Shown here in pieces: positions 1 to 64,000 of a stretch of 64,000 bases of DNA; position 1 is the stretch's first letter; each line of letters begins with the position of its first letter. The notes below the pieces were generated by a model. It made no database searches. It was not told the DNA's origin and saw only the letters and a program-made list of their open reading frames with translations. The stretch spans positions 186,001 through 250,000 of the forward strand of contig NZ_BCST01000004.1 in the NCBI RefSeq assembly GCF_001571005.1, in the 5' to 3' direction. This DNA is from Herbiconiux solani NBRC 106740. Its GTDB lineage: Bacteria; Actinomycetota; Actinomycetes; Actinomycetales; Microbacteriaceae. Position numbers and translations under genes: made by a program.

Positions 1-1
1 C

Positions 2-850
2 TGGGTCTTCCTCGGCGTCGCCATCCTCATCCTGCCCGCCGCGGCCATGGTCGCACCCGCGATGAAGCACCTGCGCGCGACCGCGACCGAGGCGACCGAC
101 CGCTCGCCCTGGCGGATCGGCCGCATCCTGTGGGCCCTGCTGCTCGCGGTCGCCGTCCTGGCGCTGAGTGTCTCGACCGAGCTCGACGGCGCACTCGTCT
201 ACGTGCTGGCCGTCGTCGCCTTCGCCGTCGCGATCCTGGCCCTCCGCCCGCTCACCCCGAGGGGCACGCTCCGCGCGGCCGCGGGCCTGCCGAGCGTCAT
301 CCTGACCAAGCTCCTGCTCGCGGGCGGCTACTTCTCGGCCGAGATCTACCTGCCCTACCTGCTCACCTCCGAGCGCGGGCTGAGCCCGGCGGTCGCCGGC
401 CTCGCTCTCACGGTGAGCGGCGTCTTCTGGGGTGCCGCCTCGATCGTGCAGGGCCGGCTCGGCGGACGCCTGAGCAGCCGCCTGAGCGTACGGCTCGGCA
501 TCGTGGGCGTCGTGCTCGCCGTCGCGGTCGTGCTCGTCACCGCGCTGGCCTCCCTGCCCGCCTGGGTCGCGATCGCGGGCTGGGCGATCTCGGGCACCGG
601 CATGGGCCTGGCCTACCCGCGCCTCTCCGTGCTCGTGCTCGGCGGCTCCACGCCCGAGAACCAGGGCTTTAACAGCGCCGCCCTCAACATCGCGGATGCC
701 GGCGGGCCGGCCATGGCCCTGGCGATCGCCGGGGTCCTGTTCCAGACACTGGGAGCGGCGGGGGCGCCGGCCGCGTTCGGCGCGGTGTTCCTGCTCGGCG
801 CGGTGCTCGCCGCATCCGCTCTGCTGACGAGCACCCGCCTCCCCCGTTGA
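2..850 (+). CDS. MFS transporter, C-terminal part (5' end outside window)
   Basis: The frame is open from the window edge to the TGA at 848-850, so the true start lies upstream and only the last ~283 residues are visible. The protein is hydrophobic, with about eight recognisable membrane segments separated by short basic loops (for example the GRLGGRLSSRLSVRLG loop), as in the C-terminal half of major facilitator superfamily drug or metabolite exporters. The PENQGFNSAALNIAD stretch in the penultimate loop is typical of DHA-type MFS proteins. The substrate cannot be told from this part. The gene converges on typA, with a shared hairpin between them. Confidence 0.8.
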   Translation, partial: WVFLGVAILILPAAAMVAPAMKHLRATATEATDRSPWRIGRILWALLLAVAVLALSVSTELDGALVYVLAVVAFAVAILALRPLTPRGTLRAAAGLPSVILTKLLLAGGYFSAEIYLPYLLTSERGLSPAVAGLALTVSGVFWGAASIVQGRLGGRLSSRLSVRLGIVGVVLAVAVVLVTALASLPAWVAIAGWAISGTGMGLAYPRLSVLVLGGSTPENQGFNSAALNIADAGGPAMALAIAGVLFQTLGAAGAPAAFGAVFLLGAVLAASALLTSTRLPR

Positions 851-904
851 GTCGCTGATCCGCAGGGCCGCTGAGCTGCTCATCTGCTGAACCGCTAGAC
901 GCAG

Positions 905-938
905 AACGGCCGGCCACCCCGAAGGGCGACCGGCCGTT
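905..938. terminator. Bidirectional hairpin between MFS gene and typA
   Basis: Inverted repeat AACGGCCGG ... CCGGCCGTT with a partly paired inner stem around a GAA loop, lying between the stop codons of two convergent genes. There is no strong T-tract, which is common in high-GC actinobacteria. It could serve both strands. Confidence 0.7.
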
Positions 939-953
939 GCACGTACCTTGCGA

Positions 954-2861
954 CTACTGGTTGGCGCGCTTGAGGTTCGCCGTCTTGCGGGCACGCGCGT
1001 TCTGGTCGAGCTCGACCTTGCGGATGCGCACGATCTCGGGCGTGACCTCGACGCACTCGTCCTCGCGGGCGAACTCGAGGCACTCCTCGAGCGAGAGCTG
1101 ACGCGACGGCGTCATCGACTCGAAGGTGTCGGAGGTCGACTGACGCATGTTGGTCAGCTTCTTCTCCTTGGTGATGTTCACGTCCATGTCGTCGGCGCGC
1201 GAGTTCTCGCCGATGACCATGCCCTCGTAGACCTCTTCGGTGGGGTTCACGAAGAAGGTCATGCGCTCCTGGAGCGCGATGATGGCGAACGGGGTGACCA
1301 CGCCGGAGCGGTCGGCGACGATCGAGCCGTTGTTGCGGGTGACGATCGCACCGGCCCACTCGCCGTAGCCGTGCGAGATCGCGTTGGCGATGCCCGTACC
1401 GCGGGTGATGGTGAGGAACTCGGTGCGGAAGCCGATCAGACCGCGCGAGGGCACGATGAACTCCATGCGCACCCAGCCGGTGCCGTGGTTCGCCATGTTC
1501 TCCATGCGGCCCTTGCGGGCGGCGAGCAGCTGCGTGATCGCGCCGAGGTACTCCTCGGGAGCGTCGATCGTCAGGTGCTCGTAGGGCTCGTGCGTCTTGC
1601 CGTCGACCTGGCGGGTGACCACCTGGGGCTTGCCGACGGTGAGCTCGTAGCCCTCGCGGCGCATGTTCTCGACCAGGATGGCGAGCGCGAGCTCTCCACG
1701 GCCCTGGACCTCCCAGGCGGCGGGGTTTCCGATGTCGACGACGCGGAGCGACACGTTACCGATCAGCTCGCGGTCGAGGCGGTCCTTGACCATGCGGGCG
1801 GTGAGCTTGTGGCCCTTGACCTTGCCCACCAGGGGCGAGGTGTTGGTGCCGATGGTCATCGAGATCGCGGGGTCGTCGACCGTGATGGCCGGCAGCGGGC
1901 GGACGTCCTCGGGGTCGGCGATGGTCTCGCCGATCGTGATGTCCTCGATGCCGGCGATGGCGACGATGTCACCGGGGCCGGCGCTGTCGGTGGGCACGCG
2001 GGTGAGGGCCACCGTCTTGAGCAGCTCGCTGATGCGCTGCTGGTGAACGGTGCCGTCGTGCTTGACCCAGGCGACCTGCTGACCCTTCTTGATCGTGCCG
2101 TTGAAGACACGGAGGAGGGCGAGGCGGCCGAGGAACGGCGAGGAGTCGAGGTTCGTGACGTGGGCCTGGAGAGGCGCCTCGTCGTCGTAGACGGGAGCCG
2201 GGATGTGCTCCAGGATCGCGCCGAACAGCGGCTCGAGGTCGTCGTTGTCGGGCAGCGTGCCGTTCTCGGGCTTGTTCAGGCTCGCGGCGCCGTTGCGGCC
2301 GGACGCGTAGACGACGGGCACGTCGAGGATGGCGTCGAGGTCGAGGTCCGGCACGTCGTCGGCCATGTCCGAGGCGAGGCCGAGCAGCAGGTCCTGGGAC
2401 TCGCCCACGACCTCGTCGATCCGCGCATCCGGGCGGTCGGTCTTGTTGACCAGCAGGATGACGGGCAGCTTCGCCTCGAGCGCCTTGCGGAGCACGAAGC
2501 GGGTCTGCGGGAGCGGGCCCTCGGAGGCGTCGACGAGCAGCACGACGCCGTCGACCATGGACAGGCCGCGCTCGACCTCTCCACCGAAGTCGGCGTGACC
2601 GGGGGTGTCGATCACGTTGATCGTGATCGGCTTGCCGTCGGCGTGCTTTCCGTTGTACGAGATCGCCGTGTTCTTGGCGAGGATCGTGATGCCCTTCTCA
2701 CGCTCCAGGTCGTTGGAGTCCATCATCCGGTCGTCGGCGTCGAAGTGCGCGTCGAAGGAGTTGGTCTGCGTGAGCATGGCGTCGACGAGGGTCGTCTTGC
2801 CGTGGTCGACGTGGGCGACGATCGCGACATTGCGCAGGTCATCGCGGGTGGCTTGTGCCAT
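954..2861 (-). CDS. typA: Translational GTPase TypA/BipA
   Basis: A 635-residue ribosome-associated translational GTPase of the EF-G/LepA superfamily, which acts in ribosome assembly and stress adaptation, particularly in the cold. G1 AHVDHGKTT is at residues 16-24, G3 DTPGHADF at 85-92 and G4 NKTDRP at 139-144, followed by domain II, EF-G-like domains III and V and the TypA C-terminal domain ([19 protein letters not shown] motifs). Length matches the family (about 610-640). The ATG at 2861 gives [11 protein letters not shown], the usual N-terminus. It is monocistronic, upstream of the convergent MFS gene. Confident. Confidence 0.97.
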
Positions 2862-2958
2862 GGGTGAATCCTCAGGGTTCGTGAACCCGGACCCGGTGGC
2901 ACAGCCACCCCTGCGGGCTCGTGAGAGCGAAGTTGATGGGCGACGTGGCCCGGAATCG

Positions 2959-4749
2959 CTAAACGCCCAGGGTGATTCCAGCGCCCGGAATGGCGTTCAG
3001 CAACTCCTTAGTATATTGCTCCTGCGGGCTGTCGAAGACCTGATCGGTCGTAGCCGCCTCGACGATGCGTCCCTGCTGCATCACGCAGACGTTGTCCGCG
3101 ATCACCCGGACGACCGCCAGGTCGTGGGTGATGAACAGGTACGTGAGCTCGAGTTCGGACTGCAGATCGGCCAGGAGCTTCAGGATCTGGGCCTGCACGA
3201 GCACGTCCAGCGCCGAGACGGCCTCGTCGAGGACGACGATGTCCGGCTTCAGCGCGAGCGCCCGCGCGATCGCGACACGCTGCCGCTGGCCACCCGAGAG
3301 TTCGCTGGGATAGCGCGTGATCAGCGTCTGCGGCAGTGCCACCTGGTCGAGCAGCTCGAGCACGCGGTCCCGGCGCGCCGTGCGGTCGCCGACCCCGTGG
3401 ATCTGCAGCGGCTCGCCGATCGTGTTGCCGATGTTGCGGAGCGGGTTGAGCGAGCCGTACGGGTCCTGGAAGACGGGCTGCATCCGGCGGCGCAGGTCGA
3501 GCAGACCCTTGCCCTTCAGCGGTGCCACGTCGACGCCGTCGATCATGATCGCGCCCGAGGTCGGGTCTTCGAGGCGGAGGATCATCTTCGCCACGGTCGA
3601 CTTGCCCGAACCGGACTCGCCCACGAGAGCGGTCGTGGTGCCCTTCTCGACCGCGAACGAGACCTTGTCGGAGGCGGTGATCGTGTTCGCCGCGCCCTTC
3701 TTCTGGCCGCGCAGCTTGTAGATCTTCGTCAGGTCCTTCACCACGATCGCGTCCGGGCGGCGCGGGCCGTCGCCGGCCGGGGCCGGGATGTGCTCGAGCC
3801 GCTGCTCGGCCGCGGCGATCAGGTCGAGACCCTCGGTCACCTTGGTCGGCGCGTACTCGAGGTCGCCGAGCGCGTGGTGCGCGGTCTCGGCCGTGGCCGA
3901 CTGGATGCGACGCGAGGCGAGGCTCGGAGCCGCCGCCACCAGACGCTGCGTGTACGGGTGCTGCGGGTTCTCGAGGATCTCCTTCGACGGACCCGACTCG
4001 ACGATCTTGCCCTTGTACATCACGACGAGCTGCTCGGCGCGCTCGGCGGCGAGGCCGAGGTCGTGCGTGATGAACAGCACGGCCGTGCCGATGTCGCGGG
4101 TCAGGGTCTCGAGGTGGTCCAGGATGCGCCGCTGCACGGTCACGTCCAGCGCCGAGGTCGGCTCGTCCGCGATCAGGAGCTTCGGGCGCGAGGAGAGTCC
4201 GATGCCGATCAGCACGCGCTGGCGCATGCCGCCGGAGAACTGGTGCGGGAACTGCTTCAGCCGCTTGTCCGCATCCTGAAGCCCGGCCTCGCGGAGCACC
4301 TGGACGGCGTGCTCGCGCACGGCCTTGCGGCCGGAGGCGATGCCGTTGGCGCGAATGGTCTCCTCGACCTGGAAGCCGACGCTCCACACCGGGTTGAGGT
4401 TCGACATCGGGTCCTGCGGCACGAAGCCGATCTGGCGGCCGCGGATCTCCTCCATCTGGCGCGGGGAGTACTTCGTCAGCTCCTCGCCGTTGAAGCGGAT
4501 CGAGCCGCCGGTGATGCGGCCGGAGCCCGGAAGCAGGTTGATGATGGCCGCGGCCGTCGTCGACTTGCCCGAGCCGGACTCGCCGACGATGGCCAGCGTC
4601 TGGCCCGGCATCAGGGTGATGTCCACGCCGCGGACGGCCGTGACCATGCCGCCGGTGGTCTGGAACCCGACCTGCAGGTCCTTGATCTCGAGCAGCGGCT
4701 CCTGGGCGCCCGCGCCCTGCGGGAGGTTCTCACGGGTGGGGTCGCTCAT
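2959..4749 (-). CDS. Peptide ABC transporter, fused double ATP-binding protein (DppD-DppF type)
   Basis: A 596-residue cytoplasmic ATPase carrying two complete nucleotide-binding domains in one chain, equivalent to DppD/OppD plus DppF/OppF. Walker A GESGSGKS occurs at residues 56-63 and again at 377-384. Each half has its own signature (SGGMRQR, SGGQRQR), Walker B and switch histidine (FITHDLGL, FITHDLAV). The second Walker B reads LDEAVSALD rather than DEPTSALD, a common variant. The central linker ends the first half with an oligopeptide/dipeptide C-terminal extension (NPQHPYTQRL). The start overlaps the preceding permease stop by 4 nt (ATGA), so translation is probably coupled. Last gene of the operon. 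Confidence 0.93.
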   Translation of the reverse strand: MSDPTRENLPQGAGAQEPLLEIKDLQVGFQTTGGMVTAVRGVDITLMPGQTLAIVGESGSGKSTTAAAIINLLPGSGRITGGSIRFNGEELTKYSPRQMEEIRGRQIGFVPQDPMSNLNPVWSVGFQVEETIRANGIASGRKAVREHAVQVLREAGLQDADKRLKQFPHQFSGGMRQRVLIGIGLSSRPKLLIADEPTSALDVTVQRRILDHLETLTRDIGTAVLFITHDLGLAAERAEQLVVMYKGKIVESGPSKEILENPQHPYTQRLVAAAPSLASRRIQSATAETAHHALGDLEYAPTKVTEGLDLIAAAEQRLEHIPAPAGDGPRRPDAIVVKDLTKIYKLRGQKKGAANTITASDKVSFAVEKGTTTALVGESGSGKSTVAKMILRLEDPTSGAIMIDGVDVAPLKGKGLLDLRRRMQPVFQDPYGSLNPLRNIGNTIGEPLQIHGVGDRTARRDRVLELLDQVALPQTLITRYPSELSGGQRQRVAIARALALKPDIVVLDEAVSALDVLVQAQILKLLADLQSELELTYLFITHDLAVVRVIADNVCVMQQGRIVEAATTDQVFDSPQEQYTKELLNAIPGAGITLGV

Positions 4750-5696
4750 CGCTGGGCCCTCGCCTTCGGGTCGAGTGCGTCTCGGATGACCTCACCCATC
4801 ATGATGAAGGCGAGGACGGTGATCGAGAGCGCGAGTGACGGATAGATCAGGGTCTGGGGCGCGGTGCGCAGGTCGATCTGCGCCGCGCTGATGTCATTGC
4901 CCCAGGACATGGTGGAGTTCGGCAGACCGACACCCAGGAACGACAGGGTCGCCTCCGCGACGATCGCCGCACCGAGCGAGATCGTGGTGACCACGATCAC
5001 GGGGGCGATCGAGTTCGGCAGCACGTGCCGCAGCAGGATCTTGAAGTTCGAGACCCCGAGCGCCCGCGCGGCCATCACGTAGTCCGACTGCTTGACGCGC
5101 AGGATCTCCGCTCGGAGCACGCGCGCGGTGGCGGGCCAGGCGAAGATGCCGATGGCGAGCGAGATGACGAACACGTTCCGGTAGGCCGAGAAGACCGACA
5201 TGATGACCACGGCGGCCAGGATGTAGGGGATCGAGAAGAAGATGTCGCCGGCGCGGGAGAGCACCGAGTCGAGCCAGCCGCCGTAGAACCCGGCGAAGGC
5301 ACCGAACAGGATGCCGAGGACGGTGGTCAGGACGGTCACGATCAGGCCCACCGAGAGCGAGGTCGACGTGCCGTGGATCAACCGCGAGAACACGTCGCAG
5401 CCCTGTTTGGTGAAGCCGAGGATGTGCTCGCCGGTCGGGCCGCCGTTGCTGTTGGACAGCTGGCAGTCGTCGTTCGGCGGGACCTGGGTGAACAGGGTCG
5501 GGAAGAACGCGACGATGAGCACCAGCAGGATGATCGCCGCCGAGATCCAGAACATCGGCCGGCGGCGCATGTCGCGCCAGGCGTCGATCCAGAGGTTGCT
5601 CTTGCGCTCCCCCACGTTGACCGCGTCGATCGCGACGAGAGGGGTCTCCTCCAGGGGCGCGACGTAGTGCGTTGAGGTGTTGGGGTTATTTGACAT
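4746..5696 (-). CDS. Peptide ABC transporter permease, DppC type
   Basis: A 316-residue inner-membrane permease. It has a cytoplasmic N-terminal tail, a first membrane segment near residues 50-68, a large external loop, and then the binding-protein-dependent transport domain with five more helices. The EAA-type cytoplasmic loop (ALGVSNFKILLRHVLPNSIAP) and the EATLSFLGVGLP motif are typical of DppC/OppC. It pairs with the DppB-like permease encoded just upstream (11-nt overlap) and is energised by the fused ATPase downstream (4-nt overlap). Substrate is inferred as di- or oligopeptides from the family and the binding protein; it could also be another oligomeric solute. Confidence 0.92.
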   Translation of the reverse strand: MSNNPNTSTHYVAPLEETPLVAIDAVNVGERKSNLWIDAWRDMRRRPMFWISAAIILLVLIVAFFPTLFTQVPPNDDCQLSNSNGGPTGEHILGFTKQGCDVFSRLIHGTSTSLSVGLIVTVLTTVLGILFGAFAGFYGGWLDSVLSRAGDIFFSIPYILAAVVIMSVFSAYRNVFVISLAIGIFAWPATARVLRAEILRVKQSDYVMAARALGVSNFKILLRHVLPNSIAPVIVVTTISLGAAIVAEATLSFLGVGLPNSTMSWGNDISAAQIDLRTAPQTLIYPSLALSITVLAFIMMGEVIRDALDPKARAQR

Positions 5697-6615
5697 AGCG
5701 GATCCTCGGGTCGAGAAGGCCGTACAGGAGGTCGACGACGAGGTTGACCACCAGGTAGATGAGCACCATCACGGTGACGAAGGAGACGACGGTCGGGCCC
5801 TGGCCCTGCACGATCGCCTGGTAGAGCGTGCGGCCGACACCGGGCACGTTGAAGATGCCCTCCGTGACGGTCGCGCCGACCAGGAGCACGCCGAAGTCGG
5901 TGGCCGCGTAGGTGACGACCGGGATCAGCGAGTTGCGGAGGATGTGCACGGGGATGATCCGCCGGCGGCTCAGGCCCTTGCTGTACGCGGTGCGCACGAA
6001 GTCGAGCTGCTCGGTCTCGATCACCGAGGCACGGGTGAGCCTGATGAGTTGGGCGAAGGTGATCGACGCCAGCACGAAGGCCGGGAGGATCAGGTCCTGG
6101 ATGGGCGCACCCGCCGAAACCGTCGTCTTCACCCAGCCGAGTTGGATGCCGAAGACGAACTGCGCGACGAAGGCGATGACGAAGATGGGCAGCGAGATGA
6201 AGATGAGGCTGACCACGAGCGCCGATGCATCGAAGAGCTTCCCCTTCCGCAGACCCGAGATGAGGCCGATCAGGACACCGCCGACGAACTCGATGATGAG
6301 CGCCATGATCGCCAGCCGGATGGTGACGGGGAAGGTGCGCACCAGGATGGCCGAGACCGGCTCACCCGAGAACGAGGTACCGAAGTCGCCGTGGAAGATG
6401 CCGCCGAGGTACAGGAAGTACTGCACGATGAACGGCTGGTCGAGGTGGTACTGCTCACGCAGCCGCTCGAGGAGCGCCGGGTCGGGCGCTTTGTCGCCGA
6501 AGAGGGCGAGCAGAGGGTCTCCGGGCATCGCGAAGACCATGAAGTAGATGAGGAACGTCGTTCCCAGCAAGACGGGAACCGCTTGCAGAAGACGCCTGAG
6601 GATGTATCCGGCCAC
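5686..6615 (-). CDS. Peptide ABC transporter permease, DppB type
   Basis: A 309-residue permease beginning with the classic DppB/OppB N-terminus (AGYILRRLLQAVPVLLG, then MPGDPL). About six membrane helices and the EAA loop (YSKGLSRRRIIPVHILRNS) follow, with GxTVTEGIFNVPG near the end. The open frame extends to 6801, but homology and the hairpin at 6677-6711 place translation at the GTG at 6613-6615. No strong Shine-Dalgarno is visible there, and a second GTG three codons upstream is possible. It overlaps the DppC-type gene by 11 nt. Confidence 0.9.
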   Translation of the reverse strand: MAGYILRRLLQAVPVLLGTTFLIYFMVFAMPGDPLLALFGDKAPDPALLERLREQYHLDQPFIVQYFLYLGGIFHGDFGTSFSGEPVSAILVRTFPVTIRLAIMALIIEFVGGVLIGLISGLRKGKLFDASALVVSLIFISLPIFVIAFVAQFVFGIQLGWVKTTVSAGAPIQDLILPAFVLASITFAQLIRLTRASVIETEQLDFVRTAYSKGLSRRRIIPVHILRNSLIPVVTYAATDFGVLLVGATVTEGIFNVPGVGRTLYQAIVQGQGPTVVSFVTVMVLIYLVVNLVVDLLYGLLDPRIRYVK

Positions 6616-6676
6616 GAAACAGACCGTACCAATCGGAACTAGGGGGCGAGAAGGGCCACTCGGATCTAAGACATGA

Positions 6677-6711
6677 AGCGGGGGCGGCAGCCGGTAGCTG
6701 CCGCCCCCGCT
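6677..6711 (-). terminator. Strong hairpin between binding protein and permease genes
   Basis: Perfect 15-bp inverted repeat (AGCGGGGGCGGCAGC, 5-nt loop, its complement) 10 bp after the binding-protein stop and about 60 bp before dppB. It has no T-run. In ABC operons such intercistronic hairpins usually stabilise the upstream mRNA or attenuate read-through, so that binding protein is made in excess. That role is inference. Confidence 0.8.
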
Positions 6712-6721
6712 CGAGCGAGAA

Positions 6722-8335
6722 CTAGCTCTTGGTGATCTCGTAGTACAGCGGCTGCGAGTTCCAGCCGAACTGCACGTTGCTGACGGACTCGCCGTAACCA
6801 CCGGTCACGTTCGAGTACCACAGCGGGATCGCCGGCAGGTCCTTCAGGAGGATGTCCTGAGCCTTGCTGAACTCATCGTTCGCCGCGCCGGTGTCGGTCG
6901 CCGTGGCGCCCTTCTGGAGCTGGGCGTCGAAGTCGGCGCTGGAGTAGTCGCCGTCGTTCGAGGAGGCGCCGGTCTGGTAGAGCGGCTGCAGGAAGTTGTA
7001 CAGACCGGGGTAGTCGGCCTGCCATCCCGTGCGGAACGCGGTGGTGATCGTCTTGCCGGTCACCGCGGTGCGGAACTCGGCGAAGGTCGGGTACGGCGCA
7101 CCGGACGCGTCGATGCCGAGCACGTTCTTGATGCTGTTCGACACGGCGTCGACCCAGACCTGGTGCGAGCTGTCGGAGTTGTAGCCGATCTGGAAGGAAC
7201 CGCTCCAGGGCGAGATGGCGTCGGCCTGGGCCCACAGCTTCTTCGCCTCGTCGGGGTTGTACTTCAGCACGTCGGCGCCCTCGAGCGAGTCGCTCCAGCC
7301 GTCGATCACCGGGGAGGTGAAGTCGGAGGCCGGGGTGCGGGTGCCCTCGAAGATCACGTCGGTGATCTCGTCGCGGTTGATCGCCATCGACAGCGCCGCG
7401 CGGCGGAGCTTGCCCTCGTCGCCGCTGAAGTGCGCGAGGTTCGTGGGGATGGTGAACGACTGGAAGATGGCGGCGGGCTGGTTCACAGCGCGGTCACCGA
7501 GGTCGGACTGGAAGTTGGCGTACGCCGAGGCGGGCACCGAGTCCAGCACGTCGAGGTTGCCACCCAGGAGGTCGGCGTAAGCCGCGTCCTCGCTGGAGTA
7601 GAACTTGTAGGTCACGCCACCGTTCTGCGCCTTGCGACCACCGTCGTAGGTGTCGTTGACGACCAGGTCGAGCTTCTCGTTGTGAGCCCAGGCGGTGTCG
7701 GAGGCGAACTTGTACGGGCCGTTTCCGATCGGGTTCTGGCCGTAGGCCTCCATGTCCTCGAAGGCCTTCTCGGGCAGCGGGTAGTACGCCGAGTAGCCCA
7801 GACGGATCGGGAAGTCGGAGAGGGGCTCGGTCAGGGTGACCGTGAAGGTGGTGTCGTCGACGACCTTCAGGCCGCTGAGCGACTCGACCGGGTTCTTCTC
7901 GTCGAAGCCCTCGATGATGTTGAACCAGGACTGGTTGAGCTGCGTGTTGGCCGCGTTCGCCCCGTAGTTCCAGGTGTCGACGAAGTTCTTGGCGGTGAGG
8001 TCTTCTCCGTCGGAGAACTTCTGGCCGCTCTTGATCTTGATCGTGTACGTCTGCGCGTCATCGGTGGTGATGCTGTCCGCGACGTCGTTCTGGACGGCGC
8101 CGGTGGCGTCGTAGTAGACCAGGCCCGCGAAGAGCGAGTCGAGGATCTTTCCGCCGCCGGTCTCGTTGGTGTTGGTGGGGACCAGCGGGTTCTGGGGCTC
8201 GGAACCGTTCACCGAGATCACGGCGGCAGAGTCGCCGGATGTCGTGGTCGAGCTGCCGCTGGCGCAGCCGGCGAGTGCGAGTGCACTCGCGGCGATCAGC
8301 GCGATCGCGCCGACGCCGTACCGTCTCTTGTTCAA
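6722..8335 (-). CDS. Peptide ABC transporter substrate-binding lipoprotein (family 5)
   Basis: A 537-residue extracytoplasmic binding protein of the SBP_bac_5 (DppA/OppA) family. The mature part contains the family hallmarks: NPLVPTNTNETGGG near the start, YTIKIKSGQKFSDGEDLTA, the FVDTWNYGANA stretch and RRAALSMAINRDEI. The N-terminus is a lipoprotein signal (KRRYG, hydrophobic core, LAGC lipobox), so the protein is membrane-anchored after processing by Lgt, which is encoded in this window. The frame is open further upstream, but a TTG at 8333-8335 preceded by a perfect AGGAGG at 4-nt spacing gives the correct lipoprotein signal. It heads the dpp-like operon and delivers peptides to the two permeases. 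Confidence 0.93.
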   Translation of the reverse strand: MNKRRYGVGAIALIAASALALAGCASGSSTTTSGDSAAVISVNGSEPQNPLVPTNTNETGGGKILDSLFAGLVYYDATGAVQNDVADSITTDDAQTYTIKIKSGQKFSDGEDLTAKNFVDTWNYGANAANTQLNQSWFNIIEGFDEKNPVESLSGLKVVDDTTFTVTLTEPLSDFPIRLGYSAYYPLPEKAFEDMEAYGQNPIGNGPYKFASDTAWAHNEKLDLVVNDTYDGGRKAQNGGVTYKFYSSEDAAYADLLGGNLDVLDSVPASAYANFQSDLGDRAVNQPAAIFQSFTIPTNLAHFSGDEGKLRRAALSMAINRDEITDVIFEGTRTPASDFTSPVIDGWSDSLEGADVLKYNPDEAKKLWAQADAISPWSGSFQIGYNSDSSHQVWVDAVSNSIKNVLGIDASGAPYPTFAEFRTAVTGKTITTAFRTGWQADYPGLYNFLQPLYQTGASSNDGDYSSADFDAQLQKGATATDTGAANDEFSKAQDILLKDLPAIPLWYSNVTGGYGESVSNVQFGWNSQPLYYEITKS

Positions 8336-8339
8336 TTTT

Positions 8340-8345
8340 CCTCCT
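8340..8345 (-). promoter_or_regulatory. Shine-Dalgarno that decides the TTG start of the binding protein
   Basis: AGGAGG on the minus strand, four bases before TTG 8335. The only ATG in frame (8368) lies on the wrong side of this site. Confidence 0.85.
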
Positions 8346-8534
8346 GTGCAGAATGGGGGCAGGCGCACTCCCCCTCATGAGGGGCGAGACCTAAGGAAGT
8401 ACCCTAAGTGGGGGTCCGGGTCAGAGCAAACTCGGCCAGAAAAAGTTACATACACGAAACTATCTCTGAAGATTCATTGTGTGGTTCCGACAGATGTTGT
8501 TGAAAAGCGGCGTGCTACGCAAGAAAGTGAAGTC

Positions 8535-9311
8535 GTGAACCGACCCAGTGAGTGGCCCCAGATCAGGCGCCGGAGGCTGTTCACCGAGATCGGTATCGTC
8601 CTCGGTGTCTCGCTCGGCGCATCCGCGGTCTATTCCGTCATCAGCATCATCGCACGGCTGACGGCAGGCACGGCCCTGGCCGATCAGACCGCCACCCTGA
8701 ACGGGTCGTTGAGCGACCGGGAGTGGCTCGACCTGACCTACCAGCTGCTGGCGATCTTCTTCGATCTGGTGCCGGTGGCGCTGGTCTTCTACCTGCTCGC
8801 GATCTCGGGAGGCAACCCGTTCCGGCGCATCGGGTTCGACCTCCGCCAGCCCACGCGCGACCTGGGACGGGGCCTCCTCCTCGTGCTCGTGATCGGGGTG
8901 CCGGGGATCGCCCTGTACTTCGTGGGGCGCGCGGCCGGGATCACGGTCGACGTGGTGCCCGCGCCGCTGGACACCTACTGGTGGACCACGCCCATCCTCA
9001 TCCTCGCGGCCCTGCGGGCGGCGCTGCAGGAGGAGCTGATCGTGGTCGGCTACCTCTTCACCCGGCTGCGCCAGCTCGGCTGGTCGAAGTGGACGATCAT
9101 CGGCTCGGCGGCGGTGCTCCGCGGCAGCTATCACCTCTACCAGGGCATCGGCCCGTTCTTCGGCAACGTGGTGATGGGCGTGGTCTTCGGCTGGTGCTAC
9201 TGGCGCTGGGGCCGCACGATGCCGCTGGTGATCGCGCACTGGATCATCGACATCGCGTCGTTCGTCGGGTACGCCTGGGCCGTGACGAGCTTCCCCGCGC
9301 TGTTCGGCTAG
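8535..9311 (+). CDS. CPBP family intramembrane metalloprotease
   Basis: A 258-residue polytopic protein with about seven hydrophobic segments and the CPBP (CAAX protease and bacteriocin-processing, Abi) signature. This consists of the EE pair in AALQEELIVVGYLFTRL, a histidine in SYHLYQG, and a third motif with histidine in MPLVIAHWIID. Relatives are Rce1-like membrane glutamate proteases; substrates in actinobacteria are mostly unknown. The open frame begins at 8166 inside the opposite-strand binding-protein gene. GTG 8535, preceded by purine-rich AAGAAAGTGAAG, is the sensible start, just ahead of the first basic stretch. It is divergent from the peptide operon across an unusually AT-rich promoter region (8400-8530). 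Confidence 0.85.
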   Translation: MNRPSEWPQIRRRRLFTEIGIVLGVSLGASAVYSVISIIARLTAGTALADQTATLNGSLSDREWLDLTYQLLAIFFDLVPVALVFYLLAISGGNPFRRIGFDLRQPTRDLGRGLLLVLVIGVPGIALYFVGRAAGITVDVVPAPLDTYWWTTPILILAALRAALQEELIVVGYLFTRLRQLGWSKWTIIGSAAVLRGSYHLYQGIGPFFGNVVMGVVFGWCYWRWGRTMPLVIAHWIIDIASFVGYAWAVTSFPALFG

Positions 9312-9316
9312 GGGCC

Positions 9317-9379
9317 GGATGCGCGGCCCGCGCCAGGAGCGGGTGCGGGATGCGCGGCCCGCGCTAGGAGCGGGTGCGG
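9317..9379. repeat. 31-bp tandem duplication at convergent gene ends
   Basis: Two adjacent copies of a 31-bp unit starting GGATGCGCGGCCCGCG (9317 and 9348), differing at one base (CCA in the first copy, CTA in the second). The CTA copy provides the TAG stop of the pentapeptide-repeat gene, so the duplication covers that gene's last codons. Confidence 0.85.
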
Positions 9380-10140
9380 CGGTTCGAGAGCACGAGCGCG
9401 CCGATGCCGAGCACGACGACGAGCCCTCCCCCGATGAACCCGCCGATCATCAGCCAGTTCGGCGTGCTGTCCGTGCCCTGCGCCGCCGCAGCGGTCGCTG
9501 GATCCGTCGGGGCCACCGGGGTGAACAACGGGGTCGCCGTCGGGGTGGCGGTGGCCGACGCCGTGACCACCGCGGTCAGGACTGCCGTGGCCGTCGAGCC
9601 TCCCGCGCCGCTGAACGAGGTCGACAGGGTGCAGAGGATGTTCGATGTGCCGATTGGGAAGGGCTGGCCCGATTCGATCGGGGCGCCGGCGATCGAGCAG
9701 CCGTCCAGGGTCAGACCGTTCGGGAGCTTCGCGTCGATCGGCACCGGGGCCGTTCCGCTCGCGTCCGCGGTCAGCTCGAGGGTGGCGGGGAGGATGCTCG
9801 ACCCACTGAAGTCGGCGCCGACGATGCGGGTACCGGAGAAGTCGGCCCCGTCGAGGGTGGCGCCCTGGAAGACCGCGCCCTGGACGTCGCCGCCGGCGAA
9901 GGTCGCCCCGGTGAGGTTCGCGTTCCGGAAGTCGCCCTCTCCGAAGCGGGTGCCGCTGAGATCGGCGCCGGGGCACTGCGCGCCGCCCGGGCCGCCCTCG
10001 GTCAGCCGGTAGACCACGCAGTCGCCCTCGGCGAAGACCGGGTCGGCCATCGCCGGGGCCGCCACCACGGCGGTCAAGGCGAGGCCGGCGAGGGCCCCGA
10101 TCGCAAGGCGGATGCGGGCGGAGCGCAGGCGTCGAGGCAT
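9364..10140 (-). CDS. Secreted, membrane-anchored pentapeptide-repeat protein
   Basis: A 258-residue surface protein. It has a signal peptide (basic start, hydrophobic core at 14-28, AMA-DP cleavage site). Residues ~58-115 form a short run of pentapeptide repeats (ADLSG, ANLTG, ATLDG, ADFSG), which fold as a right-handed quadrilateral beta-helix. A ~70-residue beta-rich domain with a probable disulfide pair follows (LDGCS ... ILCTL). Then come an Ala/Thr/Pro linker, a C-terminal membrane helix (LMIGGFIGGGLVVVLGIGALVL) and a basic tail NRRTRS. No sortase motif is visible. The function is unknown; pentapeptide proteins range from gyrase mimics to adhesion modules. It has its own ATG, with no operon partner. 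Confidence 0.8.
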   Translation of the reverse strand: MPRRLRSARIRLAIGALAGLALTAVVAAPAMADPVFAEGDCVVYRLTEGGPGGAQCPGADLSGTRFGEGDFRNANLTGATFAGGDVQGAVFQGATLDGADFSGTRIVGADFSGSSILPATLELTADASGTAPVPIDAKLPNGLTLDGCSIAGAPIESGQPFPIGTSNILCTLSTSFSGAGGSTATAVLTAVVTASATATPTATPLFTPVAPTDPATAAAAQGTDSTPNWLMIGGFIGGGLVVVLGIGALVLSNRRTRS

Positions 10141-10218
10141 GGCGTGAACCCTACCAAAGACGGCTGTCGATCTTCAGACGAGAGCGCACGGCGGCATCAA
10201 CCCGTCGTGCGCTCCCGA

Positions 10219-13182
<2,964 letters not shown>

Positions 13183-13189
13183 CAGCCGG

Positions 13190-13561
13190 TCAGCCCCCGA
13201 TCAGGGCGTCGTACTCGGCGAGCGAGAGCAGCTCGGGAAGCTCGCTGAACTCCACCTTGAGCAGCCAGCCCGCGCCGAGCGGGTCGGAGTTCACGAGCTC
13301 GGGCGCATCCTCGACCGCACTGTTCTTCTCCAGCACGGTGCCGTCGACCGGCGCGAACAGCTCACCGACCGACTTCGTCGACTCGATCTCGCCGACGACG
13401 GCGCCGCCGGCGATCTCGGTGCCCGCATCCGGCAGGTCGAGGTAGACGATGTCACCCAGCTGGGCGGCGGCGTAGGCCGTGATGCCGATCGTGGCGACCG
13501 TGCCCTCGACGAGCACCCACTCGTGCTCGGCGGTGTAGCGCAGTTCGTTCTGGTCTGGCAT
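13190..13561 (-). CDS. gcvH: Glycine cleavage system H protein
   Basis: A 123-residue lipoyl carrier shuttling the methylamine intermediate between GcvP, GcvT and the shared L protein (not in this window). The lipoylated lysine is K63 in [18 protein letters not shown], and the family N-terminus [10 protein letters not shown] is present. It lies 2 nt from the gcvT stop and 7 nt from the gcvP start. Confidence 0.97.
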
Positions 13562-13563
13562 GG

Positions 13564-14736
13564 TCAGTCCTTCTTCCGGCGGTAGAACGGGAGGGCGGTG
13601 GTGCGGTAGGCGAGGCGGGTGCCCCGGATGTCGACGGTGAGCTCGGTGCCCGGCTCGGCGTAGGCGGGATCGACGTAGGCCATCGCGATCGGATGGCCGA
13701 GCGTGGGCGAGAGGGCGCCGCTGGTGACGAGGCCGATGGGGGCGGCGTCTTCTCCGGTGCTTTCGCCGGCGGCTTCGTCGGCTGCTTCACCGACGGGCGC
13801 GAAGATCTGGTACCCCGCGCGGGCGGCGCGGCGGCCCTCGCCGACGAGGCCCACGAGCACGGGTGCTCCGGCTCCGGGGCCCCGCTCGAGGGCGTCCCGG
13901 CCGACGAAGGACTCCTTCGCCATCACCGGCACCCGCCCGAGACCTGCCTGCACCGGCTGGGTCTCGAGCCAGAGCTCGTGGCCGTACAGGGGCATCCCCG
14001 CCTCGAGGCGGAGCGTGTCGCGGCTCGCGAGCCCGGCGGGCACGAGTCCGTCGCCTGCCCCGGCCGCGCTCACGGCGTTCCAGAAGTCGGTGGCCCGCTC
14101 GGGCGCGAGGTAGATCTCGAAGCCGTCCTCGCCGGTGTACCCGGTGCGGGCCAGCAGCGCCGGCTCGCCCTGGAACACCGCATCGGCCGACCGGTAGTAG
14201 CCGAGGTCGGCCAGGTCAGGGGCCTCGAAGCCGTCGGTGCGCTCCAGGATTCCGCGGGCGGCGGGCCCCTGCACGGCGACCAGGGCGAGGTCGTCGCTCA
14301 CGTCGTCGAGGGTCACATCGAAGCCGTCGGCGCGTTCGGTGAGGGCCGCGGCCACGGGAGCGCGGTTCGAGGCGTTGGCCACGACCAGGAAGTGCTCGTC
14401 ACCGCGGCGGTAGACCACCACGTCGTCGATGATGCCGCCCTCGGGAGCGAGGAGGAGCGAGTACTTGGCCTGCCCGATCGAGGTCGCCGAGAGCCGGCCG
14501 GCGAGGGCGTGGTCGAGGAAGGCGGCCGCCTCCGCGCCGGTCACGTCGAACTCGGCCATGTGCGAGAGGTCGAACAGCCCGGCGGCGGTGCGCACGGCGT
14601 GGTGCTCGGCGAGGTCGCTGGAGTAGCGCACCGGCATCTGCCAACCGGCGAAGTCGGTGAAGGATGCGCCCGCGGCCTCGTGCACGGCGTGCAGCGGCGA
14701 GTAGCGGGGAGCGGAAGGGGAATCGACGTCGGTCAA
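13564..14736 (-). CDS. gcvT: Glycine cleavage system T protein (aminomethyltransferase)
   Basis: A 390-residue folate enzyme that transfers the one-carbon unit from the H protein to tetrahydrofolate, releasing ammonia. Visible family motifs are [40 protein letters not shown] and [14 protein letters not shown]. Against typical ~365-residue GcvT there is a short Ala/Glu-rich insertion near residue 325 ([16 protein letters not shown]). First structural gene after the glycine riboswitch, with a 70-nt spacer that presumably contains the expression platform. Confidence 0.97.
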
Positions 14737-14807
14737 GGAGTTCTCCGGTTTCGTCGCGGAGCCGGGGCTCGCGGAGGACGGAGCGCGATCGCGCTCGTGA
14801 GAACTCC

Positions 14808-15000
14808 CCCTCTGTCATCGTGCCTGAGAGATTCACCACCGCCGAGTCGCAGCTCGGAGGGGCTTTCACCGTGGGCGAGCCGCTGTCAATGCCGCGACTG
14901 CTTTCCAGAGTGGCCAGTTCGACGCGGTACGAGGACCTGAGAGATTATCGGGGAGGATTGCTCCTTCGGTGCCGGCCGAGCCGGCTCTCCCGCGTCGACC
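14808..15000 (-). promoter_or_regulatory. Tandem glycine riboswitch upstream of gcvT
   Basis: On the minus strand two glycine-aptamer modules are recognisable. The first (about 15000 to 14930) has CGGGAGAGCC, CACCGAAGGAGCAA and ATCTCTCAGG. The second (about 14930 to 14808) has CTCTGGAAAGC, CACGGTGAAAGCCC, AATCTCTCAGGCAC and the closing GACAGAG followed by a G-run. The conserved CTCTCAGG boxes sit at 14936-14943 and 14823-14830. Order, spacing and position before gcvT-gcvH-gcvP match the cooperative two-aptamer class, which switches the operon on when glycine is abundant. Confidence 0.95.
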
Positions 15001-15102
15001 TAGTGGCCGGCGGTATTCAGTTGGATGCTACGGGTTCGAGCATAGCGGCTCAGGATGCGCCTGGCCCGCCGCCGTGCCCGTCACCTCGGCCGCAGCTTCG
15101 CT

Positions 15103-15828
15103 TCAGCCGCCGTAGCCGCCGCCGTTCCGGCCGCGCCGGATGACGAGCACCACGATGGCCGCGAGCACGCCGGCCCCGACGAGGGCGAGCAGCACGACGA
15201 CGGGCCACGGCAGTCCCTCGGCCGGGGTCTGCAGGTCGCCGGTGACCGGGCCGGCCGTCTCGGTGGCGAGGGTGGTCTCGTCGGCGGCCGCCGCATCCGG
15301 AGCCGGCGTGGCGGGAGTCGTCGTCGCCAGATTCGCGGTCGCCGGGGTCGCGGCGGGCGTCGTTGCCCCGTCCGGGGCGCCCGCCCAGGCGTCGCCGCAG
15401 ACGGGCGAGGAGGTGAGGCCCTCCCCCGCTCCGAAGAGATCGGTGGGCTCGTAGTCGAAGTCGTACTGGCCGGAGGTGGGGTGGCCGTCGGAGGAGACGA
15501 CCTGCCAGAGCACGACGTAGCCGCCCGCATCGCCCAGGGCGACGGGAGCGGAGACCGATGTTCCGTCGATGGTGACGCACCCGGACTCGTAGTGCATGCC
15601 CTCGCTGTCGACCACCTCGACCGCGAAACCGTTCGTGTCCGAGCCGATCGCCAGGAGGTCGTCGCTGAACTGCAGGCTCACGGCGCCCGGGTCGGCGGTG
15701 ATCGAGGCGTCGGCTGCCGGCGTCGATCCGGAGAGCGAGTCGTGGGCCGAGGCGGCGAGCGCGGGGGCGAGCAGGGCCAGCGCGGCGACGGCGGTGGCGG
15801 CCAGGGCGATCGGGGTGCGGAGTCTCAC
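15103..15828 (-). CDS. CopC-domain copper-binding protein with C-terminal membrane anchor
   Basis: A 241-residue exported protein. The signal peptide (residues 1-28, cleavage after ALAASA) leaves His29 at or very near the mature N-terminus, where CopC/YobA proteins use the amino-terminal His to hold Cu(II). The CopC beta-sandwich (residues 29-130) has LSGSTPAADASI, VSLQFSDDL and VVSSDGHPTSGQYDF. Two cysteines (C84, C144) may form a disulfide. A Thr/Ala/Pro linker (150-205), a membrane helix (207-230) and a Gly-rich tail follow. GTG 15828 is chosen because it opens the signal peptide; the open frame runs far into the desaturase gene out of its frame. No CopD partner is adjacent. Confidence 0.87.
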   Translation of the reverse strand: MRLRTPIALAATAVAALALLAPALAASAHDSLSGSTPAADASITADPGAVSLQFSDDLLAIGSDTNGFAVEVVDSEGMHYESGCVTIDGTSVSAPVALGDAGGYVVLWQVVSSDGHPTSGQYDFDYEPTDLFGAGEGLTSSPVCGDAWAGAPDGATTPAATPATANLATTTPATPAPDAAAADETTLATETAGPVTGDLQTPAEGLPWPVVVLLALVGAGVLAAIVVLVIRRGRNGGGYGG

Positions 15829-15840
15829 CCCCCAACGATA

Positions 15841-15878
15841 ACGGCCCCACCCCTGCCGATGGGCAGGGACGGGGCCGT
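15841..15878 (-). terminator. Hairpin terminator after the desaturase gene
   Basis: ACGGCCCCACCCCTGCC pairs with GGCAGGGACGGGGCCGT around a GATG loop (two internal mismatches), 37 bp past the desaturase stop and just before the CopC-like gene start. Confidence 0.8.
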
Positions 15879-15914
15879 CGTCGAGTGCGTTCAGCGCGCC
15901 CGAATGCGTGGTGG

Positions 15915-17030
15915 TCAGGCCCGCTTCACGCGGAACTGGTTGACCATCGGGCAGTCGAAGGGATCCGGAGCGGCGAGGCCGACCTTGTTCATGTACGCGA
16001 TGACCTGCTTGTGCGCCTCGAGCAGCGACGTCTGCGTGTAGGGGATCTTGTGGGTGGCGCAGTACTCCTCGACCACGGGGCGCACCTTCACCAGGTTGGG
16101 GCGCGGCATGCTCGGGAAGAGGTGGTGCTCGACCTGCAGGTCGAGGCCGCCCATGAAGATCGTCATGCCCCAGCCGCCCTTGATGTTGCGGGAGGAGAGC
16201 ACCTGCTTCGAGAGGAAGTCCAGGCGCGAGCCGGCGGGGAAGATCGCCATGCCCACGTGGTTCGGAGCGAAGGATGCACCCATGTACAGACCGAAGACGG
16301 CCAGCTGCACACCGACGAAGGCGAACGCCATCCCGAGCGGCAGGAAGTAGAAGATCACGGCCAGGTAGGCGACCAGACGGACGCCGATGAACCAGAGCTC
16401 GACCTGACGGCCCTCGACCTTGCCACGACCGAAGAGCGTCTTGAAGGAGAGGAAGTGCAGGTTGATGCCCTCGAGCAGGAGCAGCGGGTACAGCGCCCAG
16501 CCCTGGCGACGGACGAGCCAGGCGACCGGCCCACGCGTCTTGGCCGCATCCTCCTCGAGGAAGACGACGGTGTCGGGCGCGATGTCGGGGTCTTTGCCGA
16601 CGGTGTTCGGGTTGCCGTGATGACGGGTGTGCTTCGTCATCCACCAGGCGTAGCTCATGCCGACGAAGGCGGTCGCGAGGGTGCGGCCGGCGCGGTCGTT
16701 GGCCTTGCCGGACTCGAAGACCTGGCGGTGCGAGGCCTCGTGGGCGAGGAAGGCGAACTGCGTGAAGATGATGCCGAGAGCCCCGGCGATCAGCAGCTGG
16801 TACCAGGTGTCCCCGAGCAGCACGAACCCGGTGGCCGCTCCGCCGAGGGCGAGGACGAGCACGGAGAACATGCCGATGTAGAAGCCGCGACGCTTGCGCA
16901 TCAAGCCCATGTCCTTCGCCGTGGCGAGGAGCTCGGAGTACGCGGCCGTGGGGTGCGCTGCTCCGGTCTTGCGGGGCGAGGTCGCCCTCACGCGGGTGTT
17001 CTCAGGGGAGGTGGAGTGGGTGATGCTCAC
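15915..17030 (-). CDS. Membrane fatty acid desaturase
   Basis: A 371-residue integral-membrane di-iron desaturase. The three histidine boxes are present: HEASH (box 1), HTRHH (box 2) and EHHLFP (box 3), with hydrophobic pairs around residues 50-90 and 205-245. The box-3 form QVEHHLFPSMPR resembles acyl-lipid (delta-6/linoleoyl-CoA type) desaturases that act on membrane lipids with ferredoxin or a flavin reductase as electron donor. It starts at GTG 17030. It lies downstream of and codirectional with the cold-shock gene but is separated by a strong terminator, so it has its own promoter. Role in membrane fluidity is a family inference. Confidence 0.93.
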   Translation of the reverse strand: MSITHSTSPENTRVRATSPRKTGAAHPTAAYSELLATAKDMGLMRKRRGFYIGMFSVLVLALGGAATGFVLLGDTWYQLLIAGALGIIFTQFAFLAHEASHRQVFESGKANDRAGRTLATAFVGMSYAWWMTKHTRHHGNPNTVGKDPDIAPDTVVFLEEDAAKTRGPVAWLVRRQGWALYPLLLLEGINLHFLSFKTLFGRGKVEGRQVELWFIGVRLVAYLAVIFYFLPLGMAFAFVGVQLAVFGLYMGASFAPNHVGMAIFPAGSRLDFLSKQVLSSRNIKGGWGMTIFMGGLDLQVEHHLFPSMPRPNLVKVRPVVEEYCATHKIPYTQTSLLEAHKQVIAYMNKVGLAAPDPFDCPMVNQFRVKRA

Positions 17031-17181
17031 TGGGCCTGCTCACTGGTGTCGTGTTCGACTTCCCAGCCGCGGTGCCGGGCGAGTGCCCGTTGTGATGGGC
17101 GATGCCCGATCAGATGTCTTGAACCTACGTGCCGAACCTGCGCATTGGCCCGGGAGCGACTCGCAACACGCCGGAAAAGCA

Positions 17182-17216
17182 AGAACCCGCGGCACCGAAG
17201 CGGTGTCGCGGGTTCT
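17182..17216 (-). terminator. Rho-independent terminator of the cold-shock gene
   Basis: Sixteen-base arms (AGAACCCGCGGCACCG and CGGTGTCGCGGGTTCT, one mismatch), AAG loop, then TTGCTTTT on the minus strand. This is the most canonical intrinsic terminator in the window. Confidence 0.92.
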
Positions 17217-17230
17217 CGGGAACAGCGTTA

Positions 17231-17437
17231 TCAGCTGATGGGCGTGATGTTCTCCGCCTGCAGGCCCTTGCGGCCCTGCGTGACGTCGAACTCGACGCGC
17301 TGGTTCTCTTCGAGGTTCTTGTAGCCCGAACCGGTGATGCCGGAGTGGTGGGCGAACACGTCTTCTCCACCGTCATCGGGGGAGATGAAGCCGAAGCCCT
17401 TTTCGGAGTTGAACCATTTCACGGTGCCTTGAGGCAT
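17231..17437 (-). CDS. cspA: Cold-shock protein CspA family
   Basis: A 68-residue single OB-fold RNA/ssDNA-binding protein. RNP1 KGFGFI and RNP2 VFAHH are intact (VFVHF is the commoner form), after the usual start [11 protein letters not shown]. Acts as an RNA chaperone; some members are cold-induced, others constitutive. Start ATG 17437, with AAGAG as a weak ribosome site. A convincing promoter at 17552-17580 gives a leader of roughly 108 nt, unusually long for such a short gene. Confidence 0.97.
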
Positions 17438-17545
17438 TGTTTTCTCTTTTCGAGGTAAGCGGCCCCGCCTGTCGGGGCCTACCGTCGCGGTGCACTTTGT
17501 TCCGCTCCTCAGAAAAACAAGCCTTCGCCGACGTGGATCACGGGG
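17438..17545 (-). promoter_or_regulatory. Long structured 5' leader of cspA mRNA
   Basis: About 108 nt between the inferred transcription start and the ATG. It contains a GGCCCCG/CGGGGCC hairpin (17461-17479) and an A/G-rich run before the start codon. Long leaders that refold with temperature control cspA mRNAs in other bacteria; that this one does so is inference. Confidence 0.55.
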
Positions 17546-17551
17546 CGAAAG

Positions 17552-17580
17552 ACCCTATTCAAGATTCATGGGTAACACAA
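17552..17580 (-). promoter_or_regulatory. Promoter of cspA
   Basis: Minus-strand -35 TTGTGT (17575-17580) and -10 TAGGGT (17552-17557) with an exact 17-bp spacer. Confidence 0.6.
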
Positions 17581-17640
17581 CAACTACGAACAGCTTAGCC
17601 GTGCCGGGCCCGATCGGCTACAAGAACTGCGGCGAAGCTT

Positions 17641-17700
17641 TAGAATTCATCGTGCTGCCCTCTTCCGGGCGATCCTGCCCGCCCGCCTGAAAGGTCGTCG
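17641..17700 (+). promoter_or_regulatory. lgt leader: -10 box, possible leaderless mini-ORF, Shine-Dalgarno
   Basis: TAGAAT (17641-17646) looks like a -10 hexamer. Five bases later GTG 17652 opens a 12-codon frame ending at TGA 17688-17690. That stop overlaps GAAAGG (17689-17694), which is well placed (6 nt) for initiation at 17701. The mini-ORF would be translationally coupled to lgt if used. Confidence 0.4.
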
Positions 17701-18741
17701 ATCATCAGTCCGCTCAGCATCCCGAGCCCCGACCCGGTCTTCCAGGTCTTCCCGATCGGCCCCTTCTTCGGAATCGGCCCGTTCGAGATCCACATCTACG
17801 CGCTCATCATCCTGGTCGGCATCATCGTCGCGATGATCATGGTCAACCAGCGGCTGACCAAGCGCGGCGGCGAGCCGGGCATCGTGATCGACATCGTGCT
17901 GTTCGCGGTGCCCCTCGGGATCGTCGGGGCCCGGTTCTATCACGTGTTCACGCACGTGGGCGACTACTTCTACCCGGGGTCGAACTTCTGGAACATCTTC
18001 GCGATCTGGGATGGCGGCAACGCCCTCTACGGCTCGCTGATCGGTGGCGCGATCGGCGCCTGGATCGGCTGCCGCATCACGGGCATCCGCCTCTGGTCGT
18101 TCGCCGACGCGCTCGCCCCGGCGATGCTCGTGGCGCAGGCGATCGGCCGCGTGGGCAACTACTTCAACCACGAGCTCTTCGGCCTGCCGACGACGCTGCC
18201 GTGGGGCCTGGAGATCGAGTCGACGAACGCGAAGTTCCCGGCCGGCCTCGCCGACGGCACGCTGTTCCACCCGCTGTTCCTCTACGAGATCATCTGGAAC
18301 CTGGTGGGTGTCGCCCTCCTGCTGCTGATCGAGCGTCGTTTCCGCCTGCGCTGGGGCAAGGTCTTCGCGCTGTACCTCATCTGGTACGGCCTCGGCCGCT
18401 CCTGGCTCGAGGCGATCCGCATCGACCCGACCAGCGACGGCTTCCTCGGGATTCCCGCCAACATCTGGGCGTCGTTCGTCGCGATCGCGCTCGGCATCAT
18501 CCTGTTCGTCGTGCAGAGCCGTCGTCACCCCGGGGTCGAGATCTCGGTGTACCGGCCGGGCCGCAGCCCGCGGGTGATCGAGCCGCGCACGAAGAACAAG
18601 GGCGGCGCGACGACGACGGATGCGGACGAGGTCGACGGTGCTGAGTCGGACGGCGCGGCCGGCTCGGCTGGCTCGGCTGGCTCGGCCGGCTCGGGGAACG
18701 AGCGCTGGACCGACGAGGAGCTGTCCTCCACGCCTCGCTAG
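17701..18741 (+). CDS. lgt: Prolipoprotein diacylglyceryl transferase
   Basis: A ~346-residue membrane enzyme that moves diacylglycerol from phosphatidylglycerol to the lipobox cysteine of prelipoproteins, such as the two binding proteins here. The Lgt signature GRVGNYFNHELFGLPT is intact, as are GARFYHV and the YxxIWNLVG region. The conserved first helix (FEIHIYALIILVG) begins well upstream of the first in-frame ATG (17833). Between the in-frame stop at 17641 and that helix there is no ATG, GTG, TTG or CTG. The best candidate is ATC 17701, six bases after GAAAGG; a sequence error is the alternative. The cytoplasmic tail is extended and ends in Gly-Ser-Ala repeats. Confidence 0.92.
   Translation: MISPLSIPSPDPVFQVFPIGPFFGIGPFEIHIYALIILVGIIVAMIMVNQRLTKRGGEPGIVIDIVLFAVPLGIVGARFYHVFTHVGDYFYPGSNFWNIFAIWDGGNALYGSLIGGAIGAWIGCRITGIRLWSFADALAPAMLVAQAIGRVGNYFNHELFGLPTTLPWGLEIESTNAKFPAGLADGTLFHPLFLYEIIWNLVGVALLLLIERRFRLRWGKVFALYLIWYGLGRSWLEAIRIDPTSDGFLGIPANIWASFVAIALGIILFVVQSRRHPGVEISVYRPGRSPRVIEPRTKNKGGATTTDADEVDGAESDGAAGSAGSAGSAGSGNERWTDEELSSTPR
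18661..18693 (+). repeat. 9-bp tandem repeat in the lgt tail
   Basis: About three and a half units of GGCTCGGCT encode a Gly-Ser-Ala run in the Lgt C-terminus. Probably length-variable between strains. Confidence 0.75.
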
Positions 18742-18780
18742 TGGGAGCATGGTCGCACGCGAGCGCGAAGGCGGTGCAGC

Positions 18781-19365
18781 ATGGCGATCATCTCTACCAT
18801 CCCGGAGTCCGAGGCGAGCGGTCTCGTCGCCGAGCTCTATGACAGCGACCTGAAGTCGCTCGGTTCGGTGGCGAGCCACACCCGCGTGATGGCGGTCAAC
18901 CCCGAGGCCATGGTCGCGTTCGAGAACCTCGTGCGCGCCATCACGGCCTCGATGGACCTGCGCCGGTACGAGCTCGTCACCCTCGCCGCGGCCCGCGGCA
19001 TGGGCTCGGTGCATTGCCGGCTCGCGCACGGCCGGAAGTCGCTCGGCGTCTTCGACGAGGGTGACCTGATCGCCATCGCCCGCGATCCGGCGACGGCGAC
19101 CGCGCTGAGCGCCGCCGAGATCGCGATGATGGCGTTCGCCGAGAAGGTCGCCGTCGACCCGGCGTCGATGACGGATGACGACTCGCGAGAACTGAGGGAG
19201 CTCGGTTTCAGTGATCGCGAGATCGTCGACATCACCCTGGCCGCGGCCGTGCGTCGGTACTACAGCTCGGCGCTGCAGGCGCTGTCGGTCGAGGTGGATG
19301 CTGCGCCCGACCTCAGCGTGGACCTGCAGCGGGCATTGCTCGAGGGCATCGACGGCGGGCGCTGA
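18781..19365 (+). CDS. Carboxymuconolactone decarboxylase/AhpD-like protein
   Basis: A 194-residue all-alpha protein of the CMD/peroxidase-related superfamily (AhpD-like alkylhydroperoxidase relatives). The motif region MGSVHCRLAHGRKS corresponds to CxxCxxxH of AhpD. The second cysteine and the histidine remain, but the first cysteine position is serine, so the usual two-cysteine peroxidase chemistry is unlikely. The rest follows the family (SAAEIAMMAFAEKVA, FSDREIVDITLAAAVRRYYS). Start ATG 18781. It sits 39 nt after lgt with no obvious functional link. Family assignment is good; activity is unknown. Confidence 0.8.
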   Translation: MAIISTIPESEASGLVAELYDSDLKSLGSVASHTRVMAVNPEAMVAFENLVRAITASMDLRRYELVTLAAARGMGSVHCRLAHGRKSLGVFDEGDLIAIARDPATATALSAAEIAMMAFAEKVAVDPASMTDDDSRELRELGFSDREIVDITLAAAVRRYYSSALQALSVEVDAAPDLSVDLQRALLEGIDGGR

Positions 19366-19402
19366 GCGCCCATTGGGTTGTGGTTCCGTCCCGCCTGCGC
19401 CG

Positions 19403-20173
19403 TCAGCCGGCGAGGCGGGTCGCCGCGGTGCGGACGTGCTCGGGGAGATCTTCGAGCCGCCGCCGGTCGCGGATGGCCACGAAGCCGACGCAGACCACCC
19501 AGACCAGCCACGGGAAGGTCGCGAGCATGGCGTTGGCCGCTCCCCCGGCGGCGAAGAACGAGTCGGGGCTGGTGCCGCCGAACATCGTCGGGATCGCGAG
19601 CATGTTGAGTCCGGCGACGACGTAGGCGACCCAGCCGGTCCAGGCCGGGAGGGCGCCCGAAGCGAGCGTCACGTAGCCGGAGGCGGCGGCGACGAGGGCG
19701 GTCAGCGTGCAGCCGATCGAGCCGAACATGAGGGTGTGGCCGGCGGTCAGCGCGCGCAGGGACGACGCATCCGGTGTCAGGTTCATCGTGTCGAGCGCGG
19801 TGCCGCCCTCCATCCCGTCGCCGACGAGGGTGACGGCGATGAAGACCAGTCCCGACCCGAACGCGATGTTGGCGACCCACTGCAGGTCGGGGCGGGTGTG
19901 GGTGATCAGCTGGCGGAACCCGCTGAGGAACACGATCAGCGCCGACATCAGGAAGGTGTCGATCAGGATCGTGAAGAGTGTCTGGTTGGCCGTCCGGGCC
20001 ATGAACGCCTCGAGCGCCGCCTGGTCGTCGAGAGCGGGTCGCGCGCCGACCAGCAGCACCTGCACGAGGAACTCGGATGCGGTGAGTGCGGCGACCGCGA
20101 TGGCGGCGATGCCCGTCCAGAGCCGCACGTCGGGGTTCAGCCGGCCGTTCTTGACGACGGTGATCATGTTCAT
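19403..20173 (-). CDS. Uncharacterised multi-pass membrane protein (DUF4386-like)
   Basis: A 256-residue protein with six probable transmembrane segments, ending in a basic cytoplasmic tail (RDRRRLEDLPEHVR). The topology and the pattern FTILIDTFLMSALIVFLSG plus a Gly/Pro-rich penultimate loop resemble the DUF4386 family, but I cannot verify this by eye. ATG 20173 is preferred over the longer frame (20341) because GGGGGAG precedes it and the upstream part is Arg/Pro-rich shadow. No function can be assigned. Confidence 0.7.
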   Translation of the reverse strand: MNMITVVKNGRLNPDVRLWTGIAAIAVAALTASEFLVQVLLVGARPALDDQAALEAFMARTANQTLFTILIDTFLMSALIVFLSGFRQLITHTRPDLQWVANIAFGSGLVFIAVTLVGDGMEGGTALDTMNLTPDASSLRALTAGHTLMFGSIGCTLTALVAAASGYVTLASGALPAWTGWVAYVVAGLNMLAIPTMFGGTSPDSFFAAGGAANAMLATFPWLVWVVCVGFVAIRDRRRLEDLPEHVRTAATRLAG

Positions 20174-20228
20174 CCGGACTCCCCCGATCCACGCGCCCTC
20201 CCCGGGCGCGCACGCACTGGCTCCGACC

Positions 20229-20654
20229 CTATCGCCCGTGCGGGTCGGCGATGGCCCGGAGCGCTGTCGCCAGCGCGGCGACCTGCTCGGGCGTCGGTGA
20301 GGAGAGGCCGCGGGATGCGGGCGCGAAGGGGATGACGGCATCCGGAGCGTCGGTGAGGTGCAGTTCGACGACCGGCACCTTCACGCCGTAGGCCGCCCGG
20401 CGCTCACCGGTCTCGATGGCGGCGATCCGCGCCCACGGCACGACGAAGAGCTGCCGCGGCCGCCGTCCGCCCCGCCAGAACGCGACGCCGCTCTCCGGCT
20501 CGGCGACGACCAGCGGATGCGCGGGAACGCGCCGGTACTCGGCCATCGTCGGCGACAGCGCCGCCCGCAACTCCGGCGTGCGCGTGACCGCGACCACCAA
20601 CGCCCCCGGGTGGCTATCCTGCAGCTCTGCCACCCGGCGCCCGGCCCCGCTCAC
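20229..20654 (-). CDS. Hypothetical protein
   Basis: A soluble protein of about 141 residues. It begins downstream of the LON-domain gene on the same strand, and its longest frame would overlap that gene. The body alternates short beta-like segments (GVKVPVVELHL, AVIPFAP, QLFVVPWARIAAIETG) and ends in an alpha-helical segment (PEQVAALATALRAI). This pattern is reminiscent of small PH-like domains, but I recognise no family. The start is uncertain: GTG 20654 is given because residues encoded upstream look non-natural; TTG 20732 is the longest option. Confidence 0.6.
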   Translation of the reverse strand: MSGAGRRVAELQDSHPGALVVAVTRTPELRAALSPTMAEYRRVPAHPLVVAEPESGVAFWRGGRRPRQLFVVPWARIAAIETGERRAAYGVKVPVVELHLTDAPDAVIPFAPASRGLSSPTPEQVAALATALRAIADPHGR

Positions 20655-20700
20655 GCCCGCACGTCCATGCCCACGCCCACGCCCACGGTCATCAGCCGCC

Positions 20701-21303
20701 TCATTCTGCTGACCAGAGTTCCTCGGCCTCAAGTACCAGATCGATGACCTGGCGGAGGAGAGCCCCGATGGAGGTCGACCTCAACAGGGTGTACCGGTCG
20801 TACTCGCCCAGCGGGGCGACAGCGGCGAGTTGCCACGCCGCTGTGACGGGGTCGTCCGAGAGCTCGAGGTCACCATCCGATTGTTCCCCCGCGACGCGGG
20901 CGATCACGCGGCGGACGATCGCTTCGGCCTCGGTCCGGAGCGGGGCCAGCGCTTCGGACCACTCCAGATCCGGCAGCATGGACAGCTCGGCTCGGGGATA
21001 CGGATCGTCGTCGAGCCAGCGCTCGACCGTGAACCGTTGCGTTCCCAGGCCGACGATGACCAGGTCGTCGGCACCCGCGTCCACGCTCACCAGACGCGCC
21101 ATCGTCCCGACCGAGGCGCGCTGGTCGCCGCCGCCGGCGTCGCGTCCGCGCTCGATGAGGACGACGCCGAACTCGAAATCCGGTTCATCCTCGTCGAGCA
21201 GCCGTCCGATCAACGTGAGATAGCGAGGCTCGAACACCCTCAGCGGGACGAGCGAGGCGGGGAACAGCACTGATCCGAGCGGGAACATCGGTCTGACGGC
21301 CAT
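20701..21303 (-). CDS. LON peptidase substrate-binding (LAN) domain protein
   Basis: A 200-residue protein consisting of a stand-alone Lon N-terminal domain, without ATPase or protease. It opens with MFPLGSVLFPASLVPLRVFEPRY, very close to the PLFPL...LFPG..LPL.IFEPRY consensus, and has the VGTMARL segment. Such proteins are thought to bind unfolded or regulatory partners. The open frame reaches 21351, but ATG 21303, preceded by TGGAG, fits the domain start and avoids running into the divergent DUF427 gene. Confidence 0.85.
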   Translation of the reverse strand: MAVRPMFPLGSVLFPASLVPLRVFEPRYLTLIGRLLDEDEPDFEFGVVLIERGRDAGGGDQRASVGTMARLVSVDAGADDLVIVGLGTQRFTVERWLDDDPYPRAELSMLPDLEWSEALAPLRTEAEAIVRRVIARVAGEQSDGDLELSDDPVTAAWQLAAVAPLGEYDRYTLLRSTSIGALLRQVIDLVLEAEELWSAE

Positions 21304-21338
21304 ACTCCAGTGAAGCACCCGTGACCTAGGCTGGACAG

Positions 21339-21836
21339 GTGCCCCGACCACGCCCCGAGATCCCAGGACCGGGACAGGAGTCCGTCTGGGACTACCCGAG
21401 GCCGCCCCGCGTCGAGCGCGTCGCCGCGCCGGTCACGATCCGTCTCGGTGGGGAGCTCATCGCGGAGACTCGAGACGCGGTCCGCGTGCTCGAGACCAGT
21501 CATCCGCCGGTCTACTACATCCCGATGGCCGACTTCGTCTCCGGCGCGCTCCGGGACGCCGACGGTTCGTCGTTCTGCGAGTTCAAGGGCTCGGCACGAT
21601 ATCTCGATGTGCGAGGCGGAGCCGAGGTGCGGCCGGCGTCGGCGTGGAACTACCCGCATCCGTCGGCCGGGTTCGAGTCGCTCCGGGACCGCGTGGCCGT
21701 CTACGCGCAGCAGATGGACGAGTGCACCGTCGACGGTGAAGTGGTCACGCCGCAGCCGGGAGGCTTCTACGGCGGGTGGATCACCGCTGCCGTCGTCGGC
21801 CCCTTCAAGGGCACGCCCGGCTCACAGGGCTGGTAA
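21339..21836 (+). CDS. DUF427 family protein
   Basis: A 165-residue protein with the DUF427 fold pattern: IRLGGELIAETRDAVRVLETSHPPVYYIP, then CEFKGSARYLDV and WNYPHPSAGFESLRDRVAVY. Function is unknown across the family. GTG 21339 start. Divergent from the LON-domain gene with only 35 bp between start codons, so the two share a promoter region. Confidence 0.85.
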   Translation: MPRPRPEIPGPGQESVWDYPRPPRVERVAAPVTIRLGGELIAETRDAVRVLETSHPPVYYIPMADFVSGALRDADGSSFCEFKGSARYLDVRGGAEVRPASAWNYPHPSAGFESLRDRVAVYAQQMDECTVDGEVVTPQPGGFYGGWITAAVVGPFKGTPGSQGW

Positions 21837-21893
21837 GCGCGGCTCAGCCGCCCCGCTCGCCCGGGCGAACCGCCTCGACGGCGGAGCCGCTCC

Positions 21894-22967
21894 CTAGTTG
21901 TTGAAGCGGAACTCGACGACGTCGCCGTCTTGCATGACGTAGTCCTTGCCCTCGATGCGCGCCTTGCCCTTCGCCCGGGCCTCGGCGATCGAACCGGTCT
22001 CGACCAGGTCGTCGAACGAGATGATCTCGGCCTTGATGAAGCCCTTCTGGAAGTCGGTGTGGATCACACCGGCCGCCTGCGGAGCGGTCCAGCCTTTGCC
22101 GATCGTCCAGGCGCGCGACTCCTTGGGGCCGGCGGTGAGGTAGGTCTGCAGGCCCAGCGTGTCGAAGCCGATCCGGGCGAGCTGGTCCAGGCCGCTCTCC
22201 TCCTGGCCGGTCGAGGCGAGCAGCTCGGCCGCATCCTCGGGATCGAGGTCGATCAGCTCGGACTCGAGCTTGGCGTCGAGGAAGATCACCTTCGCGGGCG
22301 CCACGAGTGCGGCCAGCGCATCTTTGCGTGAGGCGTCGTTCAGGATCTCCTCGTCGACGTTGAAGACGTAGATGAAGGGCTTCGAGGTCAGCAGGCCCAG
22401 CTCGCGGATCGGCTCGAGGTCGATCGACGAGGTGGAGAGCGGCTTGCCCGTGTCGAGGTAGGCGCGCGCCTCCTGGGCGGCCTTCAGCACCGACGGGTCG
22501 AGCTTCTTTCCGCGGACCTCTTTCTCGTACCGCGCCTCGGCCTTCTCGAGGGTCTGGAGGTCTGCGAGCACGAGCTCGGTGTTGATGGTCTCCATGTCGC
22601 TCGCGGCGTCGACCTTGCCGTCGACGTGCACGACGTCCGGGTCGGTGAACCCGCGGATGACCTGGGCGATCGCATCCGCCTCACGGATGTTCGCGAGGAA
22701 CTTGTTGCCGAGCCCCTCGCCCTCGCTCGCACCCTTCACGATGCCGGCGATGTCGACGAACGAGACCGGGGCGGGCAGGATCTTCTCGCTGCCGAAGATC
22801 TCGGCCAGGGCGGTCAGCCGCGCATCCGGGAGGTTCACCACGCCCACGTTCGGCTCGATGGTGGCGAACGGGTAGTTCGCCGCCAGGACCTGGTTCTTGG
22901 TGAGGGCGTTGAACAGGGTGGACTTGCCCACATTGGGGAGTCCGACGATCGCGATAGTAAGAGCCAC
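21894..22967 (-). CDS. ychF: Redox-regulated ATPase YchF (OLA1 family)
   Basis: A 357-residue Obg-like P-loop protein. G1 GLPNVGKS is at residues 9-16, and the G4 position reads NVDE instead of NKxD, the substitution that gives YchF/OLA1 its preference for ATP. A coiled-coil insertion (about 120-180) and a C-terminal TGS domain (AGVIHTDFQKGFIKAEI ... DGDVVEFRFNN) complete the usual architecture. Binds ribosomes and modulates translation and oxidative-stress responses. GTG 22967 gives the canonical ALTIAIVGLPNVGKS start; the longer frame adds shadow residues. Confidence 0.96.
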   Translation of the reverse strand: MALTIAIVGLPNVGKSTLFNALTKNQVLAANYPFATIEPNVGVVNLPDARLTALAEIFGSEKILPAPVSFVDIAGIVKGASEGEGLGNKFLANIREADAIAQVIRGFTDPDVVHVDGKVDAASDMETINTELVLADLQTLEKAEARYEKEVRGKKLDPSVLKAAQEARAYLDTGKPLSTSSIDLEPIRELGLLTSKPFIYVFNVDEEILNDASRKDALAALVAPAKVIFLDAKLESELIDLDPEDAAELLASTGQEESGLDQLARIGFDTLGLQTYLTAGPKESRAWTIGKGWTAPQAAGVIHTDFQKGFIKAEIISFDDLVETGSIAEARAKGKARIEGKDYVMQDGDVVEFRFNN

Positions 22968-23078
22968 GGTCGTCAATCTTACGGGGCGTACCCGGTGCGC
23001 TCCTCCGGGGCCCGCCCACCCTCGCTTCACCCCAATCCCACTCCGCCTCCACCTCCCCCTTCATCTCCACCCCTACCT

Positions 23079-23142
23079 CCGCCGAGAAGTCAGTTTCACG
23101 TCCAAAACGCGCGACTTTGACGTGAAAGTGACTTCTCGGCGG
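23079..23142. repeat. Intergenic palindrome family, copy 1
   Basis: Long hairpin with arms beginning CCGCCGAGAAGTCA and a TTTCACGTC/GACGTGAAA inner stem, 53 bp after the mmsA stop and before ychF. It shares outer arms with the elements at 26489 and 29461. One mismatch and one bulge. Probably also acts as a terminator. Confidence 0.85.
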
Positions 23143-23195
23143 GCGAGGCGGGGCGGGAGGGATGGGGCGGGGCGGGGCGAGGCGAGGAACTAGGG

Positions 23196-24695
23196 CTAGT
23201 TCTGGGGGAACCCGAGGTTGATGCCACCGTGCGACGGGTCGAGCCAGCGCGAGGTGATGGCCTTCTCCTGCGTGAAGAACCGGAACCCGGCGAGCCCGTA
23301 GGCCTTCGAGTCACCGAAGATCGAATCCTTCACCCCGCCGAACGAGTGGTACGCCACCGGCACGGGGATCGGCACGTTGATGCCGATCATGCCGACCTCG
23401 ACCTCGTTCTGGAAGCGGCGGGCCGCTCCCCCGTCGTTGGTGAAGATCGCCGTGCCGTTGCCGTAGGCGCCGTTGTTGATCAAGTCGACGCCTTCCTCGT
23501 AGGAGTGCACCCGCACGACCGAGAGCACCGGGCCGAAGATCTCGTCGAGGTAGACCTTGCTCGTCGTCGGCACCTGGTCGATCAGGGTCGGGCCGAGCCA
23601 GAAGCCCTCGGCAGCGCCGTCGACCTCGATGCCGCGGCCGTCGACGACTACCGTCGCGCCGTCGGCCGTGGCCACGTCGATGTACGAGGCGACCTTGTCG
23701 CGGTGCTGCTCGGTGACCAGCGGCCCCATGTCGCAGGAGCGACGGCCGTCGCCGATCTTCAGCGTCTCCATGCGCTGCTGGATCTTCGCCACCAGCTCGT
23801 CCGCGATCGTGTCGACCGCGACCAGCACCGAGATCGCCATGCAGCGCTCGCCCGCCGATCCGAAGCCGGCGTTGATGGCGGCGTCGGCCGCGAGGTCGAG
23901 GTCGGCATCCGGCAGCACCAGCATGTGGTTCTTCGCGCCGCCGAGGGCCTGCACCCGCTTGCCGTTCTTCGCCGCGGTCTCGTAGATGTAGTGCGCGATC
24001 GGCGTCGACCCGACGAATGAGATGCTCTTGACGTCCTTGTGGTTCAGCAGGCCGTCGACGGCCTCCTTGTCACCGTGCAGCACGTTGAACACGCCGTCCG
24101 GCAGCCCGGCCTCCTTGAAGAGCGCGGCGAGCCAGTTGGCGGCCGACGGATCTTTCTCGGAGGGCTTCAGCACGACGGTGTTGCCGGCCGCGATCGCGAT
24201 CGGGAAGAACCACATCGGCACCATGGCCGGGAAGTTGAAGGGGCTGATGATGCCCACCACACCGAGCGGCTGCTTGGTCGAGTAGACGTCGACGCCGGTC
24301 GAGACGTTCTCGGAGTACTCGCCCTTGAGCAGGTGCGGGAACCCGGTCGCCAGCTCGACGACCTCGAGGCCGCGGGTGATCTCGCCCGCCGCATCCGACA
24401 GCACCTTGCCGTGCTCGGAGGTGAGGATCTCGGCCAGCTCGCCCTTCTTCGCGTTCAGCAGCTCGCGGAACGAGAACATCACCTGCTGGCGCTTGGTGAT
24501 GCTGGTGTCGCGCCAGGCGGGGAAGGCGGCCTTCGCGGCGGCGACCGCGGCGTCGATCTCGGCCTGATCGGCCAGCGCGACGTTCTTCGTCTGCTGCCCG
24601 AGGGCGGGGTCGAAGACGGGGGACGTACGCCCGCTCGTCGAGACGAGCTCTGCGCCGTCGACCCAGTGGTTCACTACCGGAAGTGCCTCTGACAT
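23196..24695 (-). CDS. mmsA: Methylmalonate-semialdehyde dehydrogenase (CoA-acylating)
   Basis: A 499-residue aldehyde dehydrogenase that converts (methyl)malonate semialdehyde to propionyl- or acetyl-CoA in valine, beta-alanine and inositol catabolism. The catalytic cysteine is C285 in FGSAGERCMA, which matches the MmsA subgroup rather than ordinary ALDHs. The FNFPAMVPMWF stretch and the FFTQEKAITSRW end are also typical. No inositol or valine catabolic genes are adjacent, so the physiological pathway cannot be decided. ATG 24695. Confidence 0.92.
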   Translation of the reverse strand: MSEALPVVNHWVDGAELVSTSGRTSPVFDPALGQQTKNVALADQAEIDAAVAAAKAAFPAWRDTSITKRQQVMFSFRELLNAKKGELAEILTSEHGKVLSDAAGEITRGLEVVELATGFPHLLKGEYSENVSTGVDVYSTKQPLGVVGIISPFNFPAMVPMWFFPIAIAAGNTVVLKPSEKDPSAANWLAALFKEAGLPDGVFNVLHGDKEAVDGLLNHKDVKSISFVGSTPIAHYIYETAAKNGKRVQALGGAKNHMLVLPDADLDLAADAAINAGFGSAGERCMAISVLVAVDTIADELVAKIQQRMETLKIGDGRRSCDMGPLVTEQHRDKVASYIDVATADGATVVVDGRGIEVDGAAEGFWLGPTLIDQVPTTSKVYLDEIFGPVLSVVRVHSYEEGVDLINNGAYGNGTAIFTNDGGAARRFQNEVEVGMIGINVPIPVPVAYHSFGGVKDSIFGDSKAYGLAGFRFFTQEKAITSRWLDPSHGGINLGFPQN

Positions 24696-24821
24696 GGTTT
24701 CTGACCTCGTTGTTTCGGACGGTGTTTCCGCTCAGCCTAGATGCTCCCACCGACGTCCGCCCGGGGCGGGCGCGCCGCCCCCGCTCCCACCGGTGTCGGA
24801 GGCCGATGTCACACTGTCAGC

Positions 24822-26459
24822 ATGGATGCACTGCTCCCCCTCCTCATCGGCCTGCTGCTCGGTCTCGCCCTCGGTGTCGCGGGCGGCTGGCTGCTCGCCC
24901 GCAGCCGGCGAACGGAAGCGGCGGCCGCGGCCGACCCGGCCCTCGAGACCGCGCTGGCCGAGCGCAGCGCCGACCTCGGCGAGGTGCGGCAGCGGGTCGA
25001 AGAGCTGATCGACGAGCGGGCGGGCCTGCAGAGCCGGATCGCGGCTCTGGATGCGACGGCGACCGCCCTGCGCGAGCAGGCGGCATCCACCGTCGAGGGG
25101 CACCGGGATCAGCTCGTGCTGGCCCGCGAGCAGGCGGAGGCGCAGGCCGCCGCCCATCGCGAACAGCTCGCCTTCGCCCAGGAGCAGGCGCGCGAGCGCC
25201 TGGTGCAGCAGGATGCGCAGTACAAGGCGCAGATCGCGGCCCTCGAAGAGCGGCTCACCGACTTCCAGCGCCGGCTGAAGGAGATCCAGGATGCGGAGGC
25301 CACCCGGGTCGAAGAAGACAGCAAGGTGCTCGTCGCGCTCAGCCCCGTGCAGGAGAGCCTGAAGGCGGTCCAGGCGAAGGTCGTCGAGCTCGAGGCCCAG
25401 CGCCAGCAGCAGTACGGCGAGCTCAGCCAGCAGCTGAAGTCGGCCACGGAGTCCGAGGAACGGCTGCGGAGCACCGCCGAGTCGCTCGCCTCGGCCTTGC
25501 GCTCGAACAGCACCCGTGGCGTCTGGGGCGAGACCCAGCTGCGGAGCGTGGTGGAGGCCGCCGGACTCATCGAGCGGGTCGACTTCGACGTGCAGACGAG
25601 CATCGTCACCGACTCGGGTGCGGGCCGGCCGGACATGGTCGTGCACCTGCCGGGCGGCAAGAACATCGCCGTCGACGCCAAGGTGCCGTTCGACGCGTAC
25701 CTCGAGGCATCGGCGATCCCGGCGTCGGCGACGGGCCTCGACGGCGACCGCCGCACGCAGTTGATGAAGAAGCACGTCTCCGCGCTCCGGGCCCACATCA
25801 CCGCCCTCGGCACGAAGGGGTACTGGAACGGGCTCGAGGCCTCCCCCGAGCTCGTCGTCGCGTTCATCCCGAGCGAGTCGCTGGTCTCGAGCGCGCTCGA
25901 GGCCGACCCGTCGATCATGGAGTTCGCCTTCGGCAAGCGGGTGGCGCTGGCCTCCCCCGTGACCCTGTGGTCGGTGCTGAAGACGGTCGCCTTCAGCTGG
26001 CAGCAGGACGTGCTGACCCAGGAGGCCCGGCAGCTCTTCGACCTGAGCCAGCAGCTGTACACGCGGCTCGGCAAGACCGCCTCGCACATCGAGAAGCTGG
26101 GGCGCACGATCGATCGCACGGTGAAGGACTACAACTCCTTCATCGGATCGTTCGAGCGTCAGGTGTTCCCGACGGCGCGGAAGCTGGGGGCGCTCTCGAG
26201 CGAGTCGCTCTTCCCCGAGCTCGCCGCGATCGACGAGACGCCGCGCGAGATCACGGGCCGCGAGCTGCTGGCCGAGCTGGAGTCGGCGGGCGACGACGAC
26301 GTGCGCACCGCCGAGGTCGAGCGCACGATCGCCGAGCTCGATGCGTTGCGCCACTCGACCGAGCTGCGCGACGCCGAGTTCCTCGACCACGAGAAGGCCC
26401 GGGTCATCGAGCTCGACATCGACCTCGACGGCGACGAGCCCGCCTCGGGCACGCGCTAG
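24822..26459 (+). CDS. rmuC: DNA recombination protein RmuC homologue
   Basis: A 545-residue protein with an N-terminal membrane helix (residues 3-25), a long Glu/Gln/Arg-rich coiled coil (about 35-185) and the RmuC domain (TRGVWGETQLRSVVEAAGL, DMVVHLPGGKNIAVDAKVPFDAY, FIPSESLVSSALE). The domain is related to endonuclease folds and is linked to limiting inversions at short repeats. ATG 24822 gives the membrane helix; the extra 27 residues of the longer frame look like shadow. Convergent with glpX. Confidence 0.92.
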   Translation: MDALLPLLIGLLLGLALGVAGGWLLARSRRTEAAAAADPALETALAERSADLGEVRQRVEELIDERAGLQSRIAALDATATALREQAASTVEGHRDQLVLAREQAEAQAAAHREQLAFAQEQARERLVQQDAQYKAQIAALEERLTDFQRRLKEIQDAEATRVEEDSKVLVALSPVQESLKAVQAKVVELEAQRQQQYGELSQQLKSATESEERLRSTAESLASALRSNSTRGVWGETQLRSVVEAAGLIERVDFDVQTSIVTDSGAGRPDMVVHLPGGKNIAVDAKVPFDAYLEASAIPASATGLDGDRRTQLMKKHVSALRAHITALGTKGYWNGLEASPELVVAFIPSESLVSSALEADPSIMEFAFGKRVALASPVTLWSVLKTVAFSWQQDVLTQEARQLFDLSQQLYTRLGKTASHIEKLGRTIDRTVKDYNSFIGSFERQVFPTARKLGALSSESLFPELAAIDETPREITGRELLAELESAGDDDVRTAEVERTIAELDALRHSTELRDAEFLDHEKARVIELDIDLDGDEPASGTR

Positions 26460-26488
26460 GGCGCATCCTCCCCGCGGGCCCCTGACCC

Positions 26489-26560
26489 CACTCACGCCGA
26501 GAAGTCAGAAAGACGTCCAAACCCTGGATTTTGGACGTCTTTCTGACTTCTCGGTGAGTG
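26489..26560. repeat. Intergenic palindrome family, copy 2
   Basis: Same GCCGAGAAGTCA / TGACTTCTCGG outer arms as copies 1 and 3, but the inner stem is GAAAGACGTCCAAA paired with TTTGGACGTCTTTC. Relative to the other copies both sides changed together, keeping the pairs. It lies between the convergent rmuC and glpX genes. Confidence 0.88.
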
Positions 26561-26590
26561 CGGTGCGGTGCGCGCCCTCGCGTTATGGGG

Positions 26591-27574
26591 CTAGAGCCAC
26601 TTCTCCATGAGGTGGTCCGCCTCGATGCGGCGGATCGTGCCCGAGTGCGACCGCAGCACGATCGACTCGGTGCGGATGATCGGGCCCAGGCGCTTGACTC
26701 CCGCCACGAGTCCGCCGTCGGTCACGCCCGTCGCCACGAAGAACGTGTTGTCGCCGCGCACCAGGTCGTCGGCGCCGTAGATCTTGTCGAGGTCGAGCCC
26801 GGCGTCGATGCCCTTCTGGCGCTCCTCGTCGTCCTTCGGTGCGAGCCGGGTCTGGATGAACCCGCCCAGTGCCTTGATGGCGCAGGCCGTGGCGACGCCC
26901 TCGGGGCTGCCGCCGATCCCGACGCACATGTCGATGCGGGTGCCGTACCGGGCGGCGTTGATGCCACCGGCCACGTCCCCGTCGAGCAGCATCCGCGTGC
27001 CGGCGCCGGCGGCCCGGATGTCCTCGACCAGCTGGCGGTGCCGGGGTCGGTCGAGCACGGCCACGCGGATGTCGCCGACATCCTTGCCCTTCGCCGCAGC
27101 CAGGGCGCGGATGTTGTCGCCGATCGGGCGGTCGATGTCGATCACGCCGATGCCGTCCGCATCCGTCACGATCTTGTTCATGTAGAACACGCTCGACGCG
27201 TCGAGCATCGTGCCGCGGTCGGAGGCGGCCAACATCGAGATCGCGTTCTGGCGGCCCGCAGCGGTGAGCGAGGTGCCGTCGATCGGGTCGACCGCGATGT
27301 CGCAGGACGGGCCGCGGCCGGTGCCGACGTGCTCGCCGTTGTAGAGCATCGGCGCCTCATCCTTCTCGCCCTCGCCGATCACGATCACGCCGGCGAAGTC
27401 GACCGTGCCGAGGAAGGCGCGCATCGCATCCACGGCGGCCCCGTCGGCGGCGTTCTTGTCGCCCTTGCCGATGAACGGCTGCGCCCGGATGGCGGCCGCT
27501 TCGGTGGCCCGGACGAGCTCCATCGCCAGGTTGCGGTCGGGGTTCTCATAGAGGGGGGCGCGTTCCGCATTCAT
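26591..27574 (-). CDS. glpX: Class II fructose-1,6-bisphosphatase
   Basis: A 327-residue gluconeogenic phosphatase releasing phosphate from fructose-1,6-bisphosphate. GlpX-type motifs include VIGEGEKDEAPMLYNGE, the metal and substrate site DPIDGTSLTAAG, and DGDVAGGI. Most actinobacteria rely on this class as their FBPase. Divergent from the class II aldolase gene, a neat pairing of two fructose-bisphosphate enzymes across a 152-bp intergenic region. Confidence 0.95.
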   Translation of the reverse strand: MNAERAPLYENPDRNLAMELVRATEAAAIRAQPFIGKGDKNAADGAAVDAMRAFLGTVDFAGVIVIGEGEKDEAPMLYNGEHVGTGRGPSCDIAVDPIDGTSLTAAGRQNAISMLAASDRGTMLDASSVFYMNKIVTDADGIGVIDIDRPIGDNIRALAAAKGKDVGDIRVAVLDRPRHRQLVEDIRAAGAGTRMLLDGDVAGGINAARYGTRIDMCVGIGGSPEGVATACAIKALGGFIQTRLAPKDDEERQKGIDAGLDLDKIYGADDLVRGDNTFFVATGVTDGGLVAGVKRLGPIIRTESIVLRSHSGTIRRIEADHLMEKWL

Positions 27575-27726
27575 GACATTCGTCCTTCCGAGACGGTCGA
27601 GGGGCCGTTCTCCAGCCTATCGGGGGGCCGTCGTAACGGTCAGCGGCGGTTCATGCGCGCTGGCTAGACTCGGAACCGAACGGCACAGGCCGGCGCACCG
27701 CGGGAGCGCCCACCAAAGGAGATGAC

Positions 27727-28752
<1,026 letters not shown>

Positions 28753-28804
28753 CGCTCATCCTGACCGCCACCGCCCCCTCAGCCCCGAGCATCCGGAGCC
28801 GCCC

Positions 28805-29434
28805 GTGAGCGACGAACGCCCGAAGCCGAAGTACGGAGAGCTCGCGCCCGAGGGGTGGAGCTGGACGCCGCCGAAGGACCCCGCGGCCGAGGAGGCGGAG
28901 GCGGGTGCTGGTGCGGGTATGCCCGGCACCGGCACCACCGCCTCGGGCAAGGGCGCTTCGGCCACGGGTGCCTCGACCCCCGCCAAGGCACCCCGGCAGG
29001 CCGCCGCGCGGCAGCCCACGCCCCCGCCGCCGTACAACCCGGCGGCTGCGGCGATGCCGGACCGGAAGCGCGGCGACATGATCGCCACCTTCCTGCTGCT
29101 CGCGGCCGGCGTGATCTCGACCACCAACACGGTCGTCAGCATGCTTCAGCTGCCCGCGGTGATGCAGCAGGTGATGGACATCTACAAGATCGACGGCGCC
29201 TACGCCGGCACCTCGACCGCGCAGACCGCCGGTTCGGTGGGGGCAGCGCTGCTGGTGCTGATCTTCGCGCTCACGGTGTACATCTCGGTGCGGCGACTGA
29301 GGGTCAACAAGTTGACCTTCTTCGTGCCGTTGATCGGCGCGGTGCTGAGCTTCGCGGTGTCGACCGCGTGCATCGCGATCGCGTTCTTCGCCGACCCGGC
29401 GCTCGTGCAGGGGTTCTCCACCCTCCCGAGCTAG
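28805..29434 (+). CDS. Uncharacterised membrane protein (DUF6264-like)
   Basis: A 209-residue protein. The hydrophilic N-terminus (PKPKYGELAPEGWSWTPP) is followed by a Pro/Ala/Gly-rich linker and three membrane helices near residues 95-112, 137-158 and 172-195. The KYGELAPEGW opening is one I associate with a Microbacteriaceae-restricted family (DUF6264); this is memory, not a search. Start is GTG 28805. Codirectional with fba, 52 nt downstream, possibly cotranscribed. Function unknown. Confidence 0.75.
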   Translation: MSDERPKPKYGELAPEGWSWTPPKDPAAEEAEAGAGAGMPGTGTTASGKGASATGASTPAKAPRQAAARQPTPPPPYNPAAAAMPDRKRGDMIATFLLLAAGVISTTNTVVSMLQLPAVMQQVMDIYKIDGAYAGTSTAQTAGSVGAALLVLIFALTVYISVRRLRVNKLTFFVPLIGAVLSFAVSTACIAIAFFADPALVQGFSTLPS

Positions 29435-29460
29435 CTCCCCGGGGCGTGCGCCCACCTCGT

Positions 29461-29516
29461 CGAGAAGTCACTTTCACGTCCAAGACGCCATGTTTAGACG
29501 TAAAAGTGACTTCTCG
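29461..29516. repeat. Intergenic palindrome family, copy 3
   Basis: CGAGAAGTCACTTTCACGTC pairs with GACGTAAAAGTGACTTCTCG (one G-U pair) around a ~16-nt loop, between the convergent gene at 28805 and ispH. Closest to copy 1. Confidence 0.87.
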
Positions 29517-29574
29517 GCGTTGAAGGGGTGGGGCGGGCCGAGTGGATGGCGCGAGCGGGGTGGATGCGCGCGGG

Positions 29575-30639
29575 TCAGGCGCGGTGGCGGCCGCCGAGCG
29601 CCCGCGTGTCCTTCTTGCCCTGGGTGTCGCGACGCAGCTCCTTGGGGAGCGAGAACACGAGGTCCTCCTCCGCCGTCTGCACGGTCTCGATGTCGCCGTA
29701 GCCGGCGCCCGCGAGGTCGTCGAGCAGCTCCTGCACGAGAATCTCCGGCACCGAGGCGCCCGAGGTCACGCCGACCGTCTCGACGCCGTCGAGCCACTCC
29801 TGCTTGACCTCGTGCGCGTAGTCGACCCGGTAAGCGGCCTTCGCGCCGTACTCCAGCGCGACCTCGACGAGGCGCACCGAGTTCGACGAGTTCGCCGACC
29901 CCACGACGATCACCAGATCGGCGCCCTGCGCGACCTTCTTGATGGCGACCTGACGGTTCTGGGTGGCGTAGCAGATGTCGTCCGAGGGCGGATCCTGGAG
30001 GTTCGGGAAGCGTTCGCGGAGGCGGCGCACCGTCTCCATGGTCTCGTCGACCGAGAGCGTCGTCTGCGAGAGCCAGACCACCTTGTCCGGATCTTTGACC
30101 TCGATGTCGGCCACGGCCTCCGGGCTGCCGACGAGCGTGATGTGCTCGGGAGCCTCGCCCGCCGTGCCCTCGACCTCTTCGTGGCCCTCGTGGCCGATCA
30201 GCAGGATCTCGAAGTCGTCCCGCGCGAAGCGCACGGCCTCGCGGTGCACCTTGGTGACCAGCGGGCAGGTGGCGTCGATGGCCTGGAGGCCTCGGTCGGC
30301 CGCGCCCTGCACGACCGCGGGCGAGACGCCGTGGGCCGAGAAGACGACGTGCGAGCCCTCGGGCACCTCGTCGACCTCGTCGACGAAGATGGCGCCGCGC
30401 TTCTCGAGCGTGGTGACGACGTGCACGTTGTGCACGATCTGCTTGCGCACGTAGACGGGAGCGCCGAAGTTCTCCAGCGCCTTCTCGACCGCGACGACGG
30501 CGCGATCGACTCCTGCACAGTAGCCACGGGGGGCGGCCAGCAGCACACGCTTGTGCCCGGCCACCGGGTTATCCTTTAGCCTGTTGCGGACGCCGGGAAT
30601 CCTCGGCATCGGCAGGCTGATGGTCGTCGCAGTGCTCAC
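29575..30639 (-). CDS. ispH: 4-hydroxy-3-methylbut-2-enyl diphosphate reductase
   Basis: Last enzyme of the MEP isoprenoid pathway, making IPP and DMAPP with a [4Fe-4S] cluster; about 354 residues. The three cluster cysteines are in [21 protein letters not shown] and [17 protein letters not shown] closes the substrate pocket. The open frame extends to 30738, across the divergent xseA start. GTG 30639 seven bases after a TAGAAT -10 box suggests a leaderless mRNA; ATG 30648 would put the start inside that promoter. Supplies UppS, encoded 7 kb away, with precursors. Confidence 0.94.
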
Positions 30640-30646
30640 TCTTACC

Positions 30647-30652
30647 ATTCTA
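30647..30652 (-). promoter_or_regulatory. -10 box for leaderless ispH transcript
   Basis: TAGAAT on the minus strand, seven bases before GTG 30639. No clear -35 element. Confidence 0.45.
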
Positions 30653-30691
30653 CGTCGACTGAACTGGGCGAAGGCCTGAAGGAGAGTAACC

Positions 30692-31942
30692 GTGACCGAC
30701 GCCCCGGCCTTCGTCTCCGGCCCGCCCACGGTCGACAACCCCTGGCCCGTCGGCGAATTGGCCCAGAAGGTGCGCGCCTATATCGCGCGTCTGGGCACCG
30801 CATGGGTCGAGGGCGAGATCACGCAGTGGGGCGTGTCGGGCGGCAACGTCTACGGCAAGCTCAAAGACCTCACCGGCGACGCGACCATCAGCTTCACGAT
30901 CTGGTCGTCGGTCAAGGCGAAGCTCCCCGCCGACCTGAAACAGGGCGACCGTGTGATCGCGCTGATCAAACCGGACTACTGGGTGCGCGGCGGCAGCCTC
31001 ACGATGCAGGTGTTCGAGATGCGGCACGTCGGGCTCGGCGACCTGCTCGAACGGCTCGAGCGGCTCCGTGCCCAGCTCGCCTCCGAGGGCCTCTTCGACG
31101 CCGGCCGCAAGAAGACGCTCCCCTTCCTGCCGGGTGTCGTCGGCCTCATCACGGGCAAAGACAGCGACGCCGAGAAAGACGTGCTGCGGAACGCGCAGCT
31201 GCGCTGGCCCTCGGTGCGCTTCACGGTCGTGCACGCCGCCGTGCAGGGCGACCGCACGGCGCGCGAGGTCGTCGCGGCCATCCAGCGGCTCGACGCCGAC
31301 CCCGAGGTCGAGGTGATCATCGTCGCCCGCGGTGGCGGCGACTTCCAGAACCTGCTCGGCTTCAGCGACGAGGCCGTCGTGCGGGCCGCCGCCGCCTCGG
31401 CGACGCCGATCGTGAGCGCGATCGGGCACGAGGCCGACAGCCCGCTGCTCGACCTCGTCGCCGATCTGCGCGCCTCCACGCCGACGGATGCCGCCAAGCG
31501 CGTGGTCCCAGACGTCACGGAGGAGCTGAACCGGGTCGACCAGGCCCGCACGCGCATCCGGAGTCGCGTCTCGGGTCTCGTCTCGGTGGAGGTCGACCGG
31601 CTGGGCCAGATCCGGAGCCGTCCGGCGCTGTCGACGCCGGGGTGGATCATCGACAGCCGGTCGGAGGAGCTGACCCGCTTCGTCGCCCGCGGCGAAGAAC
31701 TCGTCACCCGGGTGCTCGAGCGTGAGACGAACACGCTCCGCGAGCTCTCCGGTCACCTCCGCGCGCTCTCGCCGCAGCGCACGCTCGATCGCGGCTACGC
31801 GATCGTTCAGGATGCGGTGGGTCGCGGGATCGTGCGCGCCGCGTCCGACGCCCCCGACGGCGCCTCCCTCACCGTGACCCTGGCCGAGGGCACCATCGGC
31901 GCTCTCTCCACAGGCGCCTCCGTCCCACCCCGCGATCGCTAG
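30692..31942 (+). CDS. xseA: Exodeoxyribonuclease VII large subunit
   Basis: A 416-residue catalytic subunit of the single-strand-specific exonuclease VII. It begins with an OB-fold domain ([29 protein letters not shown]), then has the conserved [17 protein letters not shown] and ISAIGHE-like ([28 protein letters not shown]) core and a coiled-coil C-terminus ending LDRGYAIVQ. Start GTG 30692 follows AAGGAGAG. The XseB gene follows 9 nt later. Confidence 0.95.
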
Positions 31943-31951
31943 GATTGAGCC

Positions 31952-32179
31952 ATGGCCGCAACGCCCTCCACCCCCTCCTCCGACCTCCAGTCGCTGAGCT
32001 ATGAAGAGGCCAGGGACGAGCTCATCCGCGTCGTCGGCGAGCTCGAGCAGGGGGCTCCGACCCTCGAGCAGTCGCTCGCCCTCTGGGAGCGCGGCGAGGC
32101 GCTCGCCTCCCGCTGCGAGGAGTGGCTGATCGGCGCGCGCGCCCGGCTCGACGCGGCGCGCAGCACGGCGGGCGAGTAG
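31952..32179 (+). CDS. xseB: Exodeoxyribonuclease VII small subunit
   Basis: A 75-residue helical protein with the XseB signature [38 protein letters not shown]. Several copies bind the XseA coiled coil. Length is typical (about 70-85). Placed directly after xseA as in most actinobacteria. Confidence 0.95.
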
Positions 32180-32187
32180 GTATCCGG

Positions 32188-32886
32188 ATGGCGAAAACAG
32201 CAGAACCGCGGGTCGTCGCAGAGCTCGGCCGCCCCGAGACCCCGGAGGAGACCGCGGCGCGGAAGGCCGAGCAGTCGCGCCTGTACCGCGACCGCAAGAC
32301 CCTCCGCAACCTGCTCTACGCGCTCCTGGTCTCGGTCGCGCTGGTCGCGGCCATCATCTTCCTGGTCCCCCGATCGCAGGAGTCGATGCTGCCCGACATC
32401 GACTACCGGCAGGTGGCCGTGGCCGCGCAGCCGTCGATGCCGGTGCCGCTGGCGGTCCCCGAGCTGCCGGAGGGGTGGACCTCGAACGCGGCGGAGCTCC
32501 GCACGGCGACGAGCGACCAGGTCGTCTCCTGGTACATCGGGCTGATCTCGCCCGCGAAGCAGTTCGTCGGAGTCACCCAGGCGATCGACGCGAACCCCAC
32601 CTGGGTCTCCGATCAGGTGGCCCGCGGCCTCGCGTCGGGCGTCACCACCATCGGCGGGGTGGAGTGGACGATCTATGACAACCGCGACCGTGGGTCGGAC
32701 GGCGTCGGAAACGCCCGGTACGCCCTGACCGCCGAGTCCGGAGCGACCACGTACATCGTCTTCGGCAGCGGGGGGCCTGACGACGTCGACACGGTCGCCG
32801 CCGCCATCGCCCAGAACGTCCTCGCCCAGCCGACCTCGCTCGACCCGCCGACCTCACTCGACCAGCCGGAGGCTGTGACACCATGA
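32188..32886 (+). CDS. DUF4245 family membrane-anchored protein
   Basis: A 232-residue protein with a cytoplasmic basic N-terminus, one membrane helix (about residues 42-60) and an extracytoplasmic domain (LPEGWTSNAAELR, WYIGLISPAKQFVGVTQ, YALTAESGATTYIVFG) that fits DUF4245. Families of this type sit next to xseB, glpX or fumC in many actinobacteria, but the function is unknown. ATG 32188 is preferred over the frame start at 32122, which would overlap xseB. Its stop overlaps the carbonic anhydrase start (ATGA). Confidence 0.85.
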   Translation: MAKTAEPRVVAELGRPETPEETAARKAEQSRLYRDRKTLRNLLYALLVSVALVAAIIFLVPRSQESMLPDIDYRQVAVAAQPSMPVPLAVPELPEGWTSNAAELRTATSDQVVSWYIGLISPAKQFVGVTQAIDANPTWVSDQVARGLASGVTTIGGVEWTIYDNRDRGSDGVGNARYALTAESGATTYIVFGSGGPDDVDTVAAAIAQNVLAQPTSLDPPTSLDQPEAVTP

Positions 32887-33617
32887 CCGACCTCGCCGAA
32901 GACCAGGCCGAAGCCACGACCCCGGCCCGCGTGTGGGCCACCATGCAGCGCGGCAACGAGAGGTTCGTCGCGGGCACGCCGAAGCATCCGCGTCAGGATG
33001 TGGAGACCCGCACGGAGCTCGCCCACCTGCAGACGCCGCGCGCCGCGCTGTTCGGCTGCAGCGACTCGCGCCTCGCGGCCGAGATCATCTTCGACCTGGG
33101 GCTCGGCGACCTGTTCGTGGTGCGGAACGCGGGTCAGGTCATCTCCGAGTCGGTGCTCGGCAGCCTCGAGTACGCGGTCGAGGTGCTCGGCGTCGCGCTG
33201 ATCGTCGTGCTCGGCCACGACGAGTGCGGTGCGGTGCGGGCGGCGATCGACTCGCAGCTGCCGGATGCGGCTCCGCTCCCCCGACACATCCAGAGCCTGG
33301 TCGACCAGATCGTGCCCGCTATCGAGAAGGTTCCCGCCGAGCGGGCCGAGGACGGCTCGCTGCTCTCGGCGCCGGACGCCGGCGACGTCGGGCGGGCCCA
33401 TCTGCGCGATACCGTCGGCGAGCTGCTGATGGAGTCCGAGATCATCACCCAGGCGGTCGCGGAGGGTAGATTGGCGGTGGTCGGAGCCAACTACCGCCTC
33501 GCCGAAGGCCGAGCCGTGGCGGATGTCGCGATCGGCGAGATCGGGGACATCTCCGAGCTCGACGAGGTCGGCGAGATCGAGATCGAAATCGAGACCGGCG
33601 AAGCCCGAGAGCTCTAG
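32883..33617 (+). CDS. Beta-class carbonic anhydrase
   Basis: A 244-residue zinc enzyme interconverting CO2 and bicarbonate. Zinc ligands are C59 and D61/R63 in FGCSDSRL and H112/C115 in LGHDECGAV. The protein carries a short acidic C-terminal tail (EIGDISELDEVGEIEIEIE). The 4-nt overlap with the DUF4245 gene implies translational coupling, and fumC follows about 110 nt later. Confidence 0.93.
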   Translation: MTDLAEDQAEATTPARVWATMQRGNERFVAGTPKHPRQDVETRTELAHLQTPRAALFGCSDSRLAAEIIFDLGLGDLFVVRNAGQVISESVLGSLEYAVEVLGVALIVVLGHDECGAVRAAIDSQLPDAAPLPRHIQSLVDQIVPAIEKVPAERAEDGSLLSAPDAGDVGRAHLRDTVGELLMESEIITQAVAEGRLAVVGANYRLAEGRAVADVAIGEIGDISELDEVGEIEIEIETGEAREL

Positions 33618-33728
33618 CCCGGCGGATCCGCCGGTCCGCGCTCCGGCGCCGGCCCCGCCGTATCCGTCACCGACCACAGAACCACGCCGGCCCTCACTCG
33701 GCCGGCACAACGAAAGGACGACCACACA

Positions 33729-35144
33729 GTGGTGGAGAACTCCCAGGACACCGAGTACCGCATCGAGCACGACACGATGGGCGAGGTGCGGGTGCCCGCG
33801 TCGGCGCTGTACGGTGCTCAGACGCAGCGCGCGGTCGAGAACTTCCCGGTGTCGGGCGCGGTGCTCGAGTCGGCCCAGATCGCTGCCCTCGCACGGATCA
33901 AGAAGGCCGCCGCCATCGCGAACGCCCGCCTCGGCGTGCTCGACCAGGCCATCGCGGACGCGATCGCGGCCGCCGCCGACAAGGTGATCACGGGCGAGTA
34001 CGACGGCGACTTCCCGATCGACGTGTACCAGACCGGCAGCGGCACCTCGTCGAACATGAACATGAACGAGGTTCTCTCGAGCCTGGCCTCGACCGCGCTC
34101 GGTTCGCACGTGCATCCGAACGACCACGTCAACGCCTCGCAGTCCTCGAACGACGTCTTCCCCACCTCGGTGCACGTCGCCGTGACGAACGCGCTGATCC
34201 ACGACCTGATCCCCTCGCTCGAGCACCTCGCCGAGGCGCTCGAGGAGAAGGCCGAGCTCTGGGCCACCGCGGTGAAGTCCGGCCGCACGCACCTGATGGA
34301 TGCGACGCCCGTCACCCTCGGCCAGGAGTTCGGCGGGTACGCGATGCAGATCCGTCTCGGCATCGAGCGCGTGCAGTCGGCGCTCCCCCGCGTGGCCGAG
34401 GTGCCGCTCGGCGGCACGGCGGTCGGCACCGGCATCAACACGCCGGCCGGCTTCCCTCAGCTGGTCATCTCGATCCTGGCGGACGAGACCGGGCTGCCGA
34501 TCACCGAGGCCCGCAACCACTTCGAGGCCCAGGGCGCGCGCGACTCGCTCGTCGAGGCCTCGGGCGCGCTCCGCGTGCTGGCGGTCAGCCTCACCAAGAT
34601 CTGCAACGACCTGCGCTGGATGGGGTCGGGCCCGAACACGGGCATCGGCGAACTGCACATCCCCGACCTGCAGCCGGGGTCGTCGATCATGCCCGGGAAG
34701 GTCAACCCGGTCATCCCGGAGGCCGTGCTCCAGGTGTGCTCGCGGGTCATCGGCAACGACGCGTCGATCGCGTGGGCCGGCGCCTCGGGTGCGTTCGAGC
34801 TGAACGTCGCCATCCCGGTGATGGGCACGGCGCTGCTGGAGTCGATCCGCCTGCTGTCGAACTCGTCGGTGCTGCTGGCCGACAAGACCGTCGCCGGCCT
34901 CGAGGCGAACCTCGAGCGGGCGCGTGCGCTGGCCGAGTCGTCCCCCTCGATCGTCACGCCGCTCAACCGCATCATCGGCTACGAGGCGGCGGCGAAGATC
35001 GCGAAGCACTCGGTGGCCAGAGGCATCACCGTGCGCGAGGCCGTCATCGACCTCGGCTTCGTCGACCGCGGCGAGGTCACCCTCGAGCAGCTCGACTCGG
35101 CGCTCGACGTGCTCTCGATGACCCGCCCCCCGGCGGCCAAGTAG
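33729..35144 (+). CDS. fumC: Class II fumarate hydratase
   Basis: A 471-residue TCA-cycle enzyme of the fumarase/aspartase superfamily converting fumarate to malate. It has the family start ([26 protein letters not shown]), [27 protein letters not shown] and the signature [15 protein letters not shown] 33729, with AAAGGA about a dozen bases upstream. Followed by a strong terminator. Confidence 0.96.
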
Positions 35145-35221
35145 CCCCTCCGGCCCTCCCCCTCCCGGCCCCGACTGGTCCACCTACGGCGGACCGATCG
35201 GGCCGGTCCGAGCCCGACACC

Positions 35222-35265
35222 AACGACGGAGTCTCGACGCCCCTGCGGCGTGAGGCTCCGTCGTT
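35222..35265 (+). terminator. Terminator after fumC
   Basis: AACGACGGAG(T)CTC...ACGCC pairs with GGCGTGAGGCTCCGTCGTT with one bulge and one G-U pair. It lies between convergent genes and may work in both directions. Confidence 0.85.
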
Positions 35266-35308
35266 CGTCGTTTCCGGCCCGTTCCTCCGTCGTTCCCGTT
35301 GGGGCGGC

Positions 35309-35806
35309 TCACGGGGGCAGACAGGTGAGGATGGCGAACCAGAAGGCCGCGAGCATCGGCGGCCCGAGCGGGATGCGCACGGCCGCCGTCGCCCGCTCCT
35401 CCGTCGAGCGCCCCGCACCGCTGAGTACCGCGGCGACCCCGGCGGCGGCGAGGACGCCGGTCGTGCCGCACCACAGGATCGGCGCTCGCGCATCCGTCAG
35501 TGACGACGCCCCCGCCAAGAGGACGGCGAGCTTCACGTCTCCCATCCCGAGCATCCCGGCCGCCCAGGCACCACCCGCGACGGCCGCCGCACCCGCAGAG
35601 GCCGCCAATGCCGCTGCCCCGGCTGCAGACCCTGGCGGGGCTCGGAGGGTCACGGCGAGCACGGAACAGGCCAGGAGGCCCAGGCCTGGTACGACGTAAG
35701 CATTCGGAAGGCGCAGCCGGCGCGCATCCGTCAGGGCGAGCGGCACGCTCACAGCCGCGAGGTACGCCAGGAGCAGCAGCACCCACGGCTCGGTGACGAT
35801 CGACAT
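35309..35806 (-). CDS. Prepilin peptidase-like A24 family membrane protein
   Basis: A 165-residue polytopic protein corresponding to the catalytic half of type IV prepilin peptidases (A24), lacking the N-terminal methylase domain, as in CpaA/TadV. The two catalytic aspartates are visible: D27 in LTDARRLRLPNAYV and the GMGDVKLAVLLAG (GxGD) motif. Four or five membrane segments. No pilin, TadA-like ATPase or other pilus gene lies in the window, so its substrate must be encoded elsewhere or it is an orphan. Confidence 0.8.
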   Translation of the reverse strand: MSIVTEPWVLLLLAYLAAVSVPLALTDARRLRLPNAYVVPGLGLLACSVLAVTLRAPPGSAAGAAALAASAGAAAVAGGAWAAGMLGMGDVKLAVLLAGASSLTDARAPILWCGTTGVLAAAGVAAVLSGAGRSTEERATAAVRIPLGPPMLAAFWFAILTCLPP

Positions 35807-35915
35807 GCACCGAGGCTAGGAACCCCGACGCGACGACGGGCCGCAGCCGCCACATCTGTGGACGACCGCGGCCCGCCGGGCCTCTGTGCAGAACGCAGAG
35901 AAGGAGGCGAATCCC

Positions 35916-37307
35916 CTACGCCAGCTCGTTCGACTCCAGCATCTCGGTCACGAGCGCCGCGATCGCCGAGCGCTCCGACCGGGTCAGCGTGATGTGCCCG
36001 AACAGCGAGTGCCCCTTCAGCGTCTCGATCACCGAGGCGACGCCGTCGTGCCGGCCGACCCGCAGATTGTCGCGCTGGGCCACGTCGTGGGTCAGCACCA
36101 CCCGCGAGTTCTGGCCGATCCGCGACAGCACCGTGAGCAGCACGTTGCGCTCGAGCGACTGCGCCTCGTCGACGATCACGAAGGCGTCGTGCAGCGAACG
36201 CCCGCGGATGTGTGTGAGCGGCAGCACCTCGAGGATCCCGCGGTCCAGCACCTCGTCGAGCACGTTCTGCGACACCAGCGAGCCGAGCGTGTCGAAGACC
36301 GCCTGCGCCCAGGGGTTCATCTTCTCGCCGGCGTCACCGGGCAGGAAGCCGAGCTCCTGGCCGCCGACCGCGTACAGCGGGCGGAACACCATGATCTTCT
36401 TGTGCTGCTGCTTCTCGAGCACCGCTTCGAGACCGGCACACAGGGCCAGAGCGGACTTCCCCGTACCGGCTCGACCCCCCAGCGACACGATCCCGACCTC
36501 GGGGTCGAGCAGCATGTCGATCGCCACGCGCTGCTCGGCCGAGCGGCCGTGCAACCCGAAGACGTCGCGGTCGCCGCGGACGAGCTGGAACGAGTCCCGC
36601 CCGGTCACCCGGCCGAGCGCCGAACCGCGGTCCGAGTGGATGACCAGACCGGTGTTGATCGGCATGTCGCGCACCAGCGGCGTGCTGAGGCGCTCGTCGT
36701 CGTAGAGGCGGGACATCGCATCCGACCCGAGCGTGATCTCGTCGAGCCCGGTCCAGCCGGAGTCGACCGCGAGCTCGGCACGGTATTCCTCGGCCGCGAG
36801 GCCGATCGACGCCGCCTTCACCCGGAGCGGCAGATCCTTCGACACGACGGTGACGTTCAGGCCGTCGTTCGCGAGGTTCTGGGCCACGGCCAGGATGCGG
36901 GTGTCGTTGTCGCCGAGCTGGAGACCGGACGGGAGCACCGAGGTGTTGGAGTGGTTCAGCTCGACACGGAGGCTTCCCCCCTCCGTGCCGACCGCGATCG
37001 GGAAGTCGAGCCGCTCGTGCTTGATCCGCAGCTCGTCGAGGTTGCGGAGCGCCTGGCGGGCGAAGTAGCCGATCTCCGGATCGTTGCGCTTGGATTCCAG
37101 CTCGGTGATCACGATCACCGGGAGCACGACCGCGTGTTCGGCGAACCTGAAGATCGCCTTCGGGTCGGACAGAAGAACCGAGGTGTCCAGTACGTAGGTC
37201 ACCTCGGCCGTCGAGCTCGAATCGGTCGTGCGGGTGGTGCTTCGTGCATCCTCTCCGGTGCTGCGTGTGCCACTGGGCTTCTGAGTCATGGGCTCGGCCA
37301 CATCCAC
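35916..37307 (-). CDS. phoH: PhoH family protein with N-terminal PIN domain (PhoH2)
   Basis: A 463-residue RNA-acting protein combining a PIN ribonuclease domain ([12 protein letters not shown], residues ~37-165) and a PhoH P-loop ATPase/helicase domain (Walker A GRAGTGKS with K284, Walker B VIVDEAQ, sensor VVLTHD). This matches actinobacterial PhoH2, described as an RNA helicase with RNase activity whose PIN half can act as a toxin partner. Start given at GTG 37307; ATG 37289 is also possible. The upstream region has several palindromes that may control expression. Confidence 0.92.
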
Positions 37308-37478
37308 TCCAACCCCGAGCGCGAGGCGCTCGGATCAGTAGGCGATCGGGCCACAGTGGAGAATGTCGAAACGTACTTATGTGGCCGTCTCGATCAGGCG
37401 CCATGCCTGATGAGATCAAGCTACGACCGATGCGGCGGTAGTGGGTTACGACACGCATCACAGTTGATTAACGCTGTG

Positions 37479-37492
37479 TTACACGGGTGTAA
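37479..37492. promoter_or_regulatory. Operator-like palindrome upstream of phoH
   Basis: TTACAC GG GTGTAA, a perfect 6-2-6 inverted repeat inside the most AT-rich part of the region, about 170 bp before the phoH start. The binding factor is unknown. Confidence 0.45.
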
Positions 37493-37499
37493 TTTGCTG

Positions 37500-37559
37500 C
37501 CGGGATGCGCGTGCTTCGCGCGCGTATCCCGGGCTGCGCCGGTCCCTGCCCGGCGCAGC
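37500..37559 (-). terminator. Two adjacent hairpins downstream of uppS
   Basis: CCGGGATGCGCG/CGCGTATCCCGG (12 bp, one G-U) followed immediately by GCTGCGCCGG/CCGGCGCAGC (10 bp). Read from uppS they lie about 115 nt past its stop. They may be terminators or a REP-like pair. Confidence 0.5.
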
Positions 37560-37673
37560 GCGACATGTTCGCGTGCGGTCGCTGGCGCGGCCGCGCGCTC
37601 ACCTTGGGTCGTCGGGTACGGCCTGCAGGTTTCGCTGCTCGCTGCGCGTTTCGGGGAGGGAAGAGGGTCGCCT

Positions 37674-38465
37674 TCAACTTCCGAAGCGTCTTTGGCGGCG
37701 GGAGTAGTCGCGGAGGGCACGCAGGAAGTCGACCTCGCGGACGTCGGGGCCCAGGGCCTCCATGAAGTAGAACTCGCTGTGCGCGCTCTGCCAGAGCATG
37801 AAGTCCGAGAGGCGCTGCTCGCCTGAGGTGCGGATGACCAGGTCCGGGTCGGGCTGCCCGCCGGTGTAGAGGTGCTCGGCGATCAGGTCCTGGTCGATAG
37901 CCGCCTCGAGCTCGTCCAGGCCGTGGCCGAGACCGCGGTGCTTCTGGATGATGCTGCGCACCGCATCCGCGATCTCCGAACGCCCGCCGTACCCGACCGC
38001 GAGGTTCACGTGCAGGCCCTTGTGGCCGATGGTGTGCTCCTCGGCGGTCTCCAGCGCCGCGACGAGCGGCTCGGGGAGCCCCGCGTTCGTGCCGACGTGC
38101 TTGACCCGCCAGTCACGGAAGCGCGAGATGTCGTCGGCGAGCTCGGCGATGATCTCGATCAGCTCGGTCAGCTCCTCGCCGGACCGGTTCGAGAGGTTGT
38201 CGGTCGACAGCAGGTAGAGCGTCACCACCTCGATGCCGAGGTCGTCGCACCAGATCAGGAACTCGAGGATCTTCGCCGCTCCTGCCCGGTGACCGTGGGC
38301 GGCCGTGCCGAGCGAGCGCTGCTTGGCCCAGCGCCGGTTGCCGTCGAGGATCATCGCCACGTGCTTGGGCAGCACCGCCTCGTCGAGGTGTTTGCGGATG
38401 CGTCGCTGGTAGAGCCGGTAGAGAAGGCCTTTCCCGACCTGGGGCTGGCGTGTGGGCACACGCAT
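37674..38465 (-). CDS. uppS: Isoprenyl transferase (cis-prenyl diphosphate synthase)
   Basis: A 263-residue cytosolic cis-prenyltransferase making polyprenyl diphosphate for cell-wall carriers. The catalytic aspartate is D41 in MILDGNRRWAK; other motifs are TLYLLSTDN, NLAVGYGGRSEI and the C-terminal PDLVIRTSGEQRLSDFMLWQSAHSEFYF. Whether it makes the short (Z-farnesyl) or long (undeca/decaprenyl) product cannot be told by eye. Divergent from the hemolysin III gene, as in other actinobacteria. Confidence 0.95.
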   Translation of the reverse strand: MRVPTRQPQVGKGLLYRLYQRRIRKHLDEAVLPKHVAMILDGNRRWAKQRSLGTAAHGHRAGAAKILEFLIWCDDLGIEVVTLYLLSTDNLSNRSGEELTELIEIIAELADDISRFRDWRVKHVGTNAGLPEPLVAALETAEEHTIGHKGLHVNLAVGYGGRSEIADAVRSIIQKHRGLGHGLDELEAAIDQDLIAEHLYTGGQPDPDLVIRTSGEQRLSDFMLWQSAHSEFYFMEALGPDVREVDFLRALRDYSRRQRRFGS

Positions 38466-38542
38466 ACGTTACCCGCTCGAACGGGCCGCTGCCGGTGCCC
38501 GCTCCCAGGCACGCCGACGACCCCGGGGCGTAGTCTTGGCGC

Positions 38543-39352
38543 ATGGCCGCACCCGAGCATCCGACCCCCCGTCCCGGCCCCGACACCCGCGCGAGCCAGC
38601 TCGCCGGCGAACCCCGACGGGCAGCGGATGCGCGACCCGACACGGTCGACGACGGCGGCCCCGAGCTCCCCCGCATCCCCCTTCTCGACGACGCGCTCGA
38701 GCACCCGGCCGAGGTCAAGCCCACCTGGCGCGGCTGGATCCACGCGGGCACCTTCCCGTTCACGATCGTCGCCGGGATCGTGCTGATCTGCGTCGCGGAG
38801 GGCGCTGCCGCCAAGTGGGCGAGCGCGGTGTTCACGCTGACCTCGATGCTGCTGTTCGGCAACTCGGCGCTCTACCACCGCTTCAACTGGCAGCCGAAGG
38901 CGAAGCTGCTGCTGAAGCGCATCGACCACGCCAACATCTTCCTGCTGATCGCCGGCACCTACACGCCGATCGCCCTGCTCGCGCTCCCATCCGAGAAGGG
39001 CGTGCTGCTGCTCAGCCTGGTCTGGGCGGGAGCCCTGCTCGGCATCGGCTTCCGGGTGTTCTGGATCCACGCGCCCCGCTGGCTCTACGTGCTCCTGTAC
39101 CTCGCGCTCGGCTGGGCCGCGGTGATGTATCTGGTCGACATCTTCAACGCCAACCCGGCTTCGATGGTGCTCGTCGCTGTGGGCGGGCTCGCTTACACGC
39201 TCGGGGCGGTCGCGTACGGGCTGAAGCGGCCGAACCCGTTCCCGGGGAAGTTCGGGTTCCACGAGATCTTCCACACGCTGACGGTCGTGGCGTTCGTCTG
39301 CCACTGGACCGCGATCCTGCTGCTGGCGATCAACCCGCCGTTCAACGGCTGA
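38543..39352 (+). CDS. Hemolysin III / PAQR family membrane protein
   Basis: A 269-residue seven-helix membrane protein of the YqfA/hemolysin III (bacterial PAQR) family. A hydrophilic 60-residue N-terminus precedes the first helix. The family histidines appear in SALYHRFNW and in FHEIFHTLTVVAFVCHW, and RIDHANIFLLIAGTYTP is the typical second motif. The metal-dependent hydrolase-like site suggests lipid hydrolase activity; true haemolysis is doubtful. ATG 38543. Confidence 0.9.
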   Translation: MAAPEHPTPRPGPDTRASQLAGEPRRAADARPDTVDDGGPELPRIPLLDDALEHPAEVKPTWRGWIHAGTFPFTIVAGIVLICVAEGAAAKWASAVFTLTSMLLFGNSALYHRFNWQPKAKLLLKRIDHANIFLLIAGTYTPIALLALPSEKGVLLLSLVWAGALLGIGFRVFWIHAPRWLYVLLYLALGWAAVMYLVDIFNANPASMVLVAVGGLAYTLGAVAYGLKRPNPFPGKFGFHEIFHTLTVVAFVCHWTAILLLAINPPFNG

Positions 39353-39354
39353 GG

Positions 39355-39385
39355 GTGCCGGGAGGCGCCTGACGACGCCCGGCGC
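39355..39385. terminator. Hairpin between convergent genes
   Basis: GCCGGG...CCCGGC with partial inner pairing, squeezed between the stop codon of the hemolysin III gene and that of the small membrane protein gene. Confidence 0.5.
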
Positions 39386-39678
39386 TACTCGGGCTTCTTC
39401 TCTGTGGTCCCGTTCGGACGCTCGGCATCCGAACCCGTCGCATCCTGAGCCGCCTGCGCCGCCAGCTCGGCCTCGAGCTCCTCGCGCACCTGCGCCCGGT
39501 AGTTCACCCGGCGCACGCGGCGCACCATGTCGATGATCAGGAACAGCGTGATCAGCGCGATGCCGAAGGTCGCCACGAAGCCGATGATGCCGGGAGTGAC
39601 GGTGTCGGGATCAGGCGTGGTCACGTCGGCGAGCACGGTGACGACCGAGGTCGCCACGAGAGTGGGCAGAGCGATCAT
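39385..39678 (-). CDS. Small single-pass membrane protein downstream of mca
   Basis: A 97-residue protein with an N-terminal hydrophobic stretch, one clear membrane helix (IIGFVATFGIALITLFLIIDMV, ~29-50), a basic juxtamembrane segment (RRVRRVNYR) and a charged helical tail rich in Ala/Glu. Its ATG overlaps the mca stop by 4 nt, so the two are coupled. A small membrane protein follows mca in other actinobacteria too (as I recall, Rv1083 in M. tuberculosis). Function unknown. Confidence 0.8.
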   Translation of the reverse strand: MIALPTLVATSVVTVLADVTTPDPDTVTPGIIGFVATFGIALITLFLIIDMVRRVRRVNYRAQVREELEAELAAQAAQDATGSDAERPNGTTEKKPE

Positions 39679-40625
39679 CGCTGGTCACCCGCGTCGTCGG
39701 AGACTCCGTCGAACAGATCGGTCTCCGGCGACAGCACCTCGATGCGCGCACGGGCGAGCTCGAAGTCCTCGTACGGCCAGGCGCGCTTCTGCAGATCGTT
39801 CGGCCAGAAGAAGAACGGGTGGTCGGGTGCGACCTGGCTCGCGTGCGCCCGGAGCGCCGCATCCCGCACGTCGAAGAAGTCGACCGCCGGGATGCTGACC
39901 AGCACCGGTACCGGAGCGGGGACGTCGGACGACGAACCGGCGGCCTCGGCGGCGCTCGCCTCGGCGGCAGCCCGCTCGTTCATCCGCTCACGGATCTCGC
40001 CGAGCTGCTTGAGCACCGGGCTCTCAGGCTCCTCGGCGGTGAGCAGTTCGAAGACGGCCTCGAACTTGGCAGGGTTCATGATGCGGTCGTAGTAGAGCTT
40101 CGACACCGCCCAGGCAGGCCCCGTCTCCGGGTAGGCCTCGGGGTCGGCGGCGGCCTCGTAGGCGAAGGCGGAGATCTCGTGGCAGCGGATGTGATCCGGA
40201 TGCGGGTAGCCGCCCTGCTCGTCATAGGTCACCAGCACCTGCGGCTTGAACTCGCGGATGAGCTTGACCAGCGGAGCCGCTGAGGTCTCGACGGGGATGG
40301 CCCCGAAGGAGTTGACCGGCAGCGGGTCGCCCGAGCCGGGCTCGATCCAACCCGAGTCGGCGTAACCGAGCCACCGGTGCTCGAAGCCGACCGCGGCCTG
40401 CGCGGCCGCCATCTCGACCCGGCGGAGGCCTGCCATGTCACGCTCGGCCCAGATCTTCGGCTCGAGGGCCTCGTTGAGGATCGAACCGCGCTCGCCCCCG
40501 GTGCAGCTGACCACCATCACCTCGACGCCGCGGTCGAGGTAGTAGGCGTAGGTGGCCGCGCCCTTGCTGGACTCGTCGTCGGGATGGGCGTGCACGGCCA
40601 TGAGGCGCAGGGTCAGCGGTCTCAA
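39675..40625 (-). CDS. mca: Mycothiol S-conjugate amidase
   Basis: A ~316-residue zinc amidase of the LmbE/PIG-L family that cleaves mycothiol conjugates of electrophiles, releasing mercapturates for export. Zinc motifs are AHPDDE near the N-terminus and HPDH in GGYPHPDHIRCHE. Length (about 300) and VSKLYYDRIMNP favour Mca over MshB. The longest start is TTG 40625, but GAGGAG directly abuts it. CTG 40616 or ATG 40601 would have a better or more usual context. Presence of this gene marks a mycothiol-using actinobacterium. Confidence 0.93.
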   Translation of the reverse strand: MRPLTLRLMAVHAHPDDESSKGAATYAYYLDRGVEVMVVSCTGGERGSILNEALEPKIWAERDMAGLRRVEMAAAQAAVGFEHRWLGYADSGWIEPGSGDPLPVNSFGAIPVETSAAPLVKLIREFKPQVLVTYDEQGGYPHPDHIRCHEISAFAYEAAADPEAYPETGPAWAVSKLYYDRIMNPAKFEAVFELLTAEEPESPVLKQLGEIRERMNERAAAEASAAEAAGSSSDVPAPVPVLVSIPAVDFFDVRDAALRAHASQVAPDHPFFFWPNDLQKRAWPYEDFELARARIEVLSPETDLFDGVSDDAGDQR

Positions 40626-40699
40626 CTCCTCGAGATTGCAATTAGCCTGGTAAGAGAACCAACCCCAAGACTAATCGTTCGAGCCCGGGAGGATGCCGC

Positions 40700-41101
40700 G
40701 TGACCAGCAGCGGAACGCTCGCCGCCCGGTACGGCCGAACACCGGGCCGTCGTGCCCGCGGACGGCTGATCGCCTGGGTCGCCGGTGCCGCCGTGGCCGT
40801 CGTGATCACGGCCTGGGTGGTCTGGGCGGGGCTCGACGGGGCCTCGGCCACGGTCAAGGCGCAGGACACCGCGCACACGGTCGTCGACGACCGCAGCGTC
40901 GAGGTCGAGTTCGACCTGACCGTGCCCCGCGGATCGGCGTCGAGCTGCATCGTGCAGGCCCTCAGCGAGAAGTTCGCGGTGGTGGGGTGGAAGGTGATCG
41001 ACGTGCCCCCGTCTGACCAGGCGACCCGCTCGTTCTCGGAGGTCGTACGCACCAGCGAACTGGCCTCCACGGGTTTGGTGTACAACTGCTGGCTCACATA
41101 G
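40700..41101 (+). CDS. DUF4307 family membrane protein
   Basis: A 133-residue protein with one N-terminal membrane helix (IAWVAGAAVAVVITAWVVWAGL, ~23-44) and a small extracytoplasmic beta-rich domain containing two cysteines (SSCIVQAL, YNCWL) that probably form a disulfide. The position between mca and greA and the RYGRTPGRRARGR start are characteristic of DUF4307. Start GTG 40700. Function unknown. Confidence 0.88.
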   Translation: MTSSGTLAARYGRTPGRRARGRLIAWVAGAAVAVVITAWVVWAGLDGASATVKAQDTAHTVVDDRSVEVEFDLTVPRGSASSCIVQALSEKFAVVGWKVIDVPPSDQATRSFSEVVRTSELASTGLVYNCWLT

Positions 41102-41110
41102 ACTTTTCCG

Positions 41111-41599
41111 ATGGCTGAAGACACTCAGATCACCTGGCTCACCCAGGAGGCGTACGACCGTCTGTCGAACGAGCTCGAGGAGCTGAGCGGCCCGGCCCGG
41201 ACCGAGATCGCCAAGCGCATCGAAGCCGCTCGCGAAGAGGGCGACCTCAAGGAGAACGGCGGCTACCACGCCGCGAAGGACGAGCAGGGCAAGATCGAGG
41301 CCCGCATCCGCCAGCTGACCCAGCTGCTGCGCACCGCCCAGGTCGGCGAGACGCCCGAGAGCCACGGTGTCGTGGAGCCCGGGGTCGTCGTAACCGCGCT
41401 GGTCGCCGGTGGCGAGGAGCGCTTCCTGCTCGGCAGCCGCGAGATCGCCGGCAACGCCGACCTCGACGTCTACAGCGAGCAGAGCCCGCTGGGGGCCGCG
41501 ATCATCGGCCTCAAGATCGGCGAGAAGACGACGTACGCGGCCCCCAACGGCCGCGACATCACCGTCGAGGTCACGAACGTCGAGACCTTCCAGGGCTGA
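41111..41599 (+). CDS. greA: Transcription elongation factor GreA
   Basis: A 162-residue factor that enters the RNA polymerase secondary channel and stimulates cleavage of backtracked RNA. It has an N-terminal coiled coil (residues ~8-80) with the acidic tip in EEGDLKENGGYHAAKDEQ, followed by the FKBP-like domain (LLGSREI, SPLGAAIIGLKIGEKTTYAAPNG). ATG 41111, 9 nt after the DUF4307 gene. Confidence 0.96.
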   Translation: MAEDTQITWLTQEAYDRLSNELEELSGPARTEIAKRIEAAREEGDLKENGGYHAAKDEQGKIEARIRQLTQLLRTAQVGETPESHGVVEPGVVVTALVAGGEERFLLGSREIAGNADLDVYSEQSPLGAAIIGLKIGEKTTYAAPNGRDITVEVTNVETFQG

Positions 41600-41617
41600 C
41601 CCGCCGGCTGCCGGCGC

Positions 41618-42892
41618 CTACTGCTCGACGCGGACGGTGTAGCCGGCGTCGCGGAGCTTCGCGATGACGAGCTCGCGGTGCTCGGGGCCGCGCGTCTCGA
41701 TGTGCAGCTCGAGCTCGACCTCGCTGATCTGCAGGCCCTTGCCGTGCCGGGTGTGCTGCACCTCGACCACGTTCGCGTTCGCCTCGGCGACGAGCTCGGC
41801 CGTGCGGGCGAGCTGGCCGGGACGGTCGGGCAGCATGATCCGGAGCTTGAGGTACCGGTCCGAGGCCGCGAGGCCGTGGCTGATCACGCGCTGCATGAGC
41901 AGCGGGTCGATGTTGCCGCCCGAGAGCACCACGACGGTGGTGCCGGTGTCGCGGATCTGGCCCGAGAGCATCGCCGCGACCCCCACCGCGCCGGCGGGCT
42001 CGACGACCTGCTTGGCCCGTTCGAGCAGCATCAGGATGGCGCGGGCCGTGTCGGCCTCGGAGACCGTGACGACCTCGTCGACCAACCGGGAGATGATCTC
42101 GAAGTTGAGCGCACCGGGTCGCGCGACCAGGATGCCGTCGGCGATCGTCGGCGAGGTCACGATGGTGGTCGGCTCCCCCGCCGCCAGGGAGGGCGGGTAG
42201 GCGGCAGCATTGGCGGCCTGCACGCCGATCACCGTGATCGGTCGGCCGAGGATGGCGGCACGCTGCTTGACGGCGCTCGCGATGCCCGAGATGAGCCCGC
42301 CGCCACCGATGGGCACGACGATGGTGTCGACATCCGGGACCTGGTCGAGGATCTCGAGGCCGAGCGTCGCCTGGCCCATCACGACGTCGACGTGGTCGAA
42401 CGGCGGGATGACCACGGCGCCGGTCGACTGAGCGAACTCGGCGGCGGCCCGCAGGGCCTCCTCGACCGAGTGGCCGCGCAGGATGACGTCGGCGCCGTAC
42501 CCGCGGGTGGCCTGGAGCTTCGGCAGGGGCACGCCGATGGGCATGAAGATCGTCGCCGGGATGCCGAGCTCGCGCGCGGCGAACGCCACGCCCTGGGCGT
42601 GGTTGCCGGCCGAGGCGGCGACCACGCCGGCCACCTTCTCCTCGTCCGACAGGCTCGAGATGCGGTTGTAGGCGCCGCGGATCTTGTACGAGCCCGTGCG
42701 CTGCAGGTTCTCGAGCTTCATCAGCACCGGCGACCCGACGAAGTCGGCGAGGAACCGGGAGGTCTCCATCGGGGTGACCTGCGCCACCTTCAAGACCCGG
42801 GTGCGCGCACTCTCGATGTCGGCGAGCGAGGGGCCGGGGAAGACGGTCGTGGCGGGGGCGGTGCCGCCCGAGGAGGGTGCGTGATCAGTCAT
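41618..42892 (-). CDS. ilvA: Threonine ammonia-lyase (biosynthetic, with ACT domain)
   Basis: A 424-residue PLP enzyme converting threonine to 2-oxobutyrate, the first committed step to isoleucine. The PLP lysine is K70 in RTGSYKIRGAYN; the Gly-rich phosphate loop is PIGGGGLISG. The last ~80 residues (LKLRIMLPDRPGQLARTAELVAEANANV) form one ACT regulatory domain. ATG 42892 is used because the longer frame is Pro/Arg-rich shadow. It overlaps the AI-2E family gene by 8 nt. Convergent with greA, 18 bp apart. Confidence 0.94.
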   Translation of the reverse strand: MTDHAPSSGGTAPATTVFPGPSLADIESARTRVLKVAQVTPMETSRFLADFVGSPVLMKLENLQRTGSYKIRGAYNRISSLSDEEKVAGVVAASAGNHAQGVAFAARELGIPATIFMPIGVPLPKLQATRGYGADVILRGHSVEEALRAAAEFAQSTGAVVIPPFDHVDVVMGQATLGLEILDQVPDVDTIVVPIGGGGLISGIASAVKQRAAILGRPITVIGVQAANAAAYPPSLAAGEPTTIVTSPTIADGILVARPGALNFEIISRLVDEVVTVSEADTARAILMLLERAKQVVEPAGAVGVAAMLSGQIRDTGTTVVVLSGGNIDPLLMQRVISHGLAASDRYLKLRIMLPDRPGQLARTAELVAEANANVVEVQHTRHGKGLQISEVELELHIETRGPEHRELVIAKLRDAGYTVRVEQ

Positions 42893-44138
42893 CGGTCGAG
42901 GTGTCCTTCGCGGGCGAGGGGGTCGTGGCCGGAGGTTCGGGTGAGCCGGCCGGAGAAGAAGAGGGGGCGGGAGAAGCAGATGCGGGGGAAGCGGATGCAG
43001 CGGATGCGGCCGGCTCGGGGGTGTCCGGCGGCGGTGCATGTGCCGCCAGTGCCGCCAGTGCCGGCACCGGCGTATCGGCCCGCCACGCCCCTCCGGCGAC
43101 GTAATTGACCATCACGTTCAGCGTCGCGACGAGGGGCACGGCGAAGAAGGCGCCCGGGATCCCGGCCACCATCGACCCTCCGGCCACGGCGAGCACGACG
43201 GCGAGCGGGTGGATGCGCACGGCCGAGCCCATCACGAGCGGCTGCAGCACGTGGCCCTCGACCTGCTGCACGAGCAGCACCACGCCGAGCATGATCAGGG
43301 CAATGACCCAGCCGTTGTAGACCAGGGCGATGAACACGGCCACGGCGCCCGTCAGCACCGCACCGATGATCGGGATGAAGGAACCCAGGAAGACCAGGAC
43401 GCCGATCGGGATGGCGAGCGGCACCCCGAGGATGGCCGCTCCGATCGCGATGCCGAGCGCGTCGATCGACGCCACCAGGATCTGGACCTTCACGAAGTTC
43501 TGCAGCGTCTTCCAGCCCACGCGACCGGCGCCGTCCGTGGCGGCACGGGCCCGGCGCGGGAACAGGCGCACGATCCAGCCCCAGATCCGCTCGCCGTCGA
43601 TCAGGATGAACAGGGTCGAGAACAGGGTGAGCAGCACGCCCGCGAGCACGTGCCCGATGCTGGACCCGACCGCTGCGGCGCCGGAGATGAGCGCCTGGCT
43701 GTCCTCCTGCACCGCATCCCAGATCTGCGAGACGTACCCGTTGAAGTCGCTCTCAGAGATCTGCAACGGCGACTGCGCCAGGAACGCCTTCAGGTCGTTG
43801 TACGAGGTGAGGGTGCGGTCGCGGAGGTCGCCGAAGCCCGACGAGACCTGGGTGGCGACGAGGAAGACCAGCGCCGCCACGACCACGATCGTGCCGAGCT
43901 CGGCGACGGCGACCGCGATCCCCTTGGGCCAGCGGTGCCGCACCAGGAAGTTCTTGAACGGCACCAGCAGGGCCGAGAGTACGACCGCGACGAGCACCGG
44001 GACGATCAGCAGCCGCAGTTGGATGATCAGGAAGACGAGCACCGCGAGCACGGCCAGCACCGCGAGGATGCGCCAGGCCCACGCGCCCGCGATCCGCATG
44101 CCGGGGGGCACCGTGTCATCACGCTCGCTCTGCGACAT
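42885..44138 (-). CDS. AI-2E family transporter
   Basis: A 417-residue membrane protein of the AI-2E exporter family (formerly UPF0118). It has eight predicted helices, a soluble insertion between helices 3 and 4 (residues ~105-165), the GSFIPIIGAVLTG and VEGHVLQPLVMG motifs, and a long Ala/Ser/Pro-rich cytoplasmic tail. Members have been linked to autoinducer-2 export and to Na+/H+ antiport; the role here is undetermined. The tail codons end inside ilvA. Confidence 0.9.
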   Translation of the reverse strand: MSQSERDDTVPPGMRIAGAWAWRILAVLAVLAVLVFLIIQLRLLIVPVLVAVVLSALLVPFKNFLVRHRWPKGIAVAVAELGTIVVVAALVFLVATQVSSGFGDLRDRTLTSYNDLKAFLAQSPLQISESDFNGYVSQIWDAVQEDSQALISGAAAVGSSIGHVLAGVLLTLFSTLFILIDGERIWGWIVRLFPRRARAATDGAGRVGWKTLQNFVKVQILVASIDALGIAIGAAILGVPLAIPIGVLVFLGSFIPIIGAVLTGAVAVFIALVYNGWVIALIMLGVVLLVQQVEGHVLQPLVMGSAVRIHPLAVVLAVAGGSMVAGIPGAFFAVPLVATLNVMVNYVAGGAWRADTPVPALAALAAHAPPPDTPEPAASAASASPASASPAPSSSPAGSPEPPATTPSPAKDTSTDD

Positions 44139-44151
44139 GCGCTCAGTCTAA

Positions 44152-44173
44152 GAGCGGACGTATGCGTCCGCTC
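44152..44173 (-). terminator. Hairpin after the ABC operon
   Basis: Perfect GAGCGGACG (TATG) CGTCCGCTC palindrome, about 50 nt past the ATPase stop and just upstream of the AI-2E family gene. Confidence 0.75.
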
Positions 44174-44221
44174 GTATGCATTCGGGACTGGTGCGCTACT
44201 CCCAGCCCTCTACCCCGCTCG

Positions 44222-45310
44222 CTACTCCCAGGCCTTCACCGCGACCGGCGCTCCGTCAAAGCGGAGGCCGAGCCGTGCATCCACCTCGGGCACGAAACCG
44301 GGGGCGTGCTGGACGACCAGCACGGTGCCGTCGTCTAGCGCGACGGTGGTGCGCCGGAACGAGCCGAGGAAGCTGGTCGAGACGACCTCGACCGGGATGC
44401 CGTCGTCGGCGAACCGGAGGTCCTCCGGCCGCACGAACACGATCACCTCGCCATCGGGCGTGGTCTCGTCGATGAGCGGCAGCCGCACCTCGCACACCTC
44501 GGCCACTCCGCTGGAGACGCGGCCGCGCAACCGGTTGCTCGAGCCCACGAACTCGGCCACGAACGGGGTCGCCGCGCGGGAGTAGAGGGTCTCGGGCGCG
44601 CCGATCTGCTCGATGCCGCCGGCCCGCATCACCGCGACCCGGTCGGCGGCCGCGAGGGCCTCCTCCTGGTCGTGGGTGACGAAGACCGTCGTGATGCCGA
44701 AGTCCTGCTGGATGCGGCGGATCTCGTCGCGCAGCTGCACCCGGACCCGCGCATCCAGAGCCGACAGGGGCTCGTCGAGCAGCAGCACGCGCGGCTCGGT
44801 CACGAGCGCCCGAGCGAGGGCCACCCGCTGCTGCTGGCCGCCGGAGAGCTCGTGGGCGTAGCGGCCGCCGAAGGAGCCGAGGCCGACCATCTCGAGGGCC
44901 TCGCCCGCTCGGAGGCGCCGCTCGTCCTGCCCGACTCGGCGCATCCGGAGCCCGAACTCGACGTTCGCGAGCGCGGTCAGGTGCGGGAAGAGCGAGTACG
45001 ACTGGAAGACCATGCCGATGTCGCGGCGGCGGGCCGGGAGACCCGAGACGTCGGTGTCGTCGATCAGAACGGTGCCGCTGGTGGCGAGCTCGAGGCCGGC
45101 GAGCACACGGAGGGCCGTCGTCTTTCCGCAGCCGGAGGGGCCGAGGAGCGCCACGAACTCGCCGGGCTCGATCACGAGGTCGACGCCGTCGAGGGCGCGG
45201 TGGCCACCGCCGAACTCCTTGACGATGCCGCGGAGCTCGACGCGGGAGCCGGGCTGGCGCGCCTCCGTCGCCGGTGCGGCGGCGGGGCGGCGGGTGAGGG
45301 AGAGGGACAT
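44222..45310 (-). CDS. ABC transporter ATP-binding protein (PotA/FbpC type)
   Basis: A 362-residue importer ATPase. Walker A GPSGCGKTT (about 57-65), Q-loop MVFQSYSLFPHL, signature LSGGQQQR, Walker B LLLDEPLSALD and H-loop VTHDQEEALA are all intact. A C-terminal TOBE domain (SNRLRGRVSSG ... VFVRPEDLRF) follows. This subfamily drives uptake of polyamines, ferric iron, sulfate, thiamine or 2-aminoethylphosphonate. Start ATG overlaps the permease stop by 1 nt (TGATG). Its matching binding protein gene is interrupted by a stop codon. Confidence 0.92.
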   Translation of the reverse strand: MSLSLTRRPAAAPATEARQPGSRVELRGIVKEFGGGHRALDGVDLVIEPGEFVALLGPSGCGKTTALRVLAGLELATSGTVLIDDTDVSGLPARRRDIGMVFQSYSLFPHLTALANVEFGLRMRRVGQDERRLRAGEALEMVGLGSFGGRYAHELSGGQQQRVALARALVTEPRVLLLDEPLSALDARVRVQLRDEIRRIQQDFGITTVFVTHDQEEALAAADRVAVMRAGGIEQIGAPETLYSRAATPFVAEFVGSSNRLRGRVSSGVAEVCEVRLPLIDETTPDGEVIVFVRPEDLRFADDGIPVEVVSTSFLGSFRRTTVALDDGTVLVVQHAPGFVPEVDARLGLRFDGAPVAVKAWE

Positions 45311-46212
45311 CAGCGTGCTTTCTGGTCGGATGCCGCCGGCGCGAGCGGGCTTGCGGGAGCGAGCGGTCGTGAGAGTGTCGTCGACGACGCCCGCTTCGAC
45401 GACCTCGACGACGTCGACGACTTCGGGGCCGATCCGATCCGCCCGATCGCGACGAGCAGGAGGAAGGCGAACAGCAGCGCCAGCAGCGCGAAGATCACCG
45501 CGACGAAGGGATCGGCCTTGCTGACCACGACGAGCGCGGTCTGCAGGTTCACCCGGTTGAGCAGTGCCGCGATCGTGTACTCGCCGAGCACCACGGCCAC
45601 CGAGATGAACGAGGCGGCGAGGAGCCCGCGGCGGATGTTGGGCACCACCACCCGCACGAGGATCGTGAACCAGCCGGCGCCGAGCGACCGGGCCGCCTCG
45701 CTCAGGGTCACGACGTCGACTGCGGCGAGGTTCGCTTGGATCGCACGGTACGTGTACGGCAGCACGATGACGCCGTACGCGAAGGCGAGGGTCCAGACCC
45801 CGCTGCCGAACATCCGCGCGACCACCGAGTAGACCGGGGCGAGCCCGACCACGAGCACGATCGCCGGGATGGTGATCGGCAGCAGGCAGACGAACTCGAG
45901 CACGCGCTGCAGGCCGGGGAACCGGATGCGCACGAGCACCATCGTGGGTACGAGCAGCACGAGCATGACCGCGACCGTGACGACGGCCAGCAGCAGCGAG
46001 TTGCCCGCCCCCGTGAAGACGGCCTTGTACTCCCCCGTGGCCCCTGAGGTGAAGACGGCGGCCCAGCGGCTGAAGTCGTAACCGCCGCCGAGGCCCTTGC
46101 GCAGGGTGAACTCGATCATGGAGGCGATGGGCACGAGGAAGAGGATGCCGATCACCGAGACGATCACGATCCGGGTCGTGCGGGAGGGCCCGGGATGCAC
46201 GCCGCGGCTCAT
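45310..46212 (-). CDS. ABC transporter permease (second)
   Basis: A 300-residue permease with six membrane helices and the EAA loop (LSEAARSLGAGWFTILVRVVVPNIRRG) of the PotC/CysW group. The C-terminal tail is Ser/Pro/Ala-rich and basic. ATG 46212 overlaps the preceding permease stop by 4 nt. The apparent long frame running on to 47232 is an accidental extension out of frame with the first permease. Confidence 0.9.
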   Translation of the reverse strand: MSRGVHPGPSRTTRIVIVSVIGILFLVPIASMIEFTLRKGLGGGYDFSRWAAVFTSGATGEYKAVFTGAGNSLLLAVVTVAVMLVLLVPTMVLVRIRFPGLQRVLEFVCLLPITIPAIVLVVGLAPVYSVVARMFGSGVWTLAFAYGVIVLPYTYRAIQANLAAVDVVTLSEAARSLGAGWFTILVRVVVPNIRRGLLAASFISVAVVLGEYTIAALLNRVNLQTALVVVSKADPFVAVIFALLALLFAFLLLVAIGRIGSAPKSSTSSRSSKRASSTTLSRPLAPASPLAPAASDQKAR

Positions 46213-47099
46213 CGCACCCACCTCGCCGTGCGTCGCATGAGCAGCGAGTAGAGCGTCATCACGACGACCATGACCACGATCATCCCGAGAGCGAGCGCGC
46301 CGGCGAGGTTCTCCTGGCCGAGCACCGTCTCGCTCGTGAGGGCGCCGCGGATCTGCAGCGGCACGATCTGCTGGCCCTGGCTGGTGAGAGCCGCGGCGGT
46401 GGCGAACGACGAGAACGCGTTGGCGAACAGCAGCAGCAGGCAGCCGAGGAACGACGGCAGCAGCACCGGGAGGCCGATGTGGCGCCAGTAGCCCAGCACT
46501 CCCCCGCCGAGCATCGCGTTCGCCTCGGCCCACTGCGGCTTGAGGCTCTCGAGCGCGGGCGAGAAGGTGATGATCATGAGCGGCACCTGGAAGTAGATGT
46601 ACGGCAGGATCAGCCCCGGGGTGTCGTAGAGCCAGACGCCGTTCGCGAAGATGTCGATGCCGAGATTGTTCTTGAGGAACACCGTGACCATGCCCTGGAT
46701 GCCGATGGTCGCCACGAACGCGAACGCGAGCATCACGCCGCCGAACTGCGCGAGCACCCCACTGGCCGCGTCGACCACGAAGCGCAGCGCGCCGGTCGGC
46801 TTCGCGCCGAGCAGGGCGTAGCAGAACAGCGCACCGATCAACGCACCGATCACCGCGGTCAGGGCCGAGAGCCAGAGCGAGTTGCCGAAGGTCGAGAGCA
46901 CGACCGGATTGCCGAGCGCGGTCAGGTTCGACAGGGTGAAGTGTCCCTGCCCGTCGACCAGGCCGGTCGCCAGGGCGATAACCGTCGGTAGGGCGAGGAA
47001 CAGGATGATGTAGGCCGTGAAGGGCACGAGCCCGAGCACGCTCCCCGAGAGGAGAGCGCGCATCGGGCTCGTGCCCCGCGGCCGGGCGATCGAGGTCAC
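46209..47099 (-). CDS. ABC transporter permease (first)
   Basis: A 296-residue permease of the PotB/CysT type with six helices and an EAA-like loop (EANAMLGGGVLGYWRHIGLPVLLPS). GTG 47099 overlaps the binding-protein stop (GTGA); the longest frame starts only 6 codons earlier. A NxxLPxxY-type motif (TPGLILPYIYFQVPLM) marks the membrane-spanning signature. Coupling to the binding-protein gene would be disturbed by the TAG codon upstream. Confidence 0.9.
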   Translation of the reverse strand: MTSIARPRGTSPMRALLSGSVLGLVPFTAYIILFLALPTVIALATGLVDGQGHFTLSNLTALGNPVVLSTFGNSLWLSALTAVIGALIGALFCYALLGAKPTGALRFVVDAASGVLAQFGGVMLAFAFVATIGIQGMVTVFLKNNLGIDIFANGVWLYDTPGLILPYIYFQVPLMIITFSPALESLKPQWAEANAMLGGGVLGYWRHIGLPVLLPSFLGCLLLLFANAFSSFATAAALTSQGQQIVPLQIRGALTSETVLGQENLAGALALGMIVVMVVVMTLYSLLMRRTARWVR

Positions 47100-48241
47100 T
47101 GGACCGCCGCAGCCCACTTCTGGCCGAGCAGGGCCGAGGCGGCCGCGGCCTGGTCGGCATCCGGCACCACGGTCTCGCCGGGGACGGCGGGGAGGTCGGC
47201 GAACAGGTCCTTGTCGATGGTGCCGGCCGCATCCATCGCCTCGGCGCGCACGGGGCGGGCGCCGCCGCCGAGCCAGAGGTTCTGGGCCTCGTCGCTGTAG
47301 AGGAACTCCTGCCAGAGGCGCGCGGCCGCCGGGTGCGGGGCGTCGACGTTCACGGCCTGGTTGTAGTAGCCCGCGTAGCCGGTGCCCGGGAGGATCGTGA
47401 CCTTCCAGTTGCGCTGACCCTCGAGGTCCTTGCCGTAGCCGACGTTGAGGTAGTCCCAGTCGAAGACGACGGGGGTCTCGCCCGACGCGATGGTCGCGGG
47501 GGTCGGGTCGATCTTGACGAAGTTTCCGGCTTTGTTCAGCTCGGCGAAGAAGTCGACGCCGGGCTGGAAGTCGTCGACCGATCCGCCGTTCTGCACCGAG
47601 GCGAGACCCACGGCGGCGAAGGCGGCGCCGGCCTGGGTCGGGTCGCCGTTGATGGCGACCTTGCCCTTGTAGGCGGGGCTGAGGAGGTCGTCGAGACTCT
47701 TCGGCTCGGCGACGGCGTCGGGGTCGTAGCCGACCGCCATGTATCCGCCGTAGTCGCCGACCCAGAGGCCGCTGGCCTCCTTGAGCGCATCCGGGATGTC
47801 GGACTAGGTGGCGACCTTGTAGGGCGCGAACTGGTCGGTGTTCGCGAGGGCGACTGCGGCGCCGACGTCGAAGACGTCCGGAGCCGTGTCCTGGCCGGAG
47901 AGGTTCTTCGCGGCCTGGATCTCCTCGGCGCTCGAGGCGTCGGGGGTGGCCTCGTTGATCGTGATCTCGGGGTACTTGGCGGTGAACGCGTCGAGCACGG
48001 CGCCGTAGTTCGCCCAGTCGCGGGGCAGCGCGATCACGTTGAGGGCGCCTTCGGCCTTCGCCGCGTCCTCGAGGCCCGAGAGACCGCCGAAGGCGTCGAG
48101 GCCGGTGGCGGTCGCGGCGTCGACTCCCGAGTTGCTGCCGGAGCCGGACGACGCCGAGGCGTCGGCCGAGCAGCCGGCGAGGCCGAGGGCGAGAGCGGCG
48201 GCGACGGCGGTGCCGGCGATCGCGATGCGCTTGGTGAACAC
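47096..48241 (-). pseudogene. ABC substrate-binding lipoprotein with in-frame TAG
   Basis: A family-1/PotD-like binding protein in two pieces of the same reading frame. The first encodes a lipoprotein signal (LALGLAGC lipobox), an SBP N-lobe (LNVIALPRDWANYG, YPEITINEATPDAS) and stops at TAG 47804-47806 after ...APYKVAT. The frame then continues SDIPDALKEASGLWVGDYGGY to the normal end with no shift. In relatives this position is usually tryptophan (TGG), so one G-to-A change explains it. GTG 48241 with AGGAGG upstream is the start. Either a recent nonsense mutation, a sequencing error, or read-through. Confidence 0.88.
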
Positions 48242-48438
48242 TGATCCTCCTGGTGTCGGTGCCCGGCCGCCCGCGCTAGGTCGCGGGCCGTTGCTCCGCC
48301 GGGTGGGCCGACTCCTGCACGGTAGGGTCCGGGCAAGGCGGGGTGAGGTCGCCGCCGTGAATCGGGGATGAACGGGCGGTGACGGATGCACCGGGTCGCG
48401 CCGGGCGATGTCGGCGGGGGTCGCTAGGGTCGTTCTCG

Positions 48439-49650
48439 ATGGTCGATTCGGTATCTCCCGCACTGGCGCGGCGCGTCGCGCTGGCCGCTCAGGGCTTCGG
48501 GGCGCGTGCCTCCGGAGTCGTGCCCGGCACCCGGCAGTTCAAACTGCTGCTGCGCCGGCTGGCCCTGCTGCAGATCGACTCGGTCAACGTCTACGAGCGC
48601 AGCCACTATCAGCCCGTGTTCGCGCGGCTCGGGGCCTTCGACAAGACGCTCCTCGACTCACTCACCTACGGGCGCACGGTCACCGAGTACTGGGCACACG
48701 AGGCCTCCTTCCTCCCACTGGAGACGCTGCCGCTGATGGGCTGGCGGAAAAACGACTACCGCGAGTGGTACCGCACGCATCCCGACTCCTGGGGCGCATC
48801 CAATCAGGGCACGATGGACTGGCTTCGCGCCGAGCTGGCCGCGAAGGGGCCGATGCGGGCGAGCGAGATCGAGCACGAGTCGAACCGTCGGCAGGGGCCG
48901 TGGTGGGGCTGGTCGGACGTCAAGCGGGGGCTCGAGACGATGTTCCGGCAGGGTGACGTCGTGTCGGCCGGGCGGGTGCGCTTCGAGCGGGTCTACGGCC
49001 TGCCCGACCAGGTGCTGCCGAGCGGGCTGCTCGATCAGGCGGTGCCGCGCGAGGAGGCGGTGCGGCAGCTGGTCTCGCAGTCGGCGCGGGCGCTCGGCAT
49101 CGGCACCCTCGGCGAGCTGGCCGATTACTTCCGGTTGAAGACGGTGGATGCGAAGCCCGCGGTCGAGCAGCTGGTCGCGTCGGGCGAGCTCGTGCCGGTG
49201 ACGGTGCCGGGTTGGCCCTCCTCCGGGCTCAGCCGCGACGTCTACCTGCACCGCGACGCGCGGCTGCCGAGGCGGATCGAGGCGGCGGCGCTGCTGTCAC
49301 CGTTCGATCCGGTGGTCTGGGAGCGCGACCGGGCGCTCCGGATGTTCGACTTCCACTACCGCATCGAGATCTACACGCCGCAGCCCAAGCGGGTGTACGG
49401 CTACTACGTGCTGCCGGTGCTGATCGACGACCGCATCCCGGCGCGCATCGACCTGAAGAGCGACCGTCAGGCCGGCATCCTCCGCGTGCAGGCCGCGTGG
49501 GCCGAGCCCTCGCTCGTCCCCGACGACGTCCCCCGCATAGCGTCCCTCCTCCGCGAGGCCGCCGCCTGGCAGTCCCTCCCCAACGGCATAGAGGTAGCCC
49601 CTCGCGGCACCCTGGCGACCGCCTTGGCAGCCGAACTCTCTCGGAGCTAG
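48439..49650 (+). CDS. Winged-helix YcaQ/AlkZ-like DNA glycosylase
   Basis: A 403-residue protein of the HTH_42 (DUF1006) family, which includes interstrand-crosslink DNA glycosylases AlkZ and YcaQ. The catalytic QxD motif (LLQIDSVNVYERSHY) fits the YcaQ branch rather than the QxQ of AlkZ. Tandem winged helices and the FDPVVWERDRALRMFDFHYRIEIYTP strand follow. Predicted to remove N7-alkylguanine and crosslink adducts. ATG 48439 is preferred; the longer frame lacks support. Its last bases overlap the convergent htpX stop by 4 nt. Confidence 0.88.
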   Translation: MVDSVSPALARRVALAAQGFGARASGVVPGTRQFKLLLRRLALLQIDSVNVYERSHYQPVFARLGAFDKTLLDSLTYGRTVTEYWAHEASFLPLETLPLMGWRKNDYREWYRTHPDSWGASNQGTMDWLRAELAAKGPMRASEIEHESNRRQGPWWGWSDVKRGLETMFRQGDVVSAGRVRFERVYGLPDQVLPSGLLDQAVPREEAVRQLVSQSARALGIGTLGELADYFRLKTVDAKPAVEQLVASGELVPVTVPGWPSSGLSRDVYLHRDARLPRRIEAAALLSPFDPVVWERDRALRMFDFHYRIEIYTPQPKRVYGYYVLPVLIDDRIPARIDLKSDRQAGILRVQAAWAEPSLVPDDVPRIASLLREAAAWQSLPNGIEVAPRGTLATALAAELSRS

Positions 49651-50519
49651 AACGACCCACCCATATCGTGCAGGCGCTTGACCCGGTCGGGGATCGGGGG
49701 GTGGGTCGAGAACAGGCGGTCCATGATGCCGGGCTTCATGGGGTCGGCGATCCACATGTGCGACATCGACGACGACTGCTTCTGCATCGGGCGGCCGTAG
49801 GCGGCGAGCTTCTCGAGGGCGCTGGCCAGTGCATCCGGGTGGCGCGTCGTGATCGCACCCGTCGCATCCGCGAGGTACTCGCGCTGGCGGGAGACCGCGA
49901 GCTGCACGACCGTCGCGACGAGCGGCGCGATCAGGATCGCGACGAGGCCGAAGACCATGACGATCGGGTTGCCGTTGTTGTTGTTGCGGCCGAAGAACGC
50001 CATCCGCAGGAACATGTCGGCGATGAAGCCCACCGCGACAACCAGTCCGAAGACGATCATCGAGACCCGGATGTCGTAGTTGCGCACGTGGCCGAGCTCG
50101 TGGGCCATGACGCCCTCGAGCTCCGCGTCGTCCATCAGGTCGAGCAGGCCCGTGGTCGCGGCCACGATCGCGTGCTGCGGGTCGCGCCCGGTCGCGAAGG
50201 CGTTGGGGGCCGGGTCGTCGATGATGTAGACCTTCGGCATCGGTGTGCCGGTCGTGATCGACAGGTTCTCCACGACACGCCAGAGCCGCGGGTTGTCACG
50301 CTTCTGGATCTCGCGGGCGCCGCTCATCGCGAGCGCCTGCCCGCTGGCGGCGAAGTACTGGATCAGCGCGTAGCCGAGCGCCACCACGACCGTGATGATC
50401 ACGATCGACAGGTTGCCGTAGATGTAGCTTGCCAGCCAGCCGAGCCCGCCGATGATCAGCAGGAACAGGGCGATGATGATGACGGTGTTGCGCTTGTTCT
50501 TCGCTATGGCGCTGTACAT
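49647..50519 (-). CDS. htpX: Membrane zinc metalloprotease HtpX (M48B)
   Basis: A 290-residue membrane protease that degrades damaged membrane proteins. The zinc site HELGH is at residues 140-144, with the third ligand Glu in SRQREYLADA. Four hydrophobic segments lie at about 12-32, 36-57, 152-175 and 188-208. ATG 50519. Lies 50 nt after lemA; LemA and HtpX are frequent neighbours. Confidence 0.93.
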   Translation of the reverse strand: MYSAIAKNKRNTVIIIALFLLIIGGLGWLASYIYGNLSIVIITVVVALGYALIQYFAASGQALAMSGAREIQKRDNPRLWRVVENLSITTGTPMPKVYIIDDPAPNAFATGRDPQHAIVAATTGLLDLMDDAELEGVMAHELGHVRNYDIRVSMIVFGLVVAVGFIADMFLRMAFFGRNNNNGNPIVMVFGLVAILIAPLVATVVQLAVSRQREYLADATGAITTRHPDALASALEKLAAYGRPMQKQSSSMSHMWIADPMKPGIMDRLFSTHPPIPDRVKRLHDMGGSF

Positions 50520-50569
50520 GGACCAGGACTACCGCTCGGGTTCGGGGTGTCGCAGAGGGATGCGCGCGC

Positions 50570-51139
50570 TCAGAACTGCACGCGCGGCGGCTCGGCGATG
50601 GCGGCGATGTCCGACACCTCGAAGAACTCGCGCTCGGTGAACCCGAGACGACGTGCGAACACGTTGTTCGGGAACTGCTGGATCTTGGTGTTGAGCTCGC
50701 GCACACCACCGTTGTAGAAGCGGCGCGAGGCCTGCACCTTGTCTTCGGTGTCGACGATCTCGGCCTGCAGCTGCAGGAAGTTCTGGCTCGCCTGGAGCTG
50801 CGGGTACGCCTCGGCGACCGCAAAGATGCTCTTCAGCGCGTTCTGCATGTGATTCTCGGCGACGGAGGCCTCGGCCGGCCCCTGGGCCGACAGCGTCTCG
50901 GCGCGGGCCTTCGTGACGTTCTCGAAGACCGCCTTCTCGTGCGCCGCGTAGCCCTTCACCGTCTCGATCAGGTTCGGCAGCAGATCCGCTCGACGCTTGA
51001 GTTGGACGGTGATGTCACTCCACGCCTCGTCGACGCGGATCTTCAGCGTCACGAGCGCGTTGTACGTCGCCCACAGATAGATGCCGACGATCAGGACCAG
51101 AACGACGACGATGATTACCGGGATCAGCCATGCCCACAT
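50570..51139 (-). CDS. lemA: LemA family protein
   Basis: A 189-residue protein with one N-terminal membrane helix (3-25) and an extracytoplasmic/periplasmic four-helix bundle. Family motifs YNALVTLKIRVDEAWSDITVQLKRRADLLPNLIETVKGYA and FYNGGVRELNTKIQQFPNN are intact. Often transcribed with membrane proteases or TPM-domain proteins. Cellular role unsettled. Confidence 0.95.
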   Translation of the reverse strand: MWAWLIPVIIVVVLVLIVGIYLWATYNALVTLKIRVDEAWSDITVQLKRRADLLPNLIETVKGYAAHEKAVFENVTKARAETLSAQGPAEASVAENHMQNALKSIFAVAEAYPQLQASQNFLQLQAEIVDTEDKVQASRRFYNGGVRELNTKIQQFPNNVFARRLGFTEREFFEVSDIAAIAEPPRVQF

Positions 51140-51181
51140 GCCAGCAGTATAGCGAGAGGACGGGCCGCTCCCAGAGTCGTT

Positions 51182-51213
51182 GAGGCGTCCTCACAGCATT
51201 CAGGAGGACACTC
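51182..51213 (-). terminator. Probable terminator of the five-gene operon
   Basis: GAG..GTCCTC paired with GAGGAC.CTC around an 11-nt loop, overlapping the GH1 stop codon. Confidence 0.5.
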
Positions 51214-52660
51214 AGCGCGACTCCGCGAGTAGGCGCAGCCACGCGAACGAGTCCTTCGGCTTCCGGGTGAACTCGTCGAAGTCGACGTGCACGATCCCCG
51301 ACCGCCGGGTGAAGCCCGCTTCCCAGCCGAAGTCGTCGAGCAGCGACCGCACGAAGTACCCCCGGAGGTCGACGCCGGCCGAGGCGGCCGCCCCCACCGC
51401 CTCGTCGAGGTGCCGGGCGAGGTAGTCGATCCGCAGCCCGTCGTGCACCCGCGGTGTTCCCGTACCCTCCTCGAGCTCGACGGCATCCGGGAAGCTCACG
51501 CCGTTCGCCGTGACGAACACCGGAGGGAGCGCGCTGCCGTACCGCTCTGCGAGCTCACGCAGGGCGGTGCCGAGGAACTCGGGCGCGATCGGGTCGCCGC
51601 TCCCGCTCGCCGGGTACTCGGGCCAGTCGGCGAAGTGGAACGGGAGGGACGCCATCGCGGCCGACCCGCCGTCCGGCGTCGCGGCCACCCCGGATCCCGC
51701 CGCGATCTTGGTCGGGAAGCGGTAGTTCAGCCCGTAGAAGTCCAGCGGCTGGCCGATCAGCGCGAGGTCGACCGGGTCGGCCTCGGCGAGCGCCGTGAAG
51801 AGCGCTTCGAAGCCCTCGGGCGGCTGCGGATAACGGCCGAGGAGGACGGCGTCGGCGTAGACCCGGTTCTGCAGCACGTCGTACAGCTCGGCGAACGCGG
51901 TGTCCGCATCCGAGTCGGTCTCGGGCACGACGGGCGAGTGCGCGTTGACGATCCCGATGCCGCCCTGCACCCCCGCCGCCCGGAGCGCCTGGACGGCGAG
52001 CCCGTGGCCGAGCAGCTGGTGGTGCGCGACCGGCAGCGCGTTGAACAGCCGGGTCGCTCCCGGGGCGTGCACGCCGATCGCGTGGCCGGCGAAGGTGACG
52101 GTGGCCGGCTCCTCGATCGTGGCCCACCGCCCGATCCGGTCGCCGAACCGCTCCCCCAGCGCGAACGCGTAGTCGCCGAAGCGCAGCGCGGTGTCGCGCG
52201 AGAACCAGCCGGGCCCGAGGGCCGCCGGGGTGTCCCAGTGGAAGAGCGTCGCGAACGAGCGGATGCCGGCGGCATCGAGGCGGTCGAGCAGGCGCTCGTA
52301 GAAGTCGGTCCCGGATGAACGCAGGGCACCTCTGCCCTCGGCCTGCAGCCGGGGCCACGAGAACGAGAACCGGTAGGTGTCGATCCCCAGGCCCTGCATG
52401 AGGGCGACGTCCTCGGGCATCCGGTGGAAGTGGTCGGCCGCGCGGTCGGCCGTCGACCCGTCGGCGATCCGCCCGGCTTCCTGGCTGAAGGCGTCCCAGA
52501 CCGATTCGCCGCGGCCGCCCTCGTGGGTGGCGCCCTCGATCTGGAAAGCGCTGGTCGTCACTCCGAGCTCGAAGCCCTCGGGCAGTCGTCCCCCGAGGTC
52601 GCGGGCGAACGCGCGGCGCTCGTCGGGGGAACCGGCTCCGCTGGTCGTGATCCGGGCCAC
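51212..52660 (-). CDS. Degenerate GH1-family (beta-glucosidase-like) protein
   Basis: A 482-residue TIM-barrel protein clearly of glycoside hydrolase family 1: FELGVTTSAFQIEGA (Q40), DTYRFSFSWPRL, LFHWDTP (H141-W142) and FYGLNYRFP. The catalytic signatures are altered. The nucleophile motif TENG reads VTANG (A385, codon GCG), and the acid/base NEP reads TIEEP (E183-E184). The sugar-binding WSLLDNFEW reads RSLLDDFGW (438-446). Retaining hydrolysis therefore looks impossible; a non-hydrolytic or substrate-assisted role is conceivable. GTG 52660 starts 2 nt after the oxidase stop; last gene of the operon. Confidence 0.9.
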   Translation of the reverse strand: MARITTSGAGSPDERRAFARDLGGRLPEGFELGVTTSAFQIEGATHEGGRGESVWDAFSQEAGRIADGSTADRAADHFHRMPEDVALMQGLGIDTYRFSFSWPRLQAEGRGALRSSGTDFYERLLDRLDAAGIRSFATLFHWDTPAALGPGWFSRDTALRFGDYAFALGERFGDRIGRWATIEEPATVTFAGHAIGVHAPGATRLFNALPVAHHQLLGHGLAVQALRAAGVQGGIGIVNAHSPVVPETDSDADTAFAELYDVLQNRVYADAVLLGRYPQPPEGFEALFTALAEADPVDLALIGQPLDFYGLNYRFPTKIAAGSGVAATPDGGSAAMASLPFHFADWPEYPASGSGDPIAPEFLGTALRELAERYGSALPPVFVTANGVSFPDAVELEEGTGTPRVHDGLRIDYLARHLDEAVGAAASAGVDLRGYFVRSLLDDFGWEAGFTRRSGIVHVDFDEFTRKPKDSFAWLRLLAESR

Positions 52661-52662
52661 CC

Positions 52663-53976
52663 TCAGGCCCCGAGCACGCGGTCGAGGTAGGCGTTGGTGA
52701 AGCGCCGCTCCGGGTCGAGCCGGTCGCGGAGCGCCGCGAAGTCGCCGTGGCGCGGGTAGAGCTGGGCGAGGGAGGCTGCGTCCTGGGTGTGCAGCTTCCC
52801 CCAGTGGGGGCGTCCGGCGTGCTGGTTCATGATCTCCTCGACCGCTTCGAAGTACTCCGTGTGATTCTCCCGGAAGTAGCGGTGCACCGCGATGTACCCG
52901 GTCGCCCGCCCCGTGGCGGTCGAGAGCCAGAGGTCGTCGGCGGCGGCGAAGCGCACCTCGACGGGGAAGGAGATCCGCCAGCCGCGTTCCTGGATGAGGT
53001 CGTCGATCGCGCGGAGCACCTCGGGCACGTCGGCGGCCGGGATCGCGTACTCCATCTCCCGGAAGCGCACGGTGCGCTTGGCGACGAAGACCTCGTGCGA
53101 GTGGTCGGAGAAGTCGCGGTTCGACCAGAGCCGCTCGGCGAGCCGGTTGACCGTCGGGACGACGGCGGGGATGACGGCGCCGACCGCGCAGGTGACCCGG
53201 TAGACACCGTTGGCCATCAGCGTGTCGTCGACGAACGATTGGGCGGCCGGCAGCGGGCGTCGCGCGACGGAGCCGTCGGCTCGGGTGTTGGTCTTGGTGA
53301 CCGCGGTCCCCGTTCCCGGAAACCAGTAGAACTCGAAGTGGTCGCTGCCGTCGACGTGGTCGTCGATCGCCTCGAGCACCTCGTTCATCGGGATCGGGCG
53401 CTCGACGGCCTCGAGCACGAAGGCGGGCACGCACTGCAGGGTGACCTCGACGATCACGCCGAGGGCGCCGAGGCCGAGGGCGGCGGCGGGCAGCAGCTCG
53501 CTGTTCTCCTCCTCGTCGATCCGCAGCAGCTCGCCGTCGGCGGTCACCAGGGTGAGTCCGACGACCTGGGTCGCGATCCCCCCGAAGGCGGTCCCCGTTC
53601 CGTGCGTGCCGGTCGAGATCGCCCCGCTGATCGACTGGCGGTCGATGTCGCCCATGTTCGCCAGGGCCAGCCCGTGCGGCCGGAGGAGCTTCGGCAGCTG
53701 GAACAGGCGGGTGCCGGCCAGGAGGGTCACCCGCCCGCGGTCGCGGTCGACGCCGACGATGCCGGTGAGGTCGTCGAGATCGAGCAGCACCCCGGTCGCC
53801 ACGGCGATCGCCGTGAAGCTGTGCCCGGCGCCGACGGCCTTCACCCGGAGCCCGGCGCGCGCGGCACCGACGACCGCCCGCTGCACGGCGCCGATGGTCG
53901 TGGGGCGCTCGACCCGCACGGGCGTGACGCTCTCGGTGCGGGCCCAGTTGCGCCAGGTGCCGTTGATCGCGGTCAC
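52663..53976 (-). CDS. FAD-linked aldonolactone/alditol oxidase-like protein
   Basis: A 437-residue VAO/PCMH-fold flavoprotein. The FAD domain includes VKAVGAGHSFT, whose H52 is at the position of covalent flavin attachment in alditol and L-gulonolactone oxidases, and ISGAISTGTHGTG. The C-terminal ALO domain has the conserved HWGK (391-394) and the end LDPERRFTNAYLDRVLG. Expected to oxidise a polyol, aldose or sugar lactone with O2 or another acceptor. GTG 53976 overlaps the upstream stop (GTGA). Substrate unknown. Confidence 0.9.
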   Translation of the reverse strand: MTAINGTWRNWARTESVTPVRVERPTTIGAVQRAVVGAARAGLRVKAVGAGHSFTAIAVATGVLLDLDDLTGIVGVDRDRGRVTLLAGTRLFQLPKLLRPHGLALANMGDIDRQSISGAISTGTHGTGTAFGGIATQVVGLTLVTADGELLRIDEEENSELLPAAALGLGALGVIVEVTLQCVPAFVLEAVERPIPMNEVLEAIDDHVDGSDHFEFYWFPGTGTAVTKTNTRADGSVARRPLPAAQSFVDDTLMANGVYRVTCAVGAVIPAVVPTVNRLAERLWSNRDFSDHSHEVFVAKRTVRFREMEYAIPAADVPEVLRAIDDLIQERGWRISFPVEVRFAAADDLWLSTATGRATGYIAVHRYFRENHTEYFEAVEEIMNQHAGRPHWGKLHTQDAASLAQLYPRHGDFAALRDRLDPERRFTNAYLDRVLGA

Positions 53977-55280
53977 AGGAAGGCCTTCCCCTCGCCGCGG
54001 TAGCTCGGCACGACCGCGGTCACCTCGCCGTCCTCCACCACGCAGAACTCGTCCACGTGCTCGGCGAGCTCGCCGGACTTGGTGTGCCGGAACCAGACCC
54101 GGTCGCCGACCCGGAGTGCTGCCGCACCGCGGCCGGAGAGCGGGGTCTGCACCTCGCCCGCCATCTCGCGGGCCTGCATCCGGGTGCCGCGCGGCCACAC
54201 GATGCGGGGCAGCCTGTCCGGGGCGGGAGGGCCGGATGCGACCCAGCCGCCGCCGAGCACGGTCGCCATGTCGGGCCGCGGCTTCCGCACCACCGGCAGC
54301 GCGAAGGCGGCGGCCGGAGCGGGCGTGAACCGCGAGTAGGTGTCGAAGAGGTGCCCTCCGAACAGTCCGCTGCCCGCGGCGACCTCGGTCACCGAGCGGT
54401 CGGCACTCGTCGACTCGAGCGAGCCGGTGCCGCCGCCGTTCACGAACTCGAGATCGGCGAGCTCGCGCACCGCGCGGACGACGGCGCCGCGCCGTTCGGC
54501 CAGCTCACCGGCCGACTGCGACTGCATCCAGTCGATCACCCGGCCGAGCGCCAGCGCCTTCACCGGGTTGCCACCGGGGCGGTTGCCGACGCCGGCGATC
54601 TGCGACTCGTAGGCCATCATCCCGACCAGGGCGAAGCCGGGCCGGGCCAGGATGACGCGGGCCAGCGCGGTCGCCTGCTCGACCGTGGCGATGGGCGACC
54701 GCCAGACCCCCAGCCGGCCGAGCCCGGGGGCGGTGAACGAGGAGTCGAGCTCGATGGCGACCCGCACCGGCGGCCGGGCCGTCGGCGCCACGGCGCTGTC
54801 GATCAGGTCGAGGTGCTCGACCGAGTCGACCATCAGGGTGACCCGTCGGGCGAGCGTCTCGTCGGCGGCGAGCGCGCGAATGGCGGTGCGGTCGGCCGTC
54901 GGGTAGCCGACGACGACGTCCTCGACACCGGAGCCCGCAGACCCGGCGGACCCGCCGTTCTCCTCTGCCGCCAGCCACAGGGCCTCGGGGAGCGTGTAGG
55001 CGAGGATGCCGGCGTACCCGGGCAGCGCGAGCACCGCATCCTGCACCGCGCGCACCCGGATGGACTTGCTGGCGACCCGGATCGGCGTGCCGCCCGCGCG
55101 TTCGAGCATCGAGCGGGCGTTGTGCAGCAGGGCCTCGAGCCCGATGACGGCCACCGGCGGCTCGCGGTCGGCAGTCGCCGCCGTCATCCCGCGCCAGTAG
55201 CGCTGGTCGTCGCGCCAGAGCGCGGGGCCTTCGGGCTGGTCGAGGTCGAGCCGCAGGGCGGCGGGGGTGCTCTCGGTCAT
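53973..55280 (-). CDS. PLP-dependent alanine racemase-fold protein (D-threonine aldolase/deaminase-like)
   Basis: A 435-residue type III PLP enzyme. The N-terminal barrel carries the Schiff-base lysine K72 in RVASKSIR. VNGGGTGSLEST supplies the phosphate-binding loop, and a C-terminal beta domain (GDRVWFRHTKSGELAEHVDEFCVV) resembles the metal-binding part of D-threonine aldolases and eukaryotic-type D-serine dehydratases. Annotators often call such proteins amino acid deaminases; the exact reaction is not predictable. Coupled by 4-nt overlaps to the MFS gene before it and the oxidase after it. Confidence 0.85.
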   Translation of the reverse strand: MTESTPAALRLDLDQPEGPALWRDDQRYWRGMTAATADREPPVAVIGLEALLHNARSMLERAGGTPIRVASKSIRVRAVQDAVLALPGYAGILAYTLPEALWLAAEENGGSAGSAGSGVEDVVVGYPTADRTAIRALAADETLARRVTLMVDSVEHLDLIDSAVAPTARPPVRVAIELDSSFTAPGLGRLGVWRSPIATVEQATALARVILARPGFALVGMMAYESQIAGVGNRPGGNPVKALALGRVIDWMQSQSAGELAERRGAVVRAVRELADLEFVNGGGTGSLESTSADRSVTEVAAGSGLFGGHLFDTYSRFTPAPAAAFALPVVRKPRPDMATVLGGGWVASGPPAPDRLPRIVWPRGTRMQAREMAGEVQTPLSGRGAAALRVGDRVWFRHTKSGELAEHVDEFCVVEDGEVTAVVPSYRGEGKAFL

Positions 55281-56590
55281 CGGACGCTCCTCACGCGCGA
55301 GACGGCTGCCGCGCCAGCGAGCCCGAAGACCGCCGACACGAGGAACAGGGCGGGGAAGCCGCCCATCATGCTGACGATCGCGGCCCCGAGGAGCGGCGCC
55401 ATCGCCTGCGGCACGGCGGTCGCGATGTTCATGATCCCCAGGTCTTTGCCGCGGGAGGCCGGATCCGGCAGCACCTGGGTCGCGAGCGCCTGGTCGACCG
55501 AGAGGAAGCAGCCGTAGCCGAGGCCGAGGAGTCCCGCCGCCACCATGGTGACGGTGAGGTCGGGCACGAACGCAAGCAGCAGTGCTGCGAGCGCCTGCAG
55601 CACCGCGGCGACGAGCACGAACATCCGCCGTCGGGCCAGTTTGTCCGAGAGCGCGCCCGCGACGATCGAGGCGAGCACGACGAAGATCGTGTAGACGACG
55701 ATCAGCACGAGCAGGTCGTCCTCGGCGTTCGGGTCGCGGAGGCCGAACATCAGGAAGTAGAGCAGCAGTGTCGTGCCGAGCGCGTTGCCGATGTTGACCA
55801 GGATGCGGCTGAGCAGGGTCCAGCCGAAATCCGGATGCGCGACGGGGCTGACCCACATCCCCTCGACCAGCGCCTTCAGCGTCAGGGGCGGCCGGTCTCG
55901 CCGGTCGAGCCGCGCATCCGGCATCAGGAGGCAGAACGGCACGACGAGCACGACCAGCAGCACGGCGACGGCCGTGTAGCCGAGGAACTGGCCCGTGAAC
56001 AGGGTCGTCGCCAGCAGCACGCCGAGGATGAGGCCGATCGCCTGGGGCGCCGAGATCCAGCTCGAGACGAAGCCGCGCTGACCGACCGGCACCTGGTCGG
56101 AGATCGTGGCCGTCAGGGCGGCGGAGAGGATGCAGAAGCCGACGATCGCGAGGGTCCACCAGATCCCGACGCCGACGAGGCCGTCCTGGAGGCCGAGGAG
56201 GAAGAGGGAGACGGCGAACAGCAGCGCTCCCCCGGCGATCCAGGGGCGGCGGCGGCCGAAGCGCGAGGTCGTGCGGTCGGAGAGGGCACCGGTCACGGGG
56301 AAGGCGATCAGGGCGAAGACGCCGGCGATCGCGGAGATGACGCCGAAGGCGACGACGTTCTCGGTCCAGGAGGCGGCTTCGAGGTGCTGCTCGACCTGCA
56401 GCGGGAGGAGCAGCTGGATAGGAGTGAGCTGCGCCATCCAGATGCCGAGCCAGGCGGCCCCGAAGAGAGCGATCCACCCGCCCCCGACGCGCCGCACCGG
56501 TTCGGCGAGCGCCTCCGGCGCGCTAGTGGCGGCCGTGGCTTCTTTGGGAGCCTTGGCGTCCCTGGCGTCGCCGGGCGTCACGGCGCTCAC
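55277..56590 (-). CDS. MFS transporter (sugar-symporter-like)
   Basis: A 437-residue twelve-helix transporter. The inter-helix 2-3 motif GALSDRTTSRFGRRRPWIAGG resembles the sucrose/SLC45 and glycoside-cation symporter group within MFS, which suggests a sugar or glycoside, though this is only suggestive. The second-half repeat GALSDKLARRRMFVL is also present. ATG 56590 overlaps the TetR stop by 4 nt. Likely supplies or exports the compound handled by the downstream enzymes. Confidence 0.87.
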   Translation of the reverse strand: MSAVTPGDARDAKAPKEATAATSAPEALAEPVRRVGGGWIALFGAAWLGIWMAQLTPIQLLLPLQVEQHLEAASWTENVVAFGVISAIAGVFALIAFPVTGALSDRTTSRFGRRRPWIAGGALLFAVSLFLLGLQDGLVGVGIWWTLAIVGFCILSAALTATISDQVPVGQRGFVSSWISAPQAIGLILGVLLATTLFTGQFLGYTAVAVLLVVLVVPFCLLMPDARLDRRDRPPLTLKALVEGMWVSPVAHPDFGWTLLSRILVNIGNALGTTLLLYFLMFGLRDPNAEDDLLVLIVVYTIFVVLASIVAGALSDKLARRRMFVLVAAVLQALAALLLAFVPDLTVTMVAAGLLGLGYGCFLSVDQALATQVLPDPASRGKDLGIMNIATAVPQAMAPLLGAAIVSMMGGFPALFLVSAVFGLAGAAAVSRVRSVR

Positions 56591-57327
56591 GCCCGGCTCC
56601 CGGACGCGTCGGCGGCCCCTCTGGGGTCGACACCCCCCACGACTGCCCTCGACCCGTCAGTTGTTGTCACTATTCCGGCCGGATAGCGACCAGAAGTGAC
56701 GGATCGAGGACCTTCGGTGGGGCGGGCCGGGGCGGGGTGGGCCTCGGCGGCGAGGGCCCGGGCGGCGAAGGCGATGGTGGCACGGGCACGGACGTCGTCG
56801 CCGTCGGCGAGCCAGGCGAGCACGATGCCGTCGGTGAGGGCGACCAGGTCGGCGGCGAGCTGTTCCTCGGGGCGGGCCCACGTGCATCCGGTGGCCGTCG
56901 ACGCCTCACGGAGCGACGCCTCGGCGAGCGCACGGTACCGGGCGTACTGCCGGGCGGCGACCCCGGCCATACCGGGGGTGCGCATCGCGTACTGGGTCAG
57001 CTCGAACATCGCCCGCTCGCGCTGCGGGTCGGCGCGCACCTGGTCGAAGAAGCGGAGGAGCCCGAGTTCGATCAGCCCGGCGAGGTCGGCACCCGGCGCG
57101 GCGGCCGGCACGTCGAGCACGACCTCCTGGTTCTCGACCACGACGTCGACCAGTTGCGCCAGGAGCTCCTCCCGCGAGCGGAAGGCGTAATGGAAGCTGG
57201 CGAGCTTCATGCCCGCCTCGTCGACGACGGCCCGGGTCGTGGCCCCGGCGACCCCGGCGCGGGCGATCACGGCGAAGGCGGCGGCGAGCAGGCGTTCACG
57301 GCGCTCGGTGACCGGCATGTGCGGCAT
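56587..57327 (-). CDS. TetR family transcriptional regulator
   Basis: A 246-residue regulator. The N-terminal helix-turn-helix (residues ~10-56: LLAAAFAVIARAG, TTRAVVDEAGMKLASFHYAFRSREELL) is followed by a helical ligand domain. The tail beyond residue 200 is Pro/Gly/Arg-rich and longer than usual. ATG 57327 has GAGAGGAA upstream; the frame extends to 57996 only as shadow. First gene of the five-gene operon, so probably autoregulated, with a candidate operator at 57450-57460. Confidence 0.88.
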   Translation of the reverse strand: MPHMPVTERRERLLAAAFAVIARAGVAGATTRAVVDEAGMKLASFHYAFRSREELLAQLVDVVVENQEVVLDVPAAAPGADLAGLIELGLLRFFDQVRADPQRERAMFELTQYAMRTPGMAGVAARQYARYRALAEASLREASTATGCTWARPEEQLAADLVALTDGIVLAWLADGDDVRARATIAFAARALAAEAHPAPARPTEGPRSVTSGRYPAGIVTTTDGSRAVVGGVDPRGAADASGSRA

Positions 57328-57351
57328 GCGGTTCCTCTCGGGCTGGGTCGG

Positions 57352-57396
57352 GCGGGAGCGGGCTGGTGCGGACTGGTGCTTGCGGGAGCGGACTGG
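57352..57396. repeat. Two 15-bp direct repeats in the tetR leader
   Basis: GCGGGAGCGG(G/A)CTGG at 57352 and 57382, 30 bp apart, between the inferred promoter and the tetR start. Confidence 0.55.
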
Positions 57397-57434
57397 AGTG
57401 GCCGGACCGAGTGGGTCGGGCGTCCCAGTCGCGC

Positions 57435-57464
57435 CAGTATGGCCCAGCGACGACTGTCGTGTAC
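57435..57464 (-). promoter_or_regulatory. Candidate promoter and operator of the five-gene operon
   Basis: Minus-strand CATACT (57436-57441) as -10 and GTACAC (57459-57464) as weak -35, with the palindrome ACGACAGTCGT (57450-57460) in between, where a TetR repressor would block polymerase. Confidence 0.35.
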
Positions 57465-57542
57465 ATGGTTCTCTCCGAATCTCATCCGAAAGGCCGGGCC
57501 CGGGTTGAGGCCTCGTCGGGGGTTCTGCCTCAATAGTCGGAG

Positions 57543-60281
57543 GTGTCGGCATCAGAGAACGTGAAGGATCGAGCGCCGTCGCGGCCCCGTGACGGCGCCG
57601 CCGGGCGACTCCCGGGGCGGCAGCGCGGGCTCCCGATGCACGGGCTCCGGATGCACGGAATCCGGCCCTCCGCGCGGCCCGCCGGTCGGCTCGCCGCCGC
57701 GCTGCTCGTCGCGGGACTCGCGGTCGCCGGCTGGGCGGTACCGAGCGCGGCGAGCGCCGCCGGGATGCCGAGCGAGGCGACGGCCACGACCGGCACCGGC
57801 ACCGCACCTGCCGATACCGGCATGGCACCCGCAGAGACCGGGTCCGGATCCGGATCTGCGGCCAGCGGCACCGCGCCCGCAGACGCCGACACGGCACCCG
57901 CGCCCGCCCCGTCGTCGGCTCCCGCCCCTGACGAATCCGCACCGGCGCCTCCCCCGACGACCACGCCGCCCGCCGACCCGGCGCCCCCGCCTGCACCCGT
58001 CATCCTCTCGCCCGCCGCCGGCACGCTCGTCTCCGACTCGGTCCTGGTCAGCGGCACCGCCGCGCCGGGCTCCGAAGTGCAGATCCTGGTCGGCTCCGCC
58101 TCCGAGCCCGACTGCATCGTGGCCCCCGGCGCCGATGGTGCGTGGTCGTGCCAGGTCACGGGCCTCGCCTCCTCGCCCTCCACCCTCGTCCGTGCGGTCG
58201 CGCTCACCGCAGGCGCCGATCCCGTCAGCACCTCCGTGACGGTGAAGGTGCTCACCGCACCAATCGTCACGGGCGGCCCCCGCGGAACCCTCACCAACGC
58301 GGTCGTGCAGGGCAGCGCCTTCCCCGGCGCCACCGTCACCGCCACCGCGGCCGGCTATTCCTGCGCCGGCACCGCCGACGGCTCCGGCGCCTGGTCCTGC
58401 CCCCTCGGCGGAGGCATCACCGACGGCCCGTACCAGGTGACCGCGACGCAGTCCACGACCTGGAGCGGCGGCACAGCCTCCCCCGCCAGCAGCCCGCTCG
58501 CGATCGTGGTCGACGTGACCGTGCCGCCCGCCCCGGTGCTCCGGTCCCCCGCCTCGGGCACGGCGGTGAGCACATCCGGAGCCGTCTTCTCCGGAACGGG
58601 CGAGAACGGCGCGACCGTCTCGGTCTTCGCCGGGGCCCACGTGCTCTGCGACACCCCCGTCTCCGGTGGCACCTGGTCGTGCGTCTCGGCGGCGATCCCG
58701 GCCGGCAGCTACTCGCTGGCCGTGCTGCAACAGGATGCGGCGGGCAACGTGAGCGTGCAGAGCGGGCCGCTCACCCTGGTCTTCCAGGACCCGGGCTCGC
58801 CCGCGACACCCGCACCCGGACAGCCGGGGTCGACCCCGGTGCCCTCCTCGACGACGGGCCCCTCGACGACGACTCCCGGATCCGACGGTGCCGTGCCGCC
58901 CGGTGGCAGCGCGGGGTCGGGGTCGGGGTCGGGCGGTGGCTCCGGTGGCGGTAGTGGTGGTGGCAACGGGGGTGGCGACTCCGGCGGGGCGCCGGGCACC
59001 GCGCCGACGGCCCCCGGGCAGGATACGGTCATCCCGCCCGGCACACCCTTCCAGACCCCCGGCACCTGGACCGACGCGACCCGCTTCACCTCCGCGGTGC
59101 TGCCCATGCTCGGCGCCGGAGCGGGCGGGCTGCTCTGGGTGGCACTCCTCGTCGCGGTGCTCGCGCTCCTGCTCGTCGCGCTGCCCGCGCGGCTGCTCGG
59201 CCGCGCCGTGGCCTCGCTCGGCGTTCTCGGACGCGGTGCGGTGCACGGCGGAGCCCCGCACGGCGCTCGCCCGGGCAGCGCACGGCCGAACAGCGCACGG
59301 CCGAACAGCGCACGACCGGACGACAACCGACCCACCAGTGCACGACCGGACAGCGACCGGTCTCGGCCCGCCGCCGAAGACCCCGCAACCGGCCCGGTCG
59401 TCATCGCCGCCGCTGCGGCCGCCGTGACCGGCTGGACAGACCGCTGGTTCGGCCGCAACCGCTCCCGGCACGAGTACGACGCCGCTCCCGAGGTGACACT
59501 GAACCCGGTCGTCCGGGCCGGAGCCGCCGTCCTCGCTGCCGCCGCGATCATCACCCTCTCCGGGCCCGTGCTGGGGCAGCCGGCGTACCTGCGCCTGTTC
59601 CTCGCGGTCGTCGCGGCGGTCGTCGTGGTGAACCTGGCGGCCACGGCGCTGCCGGCGCTCCTCGCCCGCCGGTTCTTCGCCATCTCGTCGCGCGTGCGCA
59701 TCCGCCCCTCCCTCCTCCTCGTCTCGATCGCCCTGGCCCTCGTGTCGCGGCTCGCCGACCTCGAACCGGCGCTCGTGTTCGGTCTGGTCGCCGGGATGCT
59801 CGTGGTGCCGCCGTCCGCCGACGAGCAGTCGCGCGCATCCCGAGCCGTACTCACCGCGGCGCGAGGGAAGCTCGCGGCGGTGCAGATCCTCTGCCTGATC
59901 GCCCTGGGGGCCGTGGCGTGGCTCGTCTCGACCGCCCTCGGCGGCGCCACCGGCTCACCCGAGCTGTGGATCGCGGCGGCGGCGGAGTTCAGCAACGTGA
60001 TCGTGCTCGCCTCGTTCGGCTCGGCCTCGGTGCTGCTGGTGCCGGTCGCGCGCTCCAGTGGCCGGCGGCTGTTCGACTGGTCGCCGGTCACCTGGGCGCT
60101 GCTGGCACTCTGCGCGTTCGGCGGGCTCGCGCTGCTGTTCCTCTCCGGGCTCACGACGGTCGGGGCGGCGGGAGCGGTGCTGCCGCTGGTGCTGGCCGCC
60201 GGGTTCGCTGCTCTCAGCCTGTCGGTCTGGGCCTGGGTGCGTTTCATCGCTGTGCCGGACGAGGACGAGGACCAGGACTAG
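57543..60281 (+). CDS. Large exported Ig-repeat protein with polytopic membrane C-terminus
   Basis: A 912-residue protein of unfamiliar architecture. It has an Arg-rich N-terminus and signal-like helix (50-72), then an Ala/Pro/Thr linker. About three bacterial Ig-like repeats follow (~150-237, 238-327, 328-415), each ending in a GxWSC pattern. A Gly/Ser/Thr/Pro linker (415-510) precedes a first membrane helix (~520-545), a cytoplasmic ARP-repeat loop (~570-630), and about seven more helices ending in an acidic tail DEDEDQD. Possibly a surface-sensing or adhesion module coupled to a membrane domain. Start uncertain (GTG 57543 or 57561). No recognised family for the C-terminal half. Confidence 0.8.
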   Translation: MSASENVKDRAPSRPRDGAAGRLPGRQRGLPMHGLRMHGIRPSARPAGRLAAALLVAGLAVAGWAVPSAASAAGMPSEATATTGTGTAPADTGMAPAETGSGSGSAASGTAPADADTAPAPAPSSAPAPDESAPAPPPTTTPPADPAPPPAPVILSPAAGTLVSDSVLVSGTAAPGSEVQILVGSASEPDCIVAPGADGAWSCQVTGLASSPSTLVRAVALTAGADPVSTSVTVKVLTAPIVTGGPRGTLTNAVVQGSAFPGATVTATAAGYSCAGTADGSGAWSCPLGGGITDGPYQVTATQSTTWSGGTASPASSPLAIVVDVTVPPAPVLRSPASGTAVSTSGAVFSGTGENGATVSVFAGAHVLCDTPVSGGTWSCVSAAIPAGSYSLAVLQQDAAGNVSVQSGPLTLVFQDPGSPATPAPGQPGSTPVPSSTTGPSTTTPGSDGAVPPGGSAGSGSGSGGGSGGGSGGGNGGGDSGGAPGTAPTAPGQDTVIPPGTPFQTPGTWTDATRFTSAVLPMLGAGAGGLLWVALLVAVLALLLVALPARLLGRAVASLGVLGRGAVHGGAPHGARPGSARPNSARPNSARPDDNRPTSARPDSDRSRPAAEDPATGPVVIAAAAAAVTGWTDRWFGRNRSRHEYDAAPEVTLNPVVRAGAAVLAAAAIITLSGPVLGQPAYLRLFLAVVAAVVVVNLAATALPALLARRFFAISSRVRIRPSLLLVSIALALVSRLADLEPALVFGLVAGMLVVPPSADEQSRASRAVLTAARGKLAAVQILCLIALGAVAWLVSTALGGATGSPELWIAAAAEFSNVIVLASFGSASVLLVPVARSSGRRLFDWSPVTWALLALCAFGGLALLFLSGLTTVGAAGAVLPLVLAAGFAALSLSVWAWVRFIAVPDEDEDQD
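59276..59355 (+). repeat. 15-bp coding tandem repeat
   Basis: Three good and two degenerate units of CAGCGCACGGCCGAA encode SARPN-type repeats in the loop after the first membrane helix of the Ig-repeat protein. Confidence 0.8.
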
Positions 60282-60338
60282 GAGGACGAAGTCTTTCGCG
60301 GTGTTACGCCGTCTCGGCTCCCTTCCCGCCAACCGTCT

Positions 60339-60344
60339 TAGGAT
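60339..60344 (+). promoter_or_regulatory. -10 box for leaderless flavin reductase transcript
   Basis: TAGGAT six bases before GTG 60351, leaving no room for a Shine-Dalgarno. Confidence 0.45.
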
Positions 60345-60350
60345 CGGAAC

Positions 60351-60992
60351 GTGACTGACGCACAGACCTCCGACCCGCGGCCCGACGCCCCCGAGCCCCC
60401 TCATGAGCGTGCTACCGAGGCGACCGGGGCCCGGCGTGACAACCTGTTCGCGCATCCGAGCTCGGAGAGCGTGGTGACGCCCGATGAGTTCAAGGCCGCG
60501 TTCCGCAACCATCCGGCCGGGGTCGCCGTGATCACGGCCGACGCCGGTGACGGGCCCGTCGCCCTCACCGCCACCTCGGTCTTCTCGGTCAGTGCCGAGC
60601 CGCCGCTCCTGGTCTTCTCCGTCTCCGATCTCTCCTCGAGCACGCCGACCATCCGCAAGGCCGACACCGTCGTGGTGCACCTGCTCGGCGCCGGTCAGCT
60701 CGACATCGCGAAACTCGGGGCCACGAGCGGCATCGACCGCTTCGCCGACACCTCGATCTGGACTCGGCTGCCCACGGGAGAGCCGTACTTCCCCGCCGCG
60801 CACGCGTGGATCCGGGGGCGCGTGGTGAACAAGATGGAGGCGGGCGGGTCGACGGTCGTCGCGGTGCAGGCGCTCGAGACCAAGGCTCCCCCGGCCGGAG
60901 ACCCCTCCGCCGATGCCGCCGAGGCCGAACCGCTGGTGTACCACAACCGCACCTGGCACCGACTCGGGGCGCACTCGAAGATCGAGCTCTAG
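60351..60992 (+). CDS. Flavin reductase family protein (FMN-binding split barrel)
   Basis: A 213-residue protein of the flavin reductase-like (HpaC/DIM6) family, which binds FMN and supplies reduced flavin or reduces small substrates. Motifs are FKAAFRNHPAGVAVITAD, LTATSVFSVSAEPPLLVFSV, IRKADTVVVHLLG and the end YHNRTWHRLG. A 35-residue unstructured N-terminus precedes the barrel. It probably starts leaderless at GTG 60351. Its partner monooxygenase is not nearby. Stop overlaps the convergent receiver-like gene by 4 nt. Confidence 0.88.
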   Translation: MTDAQTSDPRPDAPEPPHERATEATGARRDNLFAHPSSESVVTPDEFKAAFRNHPAGVAVITADAGDGPVALTATSVFSVSAEPPLLVFSVSDLSSSTPTIRKADTVVVHLLGAGQLDIAKLGATSGIDRFADTSIWTRLPTGEPYFPAAHAWIRGRVVNKMEAGGSTVVAVQALETKAPPAGDPSADAAEAEPLVYHNRTWHRLGAHSKIEL

Positions 60993-61390
60993 CGCGGCTC
61001 GAGCGTATCGGTCGTATTCGGCGTATCGGGCCCCAGCAGGGCGATCGCGTCGTCGAAGCTGCCGACCGGGGTCATCAACAGCCCCACGTCGGTCGCGAGC
61101 TCGTCGCCGTCGTTCTCGACCACGATCACCCGGGCATCGGCCAGGCGGCAGACGCGGATCTTGTAGTTGATCGACACCCGCTCCCCCGGCCGCTGCTGCA
61201 CGATGACCACGTCGGTGGGGAAAGAGGGGTCGGTGAGGAGCTGGCCGAGCGAGCCCGCCGTGATCCGCAGGTCGACGTCGGGCAGGGCACGCAGCTGCGC
61301 GGCCTTGTTCTGGAGCACAGCGGCATCCGCGTCGAACACCCCGACCGTCAACGGACGGGTGGTCGTGCTCCCCGGTCTCGGGTCGGACAT
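60989..61390 (-). CDS. Receiver-like orphan protein lacking the phosphoacceptor Asp
   Basis: A 133-residue protein with the alternating beta/alpha pattern of a response-regulator receiver. It shows TVGVFDADAAVL (acidic pocket), RALPDVDLRITAGSL, DVVIVQQRPG in place of the usual DVVLLDxRMPG, and DARVIVVEN. The phosphorylatable aspartate position is glutamine, and no output domain follows. It would therefore be a pseudo-receiver, possibly a protein-protein module. No kinase is adjacent. The assignment rests on visual pattern only. Confidence 0.6.
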   Translation of the reverse strand: MSDPRPGSTTTRPLTVGVFDADAAVLQNKAAQLRALPDVDLRITAGSLGQLLTDPSFPTDVVIVQQRPGERVSINYKIRVCRLADARVIVVENDGDELATDVGLLMTPVGSFDDAIALLGPDTPNTTDTLEPR

Positions 61391-61661
61391 CTGCGTCTCC
61401 CAGGCGGGCGTCCCGGAGGTCGGGATCGCCCTCGTTCAGCGGCTTCGCCTCCGCTGAACTCCCACCGTACGTCTCCTGAGGATCGCGCGCACTACTGAAG
61501 ACGGTGCACCCGAGGGTACGCAACCTGCGCATCAGCCCCCAGAGCGCGGCGGACCATGGACTTCTGTTCCGCCACCTGCCAAGATCCGAGCAGGACAGAG
61601 CGGCGTATTAGCTTCCGGACCACAGGTAAAGACGCCCCTCCTATTGGGTAGGGATGGGGCC

Positions 61662-62981
61662 ATGCACACTACAGGTGTACGCAAAATTTTCTTGATCATC
61701 GCCGGAGGGCTGGCCGGATGCACGGGGCTGGTCGTCGCCGGCTCGACCACAGCGGCACCGGTGAGCGCCGCGGATGCGCCGACGCAGATCGATCTGCTCA
61801 CAGCCGGTGACTACAGCGTCCTCGCCGCGAGCAGCGTGACGAACACCGGGCCGAGCGTGCTCAACGGCTGGCTCGGGCTCAGCCCGCAGACCTCCGTCAC
61901 CGGGTTCCCGCCCGGTACCGTCAACGGCGAGACCAACGTGGCGAACGGCCCCGCCAGCCTCGCGAAAGACCATCTGTCGGCGGCCTATGGGGTCGCAGCC
62001 GGACTGAACCCCACGGTCAGCGGTCTCAGCGACCTCGGCGGCCTGTCACTGACCCCGGGTGTCTACTCCGGGGGCGAGCTCTCGCTGAACGGTCAGCTGA
62101 CCCTGGCCGGCACGGCCGACTCGGTGTGGGTCTTCCAGGCCGACAGCACCTTCAAGACCGGCGCCGGGAGTTCCGTGATCCTGACCGGTGAGGCGTCGAT
62201 CTGCAACGTCTACTGGCAGGTCGGCTCCGCGGCGACGCTCGGAGCATCCTCGACCCTCGTCGGCACGGTGATGGCCTCCGACGCGGTCACGGTGGGAAAC
62301 GGCGTGACCGTCAGCGGACGCCTGATGGCGCTGACCGCCGAGGTGACGCTGATCAACGACCGGATCACCGCTCCGGAGGACTGCCCTCCGTCGGTCATCA
62401 GCCCCGTGTTCACGGGGACCACGACACCCGGCGGCACGGTCGGCACGTCGTACGAGTACGACGTCACCTCGACGGGTTCGCCCTCACCGACCTACACCGT
62501 GACCTCGGGCGCTCTGCCGGCCGGGCTCACGTTCGACGCCGACACCGGGAGCATCTCGGGCACGCCGACGGCGACCGGGAGCTCGACCTTCACGATCACC
62601 GCGACGAACGGCACGGGCCCGGATGCGGTGCGCGAGTTCACGATCGACGTGCAGGCGGCTCCCGTGACACCGCCGACCGGTGGTGGATCGGGCGGTGACA
62701 CCGGGAACGGGGGAACCGGTGGATCGGGTTCCGGTACCGGCGGCTCCGGCTCGGGTTCGGGTTCCGGCACCGGCACCACCGGGTCTGGCACCGGAACCGG
62801 TGGCGGGAACGCGGCCGGTGGCTCGGGCAGCACGACCGTGGTCCGAGGATCGGGTTCGCTCGCGGCGACGGGCGCCGAGGCTCCCTCGCCCCTGCTGACG
62901 GCGGGCCCGCTCGCGGCGATGCTCGCCGGCGCGTCCCTGCTGATCGTCCTCCGCCGCCGGACTCTCCGCCGCCGGGGCTGA
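61662..62981 (+). CDS. Secreted DUF3494 ice-binding protein with LPXTG-like anchor
   Basis: A 439-residue surface protein. It has a signal peptide (1-~37), then the DUF3494 beta-solenoid (~45-245: LLTAGDYSVLAASSVTNTGPS, LSPQTSVTGFPPG, WVFQADSTFKTGAGS), the fold of known bacterial ice-binding/antifreeze proteins. A putative Ig domain (~250-340: GTSYEYDVTSTGSPSPTYTV, GLTFDADTGSISGTP), a Gly/Ser/Thr linker, a sortase-like LAATGAEAP motif, a membrane helix and RRRTLRRRG complete it. ATG 61662 is preceded by GGGATGGGG, which can pair with CCCCTCCTA just upstream. Confidence 0.9.
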   Translation: MHTTGVRKIFLIIAGGLAGCTGLVVAGSTTAAPVSAADAPTQIDLLTAGDYSVLAASSVTNTGPSVLNGWLGLSPQTSVTGFPPGTVNGETNVANGPASLAKDHLSAAYGVAAGLNPTVSGLSDLGGLSLTPGVYSGGELSLNGQLTLAGTADSVWVFQADSTFKTGAGSSVILTGEASICNVYWQVGSAATLGASSTLVGTVMASDAVTVGNGVTVSGRLMALTAEVTLINDRITAPEDCPPSVISPVFTGTTTPGGTVGTSYEYDVTSTGSPSPTYTVTSGALPAGLTFDADTGSISGTPTATGSSTFTITATNGTGPDAVREFTIDVQAAPVTPPTGGGSGGDTGNGGTGGSGSGTGGSGSGSGSGTGTTGSGTGTGGGNAAGGSGSTTVVRGSGSLAATGAEAPSPLLTAGPLAAMLAGASLLIVLRRRTLRRRG

Positions 62982-63027
62982 CGCTCGCGGGTTCCCTGCT
63001 GACTCTCTTCGGGAATGACCCGAGACT

Positions 63028-63054
63028 GACCCGCTCGGGATCCGGGCGGGTCAG
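63028..63054 (+). terminator. Terminator after the ice-binding protein gene
   Basis: TGACCCGC/GCGGGTCA inverted repeat with an 11-nt loop, overlapping the stop of the small minus-strand gene. Confidence 0.65.
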
Positions 63055-63233
63055 TCCTGGTCCAGTGCCGGGTCCATGCCCGGGCGCACCGCGGCGTCGT
63101 CGCGCACGTCGATGCGCCTGACGCCGTCGGCCTTCTCGGTGACGTCGATCCTCGGCGCCGCATCCTCCTCGGTCGATTTCGGGGCGGTCGTCAGTTGGTC
63201 GTGCCGCTTCTCGTCGTGATCTCGATCATCCAT
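63051..63233 (-). CDS. Small highly charged hypothetical protein
   Basis: A 60-residue hydrophilic protein with many Asp/Arg/Glu residues (MDDRDHDEKRHDQL ... GMDPALDQD). No domain recognised and probably disordered. It lies between the ice-binding gene and the gene at 63350. It could be real or a chance frame; its clean ATG and sensible spacing to both neighbours favour a gene. Confidence 0.5.
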   Translation of the reverse strand: MDDRDHDEKRHDQLTTAPKSTEEDAAPRIDVTEKADGVRRIDVRDDAAVRPGMDPALDQD

Positions 63234-63349
63234 CCCCCCAGCCTGGCCCAGCGCGGCCGGTCCCGGGGGATGTCGGGCGGATGTCGGCGGCTCGGCCTAC
63301 GCTCGGCATGCGCGGGCCGGCGCGCTCCCTCTCAGAAAGGAGCCCCCGA

Positions 63350-63619
63350 GTGCCCGAATGGCATCCCGTCCAGGCCGTCATGCCGATCGAGTTCTACTAT
63401 CCGCGACCCGGCACGCCCGAGCCGTTCGCGATCATCCGCTGGGTCGACGTGCGTTTGCAGGGTGCGCCGGTGTCGCGGTGGCGCACCGTCACCTACGACG
63501 AGCCGCGGCGCCTGCTCGGCGACGGCTACTACGAAGAGCTCGCCGACGCCGCCCTGGCCTGTCACAAGCTCGCCATCGCGGCCGCCGTGCCGGCGGCGCT
63601 CAACGTCACCCGCCGCTAG
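63350..63619 (+). CDS. Small hypothetical protein
   Basis: An 89-residue soluble protein starting at GTG 63350, 7 nt after AAAGGAG. Aromatic-rich N-terminus (PIEFYYPRPGTPEPFAIIRWVDVRL), a WRTVTYDEPRRLLGDGYY segment and an Ala-rich helix to the end. No family recognised. Neighbouring small proteins suggest a lineage-specific cluster. Confidence 0.7.
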   Translation: MPEWHPVQAVMPIEFYYPRPGTPEPFAIIRWVDVRLQGAPVSRWRTVTYDEPRRLLGDGYYEELADAALACHKLAIAAAVPAALNVTRR

Positions 63620-63690
63620 CAGTCAGCTGCGGAACGTGACACTCTTACGACAGGTCCCCAGATCCCGGACCTTCGACGGGAGACCCCACC

Positions 63691-64000
63691 GTGGGCAAGC
63701 TCATCTACGACTCCACGATGACGATCGATTTCGACGACCGCATCCTGGCCCACCTGCACCTGGTCATCGGCGCGAAATTGAGACGGAACGAGTCGTTCTT
63801 CTTCGCGTGGAAGGACGACCCGCGAAACGGAGACGGGCGCAGCGTGATCTGGATCTATCCGATGGCGCCGCTGGTCTTCAAGTTCCACGGAGGTCGTGCG
63901 CCGCTGATCAATCGGCGCTGGGTCGACGAGCTCATGCTCACCGCGAACTCGTCGCAGGGGCTGCGCGTTGTCCCCGAACCGAGCGAGACCGGGTCGCGCG
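63691..64000 (+). CDS. Lineage-specific hypothetical protein (DUF7882-like), cut by window end
   Basis: GTG 63691 opens a frame with no stop before the window end; 103 residues visible. It begins GKLIYDSTMTIDFDDR, then RRNESFFFAWKDD, SVIWIYP and LINRRWVDELMLTANS. I associate this pattern with a family widespread in Microbacteriaceae, sometimes misannotated as ATP-dependent DNA ligase; that is from memory. No catalytic motif is evident. Function unknown. Confidence 0.75.
   Translation, partial: MGKLIYDSTMTIDFDDRILAHLHLVIGAKLRRNESFFFAWKDDPRNGDGRSVIWIYPMAPLVFKFHGGRAPLINRRWVDELMLTANSSQGLRVVPEPSETGSR

Follow-up and report, generated by a model that had tools for sequence, protein, structure and literature searches.

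A beta-glucosidase-like protein without its catalytic nucleophile in a conserved operon of Herbiconiux solani: a probable pseudoenzyme kept for a putative non-catalytic role

The origin of pseudoenzymes is commonly sought in gene duplication. Around glycoside hydrolase family 1 (GH1), plant myrosinase is a GH1 enzyme with an altered catalytic residue, the nucleophile being kept and the acid/base lost, and the Klothos are animal GH1-like co-receptors with a protein-binding role. Klotho proteins are reported to resemble beta-glucosidases (PMC4950547), and the pectin-digesting pseudoenzymes of beetles are described as glycoside hydrolase pseudoenzymes kept by evolution and linked to gene duplication in multigene families (PMC6549527). 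A literature search conducted mainly outside subscription papers returned, among the matches listed, none on the operon described below or on bacterial GH1 pseudoenzymes, which does not prove their absence from print. Here, we present a comparative analysis of a five-gene operon located in a 64,000-nucleotide window (the whole stretch of DNA analysed) of Herbiconiux solani NBRC 106740. From sequence comparisons, we propose with a probability of about 0.66 that its GH1 protein is a pseudoenzyme kept for a putative non-catalytic role, probably common to the active enzyme.

The operon and its GH1 protein

The operon (57327-51212, minus strand) comprises, in order, the TetR, MFS, PLP, ALO and GH1 genes. 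The first encodes a TetR-family regulator of 246 aa (56587..57327; PF00440 and PF13977 over cut-offs), followed by an MFS transporter with a GTG start (55277..56590; PF07690 and PF13347 over cut-offs, with GPH sugar-symporter matches falling below theirs) and an alanine-racemase-fold PLP protein (53973..55280; PF01168, 37.2 bits vs a cut-off of 24.1). The latter scored 30.9 bits against the NCBIfam equivalog for the 3-hydroxy-D-aspartate aldolase BhcC, whose cut-off is 690, and a sequence search of the PDB with this protein gave no match. The fourth gene, also with a GTG start, encodes an FAD oxidase of the sugar-lactone/alditol type (ALO, 52663..53976), as assigned by TIGR01679 (427.4 vs 292.25 bits), PF04030 (265.8 vs 23.1) and PF01565 (over cut-off). 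The last one encodes a GH1-fold protein of 482 aa with a GTG start (51212..52660; PF00232, 379.9 bits vs a cut-off of 22.6, residues 25-480), which reached 428.2 bits against the NCBIfam equivalog TIGR03356 (cut-off 478.5), a score taken for the window protein alone and a weak indication by itself.

Re-reading of the coordinates confirmed the tight packing described by an earlier, sequence-only reading of this DNA, with 4-nt overlaps at the first three junctions and a 2-nt gap between ALO and GH1. At seven related loci, the TetR frame likewise ends just upstream of the MFS homology (a boundary of homology, not of MFS start codons). Furthermore, the genes form a conserved operon whose locus is fixed across many related genera, in line with the co-occurrence expected by the same reading, and this arrangement is well beyond chance because the identical gene order recurs across these genera at one chromosomal position. 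Its neighbours, located by tblastn, are conserved as well. These include, upstream, a divergent gene for a Big-domain protein (57543..60281, plus strand; tblastn of the window protein), and downstream a LemA-family gene (50570..51139, minus strand) and a gene whose sequence suggests an M48 (HtpX-like) metalloprotease (49647..50519, minus strand). Family scans of the homologues at one related locus (L078) found a Big_13 domain and PF04011, respectively, on the counterparts of the Big-domain and LemA-family proteins.

In the GH1 protein, altered as the earlier reading had stated, the TENG motif reads TANG (E385A) and the nucleophile glutamate is gone, with the acid/base glutamate (E184) present in an NEP motif that reads EEP (N183E). 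Among 97 sites invariant in canonical orthologs, 84 are kept and 13 changed (including N183E, Y314R, W356D, E385A, W438R, N443D and E445G). Much of the pocket around the nucleophile is lost as well, and the pocket contains two arginines. When the 15 other Herbiconiux GH1s were left out one at a time, each changed 0-2 invariant sites, vs 13 in the window copy. The AF2 model (pLDDT 89.2, pTM 0.91) predicts an intact, full-length TIM ((beta/alpha)8) barrel, with Cba3 (8znw/8znv) as its best structural match in the PDB (TMt 0.95), and no export signal is recognisable by eye. The other window proteins are unchanged at their invariant sites (TetR 0/27, MFS 0/139, PLP 0/116, ALO 0/102), and decay of the whole operon was set aside on this ground. 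A sequencing error was also set aside, given 13 separate invariant-site changes within an open frame.

The GH1 slot in related genomes

A GH1 match was found in 230 genomes, and regions were fetched from a subset of them chosen by score (all listed matches down to roughly 445 bits, and some chosen from below that score). A canonical beta-glucosidase normally fills the GH1 slot of the operon, and all 31 intact-GH1 loci examined carry both the PLP and the oxidase genes. GH1 is intact in 15/15 other Herbiconiux genomes, the window copy being the only degenerate one among 16. Locus counts omit the canonical GH1s found off the locus (L083-L085, L089-L091, L096, L097, L250-L252 and L258), of which L083-L085, canonical clade members without adjoining PLP/ALO, nonetheless count towards the 27 'other canonical' rows in the invariant-site comparison. 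Two tandem canonical GH1s (L092) were counted as one locus, and L001, as well as L141 and L198 (no readable motif), were left out.

Degenerate GH1s occur without a PLP or oxidase gene in the fetched stretch at 11 loci, compared with 0/31 for intact ones, an association with a Fisher p of 1e-6 (L076, on a short contig, and L259, canonical and at a contig edge, omitted) between loci that are not independent. PLP and ALO also occur together without GH1 in the fetched stretch (L088, L098-L104 and L253-L257), and the idea that GH1 always accompanies the oxidase was rejected. The sequence-only reading had taken the altered GH1 for the operon's working glycosidase, acting by a nucleophile-free route. 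This proposal conflicts with the usual association of oxidase and PLP with a normal GH1 in the slot, an occurrence that it had named beforehand as refuting. The supposed tie between altered GH1 and oxidase likewise fails at the 11 loci above, where an oxidase-dependent route therefore cannot be what keeps the degenerate gene.

Degenerate copies carry different residues (A, G, S, L, V or T) in place of the nucleophile and, since these replacements differ, no alternative catalytic set is conserved; a conserved new set was rejected accordingly. Replacements at N183, Y314, E385 and W438 vary between and within degenerate clades, and E184, present in the window copy, survives in some of the degenerate GH1s and is lost in several. 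Q40, H141 and W446 are kept in nearly all degenerate copies, as is E445 except in the window and L248, and W142 is changed in clade g45 and part of clade g84. Some members counted as degenerate retain a catalytic glutamate (both in L062, the nucleophile in L095 and L246), L093 changes 24/97 sites, beyond the pocket ones, and L249 has lost about 50 residues. As a separate observation, residues that canonical and degenerate copies share and that are rare in generic GH1s, which are candidates only, include Q106, T187, V188, L216 and G233, together with Y309, P316, R318, A359 and R482.

Parsimony places about five origins of degenerate GH1 on the tree, at least four being forced by strongly supported branches (L245-L249, found after this tree, are absent from it). 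Inheritance of one degenerate gene from a common ancestor, or its transfer, was set aside, the tree nesting the window copy within Herbiconiux and needing five origins. In clade g8, the nucleophile was lost later than the clade ancestor because L062 retains it. With one representative per origin, chosen by the analyst, 12 of the 13 sites changed in the window copy belong to the 26 that are altered in the four other representatives (hypergeometric 1.5e-7). Ten sites are changed in at least three of the five representatives (random mean 1.69, maximum 9 in 20,000 draws) and seven in at least four (random maximum 4 in 20,000 draws). The change of the window GH1 is not random decay, because nearly all of it falls on sites also altered in relatives that degenerated on their own, and the four remaining operon proteins are unchanged at their invariant sites.

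Selection on degenerate copies and rival explanations

The degenerate clades stay under purifying selection, with omega of 0.04-0.10. Estimates were 0.101 for g8, 0.069 for g78 (0.063 for its trio), 0.058 and 0.043 for g84 with two and four sequences, and 0.016 and 0.036 for g45 with two and four sequences, omega of 1 being rejected in all these clades and synonymous divergence being high in several branches. Simulations at omega 1, covering g8, the g78 trio and g45, returned 0.88-1.21. Catalytic residues are lost while the fold (as predicted for the window protein) and purifying selection (as measured in these clades) are kept, which is what defines a pseudoenzyme.

Slow decay, the best surviving rival, is unlikely. 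GH1 use would be lost on a change of diet, catalysis going first and the gene heading to loss, and the window copy could be a recent example. Some relaxation is real, as shown by higher omega in g8 (0.053 to 0.101, p 2e-5), in g78 (0.044 to 0.069, p 0.009) and on L249 (0.035 to 0.058, LRT 10.9). The truncation of L249, the many changes of L093 and the isolation of the window copy among its congeners are consistent with such a course. The open frame alone is weak counter-evidence, because GC-rich DNA yields few stops under neutral simulation (mean only 0.7-2.6, minimum 0). However, omega stays at 0.036-0.10 over long post-loss branches where neutral simulations give about 1, degenerate copies are kept across species (g45 in 4 genomes, g78 in 5, g84 in 4) and each origin has its changes clustered at the same positions. 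At the window tip, omega is 0.055, equal to the background (ALO control 0.045), on one topology with several weak branches. The window's own copy may have died recently, because omega on this single long tip mixes the periods preceding and following the loss.

A role as a sensor of sugars or metabolites in the cytoplasm, which is one version of the non-catalytic reading and overlaps its odds, is slightly less probable than slow decay. The half-pocket contacting O3/O4 would be kept and the anomeric side lost, a C1-modified sugar being bound uncleaved. Retention of Q40, H141, W446 and mostly E445, which contact the sugar in GH1 structures, agrees with this, but the window copy has E445G, W142 is changed in the two clades mentioned above, and the retained residues may be structural. 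Least probable is a neofunctionalised enzyme, its pocket rebuilt for a glutamate-nucleophile-free reaction (substrate-assisted hydrolysis, or elimination from an oxidase-made keto-sugar) along the line proposed by the sequence-only reading, which accords with the partial retention of E184, the near-constant Q40, H141 and W446 and the two pocket arginines, but not with the variable replacements, the copies without E184 and the 11 loci without oxidase and PLP genes.

A putative second role and its known counterparts

If the window GH1 is indeed a pseudoenzyme that owes its retention to a non-catalytic role, the operon GH1 would have two jobs. It would hydrolyse a beta-glycoside to supply the PLP/oxidase pathway, and it would serve as a binding or scaffold protein via the surface of its barrel. 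In lineages that can do without the hydrolysis, the pocket would erode and the protein would be retained, as in Klotho. The degenerate GH1s of related lineages, some without partner genes, suggest such a second job needing no cutting. A cytoplasmic protein-protein partner would be its most likely form, ahead of a sugar sensor, because the residues replacing the catalytic ones differ between lineages. More tentatively, and somewhat short of even odds, the non-catalytic function would be under lasting selection, with independent losses of catalysis on some five or six occasions and a pseudo-glycosidase that outlived the entire pathway in several lineages, making it a bacterial counterpart of Klotho evolving in situ and not from a spare duplicate.

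The repeated alteration of the operon's own glycosidase gene, kept nevertheless, points to a hidden second function in a textbook enzyme family, for which the parallel degenerate lineages provide ready-made replicates. It also calls for checking the nucleophile before operon GH1 genes are annotated as beta-glucosidases. Among solved structures, Cba3 from Cellulomonas biazotea comes closest, sharing the fold over a full-length match with 47-48% identity; unlike GH1 beta-glucosidases including Cba3, the window protein lacks the nucleophile glutamate and several conserved pocket residues. Compared with myrosinase, the loss is reversed, the window protein keeping the acid/base and lacking the nucleophile. 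In contrast to the beetle pseudoenzymes, which are tied to duplication in multigene families, it is the operon's own copy that is altered in the present case. The likeness to Klotho, with kinship compared at the family level only, lies in the GH1-like fold of a pseudo-glycosidase, with a protein-binding role in Klotho and a putative one in the window protein. By contrast, Klothos are membrane or secreted proteins of animals, whereas the window protein is bacterial and seemingly not exported, and, unlike Klotho, its type of GH1 has been altered repeatedly at one operon slot.

Operon layout and associated pathway

The five genes proposed as one tight operon run along the minus strand, from TetR (57327-56587) through the MFS transporter (56590-55277), the alanine-racemase-fold PLP protein (PLP, 55280-53973) and the FAD sugar-lactone/alditol-type oxidase (ALO, 53976-52663) to GH1 (52660-51212). 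This layout was upheld, with 4-nt overlaps at three junctions, a 2-nt gap at the last and all families confirmed by Pfam and NCBIfam. The conserved co-occurrence that the sequence-only reading had proposed to look for was also recovered: one gene order, namely Big-domain protein, TetR, MFS, PLP, ALO, GH1, LemA and two genes that we take to encode an M48 and a winged-helix protein, recurs across genera in the fetched regions, with one or more genes missing from part of the loci. The operon is real and lies at a fixed chromosomal place. Within the family, a PLP homologue was detected in 153 of 299 genomes and some GH1 match in 230. A TetR tail of ~45 residues past its family matches (56590-56735) runs into the MFS start, with comparable tails in seven related loci, and within it an inverted pair GTCAC...GTGAC flanks TCCGGCCGGA.

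The pairing of PLP with ALO is older. A class-wide PLP search placed ALO within 1.5 kb of PLP in 18 of the best 29 loci other than the window's own (11 from its family, 7 from outside), and both genes are present, with GH1 absent from the fetched stretches, at L088, L098-L104 and L253-L257; L088, L253 and L254 represent a locus of genus group g2 that kept the pair. A TIGR01679 score over its cut-off assigns the oxidase to the ALO/alditol oxidase group, models of glycoside-pentoside-hexuronide symporters match the transporter below their cut-offs, and the PLP protein scores far under the NCBIfam BhcC cut-off and gave no relative in a PDB sequence search. The C-terminal part of the latter (53973-54100) reads RHTKSGEL at the position corresponding to the metal-binding HCD of D-threonine aldolases, and its metal site looks replaced. 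The suggested uptake, cleavage and oxidation of a glycoside survives as a reasonable conjecture about the intact operon, where a beta-glycoside would be taken up, cleaved by a canonical GH1 and then oxidised; the conjecture does not extend to the window's version.

Canonical and degenerate GH1 in the operon slot

Both catalytic glutamates, the acid/base E184 (NEP, NEA in L080) and the nucleophile E385 (TE[NGSTI]G), were retained at all 31 intact-GH1 loci read whole, with PLP and ALO adjoining GH1 in each. In the window's genus group (16 genomes), GH1 is canonical in 15/15 other Herbiconiux genomes (6 + 9, two readings); the nearest named relatives of the window GH1 are from Herbiconiux (73-74%). 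An active-looking enzyme beside PLP and ALO is thus the usual occupant of the slot, an outcome that the sequence-only reading had named as counting against its hypothesis. One locus (L092, 5010-7812, minus strand) carries a tandem pair of GH1 genes in the slot, both with the two glutamates and one with N312Q, and a short GH1 C-terminal fragment (124-aa frame) lies elsewhere in the window's genome (G000:C2:333765-334061).

Among 97 sites invariant in the 15 Herbiconiux and 27 other canonical orthologs, 13 are changed in the window GH1 (N183E, L190F, L195I, Y314R, L343F, F354S, W356D, E385A, W438R, N443D, E445G, Q452R, F454S), against 0-2 in each other Herbiconiux (leave-one-out). Secondary-structure prediction puts four of these residues (N183, Y314, E385, W438) at or adjoining the C-termini of strands 4, 6, 7 and 8, where barrels of this type have their catalytic face. 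The predicted fold is intact (pLDDT 89.2, pTM 0.91), its nearest structure being Cba3 of Cellulomonas biazotea, and no site invariant in canonical clusters was changed in ALO (0/102), PLP (0/116), MFS (0/139) or TetR (0/27).

By parsimony on the protein tree, degenerate GH1 has five origins, of which strongly supported branches force at least four. The five are the window and genus groups g8 (L062, L070, L073, L076), g78 (L071, L079, L078, L086, L087), g84 (L081, L093) and g45 (L094, L095); subsequent fetches enlarged g84 by L247 and L248 and g45 by L245 and L246. L062 retained both glutamates and lost other pocket residues, while L095 and L246 retained E385 and lost E184. A sixth origin is likely in g77, where L249 (5772-6977, minus strand) bears a strongly degenerate GH1 between Big and LemA, missing ~50 residues near its N terminus; four other fetched members (L052, L053, L055, L056) hold a canonical GH1 and the full operon. 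The changes recur at the same sites: with one representative for each of the five origins, 10 sites were changed in at least three (random mean 1.69, maximum 9; 20,000 draws) and 7 in at least four (random maximum 4), 70/97 remaining unchanged in all. The other four representatives together change 26 sites, which include 12 of the 13 changed in the window, E445 being the exception (p 1.5e-7). Further invariant sites are changed in other degenerate copies, most in L093 (24/97).

Persistence of degenerate GH1 without its pathway

Degenerate GH1 outlives its pathway. At 11 loci (L078, L086, L087, L093-L095, L245-L249) it stands beside, and divergent to, the Big-domain (Ig-like) gene, with LemA too in five; loss of the other four genes therefore left it adjoining that gene. 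The fetched stretches of these loci contain neither PLP nor ALO. PLP matched in none of their genomes in the 299-genome search, in which few candidates were scored on first look, and a genome-wide search of G078 (genome of L078), the one of them searched for ALO, gave no match. Seven degenerate loci, the window among them, still hold PLP and ALO (L076, cut short, stands apart from these counts); since such copies exist in g78 and g84, catalysis was probably lost there before the operon. Intact GH1 occurs at a locus lacking PLP and ALO in 0/31 cases (Fisher p 1e-6, the loci not being independent). Three canonical members of the clade (L083-L085) lie elsewhere in g2, away from PLP and ALO, with an MFS gene of their own (38-39% to the MFS of the window).

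Degenerate GH1 proteins are retained. A codon likelihood under a branch model, coded for this analysis, gave omega values within degenerate clades of 0.101 (g8), 0.069 (g78; 0.063 for the trio without operon), 0.058 (g84, two sequences; 0.043 with four) and 0.016 (g45, two sequences; 0.036 with four), omega = 1 being rejected in each. Simulations (four runs each for g8, the g78 trio and g45) returned 0.88-1.21 for an input of 1 and 0.25-0.34 for 0.3, and these three estimates are therefore not a product of saturation. Omega exceeded background in g8 (p 2e-5), g78 (p 0.009) and L249 (0.058 vs 0.035), and did not in the g78 trio, g84 and g45. The window tip value of 0.055, equal to its background (ALO control 0.045), describes a single branch mixing time before and after the loss. 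An open frame is weak evidence alone, because simulated neutral tips in such GC-rich DNA are expected to gain only 0.7-2.6 stops.

Putative roles of the GH1

Most simply, GH1 would do two jobs, a catalytic one linked to the PLP/oxidase pathway and a non-catalytic one independent of it; where the former is not needed, the pocket would erode and the remainder of the protein stay. As the replacing residues vary between lineages, partner binding by the surface is a more likely role than binding in the pocket. It is also possible that the protein senses sugar by binding it and leaving it uncut, as Q40, H141 and W446 are retained in nearly all degenerate copies. The variation of the replacing residues makes a new conserved active site unlikely, and the nucleophile-free cleavage previously suggested loses ground for that reason. 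In its mode of action the degenerate GH1 would resemble Klotho, a GH1-like protein that serves in binding, kinship being claimed no further than the family.
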